Shown here piece by piece: positions 1 to 64,000 of a stretch of DNA of 64,000 nt. The notes under the pieces are model-generated. The model worked only from the letters and a program-made list of their open reading frames with translations. It did not search any database and was not told the DNA's origin. Every line of letters starts with the position of its first letter. Within the stretch, counting starts at the first letter, position 1. The stretch lies in the NCBI GenBank assembly GCA_002840715.1, contig PHBW01000002.1:124001-188000 (forward strand), in the 5' to 3' direction. The stretch comes from Chloroflexi bacterium HGW-Chloroflexi-4. Its GTDB lineage: Bacteria; Chloroflexota; Anaerolineae; Anaerolineales; Anaerolineaceae. The translations under genes and the position numbers were made by a program.

Positions 1-1712
1 ATCAATCCAAAAAGAAGACTAATTCAGCAGATGACGTTGATAAATTTCAATCTGATATTTTAACGAAAGATGGTCACAAGATTAGAGTTGAAGTCTCACA
101 TTTATTCTTTCATCATGATTCTCAATCGGTTTCCTGCTATATTACTAAAAATATTTCAGAACAATTAATATCAACAACATTACTAGAAATAAACTCAACC
201 GTGTCATCATCACTAAATCTGGTTGAGGTCTTTGATTCATTATTGGTCGAATTGAGAAAATTAATCCCATATGATGGTGGAAATATCATGAAAGTCGGTG
301 ATAAAAACGTTAGTATCACCAGAACGTTAGGGTATGATGACTTTGATAAAAATCTTCCCAAATTTCTTTATAACTTAAACTTTGATATTGAGTCAACCAG
401 GAACATAAAAGAAATCATTGATGACAAAGAACCCATTATTATTCAAAACACAGTGGAAATCCCTTATTGGAATCGCAATTCGGTCAGTGATTTGTTTCGA
501 AGTTGGATAGGGGTTCCGATCATTATTGATAATAAAGTCAATGCCATCATCAGCCTGGATAAAGTTGAGCCAAATTACTTCACAGAAGAACACGCATTTA
601 TTTTAACTATTTTTGCAAACCAAGCTGCTTCAGCCATTCGAAATGCAAAATATTTTAAAGATGCCTCGCAAGCAGTCAACCGTTTTTTGACCCTTTATCA
701 ATTAAGTCAAATTATTAGCGTCAATATTAGAACTGAAGATATTTATCCATCTATCCATCAGGCAGTCTCAGAATTGATGGAAACTGAATTCTTCAGTATT
801 GCGCTGTATGATTCCAATGCACAAACGATAACCGATGTTTATATGATCGATAACGGTCAACCACAAAAACTCTCCACTCGACCACTTGAAAAAGGTTTAT
901 ACGCAACTGCCTTAAAGAGTGGAAATTCTTTGTTTTTTAACACTTTTGATTCAGATATAGCACAAGATTTGGGTGCAGTGATAGTAGGAGATGAAACCGA
1001 TCCAGAAATATCCCAATCCATTCTTATTGTGCCATTAAAAATTGGAGCAAAGAGTATTGGTGTGATCTCGGCTCAAAGTTATAAACCAAACATGTATAAT
1101 ACTTCAGACAAAGAAACATTGGAATTATTAGCCGCCAATGTTGCCATTGCGATAGAAAACGCCCGCCTATTCGATGAGGTTCAAAAATTAGCAATTACAG
1201 ATCCGCTCACCCACCTTTATAATCGGCGAAAATTTGAAGAATTGGCAATCAAAGAATTTGATCGATCGGTTAGATATAACCGCCCTTTATGTGTCATTAT
1301 GATAGATTTAGATCAATTTAAGTTGATCAATGATAAATTCGGCCACCTCATCGGTGATCAAGTTTTGGTATCTGTCGCTGATTTATGCAAAAATGACCTA
1401 AGGAATATTGATATCCTTGCTCGTTATGGTGGAGAAGAATTCGTGATCGTTATGCCAGAAACCTCTGCCACTCAAGCCCTTTTAATTGCCGAAAGGTTAA
1501 GGCATGATTTTGAAAATAATCCTGTTCACACTATTCATGGACAAATTTCCATTAAGATCAGCCTTGGTTTGGCCGAGTTAAATAAGAGCTGTAAGACACT
1601 GGAAGAATTAATTGATCGCGCTGATAGAGCATTATACGAATCAAAACACAATGGCCGAAATCAGTCTACAATTTGGGAAAAACATTTCAGTAAAAAATTA
1701 CATCCATCATAA
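1..1712 (+). CDS. PAS-GAF-GAF-GGDEF diguanylate cyclase, 5' end outside window
   Basis: Sensor enzyme expected to make cyclic di-GMP from two GTP in the cytoplasm. The frame is open from base 3 with no stop, so the GTG at 201 is an internal valine and the gene starts before the window. The first ~55 codons look like the end of a PAS domain (DGHKIRVEVS, then ITKNISEQ, the usual PAS-to-next-domain junction). Counting from the GTG, two GAF domains follow (about 5-145 and 165-325), then GGDEF (about 335-495). The active-site motif is GGEEF near residue 410. An inhibitory-site RxxD (RNID) lies exactly five residues before it, so product inhibition is probably intact. DPLTHLYNRR marks the start of the cyclase domain. 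No membrane segment is visible in the part seen. The cyclase assignment is firm; the ligands of PAS and GAF cannot be told. Confidence 0.93.
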   Translation, partial: QSKKKTNSADDVDKFQSDILTKDGHKIRVEVSHLFFHHDSQSVSCYITKNISEQLISTTLLEINSTVSSSLNLVEVFDSLLVELRKLIPYDGGNIMKVGDKNVSITRTLGYDDFDKNLPKFLYNLNFDIESTRNIKEIIDDKEPIIIQNTVEIPYWNRNSVSDLFRSWIGVPIIIDNKVNAIISLDKVEPNYFTEEHAFILTIFANQAASAIRNAKYFKDASQAVNRFLTLYQLSQIISVNIRTEDIYPSIHQAVSELMETEFFSIALYDSNAQTITDVYMIDNGQPQKLSTRPLEKGLYATALKSGNSLFFNTFDSDIAQDLGAVIVGDETDPEISQSILIVPLKIGAKSIGVISAQSYKPNMYNTSDKETLELLAANVAIAIENARLFDEVQKLAITDPLTHLYNRRKFEELAIKEFDRSVRYNRPLCVIMIDLDQFKLINDKFGHLIGDQVLVSVADLCKNDLRNIDILARYGGEEFVIVMPETSATQALLIAERLRHDFENNPVHTIHGQISIKISLGLAELNKSCKTLEELIDRADRALYESKHNGRNQSTIWEKHFSKKLHPS

Positions 1713-1775
1713 TACTTGAAATGGATGCCAAAAAAGTGTAAAGTAATGATATAAAGTAATAATATCGGTAGGTTA

Positions 1776-2387
1776 ATGTCTATGATTGGTAATATATCAT
1801 CCATCTATTCTCAAAACAATCTGACATTGGCAAATGTCAATGCGATAAATAATGTTGCAATGACCGACAAGTCAAAAGACAACTCCAATAATCAAGACGT
1901 AATAAAAGAGAATTTACAATCCACGAAGGTGACCATCTCTGAAGAGGCTCAAAGAAGACTTTCAGTGGATAAGGAATCTCAAGGCGGTGAAAAAACTGAA
2001 TCAACATCCGGTCTCAGTCAACTTTCTTCCGAAGAATCTCAACAAGTTGCGGAACTAAAATCCCGCGACCAGGAAGTTCGAACACACGAAATGGCTCATA
2101 TGATGGTGGGCGGCAATCTGGTGCGAAAAGGCGCCAGCTATACTTATCAAACCGGACCCGATGGACAGCGCTATGCAGTGGGTGGCGAGGTATCCATCGA
2201 TTCGAGTGCAGTCAGCGGGGATCCGTCTGCCACCATCCGCAAAATGCAGCAGGTCAAACGCGCAGCGCTTGCCCCGGCAGAACCTTCCAGTCAAGACCGA
2301 GCGGTTGCAGCAGCCGCCGCTCAAACCGAAGCCGCTGCCCGCCAGGAAATGATGCAGCAAACCAACGAAGCCACAAAAGCAGAATAA
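1776..2387 (+). CDS. SprA-related putative metalloprotease
   Basis: Small protein of 203 residues. The N-terminal ~90 residues are polar and Asn/Ser/Gln rich with no signal peptide. The C-terminal half resembles the SprA-related / CJM1_0395 family of putative metalloproteases. It contains HEMAH (residues 104-108), an HExxH zinc motif, followed by MMVGG, a YTYQTGPDGQRYAVGGEV segment and an alanine-rich helical tail, all typical of that family as I remember it. Substrate and role are unknown for the family. The start at 1776 (ATG TCT ATG) has a weak GGTAGG before it; the second ATG at 1782 is possible. It is a single gene between the cyclase and a terminator at 2410. Family match good; activity is inferred from the motif only. 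Confidence 0.75.
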   Translation: MSMIGNISSIYSQNNLTLANVNAINNVAMTDKSKDNSNNQDVIKENLQSTKVTISEEAQRRLSVDKESQGGEKTESTSGLSQLSSEESQQVAELKSRDQEVRTHEMAHMMVGGNLVRKGASYTYQTGPDGQRYAVGGEVSIDSSAVSGDPSATIRKMQQVKRAALAPAEPSSQDRAVAAAAAQTEAAARQEMMQQTNEATKAE

Positions 2388-2409
2388 CAAGCTTTGGTAT
2401 TCATTATTG

Positions 2410-2433
2410 GTCACGGGAATCCGTGACTTTTTT
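2410..2433 (+). terminator. Rho-independent terminator after the SprA-like gene
   Basis: GTCACGG and CCGTGAC form a perfect 7-bp stem with a GAAT loop, followed directly by six T. It separates the metalloprotease gene from the PadR promoter 14 bases further on. Confidence 0.85.
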
Positions 2434-2446
2434 AATTCATTCCCCC

Positions 2447-2488
2447 TTGACAACCCAATTAATCTGCCTATAATAATTAATTATTATA
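2447..2488 (+). promoter_or_regulatory. PadR promoter with 20-bp perfect palindrome over the -10
   Basis: The -35 TTGACA (2447-2452) and -10 TATAAT (2469-2474) are consensus with a 16-bp spacer. From 2469 to 2488 the sequence is a perfect 20-bp AT-only palindrome that begins with the -10 box itself. A dimeric regulator bound there would cover the -10 and start site, which fits repression by the PadR protein encoded just downstream. The palindrome is read directly; its use as the PadR operator is inferred. Confidence 0.7.
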
Positions 2489-2504
2489 CAGTAGAGTATT
2501 TATC

Positions 2505-3086
2505 ATGTCTGTCCGTCACTCACTCTTAGGTCTGCTTGCCCAAAAACCTCGCTATGGTTACGAACTGTGCGCGGGGTTCACTGCGCTTGTCGGCGGCAAA
2601 GAAAACTGGGATGTCAAACCAGCTCAGATCTACACCACCTTGGCACGAATGGTCGAAAGCGGGCTGGTGATCTTCAACAACCTCAACGGACAGCAGAGCA
2701 AAGGCGAATACACCATCACACCCAAAGGGCACTATGAGTTAATGGATTGGTTTCGTTCGAGCGATATCGAAGAACCTCATCAGGATCCCTTCTATCTCAA
2801 ACTGATGCTTTCACTCGAACTGGATGAAGTGGATGCTTCGCGGCTTATCGTCATTCAGCGCGCAGCGCTCTATCAAGAACTTCATCGCATCACCGAACAA
2901 CGCCAGGCGCTCGACCCTCATAATCAACTGGCCCAAATGATGTTGATGGATAAATCAGCCATGCATCTTGAGGCTGATCTGCGCTGGTTGGATATGATTG
3001 AATCCCGATTAGACGAAGTTCAACGGCAGCCCTCCCCTAAACCAGCCATGCGTCCTCGCGGGAGACCACCGAGTCAAAGCGCATGA
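2505..3086 (+). CDS. PadR-family transcriptional regulator
   Basis: DNA-binding repressor of 193 residues. The N-terminal winged helix (about 3-80, starting SVRHSLLGLLAQKPRYGYEL) is classic PadR, including the wing region GEYTITPKG. The C-terminal part (about 95-175) is the helical dimerisation domain; the tail is Pro/Arg rich (RPRGRPPSQ). PadR proteins usually repress a neighbouring membrane protein or drug-efflux gene and are released by a ligand. Here the next two genes on the same strand, 50 bases on, are a MacB-type ABC pair, so it probably controls itself and that pair through the palindrome over its promoter. No good ribosome binding site precedes the ATG. Confidence 0.92.
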   Translation: MSVRHSLLGLLAQKPRYGYELCAGFTALVGGKENWDVKPAQIYTTLARMVESGLVIFNNLNGQQSKGEYTITPKGHYELMDWFRSSDIEEPHQDPFYLKLMLSLELDEVDASRLIVIQRAALYQELHRITEQRQALDPHNQLAQMMLMDKSAMHLEADLRWLDMIESRLDEVQRQPSPKPAMRPRGRPPSQSA

Positions 3087-3137
3087 CCACTTACGTTATT
3101 TTATTCGTTTCAAAAACATACAACAAGGAGAAGTAAA

Positions 3138-3875
3138 ATGGCAACAATCGAAGTAAAAAACCTCAGTAAAGTCTATGGAAGCGGAGAAACAAAAGTCACC
3201 GCTTTGGATTCAGTGAACGTAACTATTGAACAAGGGCAATTCGTAGCCGTGATGGGCCCGAGCGGATGCGGAAAATCCACCCTTCTGCACCTGATCGGAG
3301 GGTTGGATCGCCCCACAGACGGCAGTGTCTTCATCGAAGGCAGCGACATCTCAAAGATGAGCGATAAAACCCTTACCGAACTGCGCCGTCGAAAAATGGG
3401 ATTCATTTTTCAGTTTTTCAACCTGATCCCTGTGCTGGATGCTATTGAAAACACAGCCCTGCCCCTGATCCTGGATGGCGTGAAACCTGAACTTGCCCGC
3501 ACCAAAGCCAGTGAATGGCTCAGCCGTAATAAACTGGATGGTCGCGGCAAACACCGCCCTGATGAACTCTCAGGTGGACAGCAGCAGCGCGTGGCCATTT
3601 CACGCGCCATGGTCTCTGACCCTGTCATCATTCTGGCAGATGAGCCCACCGGCAATCTCGATTCACGCAGCGGAGATGAAATCGCATCCACCCTGCGCAA
3701 GATTGTCACGGATTGGAAGCGAACAGTGTTGATGGTCACCCACGATCCCCGCATCGCAGCTTATGCTGACCGCATCATTTTCCTCAAAGACGGCAAAGTT
3801 GTGGATGACACCTTGTTAAATGGTTCAAATGGCGAGAATGCAAAACGCCTGAAAGAGAAAGTCGAGTCACTATGA
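3138..3875 (+). CDS. MacB/LolD-type ABC transporter ATP-binding protein
   Basis: Cytoplasmic ATPase of 245 residues that drives the FtsX-type permease encoded next to it. Walker A is GPSGCGKST (40-48), the Q-loop is in FIFQFFNLIP (89-98), the ABC signature is LSGGQ (144-148), Walker B is VIILADEPTGNLD with the catalytic Glu at 169, and the switch histidine is in MVTHD. The GNLD after Walker B and the MGFIFQ stretch are typical of the MacB/LolD/FtsE group, which moves lipoproteins, peptides or drugs, or transmits force to cell-wall enzymes, rather than importing solutes. An AAGGAG site precedes the ATG. The stop overlaps the next start (ATGA at 3872), so the two are translationally coupled. 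Confidence 0.94.
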   Translation: MATIEVKNLSKVYGSGETKVTALDSVNVTIEQGQFVAVMGPSGCGKSTLLHLIGGLDRPTDGSVFIEGSDISKMSDKTLTELRRRKMGFIFQFFNLIPVLDAIENTALPLILDGVKPELARTKASEWLSRNKLDGRGKHRPDELSGGQQQRVAISRAMVSDPVIILADEPTGNLDSRSGDEIASTLRKIVTDWKRTVLMVTHDPRIAAYADRIIFLKDGKVVDDTLLNGSNGENAKRLKEKVESL

Positions 3876-6409
3876 GAATCCAAATTTTATTAGCCTGGCG
3901 CTATTTATGGGGCCGCAAGCAGCGTATGGTGTTAACCACGCTGGCTGTGGTCTTCGGCGTCACTCTGTTGTTTGGCCTGAACGCCATGATCCCCGCCATG
4001 ATGGAATCTTTTCGGCATAACATGGTCACCACCGCCGGAAAAGTGGATATTTCCATCTCGAGCGAATCCAACAACCCGTTTGAAGAATCAGTCTTGAAAG
4101 ACTTAAGTGAGATTGAAGATATCAGCTTTTATACGGGTATCTTAACAAAGAATGTCGTGCTGCCCGAGTCTTTAGGCGGAACGGTGAATAAACTGACCGG
4201 TTCATCAGCAGTGACCGTTACTGGCGTGGATGTTGCCACGGCACAAAACGTGCGCAACTATTCGCTCATAGAAGGCCGTTTTCTTGAACCTAATGATACC
4301 AATGCAACTGTGATTCCGCAGCTTTTGGCAGACAAGATGGAGCTGAAAGTTGGTGACATCTTCACAATTCCGTCCAGTGAAGGTGTGTCAGACTTGAAGG
4401 TAGTTGGAATTCTTTCTCTCAGCGCATCTGCCGGATTGGATGAAATATTTGTTCCATTGCCGGATGCTCAAACCATTCTCAATCTGCCCCAAAAGATTAA
4501 CACCATTGATATTTTGATCAAATCTGGTGCAGACCGTGATGTTGTTGTATCTTCTGTCTTGTCAAAATTGGGTCCCAACTTCAAAAGCGGAGCCATTCAA
4601 ACAGGCGAGGAGTTAGCGTCCGCATTGACCATGGGTCAATCGATGATGTGGTTATTTGGTGTCATGGCATTGGCCATGGCCGGGTTCATCATCTTTAACA
4701 CCTTCCGCACTGTTGTGGCAGAACGCCGCCGCGATCTAGGCATGCTGCGAGCCATTGGCGCATCCAAGCAAACAATCATGGGCTTGATCATGGTTGAATC
4801 TCTGCTTCAAGGGATCATCGGCACTGGTTTGGGATTGATCTGCGGTTATCTTTTTAGCTATCTACTGGTTTCGGCAGTAGGAAATATTTTTGCAGGAATG
4901 CTACGCGTGACCATTGGCGCCCCTGTCATAACCACCGTCAATCTCATCGGTTCAATCTTGTTGGGTGTTGGCTTCACAGTTGGCAGCGGTTACTTTCCAG
5001 CCCGGTCTGCCATGAAGGTGACTCCTTTAGAAGCCATGCGGCCCACTCTGGGCAGCATCGAATACCGTCAGAATAACCGACGTGCAATTTGGGGGCTTGG
5101 CTTGCTTACTCTTTCGGTAGTTGGATTACTGCTCGGAAATGTCAGCATAGCCGGTCTTTCAGGCGTTGTTTTTCTGGTCGGAATCATCCTCATCGCTCCG
5201 GTGATGGTCAAGCCTGTGGCAGATATTTTTGGCAAACTGATTTCGTCGATCTACTCTCGTGAAGGCAAGCTGGCTCAAGGAAATCTAACCCGTCAGCCCT
5301 CTCGCGCAGCCATCACAGCATCTTCAATGATGATCGGTCTGGCCATCTGTATCGCCATGATGGCTATGATTACAAGTATTGAACACGGCTTCACTACCTA
5401 TTTGGATAAAAGCCTCGGCACAGACTACCTGCTAATGCCGCCGTCACTCGTTTTAGGCAGCGGTAACCTTGGTGTCAACCAGGGCTTTATCGAAAAGATC
5501 AAATCAATAGACGGCGTTGAAGAAGCTACATCACTGCGTTTGGCAACCAGCCAGGTGGATGGCACGACATTACAGCTCATTGGTATAGATCCATTGGTCT
5601 ACCCAAAAATTGCCGGACTTGAATTCAGCGAAGGCGACTCGGTTGAAGCTTATAAAGCTATGGAACAAGGTTCAGCCATCATAGTAAATGGCATTTTCGC
5701 GGTCACCAACAATGTGAAAACCGGAGATGTGTTATCGCTAAAATCGCCTCAAGGTGAGCGGAAATATACTGTGGTTGGCATCGGTTTTGATTATCTGAAT
5801 GCAAAAATATCCACAGGTTATGTTTCTCAATCTGATTTGGCAAAAGATTTCAACTCTGAAAGTGATTTACTGCTCTTGGTTAATCGCAAACCAGATGCCA
5901 CTGCTGAAGAAGTTACACCTGCCCTTCAGACGGTGATCAAAGAATTCCCGACCTTCAGTTTGATTGATTCAAACGAATTCAAGACTGAACAAATGGGAAT
6001 GTTCAAAATGGCAATGAGTGTGTTTTACATCATGGTGATCATGCTGGCAGTACCTGGATTAATTGCCATGGCCAATACGATGAGCATTAATGTCATCGAA
6101 CGCACGCGTGAAATAGGCATGCTGCGGGCTGTGGGTGCCACCCAGACTCAAGTAAAACGAATGGTTTTTGCTGAAAGCGTACTGCTGTCAGCGCTTGGCA
6201 CAACCATGGGGATTTTAGTGGGGCTCTTTCTCAGCTACCTGCTGGTCAAAGCCATTGGAGTGATTGGGTTTAGGACTGATTTCTTCTTCCCCACAAGTGG
6301 CATAATCGCATCAATTGTGGTTGGACTGGTTTTTGGCATCATTGCTGCCATGGTCCCCGCCAGGCAGGCAGCCAACACGGTAATCGTTGAGGCACTGCAA
6401 TACGAATAG
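3872..6409 (+). CDS. MacB/FtsX-type ABC permease with two permease modules
   Basis: Inner-membrane partner of the preceding ATPase, 845 residues. It has the doubled layout of long FtsX-family permeases: an N-terminal membrane helix (about 18-42), a first extracytoplasmic MacB-like domain (43-240), a three-helix FtsX block (about 255-400), two further helices (about 405-450), a second extracytoplasmic domain (about 485-690) and a final FtsX block (about 700-845). Both FtsX blocks carry the conserved ERRRDLGMLRAIGAS or ERTREIGMLRAVGAT loop that contacts the ATPase. In gram-positive-type bacteria such pairs are often tied to antimicrobial peptide or lipid stress. The substrate is unknown; PadR control upstream would fit an inducible efflux or stress system. 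Confidence 0.92.
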   Translation: MRIQILLAWRYLWGRKQRMVLTTLAVVFGVTLLFGLNAMIPAMMESFRHNMVTTAGKVDISISSESNNPFEESVLKDLSEIEDISFYTGILTKNVVLPESLGGTVNKLTGSSAVTVTGVDVATAQNVRNYSLIEGRFLEPNDTNATVIPQLLADKMELKVGDIFTIPSSEGVSDLKVVGILSLSASAGLDEIFVPLPDAQTILNLPQKINTIDILIKSGADRDVVVSSVLSKLGPNFKSGAIQTGEELASALTMGQSMMWLFGVMALAMAGFIIFNTFRTVVAERRRDLGMLRAIGASKQTIMGLIMVESLLQGIIGTGLGLICGYLFSYLLVSAVGNIFAGMLRVTIGAPVITTVNLIGSILLGVGFTVGSGYFPARSAMKVTPLEAMRPTLGSIEYRQNNRRAIWGLGLLTLSVVGLLLGNVSIAGLSGVVFLVGIILIAPVMVKPVADIFGKLISSIYSREGKLAQGNLTRQPSRAAITASSMMIGLAICIAMMAMITSIEHGFTTYLDKSLGTDYLLMPPSLVLGSGNLGVNQGFIEKIKSIDGVEEATSLRLATSQVDGTTLQLIGIDPLVYPKIAGLEFSEGDSVEAYKAMEQGSAIIVNGIFAVTNNVKTGDVLSLKSPQGERKYTVVGIGFDYLNAKISTGYVSQSDLAKDFNSESDLLLLVNRKPDATAEEVTPALQTVIKEFPTFSLIDSNEFKTEQMGMFKMAMSVFYIMVIMLAVPGLIAMANTMSINVIERTREIGMLRAVGATQTQVKRMVFAESVLLSALGTTMGILVGLFLSYLLVKAIGVIGFRTDFFFPTSGIIASIVVGLVFGIIAAMVPARQAANTVIVEALQYE

Positions 6410-6419
6410 CTGGTTTTTG

Positions 6420-6453
6420 CAACCCTGACAAGGGCATACCCTTGTCAGGGTTG
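6420..6453. terminator. Strong hairpin between convergent genes
   Basis: A perfect 15-bp stem (CAACCCTGACAAGGG and its complement) with a CATA loop lies 10 bases after the permease stop and 11 bases before the end of the minus-strand membrane gene. No T-run follows on either strand, so it may stabilise RNA 3' ends or slow polymerase rather than act as a classic terminator. Confidence 0.6.
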
Positions 6454-6464
6454 GGGATGGAGGG

Positions 6465-6914
6465 TCAATAGATACTCTCGTAACGAACCAGGCAAATTAC
6501 ATATACAGTTCCAGTAATTACAACAATTCCTGCAAGAATCCACCATATCAAATCAGTTGAGAGAGAATTCTCTGTTGCGCCGACCATAAGAAGAAAAAGG
6601 TAGGTCAGTGAAATACCTATTTTGAATGCATTATTACCAGATCGGTATTGAATCCACAATTTCCGTTCATCCATGCTTTCGACTCTGGCTTTATGCAGTG
6701 CTTCAGGGTTCCTTGTGTAGCGAAAATATTGAATCAAATTCCATCCGCCCACTACTGCAAGAAATAATCCTATTCCCTCAACAAGATGTAGAAAGGGTTG
6801 CCAGGTGGAAGAGTAAAAATTTATGCCGCCGATGACAAAAAGGAGGATGCCTGATCCAAGTGTGATTCCACCTTTTATCAATTCTGGATTTGGATTAGTT
6901 TTTGGGTTTTTCAT
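6465..6914 (-). CDS. Four-helix membrane protein paired with XRE regulator
   Basis: Hypothetical membrane protein of 149 residues. Four hydrophobic stretches are visible (about 17-36, 44-64, 96-115 and 122-142), with a charged cytoplasmic-looking loop (RNPEALHKARVESMDERKLW) between the second pair. It starts 5 bases after the stop of the small HTH gene, with AAGGA before the ATG, so the two form an operon. Small XRE proteins of this kind often sit beside a DUF-type membrane protein with four helices and similar loops, but the job of such pairs is not established. The shared promoter is probably autoregulated by the HTH partner. Confidence 0.75.
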   Translation of the reverse strand: MKNPKTNPNPELIKGGITLGSGILLFVIGGINFYSSTWQPFLHLVEGIGLFLAVVGGWNLIQYFRYTRNPEALHKARVESMDERKLWIQYRSGNNAFKIGISLTYLFLLMVGATENSLSTDLIWWILAGIVVITGTVYVICLVRYESIY

Positions 6915-6919
6915 TTTGA

Positions 6920-7117
6920 TTATCCTTCTTCATATATGAATATTTCTTCTATGGTCAATCCAAACAATCGAGCAGTTTTAAAAGCCAGTATAATGGACGG
7001 GTTATAGCGCCCTTGTTCGAGTGAAATAATGGTTTGGCGCGAAACCTCCAGCTTCTCTGCTAACTCTTGCTGGGTGAAACCATTTTTTATACGTAATTCT
7101 TCAAGTATATTCTTCAT
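6920..7117 (-). CDS. Small XRE-family regulator (HTH only)
   Basis: A 65-residue protein that is almost only a helix-turn-helix of the Xre/Cro type. Helix 2 and the recognition helix are seen in FTQQELAEKLEVSRQTIISLEQG (about 14-36), followed by a helix and a short acidic tail. Such YgzD-like proteins bind a palindrome at their own promoter. Two copies of a 16-bp palindrome flank the -35 and -10 of its promoter. AGGTG lies 6 bases before the ATG. It is the first gene of a two-gene operon with a membrane protein. Confidence 0.9.
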   Translation of the reverse strand: MKNILEELRIKNGFTQQELAEKLEVSRQTIISLEQGRYNPSIILAFKTARLFGLTIEEIFIYEEG

Positions 7118-7154
7118 GCTTCACCTGCATTTTAAATTTGTGTGCACCATTTTT

Positions 7155-7212
7155 GTAAAGCTAGCTTTACATAGTATATATTGTTTTTTTACAAATGTCA
7201 AGCTAGCTTTAC
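7155..7212 (-). promoter_or_regulatory. Consensus promoter bracketed by two 16-bp operators
   Basis: On the minus strand a -35 TTGACA (7201-7196) and a -10 TATACT (7178-7173) are 17 bp apart. A perfect palindrome GTAAAGCTAGCTTTAC lies at 7155-7170, just past the -10, and a one-mismatch copy (GTCAAGCTAGCTTTAC) at 7197-7212 overlaps the -35. Their centres are 42 bp apart, four helical turns, so two dimers could bind the same face. The layout fits autorepression by the 65-residue XRE protein. Confidence 0.8.
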
Positions 7213-7225
7213 TTTTATTATTGAA

Positions 7226-7260
7226 ATAATAAAAAGGATAGGTTTTTAGGCCTATCCTTT
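7226..7260 (-). terminator. Terminator of the M23 lipoprotein gene
   Basis: AAAGGATAGG and CCTATCCTTT (7233-7242 and 7251-7260) form a 10-bp stem. On the minus strand it is followed by TTTATTATTTC, a T-rich tail. It lies 32 bases past the stop of the 7292 gene. Confidence 0.8.
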
Positions 7261-7291
7261 GCTGAATTCTGAAAAATCTAATTTCCGAACT

Positions 7292-10075
7292 TTATCTTCC
7301 CATTGCCTCGCGATGATATCTCTTTTTTGATTTTTTCATTTGCTTATTGACCGCGTAACCGCCAGCCAGCAAGGCCGGCAGGGCTGCAGCGCCGCAAATC
7401 AAAGTGCCTGGCTGAACCTTGCTTTTCAATTCAATACCCACCTCATAAAATGTATCGGTGCCGTGAATTCGGCGGTCAATGCGTTCCAATTTGATAAAAT
7501 ACGTCCCGTCAATAGGAACCGTCCAATCTAGTGAAGCCGATGCATCCGAACTTAACGGGCGAGCTTCGCCAATAAAAGTTGAACCATCAGTATCATAAAG
7601 TGTCAGCAGCGCCGCAGATCCCAGATTTGTTGCAGAAGTGGTAAACCTGAGTTGGTCTCCGGTTACACCGGCAAAACTGATCCAATCCATATTATCCGTT
7701 TGGCTGCCGTCTCCACGTGTGACCGGAGAACACCAGTTATGCGAAACGGGTGTGCCAACTTCAATTGATGTAGCACCCGAAATATCATCATCACCCGGGT
7801 CTGCTCCTTCGTAAGCATCCACGATGCAAGAGCCCACAAATAAGGTACTGGTTTCAGGCACACTGATATATTCTTCAGCATTGCCCACAATATCCACAGC
7901 ACGCATGCGGAACTGAACAGTCTGGCCAGGTGACCCCCAATAAACCAATTGACGTACGCTTCCATCGGGTTTGTCACCAATTTCTGACCACTCACCACCC
8001 GGTTCGCTGATCTGGAATTCAAAGTGATCAATCCCATCTGCTCCCTGGTCAACTTCCCAGGTGAGCAAAACTGCACTCGAGTTTGTAATTTGGGGCAATG
8101 TATTCATATGGCTGAGAGGCAAGACCGACCCATTAACCACTTCAAATTCCTGAATTATGCTCGTCGTCCCTGCCAGATTGCGGGCTTCAACCGTCCAGAT
8201 GTATTCTCCAGCTGGCAGCAGCCCGATTGGCCAGGATGTTCCCTCCTGCCATTCAAGTAAGGCGGAATATCCACCTGGTCCGGTGAGTGTGCTGCGTGTT
8301 TGTTCACCGCCAGCAGCGGACCATTCCAGATTTAGATTCAAGGTGGTTGTTATTAGGTCAGGCAATGTCAAAGCAGGCGGCTCAGGCGGATTGATACGTG
8401 GCAGCACTTTCATCGAGGCTGCGTTATACGCTCCGATCAAATTATCTGCCAGATTCGAATCGCCATCCTGCAATAATTCATATGTGCCGCTAAAATCAAC
8501 CTCTGGATATAAAAGAGTTGAAACACCACCCCCAACCTGGATAGAACGGGTGTTATCAAGGAATGAGGGGGTAAGCGCGCCAAGATTTGTGTAATCAGCA
8601 ATATCAAACACCTGACATGTTCCTTGGTATTCTGCTTCAGTGTAAAGCGCGACCTGATTTACCCCGGGGGTGCAAACCGGCGGTAGAGCCGGACAAGTAT
8701 AAGACTTGGTTAACTCTGTCAATCCCTGGTTGTCTTTTGAGGCTTTGCCTGCTTTATCTGTAACAACGATCGACAGAAAGAATTTGCCGTCTGGAATGTT
8801 TGCATCACAAAGATTGATTTCCTGCGTAAAAGGTGTTGAAGTGATCAGGCTGCCAATAGGATTCCAGGCTTTGCCAGTGTTGATCATTAATTGTCCGCTG
8901 GCCACTGCAGTATCATCGTGCATCCAGCCGCCAACATTAAGCGTCGGTGAAGTGATCGTTGCATAAGGGAGCGGACTGGTAATCGCACCTGTGGGGGGCG
9001 CCACATCACCATTTTGTGAAACATATTTATTGCCAGAATTACATTCAGAACCATAGTCGGGATAGGCACTAGCTTCGGAGCACGTGCGAGGACGTCCGCC
9101 ATTGACACCCACCTCATCGAATACAATATCCACCGAATTGCCCCAAACTGAGTTTGGCGTGGTATGCACATGAAAATGCAGATGGTGACCAGAGCTGTAG
9201 CCGGTGTCATCAACCTTGCCAATAAACTGACCCTGCATCACTTCTGCGCCAACCACTCTCAATGCCGCGGGGATGGTTCCCTGGGCTAGATGATAATAGA
9301 CCTGATAAGTAGTTGGGGATGTGCTGGGGTCTGCAAGCACAATATAGTTGGTATTGGTTGTGTTTCCGTTGGCGTAGCCATCTTCAAAATATCTTACATA
9401 TCCATGTTTGGCAGCCTTGATATCAAACATGGTGCCATTGGCGAAATCGAAAGCATATAAGCAGGATGATGGGCAGGATTTATAAGTAAAAACATGACCG
9501 ATGCTGCCGGTGAGGGTTACTGACACTCCTTTTGTCCAGGGCAGTCTGTAACCAGTATAAACCACACCTTCTTTAGATTGCTGTTGAGGTGCCGGCAAGT
9601 AGAGTTTTTTGTTTTCTGCTGACATCATGGATTCTGGGACAGCGAGCAACTCTTCAGCGAATATTGAGTCAGCTTGAAAAGTAACCCTCCAGGGTTGTGA
9701 ACCGTCGCCAGTGGCATGGGCAATAACCAGACCAGGCTCACTATTTTGTACTTCCCCTGTGTGTTTATCCACCATGCTTAACCAAACCAATGCTAGTGAC
9801 TTATCTTTCGAGAAATCCACATGGTCGATCGTAACCCGATAAATGATAAAAGCGAGCACATCCTCACGGCCTGAGGCAGCATTTTGAATGGCGGTGTTTA
9901 ACTCAATTTCACGCGGGTCAGTAAGCGCTTTGGGTTGAGGAAGTTTGGGTTCTTCAATTCCACCTGGCTTGACGCCTCCTTCATCTGGAGACACCTGGCA
10001 TCCGATTAATGTGCCGATCAACAATAAACTGACCAACAACATGATAATTATTCTGAACCACTTTATTGTATGCAT
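7292..10075 (-). CDS. Large M23-peptidase lipoprotein with crystallin-like and PPC domains
   Basis: Cell-surface protein of 927 residues. The ATG at 10075 is preferred because GAGGTG lies 6 bases before it; the longer frame starts at a GTG at 10093. A signal peptide ends in the lipobox LIGC. The M23 (LytM-like) domain at about 175-330 has HVFTYK, CLYAFDF and HHLHFHVH, giving the His and Asp zinc ligands of cell-wall endopeptidases. An Ig-like segment, a beta/gamma-crystallin-like segment (ALYTEAEYQGTCQVF), Ig/FN3-like regions, and a bacterial pre-peptidase-like domain (DNMDWISFAG, then GTYFIKLERI) follow. The end is hydrophobic then basic (ALPALLAGGYAVNKQMKKSKKR), which could be a second anchor. 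Substrate unknown; a peptidoglycan or surface-protein role is inferred. Confidence 0.85.
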   Translation of the reverse strand: MHTIKWFRIIIMLLVSLLLIGTLIGCQVSPDEGGVKPGGIEEPKLPQPKALTDPREIELNTAIQNAASGREDVLAFIIYRVTIDHVDFSKDKSLALVWLSMVDKHTGEVQNSEPGLVIAHATGDGSQPWRVTFQADSIFAEELLAVPESMMSAENKKLYLPAPQQQSKEGVVYTGYRLPWTKGVSVTLTGSIGHVFTYKSCPSSCLYAFDFANGTMFDIKAAKHGYVRYFEDGYANGNTTNTNYIVLADPSTSPTTYQVYYHLAQGTIPAALRVVGAEVMQGQFIGKVDDTGYSSGHHLHFHVHTTPNSVWGNSVDIVFDEVGVNGGRPRTCSEASAYPDYGSECNSGNKYVSQNGDVAPPTGAITSPLPYATITSPTLNVGGWMHDDTAVASGQLMINTGKAWNPIGSLITSTPFTQEINLCDANIPDGKFFLSIVVTDKAGKASKDNQGLTELTKSYTCPALPPVCTPGVNQVALYTEAEYQGTCQVFDIADYTNLGALTPSFLDNTRSIQVGGGVSTLLYPEVDFSGTYELLQDGDSNLADNLIGAYNAASMKVLPRINPPEPPALTLPDLITTTLNLNLEWSAAGGEQTRSTLTGPGGYSALLEWQEGTSWPIGLLPAGEYIWTVEARNLAGTTSIIQEFEVVNGSVLPLSHMNTLPQITNSSAVLLTWEVDQGADGIDHFEFQISEPGGEWSEIGDKPDGSVRQLVYWGSPGQTVQFRMRAVDIVGNAEEYISVPETSTLFVGSCIVDAYEGADPGDDDISGATSIEVGTPVSHNWCSPVTRGDGSQTDNMDWISFAGVTGDQLRFTTSATNLGSAALLTLYDTDGSTFIGEARPLSSDASASLDWTVPIDGTYFIKLERIDRRIHGTDTFYEVGIELKSKVQPGTLICGAAALPALLAGGYAVNKQMKKSKKRYHREAMGR

Positions 10076-10095
10076 AACGAACACCTCTACCACAA

Positions 10096-10124
10096 AAAAT
10101 ATTACGCTCTGTGATAGGGTGCAA
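10096..10124 (-). promoter_or_regulatory. Promoter of the M23 lipoprotein gene
   Basis: Minus-strand -35 TTGCAC (10124-10119) and -10 TATTTT (10101-10096) are separated by 17 bp. The start site would fall near 10089, 14 bases before the preferred ATG, leaving room for the GAGGTG site. This also argues against the upstream GTG. Confidence 0.55.
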
Positions 10125-10159
10125 GTTCTGCGCCATCGTTTTTCAAATTTCGAGATTGT

Positions 10160-11476
10160 TTAGTTGTTGGCTGTCGTCACCCTTTGTTGAAGGGTAAAAT
10201 AGAAACACGCACCTTTTTCCGGTTCTGCCTCTACCCAAACACGTCCGCCGTGATGTTCCACTGCCCGGCGAACAATCGAAAGACCGATTCCCATCCCTTC
10301 ATAAGCTCCATTTGTATGAGCACGAGTAAAAGGTTCAAAAATCAGTTCGGCTGATGCCTGGTCAAAACCCAACCCGTTGTCTCTGACGAAATAGATAATC
10401 TCTCCTTCATCATTTTCTAAACTACCCACCTCGATATGCGGATTGGCAGTCTTTTTGGTATATTTCCAGGCGTTTTGAAGTAGATTTTGAACGATCAACC
10501 TGGTAACGCCTTTGTCGGCAATCAGTGTCATCTCAGGATTGACAGTAAATTCCAGCTCCCGTTCTGGATCTTGGAGTTTTAATGTGTTCATGGTTTCGTG
10601 AACAATTTCAGTGAAATTAACCCGCTCATATTCCAATGGCTGACGGTTGATACCTGTAAGCACCAACATATCATCCAGCATTTCATTCATGGTCAAACCA
10701 GCTTGATGAATTTGATCAACAAACTTATTCCCATCAGAATCCAGTTGTTTGTGATACTCTTTTGCCAAAATATCTGAATATCCTATGATTGCCCGGATGG
10801 GTGCTTTCAGATCATGAGAAGCTGTATACCCAAAAGATTCAAAATCATCCCTCTCCTGCATGGCCGTATCCAGTTCATCCAGGGTTTTTTGGTGTTCTGT
10901 GAGGTCAATTACCGACACAAGTGTAGAATCCAACCCGACTGAGCGTAAAGGATGAGAAATCACTTTTACAAAAAGGCTTTCGCCGTCTTTTTTAAGATGC
11001 TCCCAGGGACCTGATTGTCTTAGCTCATCCTTATAATCTGAAATAATTTTCAACATAGCAGGGATATCTTCTTCGCGCCGCAAGTCAGTAATTCTTAACT
11101 TCCGAAACTCATCCGATGAATATCCATATACTTTGCAAGCTGCCTGATTAACCGCCATAATCGCAAACGAGTTATTATCGTAAATCCACATTGCCTGCGG
11201 ATTATCTTCGAACAATAGATTAAAGCTTCTCTGAACTGCTGCAATCTCGTTCATCAGAAGATCTTTGTGTGTTTCATCTTTTCGCAACAGTAAAAAAATT
11301 AAGGTGGTCGCAAGGGTAACATAAATGAGCCCTTTGACCATTGAATACAACCCAGCGCGTTCGAGAGTGGGAGCCATGGCGAATGCCAGTTTATCTGAAA
11401 ACAATATCCAGAGGACGGAAAAAATTCCGAAGATCAAAGGAACTCTAAAAGACCGGCTAAACCTTAAATCCTTCAT
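10160..11476 (-). CDS. Membrane PAS-domain sensor histidine kinase
   Basis: Two-component sensor of 438 residues, counted from the ATG at 11476, which has AAGGA 8 bases before it; the maximal frame starts at a TTG 18 bases earlier. Two membrane helices (about 12-34 and 46-64) enclose only a short loop, so the signal is probably sensed inside the membrane or cytoplasm. A PAS domain follows (about 85-195, with a VIDLTE end). HisKA has the phospho-acceptor in ASHDLKAP (His 221). The N box (LLQNAWKYTKK), G1 (DNGLGF) and G2 (GMGIGLSIV) are intact. The sequence resembles phytochrome-like or NtrB-like PAS kinases. No response regulator lies next to it, so it is an orphan here. Confidence 0.92.
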   Translation of the reverse strand: MKDLRFSRSFRVPLIFGIFSVLWILFSDKLAFAMAPTLERAGLYSMVKGLIYVTLATTLIFLLLRKDETHKDLLMNEIAAVQRSFNLLFEDNPQAMWIYDNNSFAIMAVNQAACKVYGYSSDEFRKLRITDLRREEDIPAMLKIISDYKDELRQSGPWEHLKKDGESLFVKVISHPLRSVGLDSTLVSVIDLTEHQKTLDELDTAMQERDDFESFGYTASHDLKAPIRAIIGYSDILAKEYHKQLDSDGNKFVDQIHQAGLTMNEMLDDMLVLTGINRQPLEYERVNFTEIVHETMNTLKLQDPERELEFTVNPEMTLIADKGVTRLIVQNLLQNAWKYTKKTANPHIEVGSLENDEGEIIYFVRDNGLGFDQASAELIFEPFTRAHTNGAYEGMGIGLSIVRRAVEHHGGRVWVEAEPEKGACFYFTLQQRVTTANN

Positions 11477-11539
11477 CCCCGTTGTCCTTTCCAACTAAAG
11501 AAACAGAAATTACTCTACTAATAATAGTGCAAAGATTCA

Positions 11540-11567
11540 AAAACAGAGTCTTCAAAGACTCTGTTTT
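11540..11567 (-). terminator. Hairpin after the zinc-ribbon/LamG-like gene
   Basis: AAAACAGAGTCT and its exact complement form a 12-bp stem with a 4-base loop, ending in TTTT on both strands. It lies 11 bases past the stop of the 11578 gene on the minus strand and upstream of the kinase gene. Confidence 0.75.
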
Positions 11568-11577
11568 CAATTACAAC

Positions 11578-13095
11578 CTAGGGTTGAAAAACTACAAAAT
11601 TATCAAACAATATCTGTGTTCCTTTTTCTTGAAAAGTTCCAGCGAGCAAGCCTACATCTCCGACTGTGAGATCTTGATCTTCAACAGCATCGACATAGTC
11701 TCCATTAATATAAAGCGTCAACCGTGTTCCTACACAATCAAAGCGAATATGGTTGATAGCCGAACCGGCAAATATGGTATCGGTCACTTGCATGCCATTC
11801 TCTGGTATAAAAGTCTGTTCACCTTCAACAACTTTTCCAATGCCAAAATATCCATCGCTTGAAATGACCGCAAAGTAATAGTTATTTGCATCCGTGTAGC
11901 GGCATTGCAAACCAAAACGATTGCCTTCAGGGCCATCCTGTCTGACCGTATCCACCTCAAGCCTGGTGTCAGTGAAACTCTTATTTGGATTTGACCACAA
12001 GTCAAAATTGACGCTGTTTACAGTGATTTGATATTGGCCTTCAAAATAAGTGGTCTCACCTTCTATGCCAGAGTTTTCAAGCCAGCCATTTTCTTTACCA
12101 GAAAAATCATCATAAAATAATACCTGTTGATTTGTCATACCTGATTGAAATGCAGAGAGAAGTGAGGTCACAGCCATTTTAAAATGAGTTGGCGCTCCTG
12201 AAATCAATGCAGAAGAATCCAGGTATTGGGTGCTGTTGCCTAGCAAATTGCCATTTTCGTCATATACCTTGGCTTGCAATTCAACAAGGCTGAATGCTGC
12301 ATTACCGGGGTTGTAAATAGTGCCTTGAACTTGAACCAATTCACCAGGAATTGAACTGGTGGCTTGCCCAGTCAAATATTGAGACAAGTTGTAAAGATTG
12401 GCTCTCGATGAATTAGTCGTAAAGAACCAATAGAGAAAAAGACTCATTAAGGTGATAAGAAAAGCCAGCAAAACACCCGCAATAACCTTAAATCCGCTTC
12501 TGGCATCTGGATCGCTCAATTCAATAACACACCAGACTGGCAGGAGCAAAAAGAAGGTTAGAATTTTTACCCAGGTGCGCCGATACCATTTTTTCTTGCG
12601 GGGTTTGTTTAAAAAGACTTCGTCTTCCGCTTCTGGCTCAAAAGCAATTAACTGCCGGCCGCATGCCTGGCAAACTTTAGCCGCTACGTCCACCAGCTCA
12701 CCACAATAAGGGCAAGTTTTTAAGTCCGAGGTTCCTGCAGGCTCATCCATATATTCCGTCATTTCAGAAAATGGGTCAATGCGAAAAATATCCGGCATAA
12801 CAGGCTTTTCTGAGTACTCTTGTTCTTTTGTTCCTACATTGAAAGAGGGTGATTCTTGCTTGTTTTTTAATGTCACCAAGGCTTTTCTGATCATGCTGGA
12901 ATCGGGATTATGCATTAAACACGCTTCCATGAGCTTGATCTTTTCTGCGTCATTCTCGCGTGTTTCTATCTCCCATACCCATGCCTGGATATTTTGAGGT
13001 TCAGAAACAATGATCGGTTCAAGGATAATCCTCGCTTCGATCTTTTTTCCGGCTTTGATTAGACTAACCGCTCTTTTTAGATCTTCCGCCGACAT
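11578..13095 (-). CDS. Zinc-ribbon membrane protein with FxLYD and LamG-like domains
   Basis: Hypothetical protein of 505 residues with a clear domain order. Residues 1-85 are helical and TPR-like (AGKKIEARIILEPII, LMEACLMHNPD). A zinc ribbon follows (CPYCGELVDVAAKVCQACG, about 128-146). Two membrane helices (about 173-195 and 203-228) come next. Outside is an FxLYD-type beta domain (about 250-320, VQGTIYNPGNAAFSLVELQAKVYD). Last is a concanavalin-like/DUF1080-like domain (about 330-505, FYDDFSGKENGWL to ILFDNFVVF) of the kind that binds sugars. The layout suggests a surface protein anchored from the cytoplasm. Function unknown; I know of similar architectures in Chloroflexota only in general terms. 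Confidence 0.75.
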   Translation of the reverse strand: MSAEDLKRAVSLIKAGKKIEARIILEPIIVSEPQNIQAWVWEIETRENDAEKIKLMEACLMHNPDSSMIRKALVTLKNKQESPSFNVGTKEQEYSEKPVMPDIFRIDPFSEMTEYMDEPAGTSDLKTCPYCGELVDVAAKVCQACGRQLIAFEPEAEDEVFLNKPRKKKWYRRTWVKILTFFLLLPVWCVIELSDPDARSGFKVIAGVLLAFLITLMSLFLYWFFTTNSSRANLYNLSQYLTGQATSSIPGELVQVQGTIYNPGNAAFSLVELQAKVYDENGNLLGNSTQYLDSSALISGAPTHFKMAVTSLLSAFQSGMTNQQVLFYDDFSGKENGWLENSGIEGETTYFEGQYQITVNSVNFDLWSNPNKSFTDTRLEVDTVRQDGPEGNRFGLQCRYTDANNYYFAVISSDGYFGIGKVVEGEQTFIPENGMQVTDTIFAGSAINHIRFDCVGTRLTLYINGDYVDAVEDQDLTVGDVGLLAGTFQEKGTQILFDNFVVFQP

Positions 13096-13163
13096 GTGCC
13101 TACTACTCCATCATAAGGATAATTGTCATCATGATTTGATATTACATGAATCAGATATTGATG

Positions 13164-14999
13164 TCAAATTTGCATAATATCGGTTTCAACGGTTTTTAAG
13201 TTTTGCATTTGTTCCACGTAATCCAGGCTTTGGTGTCTGAAATAGGTGTTATAGAGGTTTGCGTAATTTCCACCTTTTTCAAGCAGAGAATTATGACTCC
13301 CTTCTTCAATGATCGTACCGCTTTCAACCACTATTATGCGGTCTGCGGATTTTACGGTGGATAATCTATGAGCAATCAAAATACTGGTTGTTTTTTCCAA
13401 GATCAAGGTTAGAGCTTGTTGAATCTGCCACTCTGTGAAAGGATCAATGCTCGCAGTGGCCTCATCAAGAATGAAAATCGCTGGTTCCTGCATAAGTACC
13501 CTAATTAATGAGACCAATTGTCTTTGTCCCATTGAAAGCCTTGAACCACGTTCCCCCACTTCGGTTGCTAAGCCATTTGGCAGAGTATCCAGCCATTCAC
13601 CATCACCGATCTTTTTGGCAATGGTCACGATTTCTAAATCTGTAACTTCAGGTTTGGCGTAGCGAATATTCTCAGCGACAGTACCTGAGAACAAAAAGGG
13701 CACTTGTGAAACCACACCAAGATGGCGGCGATAGTCATAAAGATCAAAACTGCGGATATTATGGCCGTCAATCAGAAGGCGGCCTTCTTGAAACTCATAG
13801 AAACGGGCAATCAGCTTGGCAATTGAGGTTTTACCGGCTCCAGTATGCCCCACTATAGCCAGATTCTCGCCCGCTTTAATTGAGAGATTGAGTTTATCAA
13901 CAATTTGTTCGCTTTCTTTATAATGAAAACTGACATTTTCAAATACGATCTCGCCCTTCAAAGGGGGCACAGCTTGAGAATCAGTCTGCACCACGGCAAT
14001 AGGTGTGTCAATTAAGGCAAACACGCGTTCAGAAGCCGAAAGCCCATTTTGGATGGACGTCCAGAATGAAGTAATGTTCATCACCGGATACATGAAGCGA
14101 TCAAGACTGAGTATAAAGAGATACCAGGCGCCTACCGAAACGATGCCTGCGATGGCGCTGTGGGCTCCTGCAAAAACCATTACACCGGTGGCGATGCCTG
14201 ATAATGCATTCAAAGTTGGAAAAACCACTGAAAGCGCCAATCCGCGTCTGACATTTACTCGATATGAGGTGTCATTGGCTTCAGTAAATTCTGAATAGAT
14301 GCTGGCTTCTTGCCTGAAGTTTTTGGCAACAGCAATGCCGCTTATCGTTTCCTTGATTGTGGAATTGACGTTTGCCATGGCGCGCATGCCCTGACGGGTG
14401 GCTTTGCGGGCAATAGTACGATACAAAATAGCAAAGACGGTCACAATAGGGATGATACCCAATAAGTAAAGAGATAAATGCCATTCGATGACAAAAAGCA
14501 CTACCGCCAAAATCAATGCTTCCACCACTTGACTGGCCACATCAGTCACGAGGGTGATCAATTCACCAAAATCACGGGTATCTGAGGTGATGCGCGATAC
14601 GATCTTCCCTGATGAAAATTCATCATAAAATGAAAGGTCGTGTTCAACTGATGCAGAATATGCATCAATAGCCAACGTAGCTACCACTTCGGCGATTGTT
14701 ACCGCCATCAAGCGGCGCAGCCCCCAGTTGAAAAACCAAATTGAGAGACCAATCAACAGCACAGCCGCACCCACACCGATCATGCTCCACAATTGGGGGA
14801 CTCCTTTTAATAGGTCCACTCCGCGTGAAACGATGATTGGCAAAAGCGACCCTGCACCTGCGATGGCCAGAGTTAACAAAGACACCAGCAGCAGACGCTT
14901 CCACTGCGGTTTGAAATAACCCACAATACGACGAGCCAGATCTTTATCGTCGTAAGAACGGTCATATTTTTCTGCACCAAGACTGTCAAAAAAGCCCAT
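13164..14999 (-). CDS. ABC exporter subunit B (membrane plus ATPase)
   Basis: Half-transporter of 611 residues: six membrane helices (about 35-325) and a nucleotide-binding domain (348-590). Walker A is GHTGAGKT (384-391). Walker B is FILDE with the catalytic Glu at 513. The signature is LSMGQ (488-492) instead of LSGGQ. The partner encoded upstream shows the reverse pattern, as in heterodimeric exporters such as TM287/288 or BmrCD, where one of the two ATP sites is inactive. Role: export of drugs, lipids or peptides. It is the second gene of the pair; GAAGG precedes the ATG. Confidence 0.93.
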   Translation of the reverse strand: MGFFDSLGAEKYDRSYDDKDLARRIVGYFKPQWKRLLLVSLLTLAIAGAGSLLPIIVSRGVDLLKGVPQLWSMIGVGAAVLLIGLSIWFFNWGLRRLMAVTIAEVVATLAIDAYSASVEHDLSFYDEFSSGKIVSRITSDTRDFGELITLVTDVASQVVEALILAVVLFVIEWHLSLYLLGIIPIVTVFAILYRTIARKATRQGMRAMANVNSTIKETISGIAVAKNFRQEASIYSEFTEANDTSYRVNVRRGLALSVVFPTLNALSGIATGVMVFAGAHSAIAGIVSVGAWYLFILSLDRFMYPVMNITSFWTSIQNGLSASERVFALIDTPIAVVQTDSQAVPPLKGEIVFENVSFHYKESEQIVDKLNLSIKAGENLAIVGHTGAGKTSIAKLIARFYEFQEGRLLIDGHNIRSFDLYDYRRHLGVVSQVPFLFSGTVAENIRYAKPEVTDLEIVTIAKKIGDGEWLDTLPNGLATEVGERGSRLSMGQRQLVSLIRVLMQEPAIFILDEATASIDPFTEWQIQQALTLILEKTTSILIAHRLSTVKSADRIIVVESGTIIEEGSHNSLLEKGGNYANLYNTYFRHQSLDYVEQMQNLKTVETDIMQI

Positions 15000-15015
15000 G
15001 AAACCTTCGATATCC

Positions 15016-15089
15016 GAGCATCGAGAAACGAGAATAGTAAAAACTTATGTTTTTTTCAGCTCTCTATTTTCTTCTCTCAACTCTCATAA
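15016..15089. repeat. Inverted pair of degenerate GAGAAnn heptad arrays
   Basis: Between the two exporter genes, 15016-15036 reads as three heptads (GAGCATC GAGAAAC GAGAATA). About 25 bases on, 15059-15085 reads as the same type on the other strand (GAGAGTT GAGAGAA GAAAATA GAGAGCT). The two halves could fold back imperfectly on each other. Similar arrays occur at 27306, 27557 and 29864. Confidence 0.55.
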
Positions 15090-15090
15090 T

Positions 15091-16848
15091 CTAATCACTA
15101 AATATCTTCCGATATGCCTCACTGGTGCGCATCAGTTCATCGTGCGTACCGGCAGCGGTCAATGCGCCGCCCTTTACAACCAAAATCAGGTCCGCCCAGC
15201 GGATCTGAGACAGACGGTGGGTAATAATGAAAGTAGTGCGGCCTTTTGCCGCGGAATAAATAGCCCGCTGAATTTTATCTTCGGTAGCTGAATCAATGGC
15301 ACTCGTGGAATCATCCAACATCAAGATACGCGGATCTGTAAGGAAGGCTCTGGCCAAAGCCAAACGCTGACGCTGACCGCCTGAAAGTGTGACCCCGCGT
15401 TCTCCAATGATGGTCTGATAACCATCAGCGAACGTACCTATAAATTCATCCGCCTGGGCAGCCTTGGCTGCTTTTTCAATCTCCTGCTGAGTGGCACCAG
15501 GTTTGCCAAAAGCTATGTTTTCTGCAATCGTCCGAGAGAACAGAAAAATATCCTGCTCAATGATCGATATATTGCGGCGTAAGTTTTCAAGGTTCCAATC
15601 CCGCACATCCACGCCGTCAACCAGCACCTGCCCTTCACTCACATCATAGGTCCGGTTGATCAATCGCGCCAGCGAAGTCTTGCCTGAACCTGTTTGGCCC
15701 ACAATGGCTACCGTTTGACCTGGTTTTACTTTAAAACTGACATGGTCGAGCACTGCATCGCCACCTTCGTAACGGAAAGTGACTTCTCGAAATTCAACTT
15801 CTCCGTGCATAGGCTGAGCATAACCTTCAGTATTTTGATCCAGATTATCTTCGCGATTCATAACTTCAAGAATCCGTTTTGCACCAGCCAACCCCAGTGA
15901 AATTTTAGAATAAGCCCATAAAGAAGCGAAAGTCGGAAAATCCAGCATCAGCAGCAAGCCGAAATAACCAATCACATCACCTAAATCAATTCGGCCTACA
16001 CGGAAGAGCAGCAGCGCATGCAGCAGCCCGGCAGCCAGAGCAACGCCGTAAAGCAGCAGCGGCAAAAAACGGGCTTCCTTCCTGCCCTGCTCAACTGATG
16101 CATCTTTATACCTTTTAACATTTTGTTTGAATAATGCAATTTCAGCCAATTCACGAGCTGAACCCTTGACCGTCTCCACTCCATCCAGCGATTCTGCCAG
16201 CCGAATGTTTAGAGCGCCAAAGGATTCACGCACTTCTTCAGTAATGGGGGCTAACCCCCGCATGTATATACGCAACGCGAAAAAGTATAGAATAATAAAA
16301 GCAATGGGCACGATCATCAGTTGCATGTCATATCTAGGTGCTGCAGCAACTGGAAAGATCAAAAAGGTTAACGATCCTACGACCATATTTAATCCAGGGC
16401 TGAAGAGGAAATTTACCTCGCGCACATCGTTGGTGGCACGGGCCATGGTATCACCCACTGGATGCAGGTTGTGAAAAGTCATGCTTTTGCCCAGGAGGCT
16501 GGTATACAACTCACGCCGCACTGCACGTTCTACACGCTGAGCGATGAATTCAAACCCGAAATTCCGAGAGAATTGAAGAACCCCACGGCCCACCGAACAG
16601 GCAAGGATTACAGTCAGGATGGTTATCAAAACCTTGTTATCAAATGCTGCGGCAGAAACCACATTAAAGGCCTCTCCCACTTTCACCTGAATAATTGCCA
16701 ATAAACCAGCGTTGCCAAGCGCTCCTGCCAGGGCAACCAGTACAATCGGCCATTGATGAATGGCATGTGACAATATCCAACGCGTAGGTGAACTGCGGTT
16801 GATTCTATACTGCTGTGGTAGTGCAAATTCTGCAATTGTGTCTGTCAT
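15091..16848 (-). CDS. ABC exporter subunit A (membrane plus degenerate ATPase)
   Basis: Half-transporter of 585 residues, first gene of the exporter pair. Six membrane helices (about 28-325) are followed by a nucleotide-binding domain with Walker A GQTGSGKT (384-391), a normal signature LSGGQ (488-492), and Walker B LMLDDSTSAID, where Asp 513 replaces the catalytic Glu. The DDSTSA motif is a known mark of the degenerate half in heterodimeric exporters. Combined with the LSMGQ of the partner, all the changes fall in one composite ATP site and leave the other intact. No clear ribosome binding site is seen before the ATG. The gene is divergent from the BMP operon. Confidence 0.93.
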   Translation of the reverse strand: MTDTIAEFALPQQYRINRSSPTRWILSHAIHQWPIVLVALAGALGNAGLLAIIQVKVGEAFNVVSAAAFDNKVLITILTVILACSVGRGVLQFSRNFGFEFIAQRVERAVRRELYTSLLGKSMTFHNLHPVGDTMARATNDVREVNFLFSPGLNMVVGSLTFLIFPVAAAPRYDMQLMIVPIAFIILYFFALRIYMRGLAPITEEVRESFGALNIRLAESLDGVETVKGSARELAEIALFKQNVKRYKDASVEQGRKEARFLPLLLYGVALAAGLLHALLLFRVGRIDLGDVIGYFGLLLMLDFPTFASLWAYSKISLGLAGAKRILEVMNREDNLDQNTEGYAQPMHGEVEFREVTFRYEGGDAVLDHVSFKVKPGQTVAIVGQTGSGKTSLARLINRTYDVSEGQVLVDGVDVRDWNLENLRRNISIIEQDIFLFSRTIAENIAFGKPGATQQEIEKAAKAAQADEFIGTFADGYQTIIGERGVTLSGGQRQRLALARAFLTDPRILMLDDSTSAIDSATEDKIQRAIYSAAKGRTTFIITHRLSQIRWADLILVVKGGALTAAGTHDELMRTSEAYRKIFSD

Positions 16849-17347
16849 TTTATTAGGAAGATAAGTTTATCACCATGTGCTTTTTAAGAGTTATCTTGCC
16901 TTACACAATGGTATAACAATTCCTCTATCAAAAGAATACTTTGAACCATTCAACAGGTCCACGCCTTTCTACTTAGAACAATAATTGGTCATTTAGACCA
17001 AAATCAGATTAAGTTGAAGATTTATAACAAATTAACTTGTATTTTTTTACCAGTGTCATACAATTAACATCCGCTTGATTGACTAACTAGGCAAGGGTGA
17101 TCGACTAGAATAATCATGGTATTCATGCATAAATTAATATTACCTTTGTTCCTTTTTTTGAAATTTAAAGTCACTATAATTAGATAAGTGATAATGCCTG
17201 AATTTGGCATCGCTTAATTTGCTTTAGTTACACCTTTTGATACAAGACATATTAATCCATATCCGAAAGGAGGTGAAAGTAGACTTAATGCTTTCTGTCT
17301 GCACTAGATTTATCTAAACCACCTTATTCATACTTTGGAGGAGAACG
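16849..17347. other. Divergent regulatory gap, AT-rich, 499 bp
   Basis: No gene is credible here. On the plus strand a TATAAT at 17175-17180 is the best -10 for the BMP operon, with only a weak -35. At 17266-17276 there is a near-perfect Shine-Dalgarno stretch AAAGGAGGTGA, about 70 bases before the BMP start. It is followed by a nine-codon frame (ATG 17288, stop 17315-17317) and then ACCACCTT, partly complementary to it. I do not recognise a known riboswitch; the purine class consensus is absent. Confidence 0.5.
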
Positions 17348-18376
17348 ATGTCAAAGAAATTGCTGTTTGTAGTTTCAATTCTTGTTGTGTTAACTTTTGT
17401 ACTCTCTGCATGCGCCACCGCCGCTGAACCTACTGCTGCCCCTGCTGCCGAAGAATCTGGCAAATTAAAAGTTTTTGGCGCCTTTGCCACACCGATTGAA
17501 GAGCCCTGGGATGGAGTCATCCATGCCGCACTTCAAAAAGCTGCTGATGAAGGAACCATTGAATACACTTATCAAGAAGCCATCGGTTACTCAGGTGACA
17601 TGGAACGTGTTCTTCGTGAAGTTTGCGAACAACAGAAACCCGACCTCATCCTCGGCGATGCATTTGGTAATGAAGAAGCTGTTCGTCGTGTTGCAAAAGA
17701 TTTCCCCGAAGTTGCTTTCGCTTTTGGTTCAGGTTCCGGCCCCAGCGAACCCAATGTAGCTGTTTTTGACAACTGGATCCACGAACCTGCCTACCTGATG
17801 GGTATGCTTGCTGGTGGTTTAACTGAATCAAACAAACTCGGTATTGTCGGCGCCATGCCTGTTCCCGAAGTGAACCGCCTGGCCAATGCCTTCATCGCCG
17901 GCGCCAAAGCCCAAAACCCTGATGTAACCGTTATGGTCTCCTTCATCAACAGCTGGTTCGATCCTGCTGCTGCAAAAGAAGCCGCATTGGCTATGATCGA
18001 CAATGGCGCTGATGTGCTCTATGCAGAACGTTTTGGTGTTATTGATGCTGCTGCTGAAAACGGTCTCTTCGCTTTTGGTAACATGAGTGATCAAAACGAA
18101 CTTGCTCCAGAATATGTTGTTTCAAGCGCTGTCTGGAACATGGACCCGACTGTCAACTACCTGATTAAACAAGTTTCTGCAGGCACTTTTACTGCCCAGG
18201 ACCTTAAAGACTTTTCAATGATGGGCAAGGGTGGCGCTTCATTGGCTCCCTTCCATGGCACTGAAAGCAAAATCCCCGCAGAACTTCTTGAAGCTGTCAA
18301 AGCCAAAGAAGCCGAAATTATGAGTGGCATGTTCCGCGTGGATGTATCCGAAGCTCAGCCTGCTGGCTCCAACTAA
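17348..18376 (+). CDS. BMP-family substrate-binding lipoprotein (nucleoside-type ABC importer)
   Basis: Binding protein of 342 residues on the outer face of the membrane. The signal peptide ends in the lipobox LSAC (Cys 21), followed by an Ala/Pro/Thr/Glu-rich linker. The mature part matches the BMP/Med family (FGAFATPIEEPWDGVIHAAL near the start, DLILGDAFG, then NKLGIVGAMPVPEVNRLANAF), relatives of PnrA and the B. subtilis guanosine receptor, which bind purine nucleosides. GGAGGA lies 5 bases before the ATG. It opens an operon with a double ATPase, two permeases and three catabolic genes, so its ligand is probably a nucleoside or nucleobase. Confidence 0.92.
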   Translation: MSKKLLFVVSILVVLTFVLSACATAAEPTAAPAAEESGKLKVFGAFATPIEEPWDGVIHAALQKAADEGTIEYTYQEAIGYSGDMERVLREVCEQQKPDLILGDAFGNEEAVRRVAKDFPEVAFAFGSGSGPSEPNVAVFDNWIHEPAYLMGMLAGGLTESNKLGIVGAMPVPEVNRLANAFIAGAKAQNPDVTVMVSFINSWFDPAAAKEAALAMIDNGADVLYAERFGVIDAAAENGLFAFGNMSDQNELAPEYVVSSAVWNMDPTVNYLIKQVSAGTFTAQDLKDFSMMGKGGASLAPFHGTESKIPAELLEAVKAKEAEIMSGMFRVDVSEAQPAGSN

Positions 18377-18380
18377 AACC

Positions 18381-18502
18381 TTCAGGCCTTTTCATAAGCC
18401 TTTGATATTTCCACTATGAGAAGGCCTGAAAATTGACGAAAAGGGAAGCGAAGTTTTTTTCCAAAAGGGAGAAAACTTCGCTTTCTCGCCCAAATCGTCA
18501 AT
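18381..18502 (+). other. Two intercistronic hairpins after the binding-protein gene
   Basis: Stem 1 pairs 18381-18395 with 18416-18430 (15 bp, one G-U). Stem 2 pairs 18446-18457 with 18472-18483 (12 bp perfect) inside an outer clamp 18432-18439 with 18495-18502. No T-run follows the first; the region sits between the binding-protein gene and the ATPase gene. Such stems often protect the 5' part of the message so that the binding protein is made in excess. Confidence 0.7.
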
Positions 18503-18536
18503 ATGCAAATATCATTCTAGACTTCGAGGTGCACCT

Positions 18537-20024
18537 ATGCACGCTGTTGAAATGAAGGGAATCGTCAAAAGGTTTGCCGATTTGGTGGCAAGCGACCATG
18601 TCGATTTTAATTTGGAAAAAGGTGAGATTCACGCATTATTGGGGGAAAACGGGGCTGGGAAAACAACCCTGATGCGAATTTTGTATGGTTTATATACTGC
18701 TGATGAAGGCCAGATTATTATCAATGAGAAACCGGTCGTGATTCATTCTCCCAAGGATGCAATCAAGAACGGCATAGGCATGGTTACTCAGCATTTTACA
18801 CTTGTTCCCACCCTCACAGTAGCTGAAAATATGGTTTTGGGTGAGACAGCAGGGATTACACTCAATCTGCCGGCTTTGGAAAAGAAAGTAGCCGAAGCCT
18901 CAGAAAAATTTGGCATCCCTGTTAAACCCCAAGCCTTGATAAAGCATTTATCCGTTGGTGAACGCCAGCGTGTTGAAATCCTTAAAGCACTTTATCATGA
19001 TGCAAATGTATTGATTTTGGATGAGCCGACAGCTGTTCTGGTTCCTCAAGAAGTGGATATGCTCTTCGAGGCATTGACCCGGCTTCAGAAATCAGGATTA
19101 TCGGTCATCTTCATCAGCCACCATTTGAACGAAGTAATGCAAATATGCCAAAAGGTGACTGTGCTGCGTGATGGAAAATTAGCCGGTACAGTTAACGTTG
19201 CCGATACCAACCTGAAGGAATTAGCCAACATGATGGTTGGCCGTGAAAACTTTGGCGTAAAACGTCAGGGGCAACGTGAACGGGGTAACCTTGAACTGAA
19301 GATCGAAAATATATGCGCTTCAGATAAAAAAGGTCTGCCAGCATTAAAAGACGTTTCTCTTGATGTGCATCAAGGTGAGATTCTTGGCCTGGCTGGAGTA
19401 TCTGGCAACGGCCAGACTGAACTTTCCGCAGTCCTCTGTGGTATGCACAAAATCACCAGCGGAAAAATTTTTGCGGGCGATGTCGATCTGTCTCATGCAA
19501 CCACAAGTGATGTATGTGCTGCCGGGGTTGGACGCATCCCTGAAGATCGCCACGCCAACATGGTCGGTGAACTTTCTGTGGCTGAAAACTTAATCCTTGA
19601 TCAAATGAACAATTTTGTGAAAAATGGCATCATGGATTATGCCAAAATTCAGAAAAATGCCGAAGAATTGATCAAGTCATTCAATATCAAAGCCAGCGCC
19701 GGTGATCGCGTGCGCACACTTTCTGGCGGCAACATGCAAAAAGTGATGCTGGCCCGAACGCTCAGTCAGAATCCGCGCATCGTGATTGCCAGTCAACCCA
19801 CCCGCGGTTTGGATGTTGGCGCGACGGACTATGTGCGAACGGTGTTGTTGGAGCAAAGAGATCGCGGTGCCGCCGTTTTACTTCTTTCAGAAGATTTGGA
19901 AGAGATCATGGCGCTCTCCGATCGCATTGCAGTCATTTATGGTGGCAGAATCATGGGTATTTTGCCTGCGCATGAAGCCACAGCAGAAAAACTCGGTCTG
20001 ATGATGGCCGGTTCGGCTGCTTGA
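18537..20024 (+). CDS. Double-ATPase subunit of BMP-type nucleoside importer
   Basis: ABC ATPase of 495 residues with two nucleotide-binding domains in one chain, as in sugar and nucleoside importers of the RbsA/YufO (NupO) type. Domain 1 has Walker A GENGAGKTT (about 37-45), signature LSVGERQR and Walker B VLILDEPTAVL. Domain 2 has a changed Walker A (GVSGNGQTE), signature LSGGNMQK and a Walker B IVIASQPTRGLD with Gln in place of the acidic residue, the usual degeneracy of the second half. AGGTGC precedes the ATG. It energises the two permeases that follow. Confidence 0.94.
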   Translation: MHAVEMKGIVKRFADLVASDHVDFNLEKGEIHALLGENGAGKTTLMRILYGLYTADEGQIIINEKPVVIHSPKDAIKNGIGMVTQHFTLVPTLTVAENMVLGETAGITLNLPALEKKVAEASEKFGIPVKPQALIKHLSVGERQRVEILKALYHDANVLILDEPTAVLVPQEVDMLFEALTRLQKSGLSVIFISHHLNEVMQICQKVTVLRDGKLAGTVNVADTNLKELANMMVGRENFGVKRQGQRERGNLELKIENICASDKKGLPALKDVSLDVHQGEILGLAGVSGNGQTELSAVLCGMHKITSGKIFAGDVDLSHATTSDVCAAGVGRIPEDRHANMVGELSVAENLILDQMNNFVKNGIMDYAKIQKNAEELIKSFNIKASAGDRVRTLSGGNMQKVMLARTLSQNPRIVIASQPTRGLDVGATDYVRTVLLEQRDRGAAVLLLSEDLEEIMALSDRIAVIYGGRIMGILPAHEATAEKLGLMMAGSAA

Positions 20025-20043
20025 GACAGGAAAGGACGACACA

Positions 20044-21099
20044 ATGAAGAAATTTACTATCGAACGTGCTCCTGCTCCTGTTTGGATGCGGACACTTTTA
20101 CCCATTATCGCCATTCCGGTAACTTTTCTGATCACCTCCATCATAATTCTTTTGGATGGAGCAAATCCATTCACAGCTTACTACAACTTTTTAATTGCAC
20201 CTTTGGCTAGTAAATCCAGCGCAATTGAAGTATTGGTGAAATCCACTCCGTTACTGCTCACTGGCGCTGCAGTCGCCTTTGCCTTCAAAGGAGGCTATTG
20301 GAATATCGGCGCTGAAGGTCAGCTTTATGCTGGTGCTATTTCTGCAGCCTTTGTTGGCACCATCCTGGTGGATGTGCCGCCAATTATCGGCATTCCTGCC
20401 ATGATCATCGGTGGTTTTGTCGGCGGGTTGATCTGGGCGCTCCCCTCAGCCATCCTGAAAGTTAAACTGGGTGTTGATGAGGTTGTTACCACCCTGTTGA
20501 TGAATTCCATCGTACTGAATGTGACAAGTTTTCTGTTAAACGGCCCCTGGCGCAACCCTGTTTCGATGTGGCCGCAATCTCCAGAAATCCAACCAGGCAC
20601 CATGTTTCCACAGCTTTTGCCACGCACCAGACTTCATTTCGGCATCATCCTGGCCGTACTTGTGATTTTGATTACCTGGTTCGTGATCAATCGAACATCT
20701 TTTGGTTTGAAAATGCGGGCGATCGGCTTGAGCAAAGAAGGTGCAAGATTTGCAGGCATCAAAGTCAATAAGACCATGTTGACCGTCGCCCTGATCAGCG
20801 GTGGTATCGCAGGTCTGGCAGGTGCCGGCGAAGTGGCCGGTATTCACTTCCACCTGATCGACGCCATCTCTGACGGGCTTGGATACAGCGGCATCATCAT
20901 TGCCACGTTGGGCGGCTTGAATCCCTTCGGTGTGGGTTTGGCTGCTCTATTCATCGGCCTGATCGATACTGGTGCTCAAACCGTTTCTCGTGTCATGGGT
21001 GTGCCCGTTTATTTGGGTGATGTCGTTCAATCCACACTGCTGCTCGTCACCCTGTCCCTCTTTGTCCTGCAAAATTACCGCATCCGGAGGGTAAAATAA
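20044..21099 (+). CDS. Nucleoside ABC importer permease 1
   Basis: Membrane protein of 351 residues of the BPD_transp_2 family (YufP/NupP type). About nine hydrophobic helices are visible, beginning near residue 16. The conserved block GGYWNIGAEGQLYAGA (around 83-98) and the EAA-like segment FGLKMRAIGLSKEGARFAGI (about 220-239) contact the ATPase. AAAGGA precedes the ATG, 19 bases after the ATPase stop. It forms a heterodimeric channel with the next gene, whose start overlaps its stop by one base (TAATG). Confidence 0.93.
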   Translation: MKKFTIERAPAPVWMRTLLPIIAIPVTFLITSIIILLDGANPFTAYYNFLIAPLASKSSAIEVLVKSTPLLLTGAAVAFAFKGGYWNIGAEGQLYAGAISAAFVGTILVDVPPIIGIPAMIIGGFVGGLIWALPSAILKVKLGVDEVVTTLLMNSIVLNVTSFLLNGPWRNPVSMWPQSPEIQPGTMFPQLLPRTRLHFGIILAVLVILITWFVINRTSFGLKMRAIGLSKEGARFAGIKVNKTMLTVALISGGIAGLAGAGEVAGIHFHLIDAISDGLGYSGIIIATLGGLNPFGVGLAALFIGLIDTGAQTVSRVMGVPVYLGDVVQSTLLLVTLSLFVLQNYRIRRVK

Positions 21100-22016
21100 T
21101 GGATTCTGTTCTCTTTATCGTAGGCTTGATCGCAGCCATGCTGCGTGTTGCCACCCCACTTATCTACGGCACCCTGGGTGAATTATTTTCAGAACGTGCA
21201 GGTGTGCTGAACCTGGGTATCGAAGGAACCATGTTCCTGGGTGCGTTTACAGGATTTGCTGTTGCCGCAACCACCGGATCACTTTGGCTGGGACTGCTTG
21301 GCGCGATCCTTGCAGGCATTCTGGCAGGTTTATTGATGTCACTTCTATCAGTACGCTTGGGCGTGAACCAACACGTTGCAGGTTTGGGAATCACACTGCT
21401 GGCAACCGGCATCTCGCTCTTTGCATTCAGAGTCATCTTTGGCGAATCAAAAGTTCCTCCGTCCATAGAGTCCTTTCCCATGCTTCAGATACTGCCTGAT
21501 ACCAATCCCCTGGCGCCGATCACAAATCAATATTTGTTGACCTTTATCGGTATCGCCTTAATCCCCCTGGTATGGTGGATTATCAGCAAAACCCGTTTTG
21601 GTTTACAAATTCGGGCCGTGGGCGAAAACCCCGAGGCTGCGGATGCTGCCGGTCTAAATGTATATGCCATCCGCACGCGGGCACTGGCCATTGGTGGTGC
21701 CTTGATGGCCGTTGGCGGTGCCTTTTTAACACTTGCTCAACTTGGCTCGTTCACCTTTGGCATTGTTGCCGGCCGCGGTTGGGTTTGTATCGCTCTGATC
21801 ATCTTTGCCAACTGGCATGCAGTCAATGTACTGTGGGGAGCTTTGATCTTTGGCGGTGTGCAGGCCTTGCAGTTGCGCCTGCAAACCCAGGGGATCAAAC
21901 TACCCTATGAGCTATTCTTATCGTTACCCTATGTGGTCACAATTATTGCGCTGACCATTGCAGGCAGAAATGCATCCGCTCCTTCTGCCTTGCTCAAAGC
22001 CTATCGCCGCGAATAA
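21099..22016 (+). CDS. Nucleoside ABC importer permease 2
   Basis: Second permease, 305 residues, YufQ/NupQ type. The family block GELFSERAGVLNLGIEGTMFLGA (about 27-49) and the coupling segment FGLQIRAVGENPEAADAAGLN (about 167-187) are clear. Eight or nine helices are visible. Its start codon shares a base with the stop of permease 1, so expression is coupled. It completes a BMP-type importer (binding protein, double ATPase, two permeases). Confidence 0.93.
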   Translation: MDSVLFIVGLIAAMLRVATPLIYGTLGELFSERAGVLNLGIEGTMFLGAFTGFAVAATTGSLWLGLLGAILAGILAGLLMSLLSVRLGVNQHVAGLGITLLATGISLFAFRVIFGESKVPPSIESFPMLQILPDTNPLAPITNQYLLTFIGIALIPLVWWIISKTRFGLQIRAVGENPEAADAAGLNVYAIRTRALAIGGALMAVGGAFLTLAQLGSFTFGIVAGRGWVCIALIIFANWHAVNVLWGALIFGGVQALQLRLQTQGIKLPYELFLSLPYVVTIIALTIAGRNASAPSALLKAYRRE

Positions 22017-22034
22017 GCGGCAGGAGATAAGATT

Positions 22035-24359
22035 ATGAAATACAAATATGTAGGTCAACCTTATAACCGACCAGATGCAATCAGCAAGGTCACTGGTAAG
22101 GCAGTTTATCTGGATGATGTTCGTCTCCCGGATATGCTGCACACCGCAGTTTTACGCCCGCAATATGCTCACGCCCTGATCCTCAGCGTTGATACTAGCG
22201 TAGCTGAAAAATGCCCGGGTGTAGTCAAAGTGGTTACAGGCAAAGACTGCAAGTTCCGCTACGGCGACAACATCAAAGATTTACAACCCATGGCGGTCAC
22301 CAAAGTGCGTTACATTGGCGACCCGGTGGCGGCTGTCATCGCTGACACTGCTGCCCATGCCCGCGCTGCCCTGGATAAGATCAAAGTGGAATATAAGCCG
22401 CTGCCTGTCTATACCGATGCACGCGATGCCATGGCCAACGATGCTGCCCTGATCCATGAAGACATGGATGATTACTGGCGTCTGCCCACCCTCAAACAAG
22501 CCTCCGGCACCAATATTGCCAACACCTATCACCTGGTCAAAGGCCGCGGCGAAGAAGGTTTTGACGAAGCAGACGTGATCATCGAGCAAGAGTTCAACTA
22601 TCCTCTAGGTTCCTGCGCTGCCATTGAACCCCACGGCACCATCGTTTGGTTCAAGGAGGACCGCACCATTGAAGTCTGGTCAACTACAATTTGCCCGTTC
22701 ATCATCCGCGAAGACCTGGCACATTCATATGATGTGCCCGTCAGCGATGTGCGCGTTCATACCCCAGACCTGGGCGGCTGTTTCGGCTACAAATCTGATG
22801 TCACAACCGAACAAACCATTGCCTGGATCGCCAGCTTTGTTCCTGGACGCCCGGTCAAATGGGTCGGCACCCGTGAAGAAGACTTCACCAGCACCCTGTT
22901 GGCTCACGGCATTCGCACCAAAATGAAGATGGGCGCCAAGAAAGACGGCACCCTGGTGGCCATTAAGAGCACCATTTATCACACCGGCGGCGCCTATGCT
23001 GACACAGCCGTCAACGTGACCATCGCTTCAACCCATAACTCAACCGGTCCTTATGAATATAAGCACTGCGACCTCACCGGTTACACCGTTTATACCAACA
23101 CCCCGGCAGTCGGCGCCTACCGCGGCTACGGACACCAGGAAAGCCAGATTGCTTCGGAACGCATGATGGACCTCATGGCCCGCAAGTTGGGCATGAATCC
23201 GCTTGAATTCCGCAAGAAGAACTTCCTGTCTGAGGGCAAGGTCAATGCTGTCGGTGAAACCATGTGGAAGCACAATGGCGATCTGCTCGAATGTGCAAAC
23301 CGGGTTGAAAAAATGGTCTTCGGCAAGCCCAAACCAGCTGAAGATGAACAATATGTTTACGGCCGCGCCATGGTGACTGTGATGAAATCCCCCAAGGGGG
23401 CACCATTCTCCACCAAGGGCTGCTACATGAAGATGAACATCGATGGCTCCGTCAACATTAATATGGGCGGTGCTGAAGTGGGTCAGGGTCTGCGCACAGT
23501 GATCAAACAGGTGGCAGCCGAAGCCCTTATGATTCCACCTGAACAAATCAGAATTTACACTGAAATTGACACCCAGTATTCACCCTACGAGTGGCAAACC
23601 ATTGGTTCGATGTTCACCACCCAGGGAGGACGCGCCATCATCCGCGCCGCGGAAAAACTGATTGCACAATTGAAGAATACCGCCGCCCAGGTTTTGAAGA
23701 CTGACCTCGATTATCTAGAATATGACGGCGAATTCGTTTATTTGCGCAACGATCCGACCATCCGTGTGGCAGTGCCTGATCTCGCCCGTGGATACATTAC
23801 CAGTGATGGCATCACGATCGGCGAACTTGCCCAATCCGTTTCAGATGCCCGCCTGCCCCGTTACTCCAACCCGGATAAAAACGGACAGGGCTCCATCGGC
23901 GTTACCTATACCATGGGCGCTCAGGGCGTGGATCTCAAGATTGAAAAGAAATCCGGCAAGGTTATCATCGACCACTACTACTCGGTGTTTGATGTCGGCC
24001 AGGTGATCAATCCTCTGCAAATCCGTGGGTCGGTGTTGGGCGGTGTAATGATGTCCATCGGCGCTGCCTTGACTGAAGAAGTTGTGTTTGACAAGGAAGG
24101 TCGCATCACCAATCCTCACCTGTTCAAATATCACATTCCCACCTACAAAGAAGCCCCAGTACAGACAATTGAGTTTGTAGAAACTCCAGATCCCATCGGT
24201 CCATTTGGCGCACGCGGTATTGGCGAACACTCTGTCATCGGAGCTGCTCCCGCCATTCTCAACGCCATTTATGACGCCATCGGCGTGGATCTGTTCGAGA
24301 TTCCTGTAACACCAGACAAGGTGAAAGCTGCCCTTGAAGCACGAAAGGAGTTGAAATAA
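22035..24359 (+). CDS. Xanthine dehydrogenase-family molybdopterin-binding subunit
   Basis: Catalytic large subunit of a molybdenum hydroxylase, 774 residues, the usual length for a separate XdhA/CoxL-type chain. The aldehyde-oxidase a/b hammerhead domain lies at about 12-125, then the Mo-cofactor domains. Visible family motifs are GGCFGYK, GAYRGYGHQ, MGGAEVGQGLRT and GARGIGE near the C-terminus, whose last Glu matches the essential base of xanthine oxidase-type enzymes. There is no VAYRCSFR or CoxL-type loop. Expected reaction: hydroxylation of a purine or another N-heterocycle or aldehyde using water. GGAGA lies before the ATG, and the stop overlaps the next start (TAATG). No FAD subunit is found nearby. 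The substrate is inferred from the nucleoside importer upstream. Confidence 0.9.
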   Translation: MKYKYVGQPYNRPDAISKVTGKAVYLDDVRLPDMLHTAVLRPQYAHALILSVDTSVAEKCPGVVKVVTGKDCKFRYGDNIKDLQPMAVTKVRYIGDPVAAVIADTAAHARAALDKIKVEYKPLPVYTDARDAMANDAALIHEDMDDYWRLPTLKQASGTNIANTYHLVKGRGEEGFDEADVIIEQEFNYPLGSCAAIEPHGTIVWFKEDRTIEVWSTTICPFIIREDLAHSYDVPVSDVRVHTPDLGGCFGYKSDVTTEQTIAWIASFVPGRPVKWVGTREEDFTSTLLAHGIRTKMKMGAKKDGTLVAIKSTIYHTGGAYADTAVNVTIASTHNSTGPYEYKHCDLTGYTVYTNTPAVGAYRGYGHQESQIASERMMDLMARKLGMNPLEFRKKNFLSEGKVNAVGETMWKHNGDLLECANRVEKMVFGKPKPAEDEQYVYGRAMVTVMKSPKGAPFSTKGCYMKMNIDGSVNINMGGAEVGQGLRTVIKQVAAEALMIPPEQIRIYTEIDTQYSPYEWQTIGSMFTTQGGRAIIRAAEKLIAQLKNTAAQVLKTDLDYLEYDGEFVYLRNDPTIRVAVPDLARGYITSDGITIGELAQSVSDARLPRYSNPDKNGQGSIGVTYTMGAQGVDLKIEKKSGKVIIDHYYSVFDVGQVINPLQIRGSVLGGVMMSIGAALTEEVVFDKEGRITNPHLFKYHIPTYKEAPVQTIEFVETPDPIGPFGARGIGEHSVIGAAPAILNAIYDAIGVDLFEIPVTPDKVKAALEARKELK

Positions 24360-24838
24360 TGGCTGAAAGAATGACCCTTACCATCAACGGCAAAGAACAG
24401 ACCGTTGATTATGAACCAGAAATGATGCTGCTCGATGTACTGCGTGAAGTACTTAACCTCACCGGCACCAAACACGGCTGCGATAACTCCACCTGCGGCA
24501 CATGCACCGTGGTCATGGATGGCAAAGCCACGAAAAGCTGCAACACACCAGCCGCCAAAGCAGCCGGCACCTCCATAGTGACCGTTGAAGGACTTGCCAA
24601 AGGTATGGAACTGCATCCCATCCAAAAAGCCATCTCAGAGTCTGGCGCAGTGCAGTGCGGTTTTTGCACCCCCGGCATCGTGATGGAACTTTATGGCTTG
24701 CTCGAAACCAACCCTGACGCCAGTGAAGTTGAAATGACGAATGCACTCAATAAGCATCTTTGCCGCTGCACCGGATATGAACCCATCCGTGACGGCGCAT
24801 TGATTGCTCAAAAAATGATCAAAGAAACACGCAAGTAA
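24359..24838 (+). CDS. 2Fe-2S subunit of the molybdenum hydroxylase
   Basis: Electron-transfer subunit of 159 residues. The N-terminal plant-type ferredoxin cluster has Cys in GCDNSTCGTCTV and a fourth Cys in KSC. The C-terminal four-helix domain has CGFCTPG and LCRCTGYEPI, giving the second cluster. These are the standard CxxxxCGxC...C and CGxC...CRC patterns. It starts in the stop codon of the large subunit with AAAGGAG 9 bases before, so the two are made together. It passes electrons from molybdenum to an acceptor that would normally be an FAD subunit, which is missing here. Confidence 0.95.
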   Translation: MAERMTLTINGKEQTVDYEPEMMLLDVLREVLNLTGTKHGCDNSTCGTCTVVMDGKATKSCNTPAAKAAGTSIVTVEGLAKGMELHPIQKAISESGAVQCGFCTPGIVMELYGLLETNPDASEVEMTNALNKHLCRCTGYEPIRDGALIAQKMIKETRK

Positions 24839-24861
24839 AAATTATCTTTCTGGAGAATAAA

Positions 24862-26070
24862 ATGGCTTACGATATTTTGATCAAGAATGCAAAAACCCGC
24901 GAAACCGGCAGCAATTTAATGCAGATTGCCATTGAAAAAGGCAAGATTGTAAAAATTGCAGAAGAAATCTCCGGCGAAGCCAAACAAACCATCGATGCAA
25001 ACAGCAATCTCGTAACCGGTTCCTTCATTAACGGACATTTACATCTCGACAAGGTCTATACTCTCGCCATGATGGATGATGAAGCCATCAGTGCTTACAC
25101 CGACGGCGGTATGGGCGGCGCAATGACAGCCATTGAACTGGCTTCCAATGTCAAGAAAAAATATGACGAAAAATGGATCATCCAGAACGTGCGTAAAGCG
25201 CTTGATCTGGCTGTACGCTATGGCAACACTCACATTCGTGCATTCGCAGATACAGATACCACCGGCAAGCTGGAGGGCGTCAAAGCCCTGATCAAAGCCC
25301 GTGAAGAGTATAAAGGCCGTGTTGAAGTGCAGGTGGTTGCCTTCCCGCAGGATGGCGTCGTCCGTGACCCCGGTGCTGAAGGATACGTGGAAGAAGCCCT
25401 AAAGTTGGGCGCTGATGTCGTTGGCGGCATCCCCTGGATTGAGTATACCGATGCAGATTCACAAGAACACATCGATCTGATGTTCAAACTGGCCAAGAAA
25501 TATAATAAAGACGTCTCGATGCTGATCGATGACGCCGGCGACTCAACCCTGCGCACGCTTGAAATGCTGGCCGTCACCACCCTTCGCGAAGGCTGGCAGG
25601 GACGTGTGACCGTGCAGCACGCACGCGCCATGGCCCTCTACCCGGAACCTTACTACCGTAAGATTGAAGCTCTGCTGAAGAAGGGTCAAATCGGCCTCGT
25701 CTCTGACCCTCAGACCGGACCGCTGTATGCCCGAGTGAAATCACTCTACAACGCCGGCGTCAGTGTTGCCCTCGGCCAGGATGATATTGCGGATGCCTAC
25801 TATCCCTTTGGGCGTAACAACATGCAGGAAGTCGCTTTCCTGGCAGCCCACTTGATGAACATGGTCAGCCGCCCCGAGATGGAAGTGCTCTTTGACCTGA
25901 TCACCACCAACGCCGCCAAGGCGCTTGGCATCAAGAATTACGGCGTCAAAGAAGGCTGCAATGCCGATCTGGTAATTTTGGATGCCGGCAATGTCTGGGA
26001 AGCCCTCTGGTCACACGACTATCCGCTGTACGTGATCAAAGACGGCGTGGATATCACCGTTCGCAAGTAG
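24862..26070 (+). CDS. Cytosine-deaminase-like amidohydrolase with altered HxDE motif
   Basis: Metal-dependent hydrolase of 402 residues, last gene of the operon. The amidohydrolase fold is clear: metal HxH in NGHLHLDK (His 59, His 61), a His in VQHARAM (253) and Asp in GQDDIADAYYPFGRNNMQE (308 or 309), the last stretch being very like E. coli CodA. From memory of CodA, the segment HCDEIDD, which gives a metal His and the catalytic Glu, aligns with LIDDAGD here (221-227), so the His is Leu and the Glu is Asp. It may therefore not be an ordinary deaminase. GGAGA precedes the ATG. Context suggests a nucleobase or ring-opened purine as substrate. Confidence 0.82.
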   Translation: MAYDILIKNAKTRETGSNLMQIAIEKGKIVKIAEEISGEAKQTIDANSNLVTGSFINGHLHLDKVYTLAMMDDEAISAYTDGGMGGAMTAIELASNVKKKYDEKWIIQNVRKALDLAVRYGNTHIRAFADTDTTGKLEGVKALIKAREEYKGRVEVQVVAFPQDGVVRDPGAEGYVEEALKLGADVVGGIPWIEYTDADSQEHIDLMFKLAKKYNKDVSMLIDDAGDSTLRTLEMLAVTTLREGWQGRVTVQHARAMALYPEPYYRKIEALLKKGQIGLVSDPQTGPLYARVKSLYNAGVSVALGQDDIADAYYPFGRNNMQEVAFLAAHLMNMVSRPEMEVLFDLITTNAAKALGIKNYGVKEGCNADLVILDAGNVWEALWSHDYPLYVIKDGVDITVRK

Positions 26071-26142
26071 GGGCTTATTGCAATAAGCCCGTTCCGAAAT
26101 AATGCAAACCGCCGCGAATTTTGTATTCGCGGCGGTTTTTTT
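26071..26142 (+). terminator. Operon terminator, with a preceding perfect palindrome
   Basis: The terminator stem AACCGCCGCGAAT with its complement (26107-26119 and 26125-26137) is followed by TTTTTTT. Just after the stop, 26071-26090 is a 20-bp perfect palindrome (GGGCTTATTG and complement) that would also fold. Together they close the nucleoside operon. Confidence 0.9.
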
Positions 26143-26158
26143 ATGTTTAATTTTCTAC

Positions 26159-27289
26159 TTATGCTAAAGGAGGAGGAACAACCTCTGAGGTCTGAAGCAC
26201 CGGAGGCACACTACCAGCTTTCATTTCACGGTAGGTTTGCGTCCAGATGCTGGAAGCGAAGAGGTCAAACCAACTGCTCACAAGTGTGGCGGGTGAACCC
26301 ACTACTGTGAAGAAGAAGATTAGACCGACCAAACCACCGACAATCCAAGCTGCGAGACCTGATGAGAAGATACTGGTGATTCCGAAAGCGATTGCACCTG
26401 GGATGGCGCCGACAACTGCACCGGGGATCATCATGATTGCCATGGCAGGCAAAAGAACGAGTAACGAGATGACGAATGCAATGCCGAAACCGATTCTCAA
26501 GCCAAGCATGACCAGCCAGGTGAGGAAGGCATTCTTGAAATTGTGAGCCATCATGGCCCAGCCTTGTTTGAAACCTTCACCAATTGAGGCGCCGTCGATG
26601 GCAATGGCGCGCACAATAAACTGGCGCCACAGGCCAACAAATATCATAACGATGGCTAACAAGAGCACTAAGAAACCAGCCAGGATCATCAAACCAATCA
26701 TACCTGGAGCAAAACTGAAGTCACCCTTGACGGCGTTTAGGGCAAAGATTGCACCGCCAATGGCAAATCCCAGAGCGATCAGCAAACCAGGGGCGCCAAT
26801 GATCAAGTCAATCACCCAGATGCGGAAGGCGCGGACGTTCCAACCCAAAGACCAACCAGGCTTAAATTTCATTTTGCTGCCGTCGGTTTCGTATTGATCC
26901 ACCATACGCATCAATGAGGTCTCCGTTGGATAGCGTACCAGTGCCAAAAGCAGGTTGACCACGATGCCAATAGCAAAGAGGATAACGATCGTCCAGATGA
27001 TGGTGCCAACGATTCGATCAGGGGTGAAGAGGGGAATCACATCCGTTTCAAACCAGTTGACGCCTTCGTGCATCCATGAAGGCATATTGCGATCCAATTG
27101 TGGACGGTCCCAATGGAATTGTTCCATAGGGTTAGTGTTGGACCGATAACCAGTTCCACCACCGCCACCACCGCCGCCATTAATAGTACTGCCGCCAGCT
27201 AAAGCCAGAAGGAATGCAAAAATCCATAAAACCTTGTAGTTCCAGACTGTGTACCACGCTCGTGAAATTTTCTTGCCAATATCAAACAT
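26159..27289 (-). CDS. Polytopic membrane protein with Gly-rich loop
   Basis: Hypothetical membrane protein of 376 residues. The ATG at 27289 is chosen because GGAG lies 6 bases before it; the earlier ATG at 27301 overlaps that site. The first helix (about 14-35) is followed by eight consecutive Gly (GGGGGGGG), then a hydrophilic outside segment with HWDRPQ and DRNMPSW. Further hydrophobic stretches give about six helices in all, many Gly/Ala/Ile rich. A short Pro-rich tail ends it (VVPPPLA). Such proteins occur widely in Chloroflexota as far as I recall, but no function is known. It is a single gene, convergent with the nucleoside operon. Confidence 0.75.
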   Translation of the reverse strand: MFDIGKKISRAWYTVWNYKVLWIFAFLLALAGGSTINGGGGGGGGTGYRSNTNPMEQFHWDRPQLDRNMPSWMHEGVNWFETDVIPLFTPDRIVGTIIWTIVILFAIGIVVNLLLALVRYPTETSLMRMVDQYETDGSKMKFKPGWSLGWNVRAFRIWVIDLIIGAPGLLIALGFAIGGAIFALNAVKGDFSFAPGMIGLMILAGFLVLLLAIVMIFVGLWRQFIVRAIAIDGASIGEGFKQGWAMMAHNFKNAFLTWLVMLGLRIGFGIAFVISLLVLLPAMAIMMIPGAVVGAIPGAIAFGITSIFSSGLAAWIVGGLVGLIFFFTVVGSPATLVSSWFDLFASSIWTQTYREMKAGSVPPVLQTSEVVPPPLA

Positions 27290-27305
27290 TTTTCTCTCCA
27301 TAAAA

Positions 27306-27333
27306 TTGAACCGAGAACCGAGAGTTGAGAACT
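27306..27333 (+). repeat. Degenerate GAGAAnn heptad array
   Basis: Four heptads in a row, TTGAACC GAGAACC GAGAGTT GAGAACT, lie just upstream of the membrane gene. The same kind of array runs on the other strand at 27557-27584. Confidence 0.6.
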
Positions 27334-27509
27334 GACACCTATCGCTGCTATACGGCTCGGGTGCACAGAAACCATGGAATCGTCAAAACCGACGGATTTT
27401 CCAATTTTCTCGCATCACAATAGTTCTACAAATGATTTCTATACTTAATATACGAGGATTTTCGCTAATCGTTTCAATGATATTTATTAGAACCGTATTA
27501 ACAATTAAT

Positions 27510-27543
27510 AATAGAATCGTGAAAATAATTTCACGATTCTATT
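27510..27543 (-). terminator. Terminator after tex
   Basis: AATAGAATCGTGAAA (27510-27524) pairs with its exact complement at 27529-27543, a 15-bp stem with an ATAA loop. On the minus strand it is followed by ATTAATTGTT. It lies 42 bases past the stop of tex. Confidence 0.75.
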
Positions 27544-27556
27544 TAATGGTTTTTAC

Positions 27557-27584
27557 GGTTCTCTACTCTCTATTCTCTATTCTC
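27557..27584 (-). repeat. Degenerate GAGAAnn heptad array next to tex stop
   Basis: On the minus strand the bases read GAGAATA GAGAATA GAGAGTA GAGAACC, four heptads directly after the tex stop codon. Together with 27306-27333 they form an inverted pair around the 223-bp gap. Confidence 0.6.
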
Positions 27585-27585
27585 A

Positions 27586-29715
27586 TTACTTCTCCATAGT
27601 CAGGGAAATTCTACCCCGTTCAGCCTCTACTTTAAGGATGGCCACTTCAATAATGTCACCGACCTGTAAGCTGACACCAGCTGGCACCTGGGTGCGGTGC
27701 AGCAGACCGTCCTGCTTGACGCCGATGTCGACAAAGGTGCCAAAATCCACCACGTTGCGGACTGTGCCCTTGAGTATCATGCCCACTGTCAGATCTTCCA
27801 TCTTTAGCACGTCTGAACGCAAGATGGGCGCGGGGGTGTCTTCGCGGGGATCGCGGCCAGGGCGCACCAACTGCTCAAGGATGTCGGTGAGCGTTGGCAC
27901 ACCGCAGCCAATCTCTTCAGCCAGTTCGTGCATGGGTTTGGTTTGCAGTTTGCCAATCGCTTTGCGTTTTTCATCTAATGAGGTTGACATGCTGATGCCG
28001 GCCAGATCAAGCACAGCGGCGGCTACGGCATAACTTTCAGGATGGATGGCCGATGCATCCAGCGGATTCTTGCCATCGCGGATGCGCAGGAAGCCTGCAG
28101 ATTGTTCATAGGCTTTGGGACCTAGACCGGGTACTGTTTTTATGGCATCACGATCAGCGAATGTACCTTTCTCATCTCTAAACGCCACCATCTTTTCGGC
28201 CAGTTTTTGACCAATGCCTGAAACGTAACTCAGCAAGGCGGGTGAGGCAGTGTTGACATCCACACCTACACTGTTAACAACGTCCTCCACAACCCCGGTG
28301 AGGGCTGCGGTCAGGGCGGTCTGGTCCACGTCATGCTGATACATGCCCACACCAATCGAGCGTGGATCAATTTTGACCAATTCTGCCAGCGGATCCTGCA
28401 CACGGCGGGCAATGCTGACAGCCCCACGGATGGAGACATCCAGATCGGGCATTTCAGCGCGCGCCAACGGACTGGCTGAATAGACCGAAGCGCCGGCTTC
28501 GTTTGTGATCAGATAGCGTACGGTGGTGAGTTCGCGTGTGATCTCGGCAGCAAGCTGTTCCGTCTCGCGCGAGGCGGTGCCGTTGCCGATGGAAATGAGG
28601 GTGACGCCGTGTTTGGCGATCAGCCCTTTAATTTTCTCTTTGGATTCCTTCCACTCGTTTTGGGGTGCATGAGGATAAATGGTGCCGGTATCAAGCAGTT
28701 TGCCGGTAGGGCCGACCACAGCCAGTTTGGTGCCGGTACGAAAGCCGGGATCCAGACCCAGCACAGTTTGGCCGAGTAATGGCGGCTGACCCAATAAAGC
28801 TTTGAGGTTGGAGGCAAAGACCTTGATGGCATGGGTTTCGCCTGCTACGGTCAATTCGCGGCGCACATCGCGTTCAATGGAGGGTAGCAGCAGGCGTTCA
28901 GCAGCATCGATAATAGCTTCTTCGAGTTCAGTACAGAAAGGTGAACGCACGTCCGGGCGGTAGTAGTCCACGATGGAACTCTTCCAGTCCTTCTCATCCA
29001 CGGTCACTCTCACCCGCAGCACTTTTTCAGTCTCGCCGCGATTGATGGCCAGCACCTGATGCGGACGCATCCGACTAACCTGTGAGGTGAACTCATAGTA
29101 AGTTGCATAAACAGATTTTTCGTCTTTGGCGTCTTCGATGTATTCGCTGGTGAGAGTGCCAAACTGCATGGCCTTGCGGCGAGTGGAGGCTCTTACTTCG
29201 GCAGAATCGCTGATGGTCTCGGCGGTGATATCGCGGGCTCCGGCCAGGGCATCTTCCACGGTTTCAACCTGCTCATTCAAGAACCCCTGCGCCATTTTCT
29301 GAGCATCGCCGGGGGTGCGCGCCTGGGTGAGGATCATATCTGCCAGACCCTGCAAGCCTTTCTCGCGGGCGATGGAGGCGCGGGTACGGCGTTTGGGTTT
29401 ATAAGGTGCGTAAAGGTCTTCAACAGCCGTCATGGTGTCGGCGGCTGTCAGTTTTTCAAGCAGTTCGGGCGTCATTTTGCCCTGCTCTTCGATGGAGGCG
29501 ATGACCGCGGCGCGGCGCTCTTCGAGGGTACGGCCTTTTTCGAGCAGGCTCTGCACCTGGCGTAATTGATCTTCATCCAATGTGCCGGTGGCTTCTTTAC
29601 GATAACGGGCAATAAAGGGGACGGTGGCGCCTTCATCCAACAATTCGATGGTGGCGGCAACCTGAGTGGGGCGAATATTCAGTGCTTTGGCGATGTCTTG
29701 TGCAAAGTTGACCAT
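27586..29715 (-). CDS. tex: Tex, S1-domain RNA-binding transcription accessory protein
   Basis: Cytoplasmic nucleic-acid-binding protein of 709 residues, close to the usual Tex/YhgF length (about 720-775). The N-terminal Tex block is clear (ALNIRPTQVAATIELLDEGATVPFIARYRKE). The YqgF-like RNase H fold lies near 320-450 (VLGLDPGFRTGTKLAVVG). Helix-hairpin-helix motifs (SYVSGIGQKLAEKMV, IKTVPGLGPKAYEQSAGFLRI) lie near 490-560. A C-terminal S1 domain (about 640-707) begins VGMILKGTVRNVVDFGTFVDI. Tex is thought to act in transcription and stress tolerance. AGGA lies 7 bases before the ATG. G+C is visibly higher than in the flanking gaps. Confidence 0.97.
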   Translation of the reverse strand: MVNFAQDIAKALNIRPTQVAATIELLDEGATVPFIARYRKEATGTLDEDQLRQVQSLLEKGRTLEERRAAVIASIEEQGKMTPELLEKLTAADTMTAVEDLYAPYKPKRRTRASIAREKGLQGLADMILTQARTPGDAQKMAQGFLNEQVETVEDALAGARDITAETISDSAEVRASTRRKAMQFGTLTSEYIEDAKDEKSVYATYYEFTSQVSRMRPHQVLAINRGETEKVLRVRVTVDEKDWKSSIVDYYRPDVRSPFCTELEEAIIDAAERLLLPSIERDVRRELTVAGETHAIKVFASNLKALLGQPPLLGQTVLGLDPGFRTGTKLAVVGPTGKLLDTGTIYPHAPQNEWKESKEKIKGLIAKHGVTLISIGNGTASRETEQLAAEITRELTTVRYLITNEAGASVYSASPLARAEMPDLDVSIRGAVSIARRVQDPLAELVKIDPRSIGVGMYQHDVDQTALTAALTGVVEDVVNSVGVDVNTASPALLSYVSGIGQKLAEKMVAFRDEKGTFADRDAIKTVPGLGPKAYEQSAGFLRIRDGKNPLDASAIHPESYAVAAAVLDLAGISMSTSLDEKRKAIGKLQTKPMHELAEEIGCGVPTLTDILEQLVRPGRDPREDTPAPILRSDVLKMEDLTVGMILKGTVRNVVDFGTFVDIGVKQDGLLHRTQVPAGVSLQVGDIIEVAILKVEAERGRISLTMEK

Positions 29716-29801
29716 TAGAATTCCTGTAAGAAATGATTTAGAGAGGATATTCTATCATATGCCGTGCAGCGGTCACACTTGCACAAGCAGCAAGTGCCAG
29801 T

Positions 29802-29836
29802 GTTGCGAGGAATGGATTTTGCGACGAAGCAAACCC
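29802..29836 (+). repeat. Degenerate TTGCGAGGA...CGACGAAGCAA dispersed element
   Basis: TTGCGAGGAATGG is followed closely by TTGCGACGAAGCAA and CCCC. This looks like the short mobile-type repeat (TTGCGAGGA, then GCGACGAAGCAATC) that I recall from many bacterial intergenic regions. The ends TTGC and GCAA can pair. Only one copy is seen in the window. Confidence 0.45.
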
Positions 29837-29863
29837 CTACTGAAATTGCCATATTGGTTTTAC

Positions 29864-29884
29864 GAGAATCGAGAACCGAGAACA
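29864..29884 (+). repeat. GAGAAnn heptad array
   Basis: Three heptads, GAGAATC GAGAACC GAGAACA, then G. Same type as the arrays at 15016, 27306 and 27557. Confidence 0.55.
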
Positions 29885-30191
29885 GTCGGATCTTCTTCTG
29901 GCGCAAGGACAAATGAAAGAATTTATTCGTTTTTGTTTCAGGAAAAAATGAGAAACAAAGAAAACGAATCATTTTGTTCTCAAAATCATCACGATTAAGG
30001 GCTGATTTGTTTTTTTTTATGCACAAATCACCTCTTGCTTAACCAACCGGCAGTTGTAAAGGAGCAGTACCAAATATAATAGAATTTTTTTTCTATTATA
30101 TTAAGTATATTCCATGTGTCAAGAGGAAGGATTGCTGTTCAAGACATAAATGGAAAGTAGGTTATGGGCCAACATAAGAAAACTTTTTCTC

Positions 30192-30230
30192 TTGACAAAA
30201 ACTGAATTAGTAATAAAATTAACTTAGTTA
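30192..30230 (+). promoter_or_regulatory. TetR-gene promoter with small dyad
   Basis: A -35 TTGACA (30192-30197) and a -10 TAAAAT (30214-30219) are 16 bp apart. TAACT T AGTTA at 30220-30230 is an inverted repeat just past the -10, a possible binding site for the encoded TetR protein. Confidence 0.6.
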
Positions 30231-30289
30231 GATAATTATATTGTTGTTAGAATAATATATGTCATAGCTAATTGTTAGAAGGGATAATA

Positions 30290-30883
30290 ATGAATCCGGA
30301 TTCAAATGACGGCAAGAATATATCAATAAAAAACCAACGAATTAAATCTTTGTTTGTCCAGGCAACCAAGGAAATTATTATTACTGAAGGTGTAGGAAAA
30401 GTAACTGTTAGAAAAATTGCAGAAATAACAGGCTATTCTTATGCAACTATCTACCATTATTTTAGTGATTTGAATGACTTGTTATTGGAAGTCAAGGCAA
30501 AAATGGTTGGGGATCTTGTAGAGTATATGGAGCTTCACAAAGCAGATCCAATGGATGGCGTGGAAGCAATAAAAAAGGAAAACCGAATTTTTATTGATTA
30601 TTTTATTGATCAACCAAATATTTTTGTATTTTTTTATTCATACCGGCTTGATTATTCAAAGTCCGATTATGCGGTAAAAACAGATTTAGGCGAAAAATAC
30701 GGTGAAACGTATCAAAACTTTGTTACCAAAGGCATCATTAAGCAAGAAGATATCTCGGTTATTGTAAAAACCATAATTTATTCATTGTATGGCGCCCTAG
30801 CATTATATTTTTCGAATAATGGACTGACAAAAAACAAGTTATATGAGGATATCGATCAAATAATTGAATCTTTATTTAACTGA
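30290..30883 (+). CDS. TetR/AcrR-family transcriptional regulator
   Basis: Repressor of 197 residues, counted from the ATG at 30290, which has AGAAGGG 6 bases before it; the maximal frame uses a TTG at 30272. The N-terminal HTH is typical (TEGVGKVTVRKIAEITGYSYATIYHYFSDLNDLL, about 34-67). The rest is the helical ligand-binding domain with several aromatic residues (FFYSYRLDYSK). The next gene, 165 bases on, is a Tat-exported flavodoxin and is the likely target. The gene is AT-rich relative to the nucleoside operon and tex. Confidence 0.88.
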   Translation: MNPDSNDGKNISIKNQRIKSLFVQATKEIIITEGVGKVTVRKIAEITGYSYATIYHYFSDLNDLLLEVKAKMVGDLVEYMELHKADPMDGVEAIKKENRIFIDYFIDQPNIFVFFYSYRLDYSKSDYAVKTDLGEKYGETYQNFVTKGIIKQEDISVIVKTIIYSLYGALALYFSNNGLTKNKLYEDIDQIIESLFN

Positions 30884-31048
30884 AATGACGATCAAGGTTC
30901 TGTTAAGACCAAAGATTTAAACAGATAATAATGCTAATCTATCTTCAATTTTTGATGGAATTTCGTAAAGCATATTGAAAGGCCAGATCTTTTTACATTC
31001 TCATTGCGATCGATTTCTTTATGCTAAAGAGAAAAGAAACGAGAACTT

Positions 31049-31735
31049 ATGCCATTAACAATTAATACTCAAGAATATGAAATAACACGCCGCCGATTTT
31101 TGAAAATGGCGATGATCACAATGGGCGCTGTCGTTATCGCGGGTTCAGGAGTTAGCTGCGCCAGTCAACCATCGTCGCATTCAGAGGTAACAACGATTGA
31201 TACCCCTGAATTTATTTTTGAAAAGGAAAATCACATGAAATCACGTCTACTAGTGACATATGCCACCGCGGCAGGTTCAACCGTTGGTGTTGCTGAAGCG
31301 ATTGGTAAAACCATTGCCACTTCTGGTTATGCCGTGGATGTTAAGCCAATCAAAAACAACCCTTCTCTGAAGGGTTACCAAGCTGTCATTCTTGGTAGTG
31401 CTGTGCATGGTAAGCGTTGGCTGCCAGAAGCGACTGAATTTGTAGAAAACCACCAAGAGGAGTTAAAAAAACTACAAGTGGCAGCTTTTTGTGTCCATAT
31501 TATGAATCTGGGTACGGATGAGAAAAGCAAAAAAAACCGCCTGACGTACCTTGATCCTATCCGATCTTTGCTCCCGATTGTGGACGAAGGCTATTTCGCA
31601 GGCAGAGGAGTTGATCCAGACACATCTACACGCTTTGAACGATTTATGGCAGGGTTAATGCAGATTCCTCCCGGTGACAAACGTGACTGGGAAAAAATCG
31701 GTGCTTGGGCTGACAATGTTAAAATTATTGAATAA
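31049..31735 (+). CDS. Tat-exported flavodoxin-domain protein
   Basis: Protein of 228 residues joining a twin-arginine signal to a flavodoxin fold. The N-terminus has TRRRFLK (13-19) followed by a hydrophobic stretch ending VSCAS, possibly a lipobox. After a linker, residues 63-228 resemble flavodoxin/protoporphyrinogen oxidase (HemG-like) proteins: the FMN phosphate loop is TYATAAGSTVGVAEAIG, and AVILGSAVHGKRW and AAFCVHIMNLG line the flavin site. Exported folded with FMN, it would carry electrons outside the membrane. An AAAGGAA site just before Met 63 (ATG 31235) could also give a cytoplasmic form without signal. The site before 31049 is weak. A TetR gene lies upstream. Confidence 0.82.
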   Translation: MPLTINTQEYEITRRRFLKMAMITMGAVVIAGSGVSCASQPSSHSEVTTIDTPEFIFEKENHMKSRLLVTYATAAGSTVGVAEAIGKTIATSGYAVDVKPIKNNPSLKGYQAVILGSAVHGKRWLPEATEFVENHQEELKKLQVAAFCVHIMNLGTDEKSKKNRLTYLDPIRSLLPIVDEGYFAGRGVDPDTSTRFERFMAGLMQIPPGDKRDWEKIGAWADNVKIIE

Positions 31736-31805
31736 ATATATTATGTTTATATTGATCTTAACCCACGGGAAGTTGAAATAAACAGATCTCTTATGAATGG
31801 CAACA

Positions 31806-32633
31806 TTATTCGCCAACAATTGTAAATGGCAAATAATGATGGAACCGATCGCCGTTGAAATCTTCAATCACCAAGCCAAGCAGGTAGTCCCCCGGCAGGG
31901 GGGCTTCATCCACCCAATGAAAGGGGTCTTCGAGTTTGGTTATTGTGCCAGATATGCCATGAATCGATCTCATTTGGGGGGTGGCAAGGTTTTGAGTGGT
32001 AAGCACATGCACGGCCGGAATGAACATATCACCTGATTTGATGACCAGATCATGCGTCATCAGTCTTCCGCGTTTTTCGAGGATGATCTGCTTATCGATC
32101 ATTTCGCCATGGAGGTCAAATTTCAATCGGGCACGATCGGCTTTGCCTGAATTTTTCTTTGTAAATAACCCTTCAAGCTGAACTTCTTCTTGCCCATACC
32201 GCCCCGGATGCATAAAAGCAAAGGCCGCATTGATACCATCGGTCAAGACACGAATAAGCGGAGCAATTTCAACCGAGAGATTGATATCTGAATCCCAAAC
32301 GGGGTGTATCAATCCATTAATTTCTTTTTCGACTTTTGAACGCACATGCTCATGCATCAGAGGACCATAATAGTAATCCCTTTCAGGGTCTTTTAAGTAG
32401 AGTTCAGTGTAGAGGAAGGCAATATTTTCACCGTTGATTTGAGCCAAAAGAGACAACGCTTCACCGGCAGTAACCTTGACTGATGCCAATTCAAAAGCAA
32501 TAATTTGATATTTACCCGCACCTGGAGCAATATGAGATGGATTCGATTTTGAGGGAACACCAGAATGATCAGGTTCGTTAAATGCTATTTTTAATTCCCA
32601 ATCATTGACAACGAATGTACGCACTAATTCCAT
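31806..32633 (-). CDS. Conserved-looking hypothetical protein, 275 residues
   Basis: I do not recognise the family. There is no signal peptide or membrane helix; the protein is soluble, beta-rich in look and acidic. Segments that may be conserved are MHEHVRSKVEKEINGLIHPVWDSD (about 93-116), AFAFMHPGRYG, and HWVDEAPLPGDYLLGLVIEDFNGDRFHHYLPFTI near the end, which looks like an Ig-like or transthyretin-like strand pair. AGGAG lies 5 bases before the ATG. It is a single gene, convergent with the flavodoxin. Codon use looks normal for the region, so it is probably real. Confidence 0.65.
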   Translation of the reverse strand: MELVRTFVVNDWELKIAFNEPDHSGVPSKSNPSHIAPGAGKYQIIAFELASVKVTAGEALSLLAQINGENIAFLYTELYLKDPERDYYYGPLMHEHVRSKVEKEINGLIHPVWDSDINLSVEIAPLIRVLTDGINAAFAFMHPGRYGQEEVQLEGLFTKKNSGKADRARLKFDLHGEMIDKQIILEKRGRLMTHDLVIKSGDMFIPAVHVLTTQNLATPQMRSIHGISGTITKLEDPFHWVDEAPLPGDYLLGLVIEDFNGDRFHHYLPFTIVGE

Positions 32634-32653
32634 TTTTACTCCTGTTCAGATCC

Positions 32654-32741
32654 GTTATTACTAATAACACCTAATTACTTTTACCATAATTATTATAAAC
32701 AACCTAATTGCCATCCGTTTGCGGTCATTGTTACGAACAAT
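32654..32741. other. Gap with two small palindromes
   Basis: Between the unknown gene and the SARP regulator, GTTATTA C TAATAAC (32654-32668) and ATTGTT ACG AACAAT (32727-32741) are exact dyads. They could be operators for the 31806 gene or the 3' hairpin of the regulator message; a TATAAT on the minus strand lies between them. Confidence 0.4.
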
Positions 32742-32791
32742 TTGCATTGATCTCTATACTTTTTGCATCATCTTTTCGGTATTATGCCTTT

Positions 32792-35700
32792 TTAAGAAAT
32801 TTGGTTCAGCTTGGAAATTAAAAATGAATGAATTGACTTTGGATCCATTGGCAAAGATGAGGGAGATGTATTTATTAATTGCTGCCTGGTAGCAATAGCT
32901 TTCTGGCGGGTTGATTCTTCTGCACCTTCCGAGCGAATCGTCTCATCCAACAAAGATACCAGCCTATCCACTTTACCAAACATCATCAACAACCGGCAAG
33001 CCTCAACAATCCCTCGATGGAAGAAATTCATTGATTCTGATGTTAAGGATAGAGTAAGCAATTGAATTAATTCATTTTTGGCTGCCATAGTATCACCTAA
33101 TTCACGGTATCCTTCTGCCAATATGGCGCGCGCAGACAAGATGCCCAATTCCGACCCAATTTCTTCACTGATTGTCAGGGCTTGTTCATTATATAAAACT
33201 GCATTTTCAAAATCTTTTTGATAAGCAAAGGTTTCACCAAGATTGGATAATGCGATAGCCTCACCTTCTCTGTCTCCGATTTGAGAACAAATTTCGACAC
33301 TTCTACCAAAACAGTTCAGAGCATTTGGATAATCCATGAGTTCCAAATAAGCAGTTCCTGCATTGTTTAAGGTTAACGATTCAAAATAAAGGTTATTCAT
33401 TGCCCTGCCGATTTCGAGAGCCTGACCATAATGTAATAGTGCCAGTTTGTAATCGCCACGAATACACGCAATATCTGCCAGAATATTTAATACTTTTGAG
33501 AGTCTTCTAATATTTCCAAATTCATTACAAATATCCCGGCATAAAAATAAATTTCTCTCTGCTTCAGAAATTTCACCCAGATTAACATGTGCATAGCCCA
33601 GGTTGTAAAGTGAATGGGATTCCTCTTCTTTATCATGAATCTTGCGAGACAGTTCAAGTGCTTTTTCTGCATAAACACATGCAGTTGAGGAACTTTTCTT
33701 AACCAAGGCATGGGTTGCCAAAGCATTTAAACAATATGCTTCTTCATGGAAGAGCTTTGCAGCACGAGCCGTTTCCAATCCAAAATTTATCTTATCTTCT
33801 GCACCTTCAAATTGCTGGATGCGAATTCTGAAAAGAGCATTACGGCAAATCAGTTTTGCGCGGCAAATTAAGGTTGTATCTTCTTCAGGAATACTGTTTA
33901 TCAACTTTTCAAATAATTTGGTGCCCTCCCTAAAGTAACTTCTATTTTCAAAATAGACATTTAAGGGGGTAACAAGTTCATCAATCTCATTCCATTTTTG
34001 GTTTTGGACAAACCAATAAAGACCTGCTTCAATATCAGCAAGGATTTTTTCAAAATTCTCATAAAAAATAATTAATTTTTCATCCTTTCGATCTGCGAAA
34101 AATTCCAGAACTTGCTGCTTAAACCAAAATGCATGTTTTTCTTTATATTTTTGAAGGTCTTGCTTCGATGTTGTTGAAAATTCAATTACATTCTGTTTAA
34201 CGACTCGATGAAACCGGTAACCATCGATCCCATCCCAAATCAAAAGTGACCTTTTGGCAAAATCCTTCAAGAAAGACGCATCGACATCGCAAACTGCAAG
34301 TGCAGCTTGCACAGAAAATGGGTTTTCAAAAAGGGTCAACCGGGCAAACAATAATCGATCCTGGTCCGAGAGGTGATACCATACATTCTCAAAAGATGCT
34401 TGAATACTTCGATGACGCTCAGGAAGATTAATTGATTGAGTTATTAGACTATTGATGTTCTCTTGCAAGCCGACCAATATTTCATCAATTGGAATCCACT
34501 TTGTTTGACAGGCTGCCAGATCAATTGCCAGTGGGAACCCTTCAACGAGATCACATATTTTTACGACACTGGTTGAAAAAACAGGATCGTTCATTTCAGG
34601 ATGACTCTCAACCTGAAGATGTGAATAAAAAAGATTCACTGCATCGGAATGCTCACCATCGCTGGTCGATAACCCGCCCAAGGCGAATACTTTCTCTCCC
34701 ACTAAATCTAAAAAAGAATATGAAGTAAACAAGAGAACAATTTGGGGAGCAGCCTCCGTCAATTGCTTTGCAAACAGGGCTGCCTCATTAAGGTTCTCAA
34801 CATTATCAAGCACCAACAAAGCACAGCGATGGGCTGCCCATTCCATTAATTCTTCCATCGAATTTGATGTATGCTCAATACTGGTTTTTGATAATGCCAG
34901 AATTGTTGATGCGATGTGCTCTACAGAATAACAGTTTGCAATGGAAACAAAAAATACCCCATCCTTAAAAAGGGCGTTCTGAGTGCTGGCAAGTTCCGCG
35001 GCTAGTCTTGTTTTTCCTGAGCCCCCAGGACCAGTGAGCGTGATTACATGGTGCTTTGGATTGGACACCCAATTTTCCAATACCTCCAATTCGTAGTTGC
35101 GACCAACAAATGGAGTTGCGTAACCGGGTAGATTTACTGAAAGTACTTTCCGTGTCCTTTGAATTTTGCCGGTGGACAGATTGTTTTGAATATCAACTAA
35201 TGCATTTTTTAATATTATTCCGGGTTCAATATCCATGTTATTTTGCAGATAGCGCACTGCAGAATGGTATTGCGTTAAAGCGGCGTTCGGCTGAAAGGCT
35301 TGAAGATATATTTGGATTAATCGTGCATGAAAATCTTCATCCCAGGGAGCAATTGTGATTAACTTTTCTGCAATTTTTCTTGCTTCAAGCCATTCGCAGC
35401 GGTCTTCATGGTATTTAAGCAAGATTGAATAACCCAACACTAAAAATCGATCAATTCGTTCTCTTTTCAAAGCCAACCAATCTTCAAAGAGGTCAGAATC
35501 GGGCAAAGTCAACAAAGGCAGCATTTGGCCTGTGATTTGAGCCATGGTTCTTTTGAGTTGAATTATCGGAAAACCACGCGATTTTCTTGCGTTGTGGTGA
35601 TCAAGAAGAGTTTGAATTTTATTTTCAAAATCCAATATATCTACATGGATCACAACCTTTTCACTAAACCCCAAAGTATCTCGGTCACTGGAGAAAATCT

Positions 35701-35974
35701 CAACACCACTGATACTTTCTGAGACAGCTTTTTTAACCGTAGTCAAAGCTTGCCGAAGGTTATGCAGCGCTGTTTGCTCTGGAACATCAGGCCAGAAAAT
35801 AGCTGCTAATGTGTTGCGTGCATGCACACGTGGATTTTCAAGAAGAAGATAAGCGAATAACCCCCTGGCTTTTTGTGAGGATATCTCACTAATCACACAA
35901 GAATTAATGCTGATCTCAAATCCACCAAATAATTTTGCATCCAAAATAAGGTCATCAAATTGTGGCTGCTGCAT
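32792..35974 (-). CDS. SARP/AfsR-like regulator: OmpR-type DNA-binding, BTAD, NB-ARC, TPR
   Basis: Large cytoplasmic regulator of 1060 residues. It has an OmpR/SARP-type winged helix (about 12-105, with KARGLFAYLLLENPRVHARNTLAAIFWPD), a bacterial transcriptional activator domain BTAD (about 112-262), an NB-ARC ATPase (about 288-600) with Walker A GPGGSGKT (315-322) and Walker B LLVLDN, and many TPR repeats (about 690-1040, e.g. YALNLGNAGTAYLELMDYPNALNCFGRS-like units). AfsR-type proteins activate genes by binding direct repeats just upstream of a -10. Such repeats lie in the divergent gap, so the 36033-37406 pair is the likely target. The ATG has no clear ribosome site. Confidence 0.92.
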   Translation of the reverse strand: MQQPQFDDLILDAKLFGGFEISINSCVISEISSQKARGLFAYLLLENPRVHARNTLAAIFWPDVPEQTALHNLRQALTTVKKAVSESISGVEIFSSDRDTLGFSEKVVIHVDILDFENKIQTLLDHHNARKSRGFPIIQLKRTMAQITGQMLPLLTLPDSDLFEDWLALKRERIDRFLVLGYSILLKYHEDRCEWLEARKIAEKLITIAPWDEDFHARLIQIYLQAFQPNAALTQYHSAVRYLQNNMDIEPGIILKNALVDIQNNLSTGKIQRTRKVLSVNLPGYATPFVGRNYELEVLENWVSNPKHHVITLTGPGGSGKTRLAAELASTQNALFKDGVFFVSIANCYSVEHIASTILALSKTSIEHTSNSMEELMEWAAHRCALLVLDNVENLNEAALFAKQLTEAAPQIVLLFTSYSFLDLVGEKVFALGGLSTSDGEHSDAVNLFYSHLQVESHPEMNDPVFSTSVVKICDLVEGFPLAIDLAACQTKWIPIDEILVGLQENINSLITQSINLPERHRSIQASFENVWYHLSDQDRLLFARLTLFENPFSVQAALAVCDVDASFLKDFAKRSLLIWDGIDGYRFHRVVKQNVIEFSTTSKQDLQKYKEKHAFWFKQQVLEFFADRKDEKLIIFYENFEKILADIEAGLYWFVQNQKWNEIDELVTPLNVYFENRSYFREGTKLFEKLINSIPEEDTTLICRAKLICRNALFRIRIQQFEGAEDKINFGLETARAAKLFHEEAYCLNALATHALVKKSSSTACVYAEKALELSRKIHDKEEESHSLYNLGYAHVNLGEISEAERNLFLCRDICNEFGNIRRLSKVLNILADIACIRGDYKLALLHYGQALEIGRAMNNLYFESLTLNNAGTAYLELMDYPNALNCFGRSVEICSQIGDREGEAIALSNLGETFAYQKDFENAVLYNEQALTISEEIGSELGILSARAILAEGYRELGDTMAAKNELIQLLTLSLTSESMNFFHRGIVEACRLLMMFGKVDRLVSLLDETIRSEGAEESTRQKAIATRQQLINTSPSSLPMDPKSIHSFLISKLNQIS

Positions 35975-35994
35975 CTTTATGGTTACTTTCTTGT

Positions 35995-36026
35995 TTGACG
36001 ATTCTTTGACGATGTTTATCTATGAT
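35995..36026 (+). promoter_or_regulatory. SARP-like direct-repeat operator and -10
   Basis: TTTGACGAT occurs twice, at 35994-36002 and 36005-36013, period 11. Taken as heptamers TTGACGA (35995-36001 and 36006-36012), they are 4 bases apart, and the second ends 8 bases before a -10 TATGAT (36021-36026). This matches the known geometry of SARP activator sites. There is no consensus -35 at normal spacing, as expected for an activator-dependent promoter. Confidence 0.7.
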
Positions 36027-36032
36027 TTAACC

Positions 36033-36248
36033 ATGATGGAAAACGAAAAATCTGTTGAACCTTTAATGGTAGAGCGCGGCGGTTACCACTCCTTTTTACT
36101 GCGCATTTGGAAACCAAAAGGATTAATTGGTACCAGGTGGTTATTCTCACTCGAAAACCCAATCACGCATGAGCTCATCGGTTTTCAAAATCAATATAAA
36201 TTAATTAAATATTTAACACAAATTATTGAAAAAAAACAAGTGGATTAA
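36033..36248 (+). CDS. Small conserved-looking protein, probably leaderless
   Basis: Protein of 71 residues with no recognised family. Core: GGYHSFLLRIWKP, then TRWLFSLENPITHELIGF and LIKYLTQII, which suggests a small beta sheet ending in a helix. The maximal frame begins at 35907, but the first -10 box is at 36021-36026 and the ATG pair 36033/36036 follows by 6 bases. That leaves no leader and excludes the longer frame, which also runs into the regulator gene. It is the first gene after the SARP-like operator, and a lipoprotein follows 24 bases on. It may be a partner of SARP-type regulators; that is a guess from position. Confidence 0.6.
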   Translation: MMENEKSVEPLMVERGGYHSFLLRIWKPKGLIGTRWLFSLENPITHELIGFQNQYKLIKYLTQIIEKKQVD

Positions 36249-36272
36249 CCCTAACATTCAAGAGGAGAAAAA

Positions 36273-37406
36273 ATGAAACATAAATTGTTATCTTTAACCA
36301 TATTTGTATTGTTTTTATTCTTAATGGGATGTTCAAATCTAACTGCCAAGACCGAAACATTCTTGCCCACAGATTTGCCCGCAAAAGCAGAGACTGAAGC
36401 CCTCGAAATTGTCACGGAGACACCAGAACCAACAGAATTAATAACCGAGGCTGCAAATTCAGAAGAGACGACGGCCATTGTCACCGAAGTTGTCATTGTG
36501 CATGAAAACATACCCGGTATTTCAAAGTATTCATCCAGTGAAAGAATTGATGATTGCAGCACCGGTGAACGGCTTGCGTTAGGCGCAACAACCTTAATCG
36601 GAAAGGCCTGCGATGATTGGAAAAAAGCCAAATTGGAACGTCCGGCGGATGCGCCCAATGGCACCTACTATCCTGCCATCGATATTGTACGCGCCGAAAT
36701 GGGCACAAATCAACTTTGGATGTTTGCCAAGATAAATCTATATAAAGATGCAGTGGGGCAACTGCCGCCAGAATTAAGTCTGGGGTTTGAGATTGATACC
36801 GACCTTGATTCCCGCGGTGATTACCTGATTCTGGTCAGCGGTTTATCTACAACGGAGTGGAGCACTGACGGCGTACAGGTCTGGTGGGACCAAACCAAGG
36901 ATGTTGGAGGAGAAAAACCTCATGTGCCAGATGGACCAGTTGGCGACGGTTATGAAACTTTAGTTTTCGACGCTGGCCAGGGTTTGGATGCCGACCTTGC
37001 CTGGGCGCGCATCAACCCCGAGAATGGCGCCAGCGTGGAATTTGCATTCAAACCAACGCTGTTGCCTGAAAACCAGGTTTTTGTATGGTGGGCATGGGCA
37101 GCTTTGAAAGAGATCTCACCGGTCGATATGGAACTGGTCGACAGCCAAATAGACACAGAATCATGGATGTTAGATAACACCTGCAGCAAAATCTTTAATG
37201 GCAAACCCAATAAAATGATTGTCAACATATGCGAATTTGTAATACCTACTCCTACACCATTGCCAACCAACGCACCATCGAGTTCTTCAGGATCCTCCAA
37301 TCCTTCTGTATGTGTTCCAATAGATTGTCAGGCAGCACACCCCGGTGATCCCCCCGGTTCGTGGGAGTGGAACTCAGCTACCTGCAGTTGCAGCGCAATC
37401 AACTAA
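36273..37406 (+). CDS. Lipoprotein of unknown function
   Basis: Surface lipoprotein of 377 residues. The signal peptide ends LMGC (Cys 20), followed by a Thr/Glu/Pro-rich linker to about residue 80. The mature domain has Trp/Asp-rich beta segments (MFAKINLYKDAVG, LSLGFEIDTDLDSRGDYLILVSG, VQVWWDQTKD, VFVWWAWAALKE) that resemble a carbohydrate-binding or DOMON-like sandwich. The C-terminus has a small Cys-rich tail (VCVPIDCQ, ATCSCSA) after a Ser/Pro linker. GAGGAG precedes the ATG. It is the second gene after the SARP-like promoter and ends at a terminator. Function not known. Confidence 0.75.
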   Translation: MKHKLLSLTIFVLFLFLMGCSNLTAKTETFLPTDLPAKAETEALEIVTETPEPTELITEAANSEETTAIVTEVVIVHENIPGISKYSSSERIDDCSTGERLALGATTLIGKACDDWKKAKLERPADAPNGTYYPAIDIVRAEMGTNQLWMFAKINLYKDAVGQLPPELSLGFEIDTDLDSRGDYLILVSGLSTTEWSTDGVQVWWDQTKDVGGEKPHVPDGPVGDGYETLVFDAGQGLDADLAWARINPENGASVEFAFKPTLLPENQVFVWWAWAALKEISPVDMELVDSQIDTESWMLDNTCSKIFNGKPNKMIVNICEFVIPTPTPLPTNAPSSSSGSSNPSVCVPIDCQAAHPGDPPGSWEWNSATCSCSAIN

Positions 37407-37430
37407 TAAGAATTGACAAGAAATTTCTTC

Positions 37431-37467
37431 AAATGGACTTGTTGTAAGAACAAACAGGTCCATTTTT
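37431..37467 (+). terminator. Terminator after the lipoprotein gene
   Basis: AAATGGAC pairs with GTCCATTT, with an inner TTGTT/AACAA stem, followed by a short T-run. It begins 24 bases after the stop. Confidence 0.75.
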
Positions 37468-37538
37468 GTGTTTGGGTAAGGTGACTATTTTTTTTTGAGG
37501 TTAAAATAAGTAATAATCTTGTATCAAATGAGGTTCTT

Positions 37539-38267
37539 ATGTTTTTCCTGCTCGGCATCGACGACACCGATTCCCCTGCCATGGAGGATGCACCCAACTC
37601 AACTCAAGACACTGCCGCGCTTGCGCTGGTGCTCGGGCAAAAAATGGAATCGCTGGGTCTGGCAAAACTGCTAAATATTTCCTGTCATGAACTGTTTCAG
37701 AACCCTTCGATTGCGCATACCAACAGCAACACAGCATATTGCCTGTTGTTGGATAGCGATCCGCAAAAGATGCGCGAAATTGATATGACCACCCGCCTGA
37801 CCCTTCGAGGCCAAAGTGCCGCAACAGCCAACCCAGGGTATGCATTGGCATCATGGAATCAAATCGATCCTGAAGTGGTTGTTTGGGGTCAGAGAGCCAA
37901 AATTTCGATTTTGCAGCGAATGGATGCAATAAGCCTGGCTAGACGCAGTGGAATTGCGATTGCTGGCATTTCAGGCAGCGGCATTGGCGTGATCGGCGCC
38001 CTATCAGCAATTGGGCTGCGTTATGACGGCAACGATGGCTACATCAATTGGATGCCTGGATTGGATAGGCTGGCCGGCATCCACACTCAAATCGAAATAA
38101 ACCACTTCATCCAATTTGCAAGCATCGAAACTGAACATCAAAAGCGACCGGCATTGGATGATCGCATACTATTTAATGCCAATACCAAGCCCATACTTAA
38201 AAATGGGCGGATTATTGTAAAGGTGTATCCCGCTGACAATAAGCAAACATACCATTGGCAATCTTAA
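37539..38267 (+). CDS. TiaS N-terminal-domain-like protein (GIDDTDS motif)
   Basis: Protein of 242 residues. It opens with LLGIDDTDSP (4-13), the signature of the archaeal tRNA-Ile2 agmatinyltransferase TiaS N-terminal kinase-like domain, and NTAYCLLL (about 67-74) matches the position of its next conserved strand. TiaS is about 420 residues; the zinc-ribbon and OB-like parts are absent here. Bacteria modify this tRNA with lysidine (TilS), so a second role is likely. Later features are a Gly-rich turn (GISGSGIGVIGALSAIGLRY, about 147-166). GAGG precedes the ATG by 5 bases. It is a single gene. The motif match is from memory; function is unknown. Confidence 0.65.
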   Translation: MFFLLGIDDTDSPAMEDAPNSTQDTAALALVLGQKMESLGLAKLLNISCHELFQNPSIAHTNSNTAYCLLLDSDPQKMREIDMTTRLTLRGQSAATANPGYALASWNQIDPEVVVWGQRAKISILQRMDAISLARRSGIAIAGISGSGIGVIGALSAIGLRYDGNDGYINWMPGLDRLAGIHTQIEINHFIQFASIETEHQKRPALDDRILFNANTKPILKNGRIIVKVYPADNKQTYHWQS

Positions 38268-38407
38268 ATTTTTTTGGTTTTCTCATCATTAATACTTAAA
38301 ATTTTTTTTCCTTTTCTTAAATAAATTGCAAGGTCAATGTAAAGTCAATTCTGGTATAAACAGTGCTAATATCAAAAAGTTGACCCGCTATATTTAAGGA
38401 GGTTTGT

Positions 38408-39124
38408 ATGAAAATAAGCATTTCTAAAATAACATTAATTTCTCTGCTGCTCATCATCATGCTAGTGGCTTTGCCTACATCAGTTTTTGCTTTCAATGGA
38501 GAGTGGAATACAGGAACCGTTGTTACCGTTGACTACAAGGCTAATCCTGCTCCATCCTGGCTTCAAATCTTTTCGGACGGGGTAAAAATTGATGCGGCTG
38601 CAACCTTATGTTACCCATTCCCCCAGGCTCTTGACAACTGGAAAGGCAATATCTACCGTTTGGTGGACCATACATGGGTAAAATTAACAACCACCACCAA
38701 ATGGATGCCTGATACTGAAGGTTCTTATAACGCCTGTGCGAGTGCCCCTGCTGCCGGAACCTACGTTTTGATGGGTTATTATCACAATCCATTTGCGCCA
38801 ACCCAGGCACCAAAAATTAATCTGTCACAGGGCTGGAACACTGGCGTATCTGTCGATATTGATCCTGAAAGAACCCCTGGACCGGAATGGCTGCAATTGT
38901 TCTTCACCGGCGTCAAGGCTGACAAAGACACCAAGATCTGCCACCCCTTCCCGGCTGGGCCATTTGGTTGGACAGCAGAAATTCGCCAGTTGAAAAATGG
39001 TTTATGGGTTAAACTCCCCACAACCGCGGGATATATAGGCACTTCAAATGATAATGTCTACACAGCCTGCGCCACGACCACTGAAGCTGGCACATTTGCC
39101 CTCTTCGGTTTCTGGACCAGATAA
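38408..39124 (+). CDS. Secreted protein with two copies of an unrecognised ~95-residue domain
   Basis: Exported protein of 238 residues; the signal peptide ends VFAF near residue 29. Two tandem repeats (about 33-125 and 138-238) share the pattern PxWLQxFxxGVK, C(Y/H)PFP, a basic/aromatic strand with WVKLTT or WVKLPT, then YxACAxxxxAGT(Y/F). Each repeat has two Cys that could form a disulfide. The same double domain makes up the protein at 54977, so this is a paralogous family. I do not recognise it. AAGGAGG lies 5 bases before the ATG. It stands alone and ends at a bidirectional terminator. Confidence 0.75.
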   Translation: MKISISKITLISLLLIIMLVALPTSVFAFNGEWNTGTVVTVDYKANPAPSWLQIFSDGVKIDAAATLCYPFPQALDNWKGNIYRLVDHTWVKLTTTTKWMPDTEGSYNACASAPAAGTYVLMGYYHNPFAPTQAPKINLSQGWNTGVSVDIDPERTPGPEWLQLFFTGVKADKDTKICHPFPAGPFGWTAEIRQLKNGLWVKLPTTAGYIGTSNDNVYTACATTTEAGTFALFGFWTR

Positions 39125-39140
39125 ATCATATAATCAAACT

Positions 39141-39172
39141 AAAAAAGTCCACCTTCTGCGGTGGACTTTTTT
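39141..39172. terminator. Bidirectional terminator
   Basis: AAAAAAGTCCACC and GGTGGACTTTTTT form a 13-bp stem with a 6-base loop, with A and T runs on either side. It serves both the secreted-protein gene and the convergent methyltransferase. Confidence 0.9.
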
Positions 39173-39173
39173 A

Positions 39174-39989
39174 TTACATTTTTGTTGCCTTCAATGAAAA
39201 CATCAGCGGGATGGGCTGCTCGCCATCAGGAAAATTGTAAATTCCATGTCCATCATGGACGAGAAACGGCAACTGCTGGTAAACACTGAACGGAAATTCA
39301 TGCAGGAATTCAATTTGCAGACCATTATCTATAAGGCTGGTGATAATTTCAGCCAGAGTATGATTCCATCCTATTTCTTCTTTGGCCTGGATTTTCGCAT
39401 CTTTATCGGCATACGAACCTTCAACATCAAAATGCAACGCTTCTTTTTCAAAATAAGGGTAGCGATATTTTAAATCAGGTGCATAATCGTCAAAGACCAT
39501 GGCAAAGGGGTGAAATTCTGCAATGTAAAAGAAACCACCTGGTTTAACATAAGAAGCAGCAATTTTCGCCCAACGCGGAATATCGGGCAGCCAGGCTAAA
39601 ACCCCATAAGAAGTGAAGACTATATCATACTGACCCAAAAGGTTGTTGGGCAGATCATAAAGATTGGAACAAATGAAACGGGCATCCAGGTTGCAGCGTG
39701 CTGCCAGTTGATTGGCTTGTTCAATGGCTGATTCTGAAAAATCCATGCCTGTCACATGGGCACCCAGTCTTGCCCAACTGAGTGTATCTTTCCCAAAATG
39801 ACATTGCAAATGGAGCAGGTTTTTACCTTCAACATCACCCACTTCTCCAATTTCAAGCGCATTCAATGAGTTTTCTCCAGCCAAAAACTGTTCCACTCGA
39901 TAAAAAACTGAGTTGACATGCACGGGAACCCATTCTTCCCACAATCTTCGATTACTTTCCATGTAATTTTGATTAAGATCATCAGACAT
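39174..39989 (-). CDS. Class I SAM-dependent methyltransferase
   Basis: Protein of 271 residues. The ATG at 39989 is preferred because GGAGGG lies 9 bases before it; the maximal frame begins at 40055. Motif I is LLHLQCHFGKDTLSWARLG, motif II VTGMDFSESAIEQA, and the motif IV region is YDIVFTSYGVLAWLPD. These fit the Methyltransf_25/11 group (UbiE-like fold), which uses S-adenosylmethionine. The acceptor is unknown. The ribosome site is held in a hairpin (see 39996-40020). It lies downstream of hsp20 on the same strand, but a hairpin separates them. Confidence 0.88.
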   Translation of the reverse strand: MSDDLNQNYMESNRRLWEEWVPVHVNSVFYRVEQFLAGENSLNALEIGEVGDVEGKNLLHLQCHFGKDTLSWARLGAHVTGMDFSESAIEQANQLAARCNLDARFICSNLYDLPNNLLGQYDIVFTSYGVLAWLPDIPRWAKIAASYVKPGGFFYIAEFHPFAMVFDDYAPDLKYRYPYFEKEALHFDVEGSYADKDAKIQAKEEIGWNHTLAEIITSLIDNGLQIEFLHEFPFSVYQQLPFLVHDGHGIYNFPDGEQPIPLMFSLKATKM

Positions 39990-39995
39990 AAAAAT

Positions 39996-40020
39996 AATCC
40001 CTCCGCGTAATGGAGGGATT
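39996..40020 (-). promoter_or_regulatory. Hairpin that hides the methyltransferase ribosome site
   Basis: AATCCCTCC and GGAGGGATT are exact complements around a 7-base loop. In the minus-strand RNA the second arm contains the GGAGGG Shine-Dalgarno of the methyltransferase, so translation would need this stem to open. Confidence 0.5.
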
Positions 40021-40037
40021 TTACCATTCTTAATTAA

Positions 40038-40072
40038 CGGGCGGTATGGGTTCAATATCCCTTTACCGCCCG
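40038..40072 (-). terminator. Hairpin after hsp20
   Basis: CGGGCGGTA pairs with TACCGCCCG; GGG/CCC can pair within the loop. It is 19 bases past the hsp20 stop on the minus strand, followed by TTAATTAAG, so it is a weak terminator or attenuator before the methyltransferase. Confidence 0.55.
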
Positions 40073-40090
40073 GGATGGTTAACCAACTGG

Positions 40091-40594
40091 TTAACTCGAT
40101 TTAATCTCGATCTTGTGTGTTTGTTTGGCTGCTGCCGGTGTTTTGGGCAGGGTGATGTTAAGCACACCGTTTCTAAATTTCGCTTCAACCTTTTCTTGCT
40201 GAATCTCGCTTATCAACGGTATCACCCTTTGGAATGATCCATAAGACCTTTCAACCCGATGGAAGTTTTTGCCTTTTTCTTCAACATCGTTTTTCTTTTC
40301 ACCGCTGATGATCAAAGAATCATTCTCCAAAGTAAGTTGAATGTCTTTCTCTTCCATGCCTGGAAGTTCTGCAGTCACCATCATGGCTGATTCGGTTTCG
40401 CTCACATCAATGCGGGGCATAAAATCAGTCACACTGCGCAAGGTTGGCACTGACAGCAAGGTGAAGGGATCATTGAAGAACTGGTCGAACATGCGGTTCA
40501 TCTCGTTCTGGATCGCCATCACGGGGCTATCGTTTTCGCGCCGGGTTGGCATTGTATTGCCGCGGCGCCGTAAAGGAAGAATACTACTGTTCAT
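40091..40594 (-). CDS. Hsp20 / alpha-crystallin small heat-shock protein
   Basis: ATP-independent chaperone of 167 residues that binds unfolding proteins in the cytoplasm. A basic N-terminal arm (LPLRRRG) and a helical segment (MAIQNEMNRMFDQFF) precede the alpha-crystallin domain (about 50-150), with PRIDVSETESAMMVTAELPGM, and the late motif FRNGVLNITLPKTP (A-x-x-x-n-G-v-L pattern). The C-terminal tail is short, and an exact IxI motif is not obvious. AAGGAGG lies 5 bases before the ATG. No CIRCE element is seen upstream, so HrcA control is unlikely. Confidence 0.96.
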   Translation of the reverse strand: MNSSILPLRRRGNTMPTRRENDSPVMAIQNEMNRMFDQFFNDPFTLLSVPTLRSVTDFMPRIDVSETESAMMVTAELPGMEEKDIQLTLENDSLIISGEKKNDVEEKGKNFHRVERSYGSFQRVIPLISEIQQEKVEAKFRNGVLNITLPKTPAAAKQTHKIEIKSS

Positions 40595-40686
40595 ATCGAC
40601 CTCCTTATGGTCACCTGAGATATTGGATACTTTATTTATAAATAAGAATAATTAAAAAAATGAATGAGAAATATCAGAAGAATGTT

Positions 40687-40732
40687 AAAAAAGGATCTTC
40701 CACTGGTTGAGGGGGGCAACCAGCAGAAGATC
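40687..40732 (-). terminator. Terminator after the acyl-CoA synthetase gene
   Basis: GATCTTC...CTGGTTG pairs with CAACCAG...GAAGATC with a CA/CA internal loop and a G-rich apex. On the minus strand it is followed by TTTTTT. It is about 65 bases past the stop of the 40797 gene. Confidence 0.85.
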
Positions 40733-40796
40733 AACATTATTATAGCAAATTTTTTACAATCAGATATTAAATTGTTAGGAAATCTGCATAATTTGA

Positions 40797-42893
40797 TTAA
40801 CTCAAAATAATGCGGCAATCAAGAACAAGCGCTCCTTCACCTCGAGAATGAACCAAAAGTGGATTGACCTCAACCTCGGCTATTTCAGGGAAGTCTAAAG
40901 CCAGTTGCCCCAGCCGTTGGATGCAAGAAACCACGGCATCCAGGTCTGAATCCGGCGAACCGCGGAACCCTTTTAGCAGTTTACCTGCAGCAGTTTCGCT
41001 GATCATTTGAAGCGTCTCTTTTTCGCTAATGGGAGCAACTCTAAAAGAGACATCTTTAAACAACTCAACATACACCCCGCCCAATCCAAACATCAACAGG
41101 GGACCAAAGCCGGCATCCCGACGCATGCCAACAATAACTTCCTGTCCGCCGCCTGCCATTTGCTCGATCAGCACACCTTCGAGTTTGGCTTCAGGCATCT
41201 TTCGGCCAATTTCGATGAACATACGTTCATAGGCTGACATGACTTCGGTTTCGTTTTGCAGGTTCAGATAAATACCACCAACATCCGATTTGTGCAAAAT
41301 CTGCGGAGAAACTATTTTCATAACCACAGGAAAACCAATTTCATCTGCCAGTTTGGCTGCCGCCACAGGATTGGATGCCAGGCCGCCTTTGATCATTGGA
41401 ATGCCGTACGCTGCCAATATTGGCCTGGCCTCGGCTTCACCAAAGACTTTTGACGCACCTGGTGCCCGTAATATTTTTTCCACAAAAGCTCGATCCACAT
41501 TTTTCAGCGGCTTTGCCACTTCAATTTTTTGGCCGCGCCAATCGGCATAATCCAACATGGCTATTAATACTCTGCCCAATGATTCAGGGTGAACAAACAT
41601 TGGCATGCGGTTGCCCTGAAGAACCAATCTGGCTTCAGTGACCGAAATATCGCCCATGATGCAAGAAAGCACTGGTCTTGTCGAACCGCGTGAAGCATCC
41701 ACAATCGCTTGAGCGACACCCGCCGGATTGACCAATGATTGCGGCACGAGAATGGGTATGACAATATCCACATTTTTATCTGAAATTAGCTGCTTTATTG
41801 CCATTGCATAATCAGCTGGTTCAGCACCGCCCAGCATATCCACGGGGTTGCCAACCTGTGCTGCCGGGTTCAGATGCTGGCGCAGCACCTCTCGCGTGTC
41901 AGGTTCAAGGTCTTCCAAATGAATGCCGTAGACTGAAAGTGAATCCGAAGCAAGGGCGGCAGGTCCGCCGGCGTTGGTGAGGATGACTGCCCGTTTGCCA
42001 GCAGGCAGGGGTTGAAAATCCAAACACATTGAGACATCAAAAAGCTCGGCGACCGTGCTTACTTCAATCACACCTGCTTGTTTAAAAGCTGCCTGATAAG
42101 CAGAATAAGAACCGGCCAATGAACCAGTATGAGATGAAACCGCCCTGGCGCCGGCGCTGGTGCGTCCGGCTTTGAGCAGCACAATTGGTTTTTTACGCGA
42201 GACTTCGCGTGCGACTTCAAGAAAACGGCGGCCATCGCGAATTTGTTCAACATAAGCAGCAATAACAGTTGTGTTGGGATCATCGCCAAGATATTCGATA
42301 ATATCCGTTTCTGTGACATCCGCCTCGTTGCCAAGACTGAGAAAATGCGAAAAACCAACTTTTTTACCCTGCACCAGATCCACCACACCGCCGCACACTG
42401 CGCCTGATTGAGAGAGAAAACCAATGCCGCCCACATCTGGCAAACCACTGATGAAGGTTGTATTCAATCCATTATGCAGGTTGACCAGACCGACGCAATT
42501 GGGGCCGATCAAGCGCATGCCATAATCTGCGGCAATTTTCAAACATTGTGCTTCGAGTTCCTGGCCACCTGAACCGGTTTCTTTGAAACCGCCGCTGATG
42601 ATCACAACAGCCTTGATTCCGCGTTTGCCGCAAGCTTCAAGTGCTTGAGGTGTGGCAGGCGCTGGCAGAATGATGATCGCCAGATCTACAGGGTCGGGAA
42701 CAGAGGCAACATCTGCAAAACATTTGTGTTCCAGAATTTCTTCTGACCCGGGGTTAACGGGATATATTCCGCCTTTGTAGTTGTAATCAATGAGGTTCTT
42801 GAGAATACCAAAACTGAGCTTGCGCGGATTGGATGAAGCCCCAATTACGGCAACACCGGTGGCTTCAAAAAATGGACGCAGGGAAGAGGGCAT
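40797..42893 (-). CDS. ADP-forming acetate/acyl-CoA synthetase, fused alpha-beta
   Basis: Cytoplasmic enzyme of 698 residues that interconverts acyl-CoA + ADP + phosphate with acid + CoA + ATP, giving ATP in fermentation. The ATG at 42893 has AAGGA 7 bases before it; the maximal frame begins at a GTG 15 bases earlier. The CoA-binding domain (about 10-130, VAVIGASSNPRKLSFGILKNL) is followed by succinyl-CoA ligase-like domains, where SSHTGSLAGS (about 250-259) carries the phosphorylated His. The C-terminal ATP-grasp part (about 470-698) has GGIYLNL and MFGLGGVYVELFKDVSFR. Fusion order is alpha then beta, as in many bacterial and Entamoeba enzymes. Its substrate range cannot be told. Confidence 0.93.
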   Translation of the reverse strand: MPSSLRPFFEATGVAVIGASSNPRKLSFGILKNLIDYNYKGGIYPVNPGSEEILEHKCFADVASVPDPVDLAIIILPAPATPQALEACGKRGIKAVVIISGGFKETGSGGQELEAQCLKIAADYGMRLIGPNCVGLVNLHNGLNTTFISGLPDVGGIGFLSQSGAVCGGVVDLVQGKKVGFSHFLSLGNEADVTETDIIEYLGDDPNTTVIAAYVEQIRDGRRFLEVAREVSRKKPIVLLKAGRTSAGARAVSSHTGSLAGSYSAYQAAFKQAGVIEVSTVAELFDVSMCLDFQPLPAGKRAVILTNAGGPAALASDSLSVYGIHLEDLEPDTREVLRQHLNPAAQVGNPVDMLGGAEPADYAMAIKQLISDKNVDIVIPILVPQSLVNPAGVAQAIVDASRGSTRPVLSCIMGDISVTEARLVLQGNRMPMFVHPESLGRVLIAMLDYADWRGQKIEVAKPLKNVDRAFVEKILRAPGASKVFGEAEARPILAAYGIPMIKGGLASNPVAAAKLADEIGFPVVMKIVSPQILHKSDVGGIYLNLQNETEVMSAYERMFIEIGRKMPEAKLEGVLIEQMAGGGQEVIVGMRRDAGFGPLLMFGLGGVYVELFKDVSFRVAPISEKETLQMISETAAGKLLKGFRGSPDSDLDAVVSCIQRLGQLALDFPEIAEVEVNPLLVHSRGEGALVLDCRIILS

Positions 42894-42959
42894 GGAATGT
42901 CCTTTCACGAACAGAATGGGATGTATTCAGATTGATTATAACAAGATGAATCAATGCGG

Positions 42960-43889
42960 TTAAGGTTGAGGGATGGGTTCTGGCCAGGCATCCATGTAAA
43001 AATCCATGTATTCCTGCACATGAGAGCGCCAATAGTTTCGGGTATGTCCGCCCGGGTAAATGTGAAATTCGGGTCGTATGCCGTTGGCAAGCAGCACTTT
43101 GACGTAATAATCAATATCCGGCGCGAGTGAATCCTGGTCGCCGCGATCGAGGTAAATGCGCGGGAAATCTTCAATGGTGTGCGTCTCAAGCTGTTTTTGC
43201 ACCCAGTTTGAATCGCCAAACATCAACCCGTAGGAGTGTCCGCCCAACGTGCCAAAAAGTTTGATTGCCCAACCGCCTCCACGCGAAATTCCGCCGATGG
43301 CACGGCATTCTTTTTGGGTACAAGTAGCGTAATTTGAATCCACCCAGGGAATAAGGTCATTGATAATGGCTTCAGGAAATTTAGAAATGGAATTGTCTTC
43401 AAGAAAACGTTCTTCAAATGGAAATACCATGATAAAAGGCGTCTGGCCTTTATAGATGGCTAGATCTGCAATTCCGGTAACCCCTAAACTAGACCAATAG
43501 GTGTCATCCATGCCCTGACCGTGCAGCAGGTAAAGTACAGGATAATTGCCGGCGGGATTGTAGCATGGTGGCAGATATATGGAAACAGGTAAGGCCACCC
43601 CAAGCGCGTTTGATGCCACCGATAACTTCTCAACGGTTCCTGCGGTTTCTGTGCATGGAAGTGGTGTTGCGGTTTCAGTTGGCGTTGAGGTTGCTGTCGC
43701 GGTCGCTGTTGCAGTCGGAGTTTCTGTAAGTGTGGCTGTCGCAGAGGGTCCAGGCGTGAACGTTAAAAACAAGGCGGGTGTTGAGCTTAATCGTGAAATG
43801 GATGAACTCAAAGCACATCCACCAATTGTTAAAACAGAAATTACACCTGTAATGATGATAAAGATACTATTGTGAAAACATTGTCTCAT
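42960..43889 (-). CDS. Surface esterase lipoprotein (alpha/beta hydrolase, esterase D type)
   Basis: Protein of 309 residues. The signal peptide ends IGGC (lipobox), then a Thr/Ala/Pro linker (about 45-75, TATATATATSTPTET) lifts the enzyme off the membrane. The hydrolase domain resembles the putative esterase/feruloyl esterase family: YPVLYLLHGQGMDDTYW (oxyanion side), nucleophile Ser in GGISRGGG, and catalytic His in YPGGHTRNYWRSH. Likely activity is on acetyl or feruloyl esters of polysaccharides, or other surface esters. Its ATG overlaps the stop of the acyltransferase gene upstream (4-base ATGA overlap), so the two are co-translated. Confidence 0.88.
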   Translation of the reverse strand: MRQCFHNSIFIIITGVISVLTIGGCALSSSISRLSSTPALFLTFTPGPSATATLTETPTATATATATSTPTETATPLPCTETAGTVEKLSVASNALGVALPVSIYLPPCYNPAGNYPVLYLLHGQGMDDTYWSSLGVTGIADLAIYKGQTPFIMVFPFEERFLEDNSISKFPEAIINDLIPWVDSNYATCTQKECRAIGGISRGGGWAIKLFGTLGGHSYGLMFGDSNWVQKQLETHTIEDFPRIYLDRGDQDSLAPDIDYYVKVLLANGIRPEFHIYPGGHTRNYWRSHVQEYMDFYMDAWPEPIPQP

Positions 43890-44800
43890 ATTGTTGGAAC
43901 CTCATTTTGTGCTTCGGGCCAAATCGGCAGAAACATCATCCATTGACAGGGATCAATTCGGATGAACTCTTCAGCAATTTTTAATACTTTCTCAGCGTTG
44001 CGAACCAAGTCTTCATCAGAATTATCGCCTTGATCAAATTCTACTTGAGGTGAAACATCCACGACAATTGTTCCATCATCCAAGGTTTGAAAACCGAGCA
44101 CAAAAACCCTGGCATTCGTTTTCAGGGCTAATTTCACATAAGCCACCGGTAGAGCGGCCTCGCGACCAAAGAATTTCGGTTCATGATCTGTTTCGCCAAT
44201 AGGGCGATCAATGCCGGTAAGCACAGTTCCGCCGCTTTGCAGGCGCCTTCGGGCATTTTGAAGTGCTTCCATATTTAAGGGTACAACTTCCATGCCGCGA
44301 TCATTGCGCAATTTGTTTTGCCAGGCATATCCCGTGTTGGGGTTAGGGATGGCGAGTGTGAGAAATTTGAATCCACGCTGTGCAAGGTAAAGCCCGCTCA
44401 GGTTAAACCCGGAAAGATGGGGCATCAACATCAATGTGCCCTGCTTGAGTTCACCAGTCATGCATTCTTGCATCATTTTTTCAAATGCGGGTGTTAATCT
44501 AACAAATTTTTGGATTTCTTCAGGCCGGTCTAGGTTGTGATAGAAATCATAGAGTGCCTTGCCTTGGTTTTGATACACTTTGCGAATGGTCTGTCGCAAT
44601 TGACGAGCTGTGAGCTTGCCATCATGCGCGACCCATTGGTTCAGACTGATTGCGCGAAAAGTTGGGCTGAATACCCGATTACCCGCCAGATAAGAAAGGG
44701 CGGCAGCGACGGGATGTCCGATGAAGTTTGGAAGACCCTGGCTTAATGCCAATATGGCTGCAGTACCCAGAGTCTGTGAGGTGGAGTCGCTATATTTCAT
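43886..44800 (-). CDS. LpxL/HtrB-like lysophospholipid acyltransferase with HX4N motif
   Basis: Membrane-associated acyltransferase-fold protein of 304 residues. It resembles the LpxL/PatA group: hydrophobic N-terminal half-helices, a TLMLMPHLSGFNLSGLYL core, and TGIDRPIG and FGREAALPVAYVKLALKTNARVFVLGF in the second half. The catalytic HX4(D/E) is HLSGFN here (His 128, Asn 133), so the acidic residue is replaced. With no lipid A genes in the window, a glycolipid or phosphatidylinositol-mannoside-like substrate is more likely than lipid A, if it is active. It is the first gene of an operon with the esterase. Confidence 0.8.
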   Translation of the reverse strand: MKYSDSTSQTLGTAAILALSQGLPNFIGHPVAAALSYLAGNRVFSPTFRAISLNQWVAHDGKLTARQLRQTIRKVYQNQGKALYDFYHNLDRPEEIQKFVRLTPAFEKMMQECMTGELKQGTLMLMPHLSGFNLSGLYLAQRGFKFLTLAIPNPNTGYAWQNKLRNDRGMEVVPLNMEALQNARRRLQSGGTVLTGIDRPIGETDHEPKFFGREAALPVAYVKLALKTNARVFVLGFQTLDDGTIVVDVSPQVEFDQGDNSDEDLVRNAEKVLKIAEEFIRIDPCQWMMFLPIWPEAQNEVPTI

Positions 44801-44955
44801 AATTGTTAGACATTATTTTATCCAACTACTTAGGTTTTAGGAATACTACTTTTATGATTGTAACTAAACTCAAATAAATGTGTTTAATTATTGGTTATGG
44901 TAGAATGTTCCTGCGGGAATTTCTCCTCGCCCACCCCCAATGTTCGGAGAAAACA

Positions 44956-46266
44956 ATGACAAAACCCACCCCCGTTGTGAAGAAAGATAAAAGAGCCCGA
45001 AGGTCATGGTATTTTTATGATTTTGGCAACTCAGCATATGCTGCTGTCGTTTTACTGGCAGTTTTTTCGGCTTATTTTAAAGGTGTAGTGGTAGGTGGTG
45101 CTGAAGGCACCCGTTTATGGGGCGTTGCAGTCGGCACCGCCGCAATTTTAGTCGCTATCATTTCGCCAATTCTAGGTTCCATCGCAGATTTTTCACGCGC
45201 CAAGAAATTGATGCTGTTTATCTTCACGGCTATTTCAATTGTATTCACCGGTCTTTTGTTCTTTGTTGGACCCGGTGATGTCATCATGGCCATGACCTTC
45301 TTCATTCTGGCTGAAATTGGATATCGCGGAGCACAAGTCTTTTACGATGCACTGTTGGTGGATGTTGCCACTCCTGAAACGATTGGGGATGTCTCTGGCA
45401 AGGGTTGGGCGATCGGCTCAATTGGCGGTGTCGTGTGTCTTGTGATTGTGCTGGCTTTACTTAAAGGCTTCAATGTCCCCGTCGAATATGCCTTTTTAGT
45501 GACCGCATTGTTTTATCTAGCCTCAGCTCTACCCACTTTCTTGTGGGTCAAACAAATCTCCGAGCCAGAAAAACTTCCCCCCGGAGAAACCACTTTTGGT
45601 TTGGCATTCAAAAAACTTGCCCATACTTTTAAAGCCATCAAGAGTTACAAAGAATTCGTCAAATACATGATCGCATTCCTAATCTACAATGACGGCATCA
45701 TGATGTTGATGGATTTTGCTGCCATCATCGGTGCCACATTATTCGGAGTGAACCAAACCCAATTGATTATCTTTGTGATCATCATTCAGATTGCTGGAGC
45801 TGGTGGAGCATTCTTGTTTGGTAAAATATCCGATCGCAAAAGCAGTAAAGAAGCCGTCATCTATGCGTTATTGATCTTGATTGGTGCGATCATTGCATTA
45901 ATGTTCATCAAAACGCTTATTTTGTTCTTCGTTGTAGGTGCAGTGGCAGGTTTCAGCCTCTCAGGCGCTCAGGCAGTCAGCAGATCGATGACCAGCCAGC
46001 TTGCTCCACCTGAAAAAGTATCTGAATTTTACGGTTTCTTATCAGTAGCTGGACGTACCTCAACATTTATCGGTCCACTTGTGTTTGGCACATTGTCTTT
46101 CAGAATGCACAATTGGTATCAGAATCATGGTTTTGATGCGGTTGCTGCTGAACATTACGGCTTAATGTGGGGAATCGGCTCCATTCTGGTATTCCTGATT
46201 GTTGGGCTTGTGTTCTTGATGTATGTTCGAAAGGTGACACATAAGGACCCAATGGTTTTTGATTAG
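44956..46266 (+). CDS. MFS transporter, UMF1/Atg22-like
   Basis: Twelve-helix membrane transporter of 436 residues. The ATG at 44956 is preferred, with CGGAG 7 bases before it; the longer frame begins at 44878. The N-terminal WYFYDFGNSAYAAVVL is the signature of the UMF1 (Atg22-like) group of the major facilitator superfamily. Family members have been linked to amino acid efflux in yeast; bacterial substrates are unknown. A conserved loop (GSIADFSRAKKLML) and helix 7-8 region (IYNDGIMMLMDFA) are visible. It is a single gene, ended by a strong terminator. Confidence 0.9.
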   Translation: MTKPTPVVKKDKRARRSWYFYDFGNSAYAAVVLLAVFSAYFKGVVVGGAEGTRLWGVAVGTAAILVAIISPILGSIADFSRAKKLMLFIFTAISIVFTGLLFFVGPGDVIMAMTFFILAEIGYRGAQVFYDALLVDVATPETIGDVSGKGWAIGSIGGVVCLVIVLALLKGFNVPVEYAFLVTALFYLASALPTFLWVKQISEPEKLPPGETTFGLAFKKLAHTFKAIKSYKEFVKYMIAFLIYNDGIMMLMDFAAIIGATLFGVNQTQLIIFVIIIQIAGAGGAFLFGKISDRKSSKEAVIYALLILIGAIIALMFIKTLILFFVVGAVAGFSLSGAQAVSRSMTSQLAPPEKVSEFYGFLSVAGRTSTFIGPLVFGTLSFRMHNWYQNHGFDAVAAEHYGLMWGIGSILVFLIVGLVFLMYVRKVTHKDPMVFD

Positions 46267-46274
46267 ATTAATAT

Positions 46275-46315
46275 AATCACCGCCAGAGAGTGATCTCTGG
46301 CGGTGATTTATTTCA
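46275..46315 (+). terminator. Terminator after the UMF1 gene
   Basis: AATCACCGCCAGAGA pairs perfectly with TCTCTGGCGGTGATT around a GTGA loop, followed by TATTT. Confidence 0.9.
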
Positions 46316-46326
46316 CAAACAAAAGA

Positions 46327-46332
46327 TATAAT
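46327..46332 (+). promoter_or_regulatory. -10 box 7 bases before the plsC-like start
   Basis: TATAAT at 46327-46332 is followed by 7 bases and then the ATG of the acyltransferase at 46340. No Shine-Dalgarno is present. Transcription would start at or next to the A of the ATG, giving a leaderless message. Confidence 0.6.
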
Positions 46333-46339
46333 TAATCCT

Positions 46340-47071
46340 ATGACAACAACAATTCGTTATCCTCGACGCAGAGTTATTCGCGCTATTTTAAAGACCGGTA
46401 TTGCTGCCGCTTTTGGCATCCTAGCTGATTTTGAGATTGAAGGGCGTGAAAACGTTCCCACCAAGGGACCGTTGTTGGTGGTAGCCAATCACTTCCACTT
46501 TCTTGACCCCCTGGCATTGATACACATTGCACCGTGGCCGATTGAATTTGTGGGCGGCGCGCAAACTCCCAATGCCCCCAGCACCGTCGGATGGTTAAGT
46601 AAAGCCTTCGGGGTCATACCGACCTACCGTGGCACCGGCTCGCGCGAAACACTCCAAAACGCTGAAGAGATTCTCAAACAAAAAGGAGTGTTGGCGATCT
46701 TCCCTGAAGGCGGTAGTTGGGCTCAAGTGCTTCGCCCAGCCAGACCCGGCACGGCCTTTTTAGCCTGGCGTACTAAGGCTCAGATTCTACCTGTTGGACT
46801 TGATGACTTGGTGGGATTCTTCCAACGTATAAAAATCGGTCAACGCGCTCACGTAAAAGTGAAATTCGGCAAACCCTTCGGTCCTGTTGCAGCATCGGAC
46901 GGCTCCAGACCCGGCCGTGAAGAGTTGGACGAAATCGGCCATGATATCATGCGGCAGCTATCTTACCTGCTGCCTCCCGAACGACAGGGATTTTATTCTC
47001 CAGATCCAGCCATCCGAGAAGCAGCACGCGGCACTGAAATTTATCCGTGGGCAAATACCTCAGAAATATAA
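46340..47071 (+). CDS. 1-acylglycerol-3-phosphate acyltransferase-like (PlsC family)
   Basis: Membrane-surface enzyme of 243 residues that should add an acyl chain in phospholipid synthesis. The HX4D motif is intact in NHFHFLDP (about 51-58). The second and third blocks are visible as IPTYRGTGSRETLQNAEEIL and LAIFPEGGSW. A hydrophobic segment near 15-30 may bind the membrane. Length fits the family. It has a -10 box just before the ATG and no ribosome site, so it is probably translated from a leaderless message. Confidence 0.9.
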   Translation: MTTTIRYPRRRVIRAILKTGIAAAFGILADFEIEGRENVPTKGPLLVVANHFHFLDPLALIHIAPWPIEFVGGAQTPNAPSTVGWLSKAFGVIPTYRGTGSRETLQNAEEILKQKGVLAIFPEGGSWAQVLRPARPGTAFLAWRTKAQILPVGLDDLVGFFQRIKIGQRAHVKVKFGKPFGPVAASDGSRPGREELDEIGHDIMRQLSYLLPPERQGFYSPDPAIREAARGTEIYPWANTSEI

Positions 47072-47076
47072 AAATC

Positions 47077-47103
47077 AAACCGGCGAAAAATTCGCCGGTT
47101 TTT
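47077..47103 (+). terminator. Terminator after the PlsC-like gene
   Basis: AAACCGGCGAA and TTCGCCGGTTT form an 11-bp stem with an AAA loop and a five-T tail. Confidence 0.9.
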
Positions 47104-47175
47104 GCAACCTTTTTATGTCATTTCTCGTCTATTAAGCGATAATAAACTATCAATCATTAGTAGACAGGATATATT

Positions 47176-48096
47176 ATGAAAAAATTCGCCTTACTTGTTA
47201 TTATTGGTCTTTTCTTGATGGGCTGCAGTCTTCCCTTCACCATTAGTTGGAACAACGCTCCGACTCAAGAAATTGAAACACCTGTCCAAATCAACCCAAC
47301 CGAAACAACGGGGGTCATTGCCACCGAACCATTGGCAACTGTTGCAGCTCCAACGGCAGAACCTTTGATTGGAACTGAACTTAACCTGGGCGGCGTTTAT
47401 ATGGTGCTTCCTCCCTGCATGGCAATGAATGCTACCGGCATATTGGTTCCGGCAGCTCCATATGATGAAAACAACGGCCCCATGGAGTACTACCCTGAAA
47501 ATCGCAAGATCAGTCTGCAGGGTTATCCTATCTCTGGCAGTTTTTTTGATCCCGCCACCACCAATCACGGCGGTATTACCGTCTATCCGATCGCACCATT
47601 TGCAGCCATGAATGAAGCTGTGGCAACAGAAATTACCGAAATGCAGACACTGCTTGCAGCCCAACCTGCGGCACCAGACAGCATACCGTTGCTTCCTAAT
47701 CTATACGCAGCTCAAGTTTTCAGTTCCAATGAGAAGTATCTCTCCTTCCAAAACGGACAAGGGATACGCTTTTTGACGCAATACGCGCAATATTATGCGC
47801 CGGTGAATAACCATGAACTCTTCTATACTTTTCAAGGCATGACCGTGGATGGAAAATATTGGGTATCAGCTTTTCTGCCGGTCAACGCAGCCTACCTGCA
47901 AGAAAACTATGATTCAGTCAACGTCCCTGCAGGCGGCATCCCCGCCCCAGCGATGGATGATCCAAATTACGGCAACGCCATGGATGTTTATTATGTCTCC
48001 ATGCTAGAAAAATTGAACGCCACACCGGATAACGCGTTTACCCCCGGGCTGGATTGTCTTGACGAATATATACAATCGCTGAATATAAGCGATTAA
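47176..48096 (+). CDS. Lipoprotein of unknown function
   Basis: Lipoprotein of 306 residues. Signal peptide MKKFALLVIIGLFLMGC (Cys 17), then a Thr/Pro/Glu linker to about residue 62. The mature domain has features such as NLGGVYMVLPPCMAMNATG, YPENRKISLQGYPISGSFFDPATT and ELFYTFQGMTVDGKYWVSAFLPV, which look like a secreted beta-rich domain with one Cys pair (PPCM and GLDCLDEY near the end). I do not recognise the family, though such lipoproteins seem common in Chloroflexota. AGGA precedes the ATG. It ends at a strong terminator. Confidence 0.75.
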   Translation: MKKFALLVIIGLFLMGCSLPFTISWNNAPTQEIETPVQINPTETTGVIATEPLATVAAPTAEPLIGTELNLGGVYMVLPPCMAMNATGILVPAAPYDENNGPMEYYPENRKISLQGYPISGSFFDPATTNHGGITVYPIAPFAAMNEAVATEITEMQTLLAAQPAAPDSIPLLPNLYAAQVFSSNEKYLSFQNGQGIRFLTQYAQYYAPVNNHELFYTFQGMTVDGKYWVSAFLPVNAAYLQENYDSVNVPAGGIPAPAMDDPNYGNAMDVYYVSMLEKLNATPDNAFTPGLDCLDEYIQSLNISD

Positions 48097-48109
48097 ACCT
48101 CAAAAATAA

Positions 48110-48145
48110 AAAGGGGGATTCCAAATGGAATCCCCCTTTTTTTTT
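48110..48145 (+). terminator. Terminator after the lipoprotein gene
   Basis: AAAGGGGGATTCC pairs with GGAATCCCCCTTT around AAAT, with a run of nine T. Confidence 0.95.
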
Positions 48146-48160
48146 ACCCCATTAATCCAT

Positions 48161-48166
48161 TACAAT
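48161..48166 (+). promoter_or_regulatory. -10 box 7 bases before the LysM-M23 start
   Basis: TACAAT at 48161-48166 is followed by 7 bases and the ATG at 48174. No ribosome site is seen. The geometry is the same as at 46327, again suggesting a leaderless message. Confidence 0.55.
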
Positions 48167-48173
48167 TGGATTT

Positions 48174-49610
48174 ATGTCTAAATTAATCCGTTTATTTTTT
48201 CAGACCTGCATGGCCTTAATGTTGATCTCTGCCTTATACGTTCCCCAGACGGTAAAAGCGCAATCATCAGGGCTAAAATACACGGTGCTGGAGGGTGATT
48301 CGATTGACTCCATCGCCTCGGCTTTTCACACCACTGCTTTTCAAATTCGCCGCATCAATTACATTCCAGATTTGGATTATATCTATCCAGGTCAAAGCCT
48401 GATCATACCTGGTTTTGATGATGTTGAAGGCGAAGTGATGCGGGTTAACCAACCCCTTGGTCAATCGTTGGTCGGCTTTTTCGGCCGCCAACAACAGCCG
48501 CTATCACTATTGATGAGATTAAATTTTATTACTAATGTTGACCAGACCTGGGCAGGCGCCCCACTCTACATTATGTATACCGGAACTCCCAAGATCAAGG
48601 AATTCTCTGTTACAGAGGGTCTCACGGGGCTTGAAACGGCTGTTAAACAAGGTGTGAGCAATTGGACCCTGGCCGAAAGCAACGATTTACGTGGTCGATG
48701 GATGCTGCTGCCCAACACTTCACTGTGGATTCCAGATACAAGCGCAGTGGACGGTATAGAAAATAATGACGCTCCGACCATGACCGTCTCGCCTTTTCCA
48801 CTATTGCAAGGCAAGACGACTGAATTGATCGTCAATGCGCCACCTGATGGAACAACGCTTAGCGGGAGCCTTAGAATGTCAATTAACGACTCGCTTGGAA
48901 CAGAGTCTTATTACACATCGACGGAATTTCCGTTGCACTTTTTCGCAACCGATGATGGCAAAATGATCGCTTTGCAAGGCGTTCACCGCTTTACAAAACC
49001 CGGTCTGGCAGCAATGACAATTACAACCAATTACCCTGATGGCTCCTCCTTTTCTTATCAGGAAAACTTCCAAGTAAAGGCATATGATTACAGACTGGGC
49101 GCACCTATTATCGTGGATGCTTCGTACATTGACTCAACAGTTACCGTACCGGAATGGGAAATGATCAAAACCCTGGTGATTGACGCTCCTCCGGTTAAAG
49201 AATGGACTTTCGGGTTTTCAGACCCCAGCCCGGTTGAACAAGACTGGATTTCAAGCTACGGCCTTTTACGTTCATATAATGACAGTGAATATATCTACTT
49301 TCACAGTGGAATCGATTTTGCGGGCAACAACTCCACCCCAATTTTTGCCGCAGCCGCAGGAACCGTTGTACTCGCCCAGAACCTTGAGGTTCGAGGTGGA
49401 GCAACCATAATATCTCACGGTCACGGTGTCTATACCGGTTACTGGCACCAATCGCAAATTGATGTGAAGGTTGGCGATCATGTGGAAGCCGGACAAACCA
49501 TCGGGATGGTGGGTGGAACCGGCCGCGTCACGGGTGCACATCTGCATTTTGAAGTCATCGTTGGCGGGGTTCAGGTTGACCCGACTGAATGGCTTCAGGG
49601 GATGTATTAA
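48174..49610 (+). CDS. Secreted LysM-M23 peptidoglycan endopeptidase
   Basis: Protein of 478 residues exported by a signal peptide (about 1-29, ending VKAQ). A LysM domain (about 34-80, YTVLEGDSIDSIASAF to YPGQSLIIPG) binds glycan. A second LysM-like stretch (about 85-130) and a beta-rich middle follow. The M23 domain (about 375-475) has HSGIDFAG (HxxxD), then HGHGVYTGYWHQ and HLHFEV, all zinc and catalytic residues intact, so it should cut peptide cross-links in the wall. It begins after a terminator with its own -10 box and ends at another terminator, so it is a single gene. Confidence 0.93.
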   Translation: MSKLIRLFFQTCMALMLISALYVPQTVKAQSSGLKYTVLEGDSIDSIASAFHTTAFQIRRINYIPDLDYIYPGQSLIIPGFDDVEGEVMRVNQPLGQSLVGFFGRQQQPLSLLMRLNFITNVDQTWAGAPLYIMYTGTPKIKEFSVTEGLTGLETAVKQGVSNWTLAESNDLRGRWMLLPNTSLWIPDTSAVDGIENNDAPTMTVSPFPLLQGKTTELIVNAPPDGTTLSGSLRMSINDSLGTESYYTSTEFPLHFFATDDGKMIALQGVHRFTKPGLAAMTITTNYPDGSSFSYQENFQVKAYDYRLGAPIIVDASYIDSTVTVPEWEMIKTLVIDAPPVKEWTFGFSDPSPVEQDWISSYGLLRSYNDSEYIYFHSGIDFAGNNSTPIFAAAAGTVVLAQNLEVRGGATIISHGHGVYTGYWHQSQIDVKVGDHVEAGQTIGMVGGTGRVTGAHLHFEVIVGGVQVDPTEWLQGMY

Positions 49611-49634
49611 TTTTTTCACACAAAAAGGTCGATA

Positions 49635-49669
49635 AAAAAACCGGAAAGGGCTTCTCTCTCCGGTTTTTT
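49635..49669. terminator. Bidirectional terminator
   Basis: AAAAAACCGGA and TCCGGTTTTTT pair as an 11-bp stem. It lies between the LysM-M23 gene and the convergent ABC-2 operon. Confidence 0.85.
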
Positions 49670-49706
49670 GTTACTTTATTGCCAAATAAATTTAAGTAAA
49701 TCTCAC

Positions 49707-50483
49707 TTAATTATATTTTGACTTGTCTATCAACTCACGCAGTTTGTCTTCATCTGATTTTTCATTAAAAGTCGGGGCTTGTGATGCGCTTGTTTTTTCC
49801 AACTCTTCTGCAGCACGCAAGATCTCATAAGGAGCAGCTTGCATGACAGACCATTTGCCGCAGTTCTCGCAGCGGTCAAACTTGCCAATCGCAATGTTAA
49901 ATCCCCAGATGTGACGGGGGGTTGGTCTGCCGCAGTGCTTGCAAATGCTGCCACCGGCATAGCCGTAATTTCTTCGAGTACCCGGTTCAATACCATTGGG
50001 GTTACGTTTGCGCATTAATGCAAATTGAGATAATCCTGCGACGATCATTATACCGACCACCAATAAAATAATGGGCAAGATTACCTTTTGGGTACCTGCA
50101 GCTTCTTCTTCAGGAGACACAAAATTCATATGGCGTGCGGGCGTTGTAAAAGTTTGCCCCGCAGCGTTGGTGATGACAGCCGTGAAATCATGATTACCAA
50201 ATAAATATTGGTTGGTGTTGAATTGAAAACTGAATGGAGAATCATTAACCTCAGCCATCAACTCGCCATCAAGATAATAAGAGACCGACGAAAGATCTTC
50301 TGGACCAACAATACTTAGTGTGAACAAACCCTTGATGTCTGCTCCAAGACCATAACCAAAATCACGGTTTAGATTGAGTCGATAAGTAGGTGCTTCAGGT
50401 GTTTGCGCTAAAACCGGACTGCCAATCAACACCAGCATAATAAAAGATATGAAAACAGAAGAAAGTAAAAAATTGTGCTTCAT
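49707..50483 (-). CDS. Ig-like and zinc-ribbon membrane protein in ABC-2 operon
   Basis: Protein of 258 residues, last gene of the operon. Signal peptide (about 1-26, ending VLAQ), an outside Ig-like domain (about 30-125, with VSYYLDGELMAEVNDSPFSFQFNT and YLFGNHDFTAVITNAAGQT, as in Big-type domains), one membrane helix (about 138-158), and a cytoplasmic zinc ribbon (CKHCG at about 186, CENCG at about 207), then a charged helical tail. It starts 8 bases past the permease stop. It may be an accessory or sensor for the exporter; the role is inferred from operon position only. Confidence 0.75.
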   Translation of the reverse strand: MKHNFLLSSVFISFIMLVLIGSPVLAQTPEAPTYRLNLNRDFGYGLGADIKGLFTLSIVGPEDLSSVSYYLDGELMAEVNDSPFSFQFNTNQYLFGNHDFTAVITNAAGQTFTTPARHMNFVSPEEEAAGTQKVILPIILLVVGIMIVAGLSQFALMRKRNPNGIEPGTRRNYGYAGGSICKHCGRPTPRHIWGFNIAIGKFDRCENCGKWSVMQAAPYEILRAAEELEKTSASQAPTFNEKSDEDKLRELIDKSKYN

Positions 50484-50491
50484 TTGACTCC

Positions 50492-51292
50492 TTATTTCCA
50501 GCCAGTTAATATAGTCTCACGCCGAAAGAGGCGTGCCGCCAATCGAATCATTGCAATATCCAATACCACAAGGGCTGCGGCAGTGATCATAACCAGTTTC
50601 ACGTTTAGGATAATAAAGCCTGCCAACTGTCCGAACAAGACTAACATCACGGGCATAATTAAGACCGCAGAAATCTGTTCAGCCACCCGCGGATCAGCCG
50701 TTCGTGATGATACAAAGATGGCAAAATTTACCGCCATGACTGACATTAACGGTCCAACGAGGAAGATTGCCAGCACCCAGGTCGGACCTGCGATGTACAC
50801 CAAAACCTCTTTGCTAACTCCGGTCACAGGCACCGCCAGCAAGAAAATGATGAAACATCCCCAGGTGGCAATCACTGCCGGAATGACAGCTGAAAGTCCC
50901 TTTCCAGCCAGCAACTCTTCTGTGGTCACGGGGGTCGCCAGAAGAGGTTCCAAACTGCGTGTGGTCTTTTCACCCACAATACCATAAGCGGCAATGGCGA
51001 TCGGAATCATGATCGGCATGATGAGATACAACAACATAAACTCATTTACCATAAAGATCTGAACACAATCCATCATAGGCAGATTGCCGCAGGTCATGGC
51101 AAACTGAGCCGGTACATCCGCAGAGTCGCCGCCTTGCATGGCCGCATTATGACCGAAAAAGTATAGCATTCCCAATGGGAGCAACGTAAAAAGCACAGGC
51201 ATCAGAATGATGGTAAACAAAACCACACGATTCTTGAAAACCTCGGCCCACTCTTTATCAATGATCGTTCTAACGCGCGCAAACTTAAACAT
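50492..51292 (-). CDS. ABC-2 type permease
   Basis: Membrane half of an export system, 266 residues, with six hydrophobic segments. The N-terminal RTIIDKEWAEVFKNRVVLFTIILMP is typical of ABC-2/NatB-like permeases, and the central VGEKTTRSLEPLLATPVTTEELLAGK is the family coupling motif. It begins 2 bases after the stop of the ATPase gene. The substrate is unknown; related systems move Na+, drugs or surface polymers. Confidence 0.92.
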   Translation of the reverse strand: MFKFARVRTIIDKEWAEVFKNRVVLFTIILMPVLFTLLPLGMLYFFGHNAAMQGGDSADVPAQFAMTCGNLPMMDCVQIFMVNEFMLLYLIMPIMIPIAIAAYGIVGEKTTRSLEPLLATPVTTEELLAGKGLSAVIPAVIATWGCFIIFLLAVPVTGVSKEVLVYIAGPTWVLAIFLVGPLMSVMAVNFAIFVSSRTADPRVAEQISAVLIMPVMLVLFGQLAGFIILNVKLVMITAAALVVLDIAMIRLAARLFRRETILTGWK

Positions 51293-51294
51293 GG

Positions 51295-52227
51295 CTATTC
51301 CTTCTCTGCATGAATCATACGCAAATAAATATCTTCAAGTGAGTGGCGCAGCTCACCCACAAACTGGATCTCTGCGCCGGCTTCAACCAGTTTGCGTAAA
51401 ATGACCGGGTTTTCAGTTTCAGGTTTATCAAGACCCACCAGCAAACTTTTATCAACCTGTTGAAGATCTTTTACAAAAGGCAAATCAGTGATCACAGTTT
51501 TATACTTTTCTTCAACTCGAGACAGGTGAAATGCCACACGCCGTCCGTAAAGGTGCTTTCGAAGGTTTGCAGGTGTATCCAAAGCGATCAATCGGGTTTT
51601 AAAAATCGCCAGTCGATCACAGAGACGATCTGCTTCATCCAGATTGTGCGTGCAGAGGATGATAGTTCTGCCTGAGGCTTTTAATTCTTCGATGAAGTCA
51701 CGCACCAGATGTGAGGCTTCAGGGTCCAGGCCGCTGGTGGGTTCATCCAGGAATAATATCTTGGGCTCGTGCAGCATTGATCGTGCAATAGCCAGTTTTT
51801 GACGCATGCCTTTTGAAAAGCTTCCGGCTTCATCAAAACGCCTGTCCCATAATCCGAGCATGCGCAGATATTTCTCAACGGTTCCTTTGACATCTGCGAC
51901 ACCGTAGAGGCTGGCATAAATGGAAAGATTCTTTTCAGCACTCAGTCGTTCATACATTCCGGGGGTCTCTGTGAGGATTCCAACAGTTTGCCTGATTTGC
52001 TGATCTTGTTTGCCAACCTGAAAACCATTCACCACAGCGGTGCCTGAAGTGATGCCGATCAGACTGGTGAGCATGCGCACGGTGGTGGTTTTGCCTGCCC
52101 CGTTTGGTCCAAGAATACCAAATACTTCGCCCTCGTGAACTTCAAGATTGAGATTCTCCACCGCAGTAAAAGGTGGTTTTTTCTTGTCTGTTTTAAATGT
52201 TTTTGTTAGCCCAGATGCTGTGATCAC
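51295..52227 (-). CDS. ABC-2 export ATPase
   Basis: Cytoplasmic ATPase of 310 residues, first gene of the operon. Walker A GPNGAGKTT (about 40-48), signature FSKGMRQK (a frequent CcmA/NatA-type variant), Walker B ILFLDEPTSGLDP, switch His in LCTHNLDEADRLCDR. The C-terminal ~80 residues are the usual extension of this group. It powers the permease that follows. Confidence 0.94.
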   Translation of the reverse strand: MITASGLTKTFKTDKKKPPFTAVENLNLEVHEGEVFGILGPNGAGKTTTVRMLTSLIGITSGTAVVNGFQVGKQDQQIRQTVGILTETPGMYERLSAEKNLSIYASLYGVADVKGTVEKYLRMLGLWDRRFDEAGSFSKGMRQKLAIARSMLHEPKILFLDEPTSGLDPEASHLVRDFIEELKASGRTIILCTHNLDEADRLCDRLAIFKTRLIALDTPANLRKHLYGRRVAFHLSRVEEKYKTVITDLPFVKDLQQVDKSLLVGLDKPETENPVILRKLVEAGAEIQFVGELRHSLEDIYLRMIHAEKE

Positions 52228-52513
52228 AGATTCTCCTTATTTAAATTATTATCTTTACAAAGGCATGGTTTTTCATGTTGATGATAAATCAGTTTTCCGT
52301 ATTTAATCCTCCCCATCAGAAGGGTTTTATCCTAGTCAAGTAGTCAAAAAGTCATTTCATCCAAACAATCTGTCTCTAATGAATTTGAAAATTATAATAA
52401 AAATCCTGAAAGAGGGAACAACATTCGGTTAACAATTAACATCTTAATATTATACATCTACACGCAGCTCTACTAACCATAAATCGTTATAATTGTTTTT
52501 GGAGAATTGTTGA

Positions 52514-53743
52514 ATGACAACCGCACCGATCCAACCTAAAAACTGGAAACCGCGCTTTTTCACTATCTGGTCAGGTCAGGCATTATCACTGGTAGGCAGT
52601 GCACTCACCCAATTCGTGTTGGTCTGGTGGATCACCCAGGAAACCGGCTCACCCACAGCTTTGGCCACCGCAGGCATCATGGGTATGCTGCCCTCCGCGA
52701 TTTTCAGCCCTCTGGGCGGTGTGATCGCTGACCGAATCAGCCGTCGCATGGTGATGATCATCACAGATGCGATTACAGCGTTGTGTATGTTGATTCTGGT
52801 CGTGTTGTTTGCCACAGACAGCATCCAACTCTGGCATATTTACACGCTCATGTTTATCAGGGCAACGATGCAGGCCTTTCAACACCCGGCCTCGGCTGCC
52901 AGCACCATGAATCTGGTACCAAACCATTGGCTTGACCGGGTTGCCGGAATGAACCAAACGCTGCAAGGTGTGATGATCATTGCTTCAGCACCTTTAGGTG
53001 CACTTGCGTTAGCCGCGTTTCCGATTCAGGGTGCACTAATGATTGATGTGGTCACTGCCGTATTGGGGATCGTGCCGCTGTTATTTTTCAAAATACCCCA
53101 GCCCAAAATTCCACAGGGCGAGGATGCGAAAACCATATTGCATGATCTGAACGCAGGCGTGCGTACCATCCGCACAAACCCCGGGCTGCTGACACTTTAC
53201 GCCATCACCGGTCTGGTGGTTTTGACCATCATGCCCACCTTTGCACTCACGCCGCTGCTGGTAAAAGATCATTTTGCCGGCGGCGTCAACCAGGTAGCCA
53301 TCATGGAAGGACTGGCGGGTATTGGCATGCTGCTGGGCGGAGTCATTATAGGTTTGTGGAAGTTGAAAATCCGACGGGCGCTGATTGTAATGATTTCTTT
53401 TGGCATATCCTGCGGCACAGTTGCACTGACCGCACTGGCACCAACCCCGTTGTTTTGGCTGGCTGTCTTCTGGTGGTTCCTGAGCGGCTTTACCTTCTCA
53501 ACCGGCAACGCCCCCATGATGGCACTGCTGCAAACGGTTATCCCCAACGAAATGCAAGGCCGGGCATTTTCGCTACTGAACATGATCTTCGGGTTGGCTG
53601 GCCCGCTCGGCTTGATCATCGCTGGACCGATGGCAGAACTCTTTGGTGTTCGGGCGGTCTTCATCGTTGGCGGTGCACTTTCAGCGGCTATTTGTTTCTG
53701 CGCCCTCTTTTTGCGTCCACTTTGGAATTTGGAAAAGCATTAA
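52514..53743 (+). CDS. MFS efflux transporter (MFS_3, macrolide-efflux-like)
   Basis: Twelve-helix transporter of 409 residues. The start FFTIWSGQALSLVGSALTQFVLVWWITQETGSPTALA and the A-motif region GVIADRISRRMVMIITD match the MFS_3/MefA-like group that exports macrolides and siderophores. Later blocks are GMNQTLQGVMIIASAPLGA and MMALLQTVIPNEMQGRAFSLLNMI. GGAGA lies about 9 bases before the ATG, with a TATAAT around 52489 in the 286-bp gap upstream. It is a single gene; substrate unknown. Confidence 0.92.
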   Translation: MTTAPIQPKNWKPRFFTIWSGQALSLVGSALTQFVLVWWITQETGSPTALATAGIMGMLPSAIFSPLGGVIADRISRRMVMIITDAITALCMLILVVLFATDSIQLWHIYTLMFIRATMQAFQHPASAASTMNLVPNHWLDRVAGMNQTLQGVMIIASAPLGALALAAFPIQGALMIDVVTAVLGIVPLLFFKIPQPKIPQGEDAKTILHDLNAGVRTIRTNPGLLTLYAITGLVVLTIMPTFALTPLLVKDHFAGGVNQVAIMEGLAGIGMLLGGVIIGLWKLKIRRALIVMISFGISCGTVALTALAPTPLFWLAVFWWFLSGFTFSTGNAPMMALLQTVIPNEMQGRAFSLLNMIFGLAGPLGLIIAGPMAELFGVRAVFIVGGALSAAICFCALFLRPLWNLEKH

Positions 53744-53851
53744 GACCATCAAAAAATATTGGGGAGATTGTCATTTTGCGTCAAAATTAGGGTTGATTAC
53801 TCTAGTTCTGCATTATGAATTGATATAATTATTTTTACTTGGAAAAATCAG

Positions 53852-54565
53852 ATGGTGGAAGGAAAGATAACTCTCATGGCAAATCCCTCACTAACTTGCA
53901 TATACTGCGGCGCTATTAACCCGGAAGGCACAAACCGCTGCAAAGCGTGCGGTGCACCCATAGAAATTCCGGTTGTTCCGCCGGTAACCGTCACCACAAT
54001 CAACACACCACCCCGGAACATTACGCCACCAATAACGTCGCAGAGGGCTGATACCACCCCTGAACAGATCAGAGATGCGCTGGATGCCGCCCCCCTCAAC
54101 GATCAGTTGAAGGAAGGACTGAAAGCAGCCGGTCTTGGCGTCGGCGCACTTGGTGTGGGCACTTTCTTCGCCCGCACTGCTTCAGAAGCAGCGGCCATTG
54201 CCTTTTCATCCTTCATGGTCGGATACTTATCTGGCATGAACAATAATGGATTGATCGCACTGGCGGGCGGTCTGGTAATTGGGCTCATGGTCGGTCTGGC
54301 AGTTAAGCGTCCCATCGGCGCCTTGCTTTCTGCCCCACTTGGTACCTTGTTGGGCTTTCTTGCGGGAAAACTACTTCAACCCAGTCTGCCGGCACTACCA
54401 CTGCCTGCCCTGCTGGCTCTGATTGGAGGAGCATTGTTTGCCATCCTGGGCAGCCGGAGAACTTCAAGTAATATCGTGGCTAAGTGGTATGGCCGATTTC
54501 GTCCCTTTTTAGGCATGGTTGGCGGGTTCATGTTTGCCATGCTCGGATATATCATAGGCAAATAA
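53852..54565 (+). CDS. Zinc-ribbon membrane protein with Gly-rich helices
   Basis: Protein of 237 residues (or 229 from the ATG at 53876, which puts the zinc ribbon at its very start as is usual; ribosome sites are unclear for both). The zinc ribbon is CIYCGAINPEGTNRCKACG (about 16-34), then a Pro/Thr linker and a short acidic helix. The rest is a Gly/Ala-rich hydrophobic region with about six helices, repeated GG or small-residue steps (LAGGLVIGLMVGLAVKRPIGALLSAPLGTLLGFLAG). The pattern resembles glycine-zipper membrane proteins. The function is unknown. Its stop overlaps the next start (TAATG). Confidence 0.75.
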   Translation: MVEGKITLMANPSLTCIYCGAINPEGTNRCKACGAPIEIPVVPPVTVTTINTPPRNITPPITSQRADTTPEQIRDALDAAPLNDQLKEGLKAAGLGVGALGVGTFFARTASEAAAIAFSSFMVGYLSGMNNNGLIALAGGLVIGLMVGLAVKRPIGALLSAPLGTLLGFLAGKLLQPSLPALPLPALLALIGGALFAILGSRRTSSNIVAKWYGRFRPFLGMVGGFMFAMLGYIIGK

Positions 54566-54909
54566 TGAATTACAGTCCCTTTTTCAAACTTGAAATATTC
54601 TGCCCCGAAGAGAACGTGGATGAAATTTTGGAAGCCCTTGCAGGGGCCCATGCCGGAGAGATTGGCAAATACGATCATTGTTCTACCATCTTGCATGTGC
54701 AAGGCAGCTACAGGCCTCTGGAAGGCGCTAAACCGGCTTTTGGTGAGGTCGGCAAGTTTATCGTGGGATCAGAATGCAAGATCGAGATCAATTGCCGTGA
54801 AGAACATTTGATGGAAGCGATTCAGGCAGTGCGTGAAGCACATCTCTACGAGGAACCTGTCATCAACGTGATTCCGCTTGCCAACCACCGCTACGGTGGA
54901 ACAGTTTAA
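54565..54909 (+). CDS. NIF3/YqfO-type CutA-like domain protein
   Basis: Small soluble protein of 114 residues. The start at 54565 uses the TAATG overlap with the previous stop. It matches the stand-alone form of the domain inserted in NIF3/YqfO proteins (PII/CutA-like fold): FKLEIFCPEENVDEILEALAGAHAGEIGKYDHC, then GSYRPLEGAKPAFGEVGK and the end AHLYEEPVINVIPL are the three family blocks. Members bind metals in some cases; the cell role is not established. It is translationally coupled to the zinc-ribbon membrane gene. Confidence 0.85.
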   Translation: MNYSPFFKLEIFCPEENVDEILEALAGAHAGEIGKYDHCSTILHVQGSYRPLEGAKPAFGEVGKFIVGSECKIEINCREEHLMEAIQAVREAHLYEEPVINVIPLANHRYGGTV

Positions 54910-54913
54910 CAAC

Positions 54914-54949
54914 AAAGGCTGCCTTCTATGAATAAATAAGGCAGCCTTT
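54914..54949. terminator. Terminator between convergent genes
   Basis: AAAGGCTGCCTT pairs with AAGGCAGCCTTT, a perfect 12-bp stem with a 12-base loop. It serves the NIF3-like gene and possibly the convergent 54977 gene. Confidence 0.8.
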
Positions 54950-54976
54950 CAAATTAACCTTTATCTCTGTATTTTA

Positions 54977-55729
54977 CTAATGTGAAACATATCCAAAAAG
55001 GGCATAAGTTCCAGCTTCTGGAGCTTTTGCGCAAGCCATGTAAACACCATCAATAGGCGGTATGTATTTAAATGATGTTTTAATTTTCGTCCAAACCCCA
55101 GATTTCAATTCGCGGATCTCTGCAACCATGTTCCTGACACCAGAGGGAAATGGATGACAGATCTCGCCAATACTGGTAACTTTTATACCATTGGAATAAA
55201 GATCAAGCCATTCAGGTGCCGGATTATTGAGCATATCCAAAAGTGTTACAGTACCGCGGGTCCATTTGTCAGAATTTTCATAAGTATCTTCATTCCCCGG
55301 ACTGACTTCTGCAACTGCAACGTGATAATAGGCAAACAAAGCATAAGTTCCTGCTTTGTTTGCTTGTGCGCAGGATTTAAAATAGCTCTCTCCACTCGTG
55401 TTGTCTAGAGTTGTTGTCGTCTTTACCTTAACCCATGTCTCGTCAACTAACTGTCTGACTTCAGCAACCCAGTCATATTGTGCACCGGTGAATTGATGAC
55501 AAATCTTTGCTGGTGCATTGATCGAAATACCGTTTGTGACCAATTTCAAATATGAAGGTGCCCCTTCTGCAGTTACATCAACAGCTTTTGCTTTTACAGA
55601 TGAAGGAACCTGCCAATCTCCAGGTGCAAAAATTGAATTCATTTCGGCTTTAACAACGAATTGAACATTCACGAGAGACAACCCCATAACAAAAACAAGT
55701 ACTAATAGCACAGAAAATACTTTTTTCAT
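54977..55729 (-). CDS. Secreted two-domain protein, paralogue of 38408
   Basis: Protein of 250 residues. The ATG at 55729 is preferred: it has AGAGAGGA just before it and starts a signal peptide (MKKVFSVLLVLVFVMGLSL, cleaved near VVKA). Two tandem domains (about 34-130 and 148-250) share with the 38408 protein the pattern aPxWLxLxxxGIK, IC H P/Q F, AEIRxLxxxxWxK, then ACAxAxxAGTYALFGY. Each has two Cys. The family is not one I recognise. It stands alone on the minus strand. Confidence 0.75.
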   Translation of the reverse strand: MKKVFSVLLVLVFVMGLSLVNVQFVVKAEMNSIFAPGDWQVPSSVKAKAVDVTAEGAPSYLKLVTNGISINAPAKICHQFTGAQYDWVAEVRQLVDETWVKVKTTTTLDNTSGESYFKSCAQANKAGTYALFAYYHVAVAEVSPGNEDTYENSDKWTRGTVTLLDMLNNPAPEWLDLYSNGIKVTSIGEICHPFPSGVRNMVAEIRELKSGVWTKIKTSFKYIPPIDGVYMACAKAPEAGTYALFGYVSH

Positions 55730-55958
55730 TTTTCCTCTCTTTTGAAAAATCTGAATCACCCTATTTATTATTATACACATGCTTTTTTGACCCAAAATTG
55801 AACCAAATCGACATGTTAAAAACAGATGCTAGATATGAGATGCAATATTTGAAATAAAATGGGTTTAGCTATCCAAGAAGACATTCTACTCAACCCAACA
55901 AAAATCTTTCAATAAAATGATTCCAATTAGCAACAACCATCAAGTAGTGATTTGATAA

Positions 55959-55998
55959 TAAAGCAAAACCAGATGATTAATCATCTGGCCTTGCTTTA
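55959..55998 (-). terminator. Terminator after the FN3-like lipoprotein gene
   Basis: TAAAGCAA...TTGCTTTA encloses a perfect 20-bp palindrome CCAGATGATT/AATCATCTGG (55969-55988). On the minus strand it runs into TTTTGCTTTATTATC. Confidence 0.8.
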
Positions 55999-56012
55999 TA
56001 TAATTGAATCTT

Positions 56013-57833
56013 CTAAGGAACTACCACCTCAAGGGTGTTTGAATAAGCAGTGCATGAACCGCCGCTCGCAGCGGAATAGACACACAAACGAACGATATAA
56101 TTACCGGATGACAATGGAGAAGCAAGTGTCAGGGTTCGAAGAGATGCTGTCGCGGATTCCTGGGTTGATAATCCGGATGTCCAAACAGGGGTACTATCAT
56201 TTTCTGCCCAAAACAACTTATAACCATCTGCATTATCTGCATCTCCACCAGGCAAGGACCAATTATATGTGTCTGGTGTAACTCCATCTTTCGATAAAAC
56301 AACATCAGTGGTTTGAGTAGTGAATTCAACAATATTTGAATAGACACCGCATCCACTACCGGTGAATTTGCATACACGCAAGTAATAATGAGTGTTTTCT
56401 GAACCAACCACCGTGGCAGTTCTTGTGCTTCCATCAGAAATCGCTAAAAGTGAAGCGTTTTCATATGTAGGGGTTGATTGACTGGTTGAGTACAATACTT
56501 TGAACCCGTTTGTAAACGTGCCTGTGGCAGTCCAATCCAGATCAATGCTTCCTTCAGTTGCGTTATCAACAAGATTTGTAATTGTTATCACAGCAGAATC
56601 CGCAGCAAAAGTGAAATCAACAACAGGCGAATAGACAATACACTCACCTCCAGAATACTTGCATACTCTGACATGGTAGGTGGCTGATGGATCACCACTA
56701 ATACTGCCCAAACGAAGTGAACCATCGCTTACTACCGTCACACTATCTGCTAGGGTGGGAAGTGAATTTGTTTTTGAATATAAAATCTTAAACCCATTTG
56801 GAAATGATCCGGATGCCGTCCAATTTACCTGGGCAACGCCAGTTGCAGTATCGTTGATGGATGAAATCGTAATTGTTGAACTGTCAGCAGTGCTGGTGAT
56901 CGAATAACTCGGAAAAGTAAAAGCATAAACCGCCGAGTACGCAGTACATTTGGAGCCATCAAATCTGCAAATTCGATAGTAATATTTTGTATTACTGTTG
57001 CCATCTACATATGCTGATCGTGTTGCTGAATCAGCTATATAAAAATATGGATCCTTTCCATATGTGGGAATTTGGGAACTGGATGAATAAACGATTTTGT
57101 AACCTTTGGAGCTGGAACTCTTGTCTGTCCAGGCAAAATAAGCTTTCCCAGTACTGGCTGATTTAATGATGTCAATCGTTAATGTCGAATCATAAGGTAC
57201 TGTAGTTCCACCAACGACCACTTTTGATGGTGTCTTGGTTGGTTTAGGTGTGGCGGTGGGTGGTGCAAAAGCGAAAATCCCAAGGTCGCTGTAAAGATCG
57301 CAAGAATCAACCAATACGCGGCATACTCTTACATAATAGATACGATCTGGAACATAGCTAATCACTCCGGCCTTGGCGTTTGAATTGTATATGGAAGTGA
57401 AAGTATTTTCAGGATAAGTTGGATAAGTTTGTTGGTCAGTATAAACTATCTTATATCCATAAGGAAATTCACCTGAGGTCTCCCAGTTAATTTGAGCCAC
57501 ACCTGCTGATTTTTTAGTAATACCTGTAATTCGAATTTCTCCAGGCATAATGGTTTTTGTGGCATTTATTCCTCCAGCCGAGGAGTTTTCATCTGTTGCT
57601 TCACCTCCCTGCCCTATCATATCAAGAAAAGGTGTGGAGGTTGGCATCAAAGGAATAGACAAATCAAGTGTTGGTGTTGAGTTTGCTTCAGTTGCCAGGG
57701 CGGATAAAGTTGAAATTTCATCAAGCGATGGTCCAACTGGTTTTGGTTGAGATAAGCCTGATAATAAAGTATCACACCCGGTTGACAAGGTGAGAACAAT
57801 AATGACGAAAAATAGCCAAATACGTTTGCCCAT
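56013..57833 (-). CDS. Lipoprotein with five FN3-like, Cys-paired repeats
   Basis: Surface protein of 606 residues. The ATG at 57833 has AGGAGG 5 bases before it; the maximal frame starts 30 bases earlier. The signal peptide ends STGC. After a Thr/Pro/Asp linker, five ~90-residue repeats follow, each with W near its start, GYKIVY or GFKVLY in the middle, and a YYVRVCRxxxxxCxxYS end, the fibronectin III layout with an added Cys pair. A Thr/Pro/Lys linker (TATPKPTKTPSK) lies after the first repeat. No enzyme domain is seen. It is likely an adhesion or scaffold protein on the cell surface; that role is inferred. Confidence 0.8.
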   Translation of the reverse strand: MGKRIWLFFVIIVLTLSTGCDTLLSGLSQPKPVGPSLDEISTLSALATEANSTPTLDLSIPLMPTSTPFLDMIGQGGEATDENSSAGGINATKTIMPGEIRITGITKKSAGVAQINWETSGEFPYGYKIVYTDQQTYPTYPENTFTSIYNSNAKAGVISYVPDRIYYVRVCRVLVDSCDLYSDLGIFAFAPPTATPKPTKTPSKVVVGGTTVPYDSTLTIDIIKSASTGKAYFAWTDKSSSSKGYKIVYSSSSQIPTYGKDPYFYIADSATRSAYVDGNSNTKYYYRICRFDGSKCTAYSAVYAFTFPSYSITSTADSSTITISSINDTATGVAQVNWTASGSFPNGFKILYSKTNSLPTLADSVTVVSDGSLRLGSISGDPSATYHVRVCKYSGGECIVYSPVVDFTFAADSAVITITNLVDNATEGSIDLDWTATGTFTNGFKVLYSTSQSTPTYENASLLAISDGSTRTATVVGSENTHYYLRVCKFTGSGCGVYSNIVEFTTQTTDVVLSKDGVTPDTYNWSLPGGDADNADGYKLFWAENDSTPVWTSGLSTQESATASLRTLTLASPLSSGNYIVRLCVYSAASGGSCTAYSNTLEVVVP

Positions 57834-57939
57834 AAATTCCTCCTCAAGCGAACAGGGTACCATTTTTATTATATAGTAATAATTCCTGATTTTTACCCAC
57901 AGCTTTGTTATCTCGTCTATACGCAGTTTTTAGGTGTTG

Positions 57940-58290
57940 TTAGTTATCTTCTGACTCATCCATATGCATCAGATGCAGCAACCGGTGAATAACCGGTGCA
58001 ATTATGATGCCGAAAACACCAAGAAAGATCATGCCTGAAAACAAGGCATAAAAAGAGGCAAACCATTTGCCGCCATCCGATTGGAGAATGGTGACCGGCC
58101 CCATGCCGCCCAGAATCATGGAAGCATTGAGCAGTGAATCCAGCCATGATAAGTGTTCAAACCCATGGTAACCGAGCACGCCAATACCCAATGATATTCC
58201 CATAATGATCGCACCGGTCAACAAATGAGACAATAATCGAATATAAAATTTCTTGCGCGTCAAAAGGGGCTCAAAGCGTTTCTCATACAT
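57940..58290 (-). CDS. Small three-helix membrane protein
   Basis: Hypothetical protein of 116 residues. The ATG at 58290 has GGGAGG 6 bases before it; the maximal frame uses a TTG just upstream. Three hydrophobic stretches are seen (about 19-40, 52-63 and 75-100), and the N-terminus is basic (KRFEPLLTRKKFYIR). The short GGMGPVTIL loop between helices resembles a pore-like segment, but I cannot name the family. His-rich end (HRLLHLMHMDES). It is a single gene, divergent from the MerR gene. Confidence 0.75.
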   Translation of the reverse strand: MYEKRFEPLLTRKKFYIRLLSHLLTGAIIMGISLGIGVLGYHGFEHLSWLDSLLNASMILGGMGPVTILQSDGGKWFASFYALFSGMIFLGVFGIIIAPVIHRLLHLMHMDESEDN

Positions 58291-58364
58291 AATCAACCTC
58301 CCAAATTAATCCACTTATGAGTATCATACTTTAAATTTTTGGTAAACTGATTAAAAAATTACCC

Positions 58365-58395
58365 TTGACTCTCCCCTAAGGGGAGGTTGTATGCT
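58365..58395 (+). promoter_or_regulatory. MerR-type promoter with 19-bp spacer and dyad
   Basis: The -35 TTGACT (58365-58370) and -10 TATGCT (58390-58395) are 19 bp apart, longer than normal, with CTCCCCT A AGGGGAG (58371-58385) between them. An over-long spacer holding a perfect dyad is the mark of promoters twisted open by MerR-family activators, here the protein encoded directly downstream. Confidence 0.85.
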
Positions 58396-58425
58396 TCACA
58401 CACTGATGGCCATCAGGAGGATCAA

Positions 58426-59754
58426 TTGTTCAAGATAGGTGACTTCTCTCGTATCGCTCATGTGTCAGTCAAAACATTGAGACATTACGCTCAAGAAGGA
58501 TTGCTCGAACCCGTATGGATAGATCGCTATAGTGGTTACCGCTATTACACACTCGATCAATTGACTCACCTCAATCAGATCCTGGCATTGAAGGATCTTG
58601 GGTTCACACTGGATCAGATCAAACACCTCTTGAAAAGCGGTGTTACGGCTGATGAATTGAAAGGAATGCTTCGACTAAAAAGAATGGAGTTAAGGAAGCA
58701 TGTGATTGAAGAACAACAACGTCTGGCAAGAATTGAGAAGAGACTTGAACAGATTGAGACCGAAGGAATTAGCAGCGGAAATGTTGTCCTTTTAAAACCG
58801 ATCCAATCTTCGTTAACTGCCTGGGCGCATTCGCGTGCAGCCACAATCGAACAAGCGGATGATGCCAGAGAAGGTTTGCGTCAGTTGATCTTTAATTGGT
58901 GTACCGACCAGCACATCCGCATCACGGGACAGTGGTTCAGTCTGTTGAAAGATGGCAGTTTCGACGACGAAAAAGTTGATCTGCATCTGGGCGTGCAGGT
59001 TGAATTGAACCCGACCGTAAAAGAGAAACCTGCGGCAGGTCCGGTCCGACTAAGCAGATTGACAGAGATCCCCCTGGCAGCCTGTTTATTGGGCGGAACA
59101 GTTGGTCAAGTGCCTCAAACGGAACTATTGAAATGGATCGAATTAAATGGCTACGGCGCATGCGGTGAAACACGTCTTATATATCTCGGAGAAACCCCCG
59201 AGACACCTCTTAACAAAAGGGTGATTGAGATTCAGGTTCCCGTCAGATGCGGAACCGAACGAGATGAGAGAAATATAGAAAACAAGGAGCAAAAAATGGA
59301 ACCCGTAAAGTTTGAAACCCTGCCAGCCTTCAAAGTAATGGGCATGAAATATCGCGGCAAGAATGAGAATGGAGAAATCAGCGAGATGTGGGGAAAACTC
59401 AATCCCCGTTTTCCTGAGATTCCCGTGGTTGGGCAATCTGCATTCGGTGTTTGTATGATGGAGAGCAACGCACCTGATGGTGTGTTTGAATACATCGCCG
59501 GGTTCAAGGTCGCTGCAGATGCGATCCCGCCCGAAGGTATGGTTGTGGTGGACGTTCCAGAGAACAAGTATGCTGTTTTTGAACACGTAGGCGGTAAAGA
59601 AACGTTGATGAATACCTATCATTTGATTGCCACTGAGTGGTTCCCCCGTTCGGGCATGAAACCCATCGGTGGATTTGATATGGAAGTCTACGATGAAAAC
59701 TTCAAAAACTTTGAACCCGATTCGGTCATGTACATCTACGAGCCGATAAAATAA
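58426..59754 (+). CDS. MerR-family regulator with two GyrI-like effector domains
   Basis: Regulator of 442 residues. The start is TTG at 58426, with AGGAGG 5 bases before it; the earlier TTG at 58387 lies upstream of the transcription start. A MerR HTH (about 1-70, FKIGDFSRIAHVSVKTLRHYAQEGLL) is followed by a coiled-coil dimer helix (about 78-115) and two GyrI-like ligand-binding domains, about 125-285 and 291-442. The second begins at an internal ATG (59296) with AAGGAG before it, so a free 152-residue effector domain may also be made, as with TipAS from TipAL. The promoter is of MerR type, so it probably activates itself. Ligand unknown, possibly a cationic drug. Confidence 0.88.
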   Translation: MFKIGDFSRIAHVSVKTLRHYAQEGLLEPVWIDRYSGYRYYTLDQLTHLNQILALKDLGFTLDQIKHLLKSGVTADELKGMLRLKRMELRKHVIEEQQRLARIEKRLEQIETEGISSGNVVLLKPIQSSLTAWAHSRAATIEQADDAREGLRQLIFNWCTDQHIRITGQWFSLLKDGSFDDEKVDLHLGVQVELNPTVKEKPAAGPVRLSRLTEIPLAACLLGGTVGQVPQTELLKWIELNGYGACGETRLIYLGETPETPLNKRVIEIQVPVRCGTERDERNIENKEQKMEPVKFETLPAFKVMGMKYRGKNENGEISEMWGKLNPRFPEIPVVGQSAFGVCMMESNAPDGVFEYIAGFKVAADAIPPEGMVVVDVPENKYAVFEHVGGKETLMNTYHLIATEWFPRSGMKPIGGFDMEVYDENFKNFEPDSVMYIYEPIK

Positions 59755-59806
59755 TGTACATCATCCTCATAAACCTTTATTAATTGTCACAGGTACCAAT
59801 AAAACT

Positions 59807-59838
59807 AACACCCTCCTTTAGAATCAAAGGAGGGTGTT
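59807..59838. terminator. Bidirectional terminator
   Basis: AACACCCTCCTTT pairs with AAAGGAGGGTGTT, a 13-bp stem with a 6-base loop, between the MerR gene and the convergent RCC1 gene. Confidence 0.85.
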
Positions 59839-59865
59839 GTTCGTTGCATTAATTCACTGTTGAAG

Positions 59866-62280
59866 TTATGGCAAGATCACATTTACCGGCAAGTTGCTGT
59901 TGATTATGGAATCATTACCAAGTTGCCCATAAATATTCTCTCCCCAGCACTTGGCAACATTGCCAGATCCGATCAAGACACAAGTATGGTTGGCACCAAC
60001 ACCAATATCTTTAACATTGGTTATATTCTTGACAAGTGTTGCTGATGCAAAATCATCATTTGTTCCATTGCCAAGTTGACCAATTTTGTTGGTTCCCCAG
60101 CAAGAAACAGTTAGATCAGTGTTGATTGCACAGTTGTGAGCCAAACCAGCGCCTACTTCCAAAGCAGGTAGCGTTTCTTTTACCGGGGCTGAAATCAAGT
60201 TACTACCCCAGCATTTAACTGATCCGTCAGAAGTTACTGCACAACCTGTTGCTCCCCAGCGGTTGGCTGAAATGGAAAGGGAGTCTTCTAGTTGTTTTAC
60301 TGCTGCAGCTTGGACTTTCGCCCATTGATTCACGCTGCCGACGAAGTCACTCCCAAGAAGAAGTCCCTGTCCGCCCGATATCTGAGCAAGTGAAGTATCT
60401 AAGTCAGATTTGACTGGTTGGTTCTGATTTGAAGTAGTTCCATCATTGAGTTGGCCAAAGTTGTTCTTGCCCCAACACCAAACTTCCTGGTTGAGTAATT
60501 GTGCACAAGTGAATTCTTCACCGGCAGTGATGTTAAGTACTTTTCCGGGCAGATCATCAACCTTGACGGGAACACTGCTGTTGACAGTGGAACCATTGCC
60601 TAATTGCCCCGAGCTGTTCTCACCCCAGCACCAAATTTCATTATTAATCAAGAGGGCACAGGTGTGTTTACTACCGGCGGTCAGGTTTAGAACACCATCA
60701 AGATCTTTTACATAAACCGGTTTGTGTTGGTCTTTGAAAGTCCCATCACCTACCTGCCCTGAGGCATTGAGGCCCCAGCAGATGACCTGGCTGTTATTGT
60801 AAGTCATGCAAGAGTGCCCAAGCCCGGATACTATCAGGGTTCCACCAGTCACTGGAATGAGTTGACCACCAGTTACAGGGATAACCAATGCAGGAGGAGG
60901 TGGTGGCGGAGGAGGCAGCGTTGCCGTACTGGTTGGCGTGCTTGTAGATGTGGCAATTTCAGTCGGTGTGCTTGTAGGTGTGGCTGTTTCAGTCGGTGTA
61001 CTTGTAGGTGTGGCTGTTTCAGTTGGAGTATTGGTCGGTGTAGCCGTTTCTGTCGGTGTATTTGTCGGCGTATTTGTTGGTGTATTTGTCGCCGTATTTG
61101 TTGGTGTATTTGTCGGTGTGTTGGTCGGCGTATTAGTCGGTGTGTTGGTCGGCGTATTTGTCGGCGTGTTTGTCGGTATATTGGTCGCCACGATGGTTGG
61201 TATTGGTGTGTTTGTCGGGCATGCTCCTAAATGATCATCTTCATGACCGGCTGAAGGAGAACCATCGATATTGAAGTGACCACCCACCCCATTGGCATTT
61301 GAAAAGATGGCTGACAAAGGAAGTTCAAGTTCCTGGAATTTATCAGATCCTTGTCGACCATCATAATGACAGATGATCATTGTATCTTTACTATCCTGGC
61401 AACTGCCTAATACGTAAATGTAACCTTTTTGTTCACATTCGATTTGAACACTGGCGTCTTCGTTGACAGTGTTAAGAAGTGTGAGAGCATCTGGTAAAAA
61501 TCCAATATTAGCACTGGAAAGGTTGACCTGATTTGCAAATACATTTGTAGTTGTTCCAAAAGGATTCAAAAGGGTGAAAGATTTTACGTAAGCATACCCT
61601 GTGGTTACTGAAGCAGGAGTACTACTTGCCAACAACGTGATGGCGCTGAATCCAACAAATGAAAGGTTGTTTCCGCCAATAGTGACATCCTCGTTGTAAT
61701 AACCAGAATAAGTATTGTAATTGGTAGAGTCTGTGGCTGCTACGGCTGATCCACCCACATAAATGGTCGCATTTGAGGGTGCGTTATTCACTGCAGATTG
61801 GAACGGGTTAGAAACTTGATTACAAATCGTTACTCCAACCGGGCACGAATCGCCAGTTTTTACATATCCCACCCATTGAGTGCCGTCCCAATATAATGGG
61901 TCACTGCTGGAGAGAGCGTCTTCAGCTTGCTGACTTGCCAGTGGCATCGGGTTTCCGTTACCATCCAAGAGGACAAGATCTTCAGCCACAAGGGTTTCAA
62001 CTGCATTCAAAATGTTTTCATTTGAAAGAAGGGGTTCTGGTTCTGAAGTTTCGAAAGGTGTTTCTGTAGAAAACTCAGTATCAGTCTCTTGTAACGGAGA
62101 TTCAGTTTCTGAAGTTTCAGCTTCTGGTGATGGTTGAGCGGTAATTTCTTCCACCACAGCAACGATATCTGTAGGTGCAGGCGTTTCATCTTGAGCTTGT
62201 ACCAAACCCAAGTTGCCAGATCCTAGCAGAAATACCAATATAACTAATATTTGGAAAAAACGTGTGTATTTATTTTTCAT
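59866..62280 (-). CDS. Secreted RCC1-repeat protein with TNTP linker
   Basis: Surface protein of 804 residues. The ATG at 62280 has GGGAG 5 bases before it; the maximal frame starts 21 bases earlier. Signal peptide (about 1-30, ending VQAQ). Residues ~30-110 are Thr/Glu/Pro rich; ~120-350 is a beta-rich domain, possibly beta-helix ([15 protein letters not shown]). Then comes a long (TNTP)n/(TETATP) linker and a Pro8 stretch. The C-terminal half has six or seven RCC1-type repeats, each with HSCMTY, HTCALL or FTCAQL and W-C-WGxNxxGQ(V/L)GDG. The RCC1 propeller is held by conserved Cys pairs. No sorting signal is seen. It may bind partner proteins or surfaces; function unknown. Its paralogue lies directly upstream. 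Confidence 0.85.
60938..61212 (-). repeat. 12-bp / 30-bp coding repeats for the TNTP linker
   Basis: On the minus strand the repeats read as four-codon TNTP units (12 bp) at about 61030-61212, and longer TETATP-S/N-TP units (30 bp) at about 60940-61040. The base sequence is degenerate at third positions, so selection on the peptide is likely. The plus-strand open frames across it are artefacts of this low-complexity sequence. Confidence 0.8.
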
Positions 62281-62605
62281 TCTAACTCCCATCGATAACA
62301 AATAATTTTTTACAAAAAAGACTACTTATAAAAAAGGTAAATTACACTTAAAACATTGTCTTCAATCACCTTATTTTGAACAACCAAACTAATTTATTTA
62401 TATTATTTTTACCTTATTTATCCAATTACTATAATATTACCACGTCAAAAAAAAAAGTCAATACATTTTCTGATATGTATTACCTTTTTAATTTATGCTT
62501 TAGATTTTGTTTACATTTATTGAAATGACCATTTTCCCTTCATATTAGTCAAAAAAGCCCTCCTCTCTGTTGAAAGAAGGGCAGAAATACTGAACTGTGT
62601 TGTAC
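62281..62605. other. AT-rich gap between the tandem RCC1 genes
   Basis: About 325 bp with no gene. On the minus strand it holds the terminator of the second gene (62551-62582) and probably the promoter of the first: a TTGACT at 62461-62456 with AATATT 17 bp or TATTAT 19 bp further on. A ten-base run of A lies between the two TTGAC motifs (62447-62456). Confidence 0.5.
62551..62582 (-). terminator. Terminator after the second RCC1 gene
   Basis: GCCCT pairs with AGGGC, with partial pairing inside; the minus strand then has TTTTTT. It is 24 bases past the stop at 62606. Confidence 0.7.
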
Positions 62606-64000
62606 TTATTGAATCTCGGGCATGATCACGTAAACAGGTGAATTACTGCTATTTGTGGTGTCATTACCCAATTGGCCGAAAGTGTTTTCTCCCCAGCAGG
62701 TGGCGACATTACTGGTACCGTTCAGAGTGCATGTGTGTTTTGCACCGACCGCCAGAGCATGAGCACTCATCAGGTTCTTGACCAGCGTGGCTGAAAGAGA
62801 ATCAACATTGGTTCCATTGCCAAGTTGTCCGGTTTGATTGGTTCCCCAGCAAGATACAGTCTCGTCTGTATTGATGGCACAGTTATGGGCTAAACCAGCA
62901 CCCACTTCCATGGCAGGTAATGCATCTTTTACTGGTGCAGAGACCAGGTTACTGTCCCAGCATTTTACTGAACCATCTGAAGCAACTGCACATCCTGAGT
63001 CACCCCATCGGTTGGCCGATATTGAAAGTGAACCACCCAACTGTTGAACTGCTGCTGCCTGGACCTTCGTCCATTTATTCACGCTGCCAAAGAAATCACT
63101 TCCTAGGAGCAGACCTTGTCCGCCGGATATTTGAGCGAGCATTGTGTTTAGTTTCGATTTCACCGGTTTTGTCTGGTTGATGGTGGTGCCATCGTTAAGT
63201 TGACCCACTTCATTATTACCCCAACACCAGACATCCTGGTTCATCAATTGTGCGCAAGTAAATTCTTCACCTGCAGTGATGGCAAGTACTTTTTCTGGCA
63301 ACCCATCAACTTTTACGGGGATATTGCTGTTCATTGTGGATCCATCACCTAATTGGCCTGAGTTGTTTTCGCCCCAGCACCAGATTTCACCATCAATCGT
63401 GAGTGCACAGGTATGTTTGCTGCCGGCAGTCAGATTCAAAACACCTTGCAGATCTTTTACATAGGCCGGTTTATGTTGATCCAAGTAGGTGCCGTCGCCA
63501 ACCTGACCAGAGGTATTCAGTCCCCAACAGATGACTTTGCCGTCATTGTAAGTCATGCAGGAGTGTCCAAGACCAGAAACGATCAGGGTTCCGCCAGTCA
63601 CGGGGATAAGCTTCCCACCGGTAATGGGGATTACCAGAGCGGAAGGTGTTCCACCTGTCACAGGAATAATGGGCGTCGTAACCACATCCGTGGTTGCGGT
63701 TGGCGTCGGGGTCGAGGTAACAGTAGAAGTGCTGGTAGGAGTGGCGGTATCAGTTGGTGTATTGGTCGGAACCGCGGTTTCAGTTGGTGTATTGGTCGGA
63801 ACTGCGGTTTCAGTCGGTGTGTTGGTAGGAACTGAAGTTTCAGTTGGTGTATTGGTCGGCACAGCTGTTTCAGTTGGTGTATTAGTTGGAACTGCGGTTT
63901 CAGTCGGTGTATTGGTAGGAACTGTAGTTTCAGTTGGTATATTGGTCGGGATGGGTGTTGGAGTATTAACTGGTGTTGGAGTTACACACTCGCCACTGGC
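62606..64000 (-). CDS. Second RCC1-repeat protein, 5' end outside window
   Basis: Partial gene; the frame stays open to the window end, so the apparent start at 63862 (a GTG within [10 protein letters not shown] repeats) is internal. The visible part has a short non-repeat segment with one Cys ([10 protein letters not shown]), a linker of decapeptide ([10 protein letters not shown]) units, then IPVTGG and a C-terminal RCC1 propeller very similar to that at 59866-62280 ([40 protein letters not shown], and so on). The two genes are a tandem duplication that has kept the propeller and changed the linker. It is expected to be secreted, though its signal peptide lies beyond the edge. Confidence 0.85.
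63750..63929 (-). repeat. Six 30-bp tandem repeats in the second RCC1 gene
   Basis: Units start at 63750, 63780, 63810, 63840, 63870 and 63900, each a near-copy of 30 bp that encodes PTNTPTET plus two variable residues. Degenerate partial units lie on both sides. Copy-number change here would lengthen or shorten the stalk without breaking the frame. Confidence 0.85.

Follow-up and report, generated by a model that had tools for sequence, protein, structure and literature searches.

A SARP-type direct-repeat operator beside a divergent AfsR-like regulator in an Anaerolineaceae genome: a probable local switch for exported envelope proteins

We describe a direct-repeat operator lying between the gene of a divergent AfsR-like regulator and a small-protein gene followed by a lipoprotein gene, in a 64,000-nucleotide stretch of DNA (the window) that is part of contig C48 in the 3.86-Mb assembly of an Anaerolineaceae (Chloroflexota) MAG. 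The site is very probably the SARP-type operator of a local AfsR-like switch for exported envelope proteins, similar to the AfsR-afsS pair. The geometry of the operator, its conservation, the pairing of the genes, the fold of the regulator, and the exported character of the targets are established by sequence comparison.

The letters of the window contain two copies of TTGACGA (35995-36001 and 36006-36012) with a period of 11 and 4 bases between them, followed after 8 bases by TATGAT (36021-36026) and after another 6 bases by the ATG at 36033, all as given in the preliminary description. The divergent 1060-residue regulator that it had named was found as an ORF at 35974-32792, and the ORF at 36033-36248 yields the 71 residues that it had assigned to the small gene. 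Its choice of TTGACGA as the heptamer is literally correct in the window; the unit conserved in homologues, however, is TTTGACG, one base off, and for this reason the usual step to the −10 element is 9 rather than 8. In the TTTGACG register, the order reads TTTGACG-ATTC-TTTGACG (35994-36011), ATGTTTATC, TATGAT (36021-36026), TTAACC, and the ATG at 36033, with 9 bases (N9) between the second copy and TATGAT. The operator is located 19 bp ahead of the start codon of the divergent regulator, and the lipoprotein ORF begins 24 bases 3′ of the stop of the small gene. The features of the locus are as follows.

32792-35974, minus strand: gene of the AfsR-like (large SARP) regulator, 1060 aa (Pfam domains, model of residues 11-285, profile)
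35986-36052, no strand: 67-bp block identical to that of a same-genus homologue (L029), covering operator, −10, and first codons (pairwise comparison)
35994-36000, plus strand: upstream heptamer TTTGACG of the operator (window letters, homologues, lag-11 test)
36005-36011, plus strand: downstream heptamer TTTGACG, 11-bp period, 4-nt spacer (window letters, homologues, lag-11 test)
36021-36026, plus strand: putative −10 element TATGAT, 9 nt 3′ of the second TTTGACG (TANNNT offset peak)
36033-36248, plus strand: small-protein gene, 71 aa, predicted beta-beta-beta-alpha, possibly leaderless (family alignment, model)
36273-37406, plus strand: lipoprotein gene, 377 aa, second in the presumed operon (LMGC by reading; AGAGGAG just 5′)

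A search for the exact pair TTGACGA-N4-TTGACGA gave a single hit in the window, a single hit in the 3.86-Mb assembly, and none in the reversed control. When up to 3 mismatches are allowed, the window holds 3 matches to the pair against a shuffle mean of 6.4, and the genome holds 408 matches to the TTTGACG pair against 601 in the reversed control, which is no enrichment; loose matches to the pair alone carry no meaning.

An 85% identical homologue of the small protein is present in Anaerolineaceae bacterium UBA8523, whose taxonomic family falls within Anaerolineae, Chloroflexota. The block at 35986-36052 (67 bp) is unchanged in L029, a homologue with 85% identity, and its flanks are 82 to 91% identical except at 35975-35987 (9 of 13). 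Exact TTTGACG-N4-TTTGACG pairs precede three more distant homologues of the same genus (L030, L031, and L033, with 56, 45, and 47% protein identity), each with a −10-like hexamer 9 bases past the pair. The preliminary description had proposed conservation of the repeats in relatives as a check on its reading, and the intact block together with these exact pairs answers it favorably. Scoring of upstream regions against the TTTGACG pair gave at least 12 of 14 matching bases in 19 of 58 loci and p ≤ 0.05 by dinucleotide shuffles in 22 of 58. Since 12/14 is reached in only 19 of the 58 loci, the heptamer TTTGACG is confined to part of the family.

A consensus-free lag test, scoring any 7-mer that recurs at a given distance within the region upstream of a small gene, detected period 11 at 6/7 or better in 43 of 56 regions and at 7/7 in 29; any other period from 7 to 23 reached at most 14 and 6 regions, respectively. 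The near-copy L029 was left out of this test, as it was out of the −10 offset and export counts below, and L053, which contains N bases, was left out of the 56 regions. In regulator coding DNA, which served as a control, period 11 gave 9 (6/7) and 1 (7/7) of 45, with peaks elsewhere (up to 21 at period 18 and 7 at period 21) that presumably come from codon structure. Sixteen further regions, 15 of them from new genes, gave 13 (6/7) and 7 (7/7) at period 11 and no more than 7 and 1 at other periods. In the enlarged set of 89 loci, for which distance 11 alone was scored, a repeat was present at 6/7 in 69 and at 7/7 in 43, and 20 loci had no 6/7 repeat. (L114 is the same gene as L084 and was left out of the 89 loci but kept among the 16 regions.) The repeats themselves differ by locus and include TTTGACG, TGTGACG, CCTGATA, CAAACGA, TTTGAGA, ACGTTTT, CAAATGA, and more, and at L045, L053, and L049 a third heptamer copy follows at the 11-bp step, as in the PimR operator. 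In 16 of 44 regions, a TANNNT hexamer starts 9 bases past the second heptamer, whereas offsets outside 6 to 12 average 0.58 regions each. Between loci, the heptamer sequence varies; the period is constant, and so is the distance to the −10, whose mode is 9.

In SARP sites, according to the available text of PMC10936776, 8 bp separate the 3′ repeat from the −10, and the repeats are 11 or 22 bp apart. The direct repeats of the window are 11 bp apart, and their distance to the −10 is 8 in the TTGACGA register and 9 in the TTTGACG register. The claim that this grammar, 11-bp repeats about 8 bp from a −10, is found outside the actinomycetes thus gains support from the family as a whole, where period 11 stands out and the −10 step is fixed.

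The regulator carries Pfam matches over cut-off to BTAD, NB-ARC (29.5 bits), AAA_22 (36.1), and TPR_12 (72.1); the Pfam winged-helix model gave no score on it, and no receiver domain was listed by Pfam. A structural model of residues 11 to 285 (pLDDT 91.8) found its best folds in the PDB in AfsR (8k60, E 5.8e-10; 8hvr, E 4.7e-8) and EmbR (2fez, E 4.0e-8), and a profile of 42 relatives matched an AfsR chain at E 7.7e-26. Model, profile, and the Pfam BTAD match indicate that the N-terminus is an OmpR-type DNA-binding domain with BTAD behind it, and Pfam places NOD/NB-ARC and TPR parts after the SARP domain. The predicted fold and these domain matches make the regulator a large SARP by domain composition, and the AfsR-like identity first given to it is borne out by the AfsR SARP-domain fold combined with BTAD, NB-ARC, and TPR. 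The other BTAD match of this genome (G000:C1:19836-20255; L072, L108) is near the C-terminal end of an ORF of about 1090 residues with a different architecture, and three of the other partnerless BTAD genes retrieved (L098, L104, and L106) look similar.

One position of the recognition helix reads as Arg in 53 of 71 regulators, Ser in 11, Asn in 3, and Thr in 1, with 3 unreadable. Among loci with a repeat, ACG is present in both copies for 34 of 46 Arg types vs 0 of 11 Ser types (Fisher 7e-6), and this pattern favors direct recognition. The regulator tree, from which L118 was left out, is poorly resolved, with 7 Arg/Ser changes on the best tree; its well-supported branches hold 2 independent pairs in which the residue and ACG never run opposite, and the sign test is not significant. 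Counted from the profile alignment, the position corresponds to R87 of AfsR, described as a phosphate contact in the available text of PMC10936776.

Linkage between the small gene and BTAD regulators was examined across 13 genomes that were picked for carrying the small gene and consist of 1 to 150 contigs. Together they contain 38 listed small genes and 109 listed BTAD matches, and some of the weakest of these matches may be other repeats. A BTAD match lies within 6 kb of 35 of the 38 small genes, so the suggested adjacency of this family to BTAD regulators was recovered when the check was run. For 27 of the 38, the match is divergent and within 2 kb, an arrangement expected by chance for about 0.2%; of the remainder, 1 has a divergent match further out, 7 have a codirectional match upstream within 6 kb, and 3 have none within 6 kb. 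Viewed from the regulators, a small gene is near 35 of the 109 BTAD matches. Sixteen full-length BTAD genes without a small partner have a 6/7 repeat at distance 11 in 8 cases, equal to period 18, and an exact one in 2; the operator therefore follows the small gene and not BTAD genes at large. In the 89-locus set, 18 loci are without a regulator under the rule used, some being at contig ends and some having a regulator outside the limits. L037 (G026:C43) combines a small gene and a good operator with no BTAD regulator in the 5 kb upstream, and it is possibly an orphan target controlled in trans. At L048 (G059:C23), the divergent regulator is broken into short fragments in different frames, by decay or mis-assembly as the frames read, beside an intact small gene with no detectable operator. 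In two codirectional cases, L112 and L115, the regulator frame is open for just 310 and 393 residues, respectively, which is about as long as a small SARP.

Tblastn identified 26 hits to the small protein in 18 of 61 genomes, and after removal of L019 and L024, which are frames within other long genes, 24 sequences (that of the window and 23 others) were aligned, with the core YxSFLLRxW...WxxSLEDPxTxE...F...L..FL. The 71-residue protein of the window has no Pfam or NCBIfam match, and matches among the 24 members are weak, inconsistent, and scattered, and membership in a known family was dropped on that account. Its model (pLDDT 79.5) has three strands and one helix, an arrangement that may resemble AP2-type DNA-binding domains, and retrieved nothing from the PDB below E 0.9. 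When 150 genomes sampled from the class were searched with a profile, 82 had the family, with up to 14 copies per genome, and it was found at a stricter threshold in 14 of 201 genomes sampled from the phylum, 5 of them outside the class. The two genomes with more than 10 small genes noted, G081 (14 matches) and G215 (13 matches), have copy numbers that suggest an expanded repertoire of switches. No copy was found on plasmids. Fusions of the small domain were considered and rejected after inspection of four long frames, of which two run antisense to a regulator, one runs into N bases, and one is short. The likeliest role of the small protein is that of an accessory in the cytoplasm, serving either the switch or the exported protein, and its assignment is the weakest step of our reading.

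The length of 71 residues is most likely correct but falls short of proven because two further starts, the in-frame ATG at 36012 and the TTG at 36006, are also available to the gene. The first in-frame start is 6 or 7 nt past the −10 in 11 of 47 loci, the window included, and 5 to 236 nt past it in the others, one of which has no start; this count takes the first in-frame start after the −10, which favors short distances, and skips loci without TANNNT. At L042, an in-frame stop TAA is contained within the −10 hexamer TAAGAT, so translation must begin past the −10, and an ATG is found 6 nt later. The preliminary description had called the gene leaderless. This is plausible at the window, with the ATG 6 bases past the −10, but does not generalize (11 of 47 loci), and leaderless initiation is thus a plausible feature in this clade and no family-wide property.

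Exported proteins recur behind the small gene. Enough downstream DNA is present at 86 loci, and at 78 of them a codirectional ORF of 90 or more residues begins no more than 250 nt on; a plain hydropathy rule detects a hydrophobic N-terminal segment in 57 of these 78 next genes, compared with 60 of 253 other non-overlapping ORFs at the same loci, a control that depends on its make-up (123 of 774 overlapping ORFs). The 377-aa lipoprotein of the window has no Pfam match. By reading, the next genes of L032, L040, L116, and L122 carry CSLREA-like motifs near the N-terminus, and such genes appear to be a recurring class of exported protein behind the switch.

A search blind to gene content with TTGACGN5TTGACGN9TANNNT returned 14 hits in 61 genomes and none in the reversed control; 8 hits precede a small gene, and 6 precede a gene with a lipoprotein-type start. 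A stricter pattern returned 9 hits, 7 before small genes and 2 before lipoprotein genes. The six lone lipoprotein operators are listed below.

G036:C50:96946 (L142): lone lipoprotein operator, pattern and −10 step, without small gene
G058:C2:8834 (L149): lone lipoprotein operator, pattern and −10 step, without small gene
G009:C6:70093 (L162): lone lipoprotein operator, pattern and −10 step, without small gene
G000:C10:43062-43094 (L158, L170): second operator in the genome of the window (ATTGACG-N4-[TA]TTGACG-N9-TATTAT across this copy and the next two)
G013:C3:38713 (L159): second operator in a relative, common site with G000 C10
G009:C72:11058 (L169): second operator in a relative, common site with G000 C10

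At the C10 site, TATTAT is at the 9-base step, and the gene 120 nt on encodes a lipoprotein of 629 residues that contains peptidoglycan-binding domains (PF01471, E 4.2e-45); the site is kept in the two relatives. The stretches read around the six operators contained neither a small gene nor a SARP N-terminus, and control in trans is therefore assumed. By their sequences, L142, L149, and L162 suggest that the switch can bypass the small protein. The idea of a single target in this genome was dropped, as the C10 operator with its −10 step precedes a lipoprotein gene. A large regulon was also rejected, with sites at 0 to 3 mismatches not enriched in the genome; of four near-matches inspected, those at C7, C16, and C20 fall within long open frames that belong to other genes, and they have no −10 step. 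Exported envelope proteins are probably the end products of the switch, because 57 of 78 next genes are of exported type and six pattern hits precede lipoprotein genes.

From these comparisons, we infer binding, activation, the transcript start, autoregulation, the signal, and the job of the small protein. Two SARP-domain protomers (winged helix plus BTAD) of the divergent AfsR-like STAND regulator would occupy both TTTGACG repeats as neighbors on a single face of the helix, beside a −10 with no −35 at the proper spacing. The bound protomers would recruit RNA polymerase to TATGAT, and the transcript, starting at or near the ATG at 36033, would carry the 71-residue protein and the lipoprotein. 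The NB-ARC/TPR part may gate the switch on a signal, and the C10 operator (G000:C10:43062-43094) would extend control to the remote 629-residue lipoprotein, giving a small envelope regulon. The bound regulator may also hinder its own transcription, because the operator is 19 bp before its start codon.

Four other explanations compete with an AfsR-like activator of the small gene. Another OmpR/PhoB-type regulator, likewise a binder of 11-bp direct repeats, might use the operator in place of the divergent protein. This is improbable, although AfsR and PhoP sites overlap in Streptomyces according to the available texts of PMC10936776 and PMC10972967, and no regulator adjoins L037 or the six lone lipoprotein operators. 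Such a binder would not readily account for BTAD matches within 6 kb of 35 of 38 small genes, for heptamers that differ by locus as the regulators do, or for repeats whose sequence tracks a recognition-helix residue of the adjoining regulator (a pattern with few independent changes), and the partnerless BTAD genes also speak against it (exact 11-bp repeat in 2 of 16; 6/7 in 8 of 16, no more than at period 18). Marginally less probable is that the regulator binds but chiefly represses its own promoter, the small gene being a mere neighbor. At 19 bp before the regulator start codon, the operator should indeed overlap that promoter or leader, but the fixed-step −10 faces the small gene, and at the 7 codirectional loci exact repeats still stand before the small gene in L109, L110, and L112 and a 6/7 repeat in L115, with less in the other 3. 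The six operators that precede lipoprotein genes with the −10 step and no regulator in the stretches read argue in the same direction.

The remaining two explanations concern the promoter itself. If TATGAT were coding and not a −10, the protein would start at the ATG at 36012 (78 aa) on a transcript from upstream. The frame is open upstream, and L029, L030, and L031 have an ATG or GTG at the matching place, yet this reading is very unlikely given the in-frame TAA in the −10 (TAAGAT) of L042, the TANNNT peak at offset 9 across many loci, and the presence of TATTAT, likewise at offset 9, ahead of three lone lipoprotein genes. The least credible explanation is an ordinary sigma-70 promoter whose −35-like TTGACG was duplicated by chance. 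TTGACG has 5 of 6 bases of the sigma-70 −35 consensus, and TATGAT is a good −10, but the −35-like hexamers precede the −10 by 20 and 9 bp, both outside the usual spacing of 15 to 19. Unlike heptamers elsewhere (CCTGATA, CAAATGA, and ACGTTTT) keep the same period, and period 11 alone stands out in the lag test. An AfsR-like activator acting at a SARP-type operator is the reading we prefer.

It is possible, if rather doubtful in its full extent, that in Chloroflexota, chiefly Anaerolineae, these genes form a widespread and often multicopy cassette in which the dedicated small protein, as a cognate partner and more than a target, binds or feeds back on the regulator and the exported protein varies. 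The portion of the SARP literature available to us ties this promoter architecture to antibiotic regulators of actinomycetes, and the same geometry is seen here in another phylum. If our reading is true, SARP promoter grammar is older than, or has moved beyond, actinomycete antibiotic control and serves cell-envelope switching. Repeats that vary around a fixed period and −10 step would offer natural matched regulator-operator pairs for learning SARP recognition. The analysis also provides a lead on function for an undescribed small-protein family present in 82 of 150 class genomes and for envelope proteins of the Anaerolineae, a group with few cultured members.

Among known systems, PhoB and PhoP boxes are also 11-bp direct repeats beside the −10, bound by an OmpR-type winged helix; the regulator here differs in its BTAD-NTPase-TPR composition, with no receiver domain in the Pfam listing. 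The SARP-LAL regulator PimR, in the available text of PMC5930380, binds heptameric direct repeats with 4-nt spacers at the pimM promoter and requires at least two heptamers for binding. It differs in having three CGGCAAG heptamers, which do not overlap the −35 box, and in belonging to Streptomyces antibiotic clusters. Outside the actinomycetes, an AfsR/BTAD-type protein is mentioned for Deinococcus radiodurans in the available text of PMC1262709, and the titles and abstract openings of the open PMC matches listed (subscription papers and preprints being outside this set) contained no report of such regulators or operators in Chloroflexota.

The closest counterpart is AfsR-afsS of Streptomyces, which shares a large SARP with BTAD, NB-ARC/NOD, and TPR, an adjoining small-protein gene, two 11-bp direct repeats, and a poor or missing −35. 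The available text of PMC10936776 puts the afs box at −19 to −40 and its contacts within the leading 8 bp of each repeat. Counted from the A of the ATG at 36033 as +1, the window has its −10 at −12 to −7 and its pair of 11-bp units at −39 to −18, which on that assumption agrees with the afs box within one base. The systems differ in phylum and in repeat sequence, CGTT(T/C)ATCG there (available text of PMC10972967) and TTTGACG here. The Chloroflexota cassette is usually divergent, and the gene behind its small gene encodes an exported-type protein. SARPs in the strict sense are those that lie in or control an antibiotic biosynthetic cluster. The small protein is predicted as beta-beta-beta-alpha and is not filed under AfsS, and two candidate operators in this genome contrast with the global role of AfsR.
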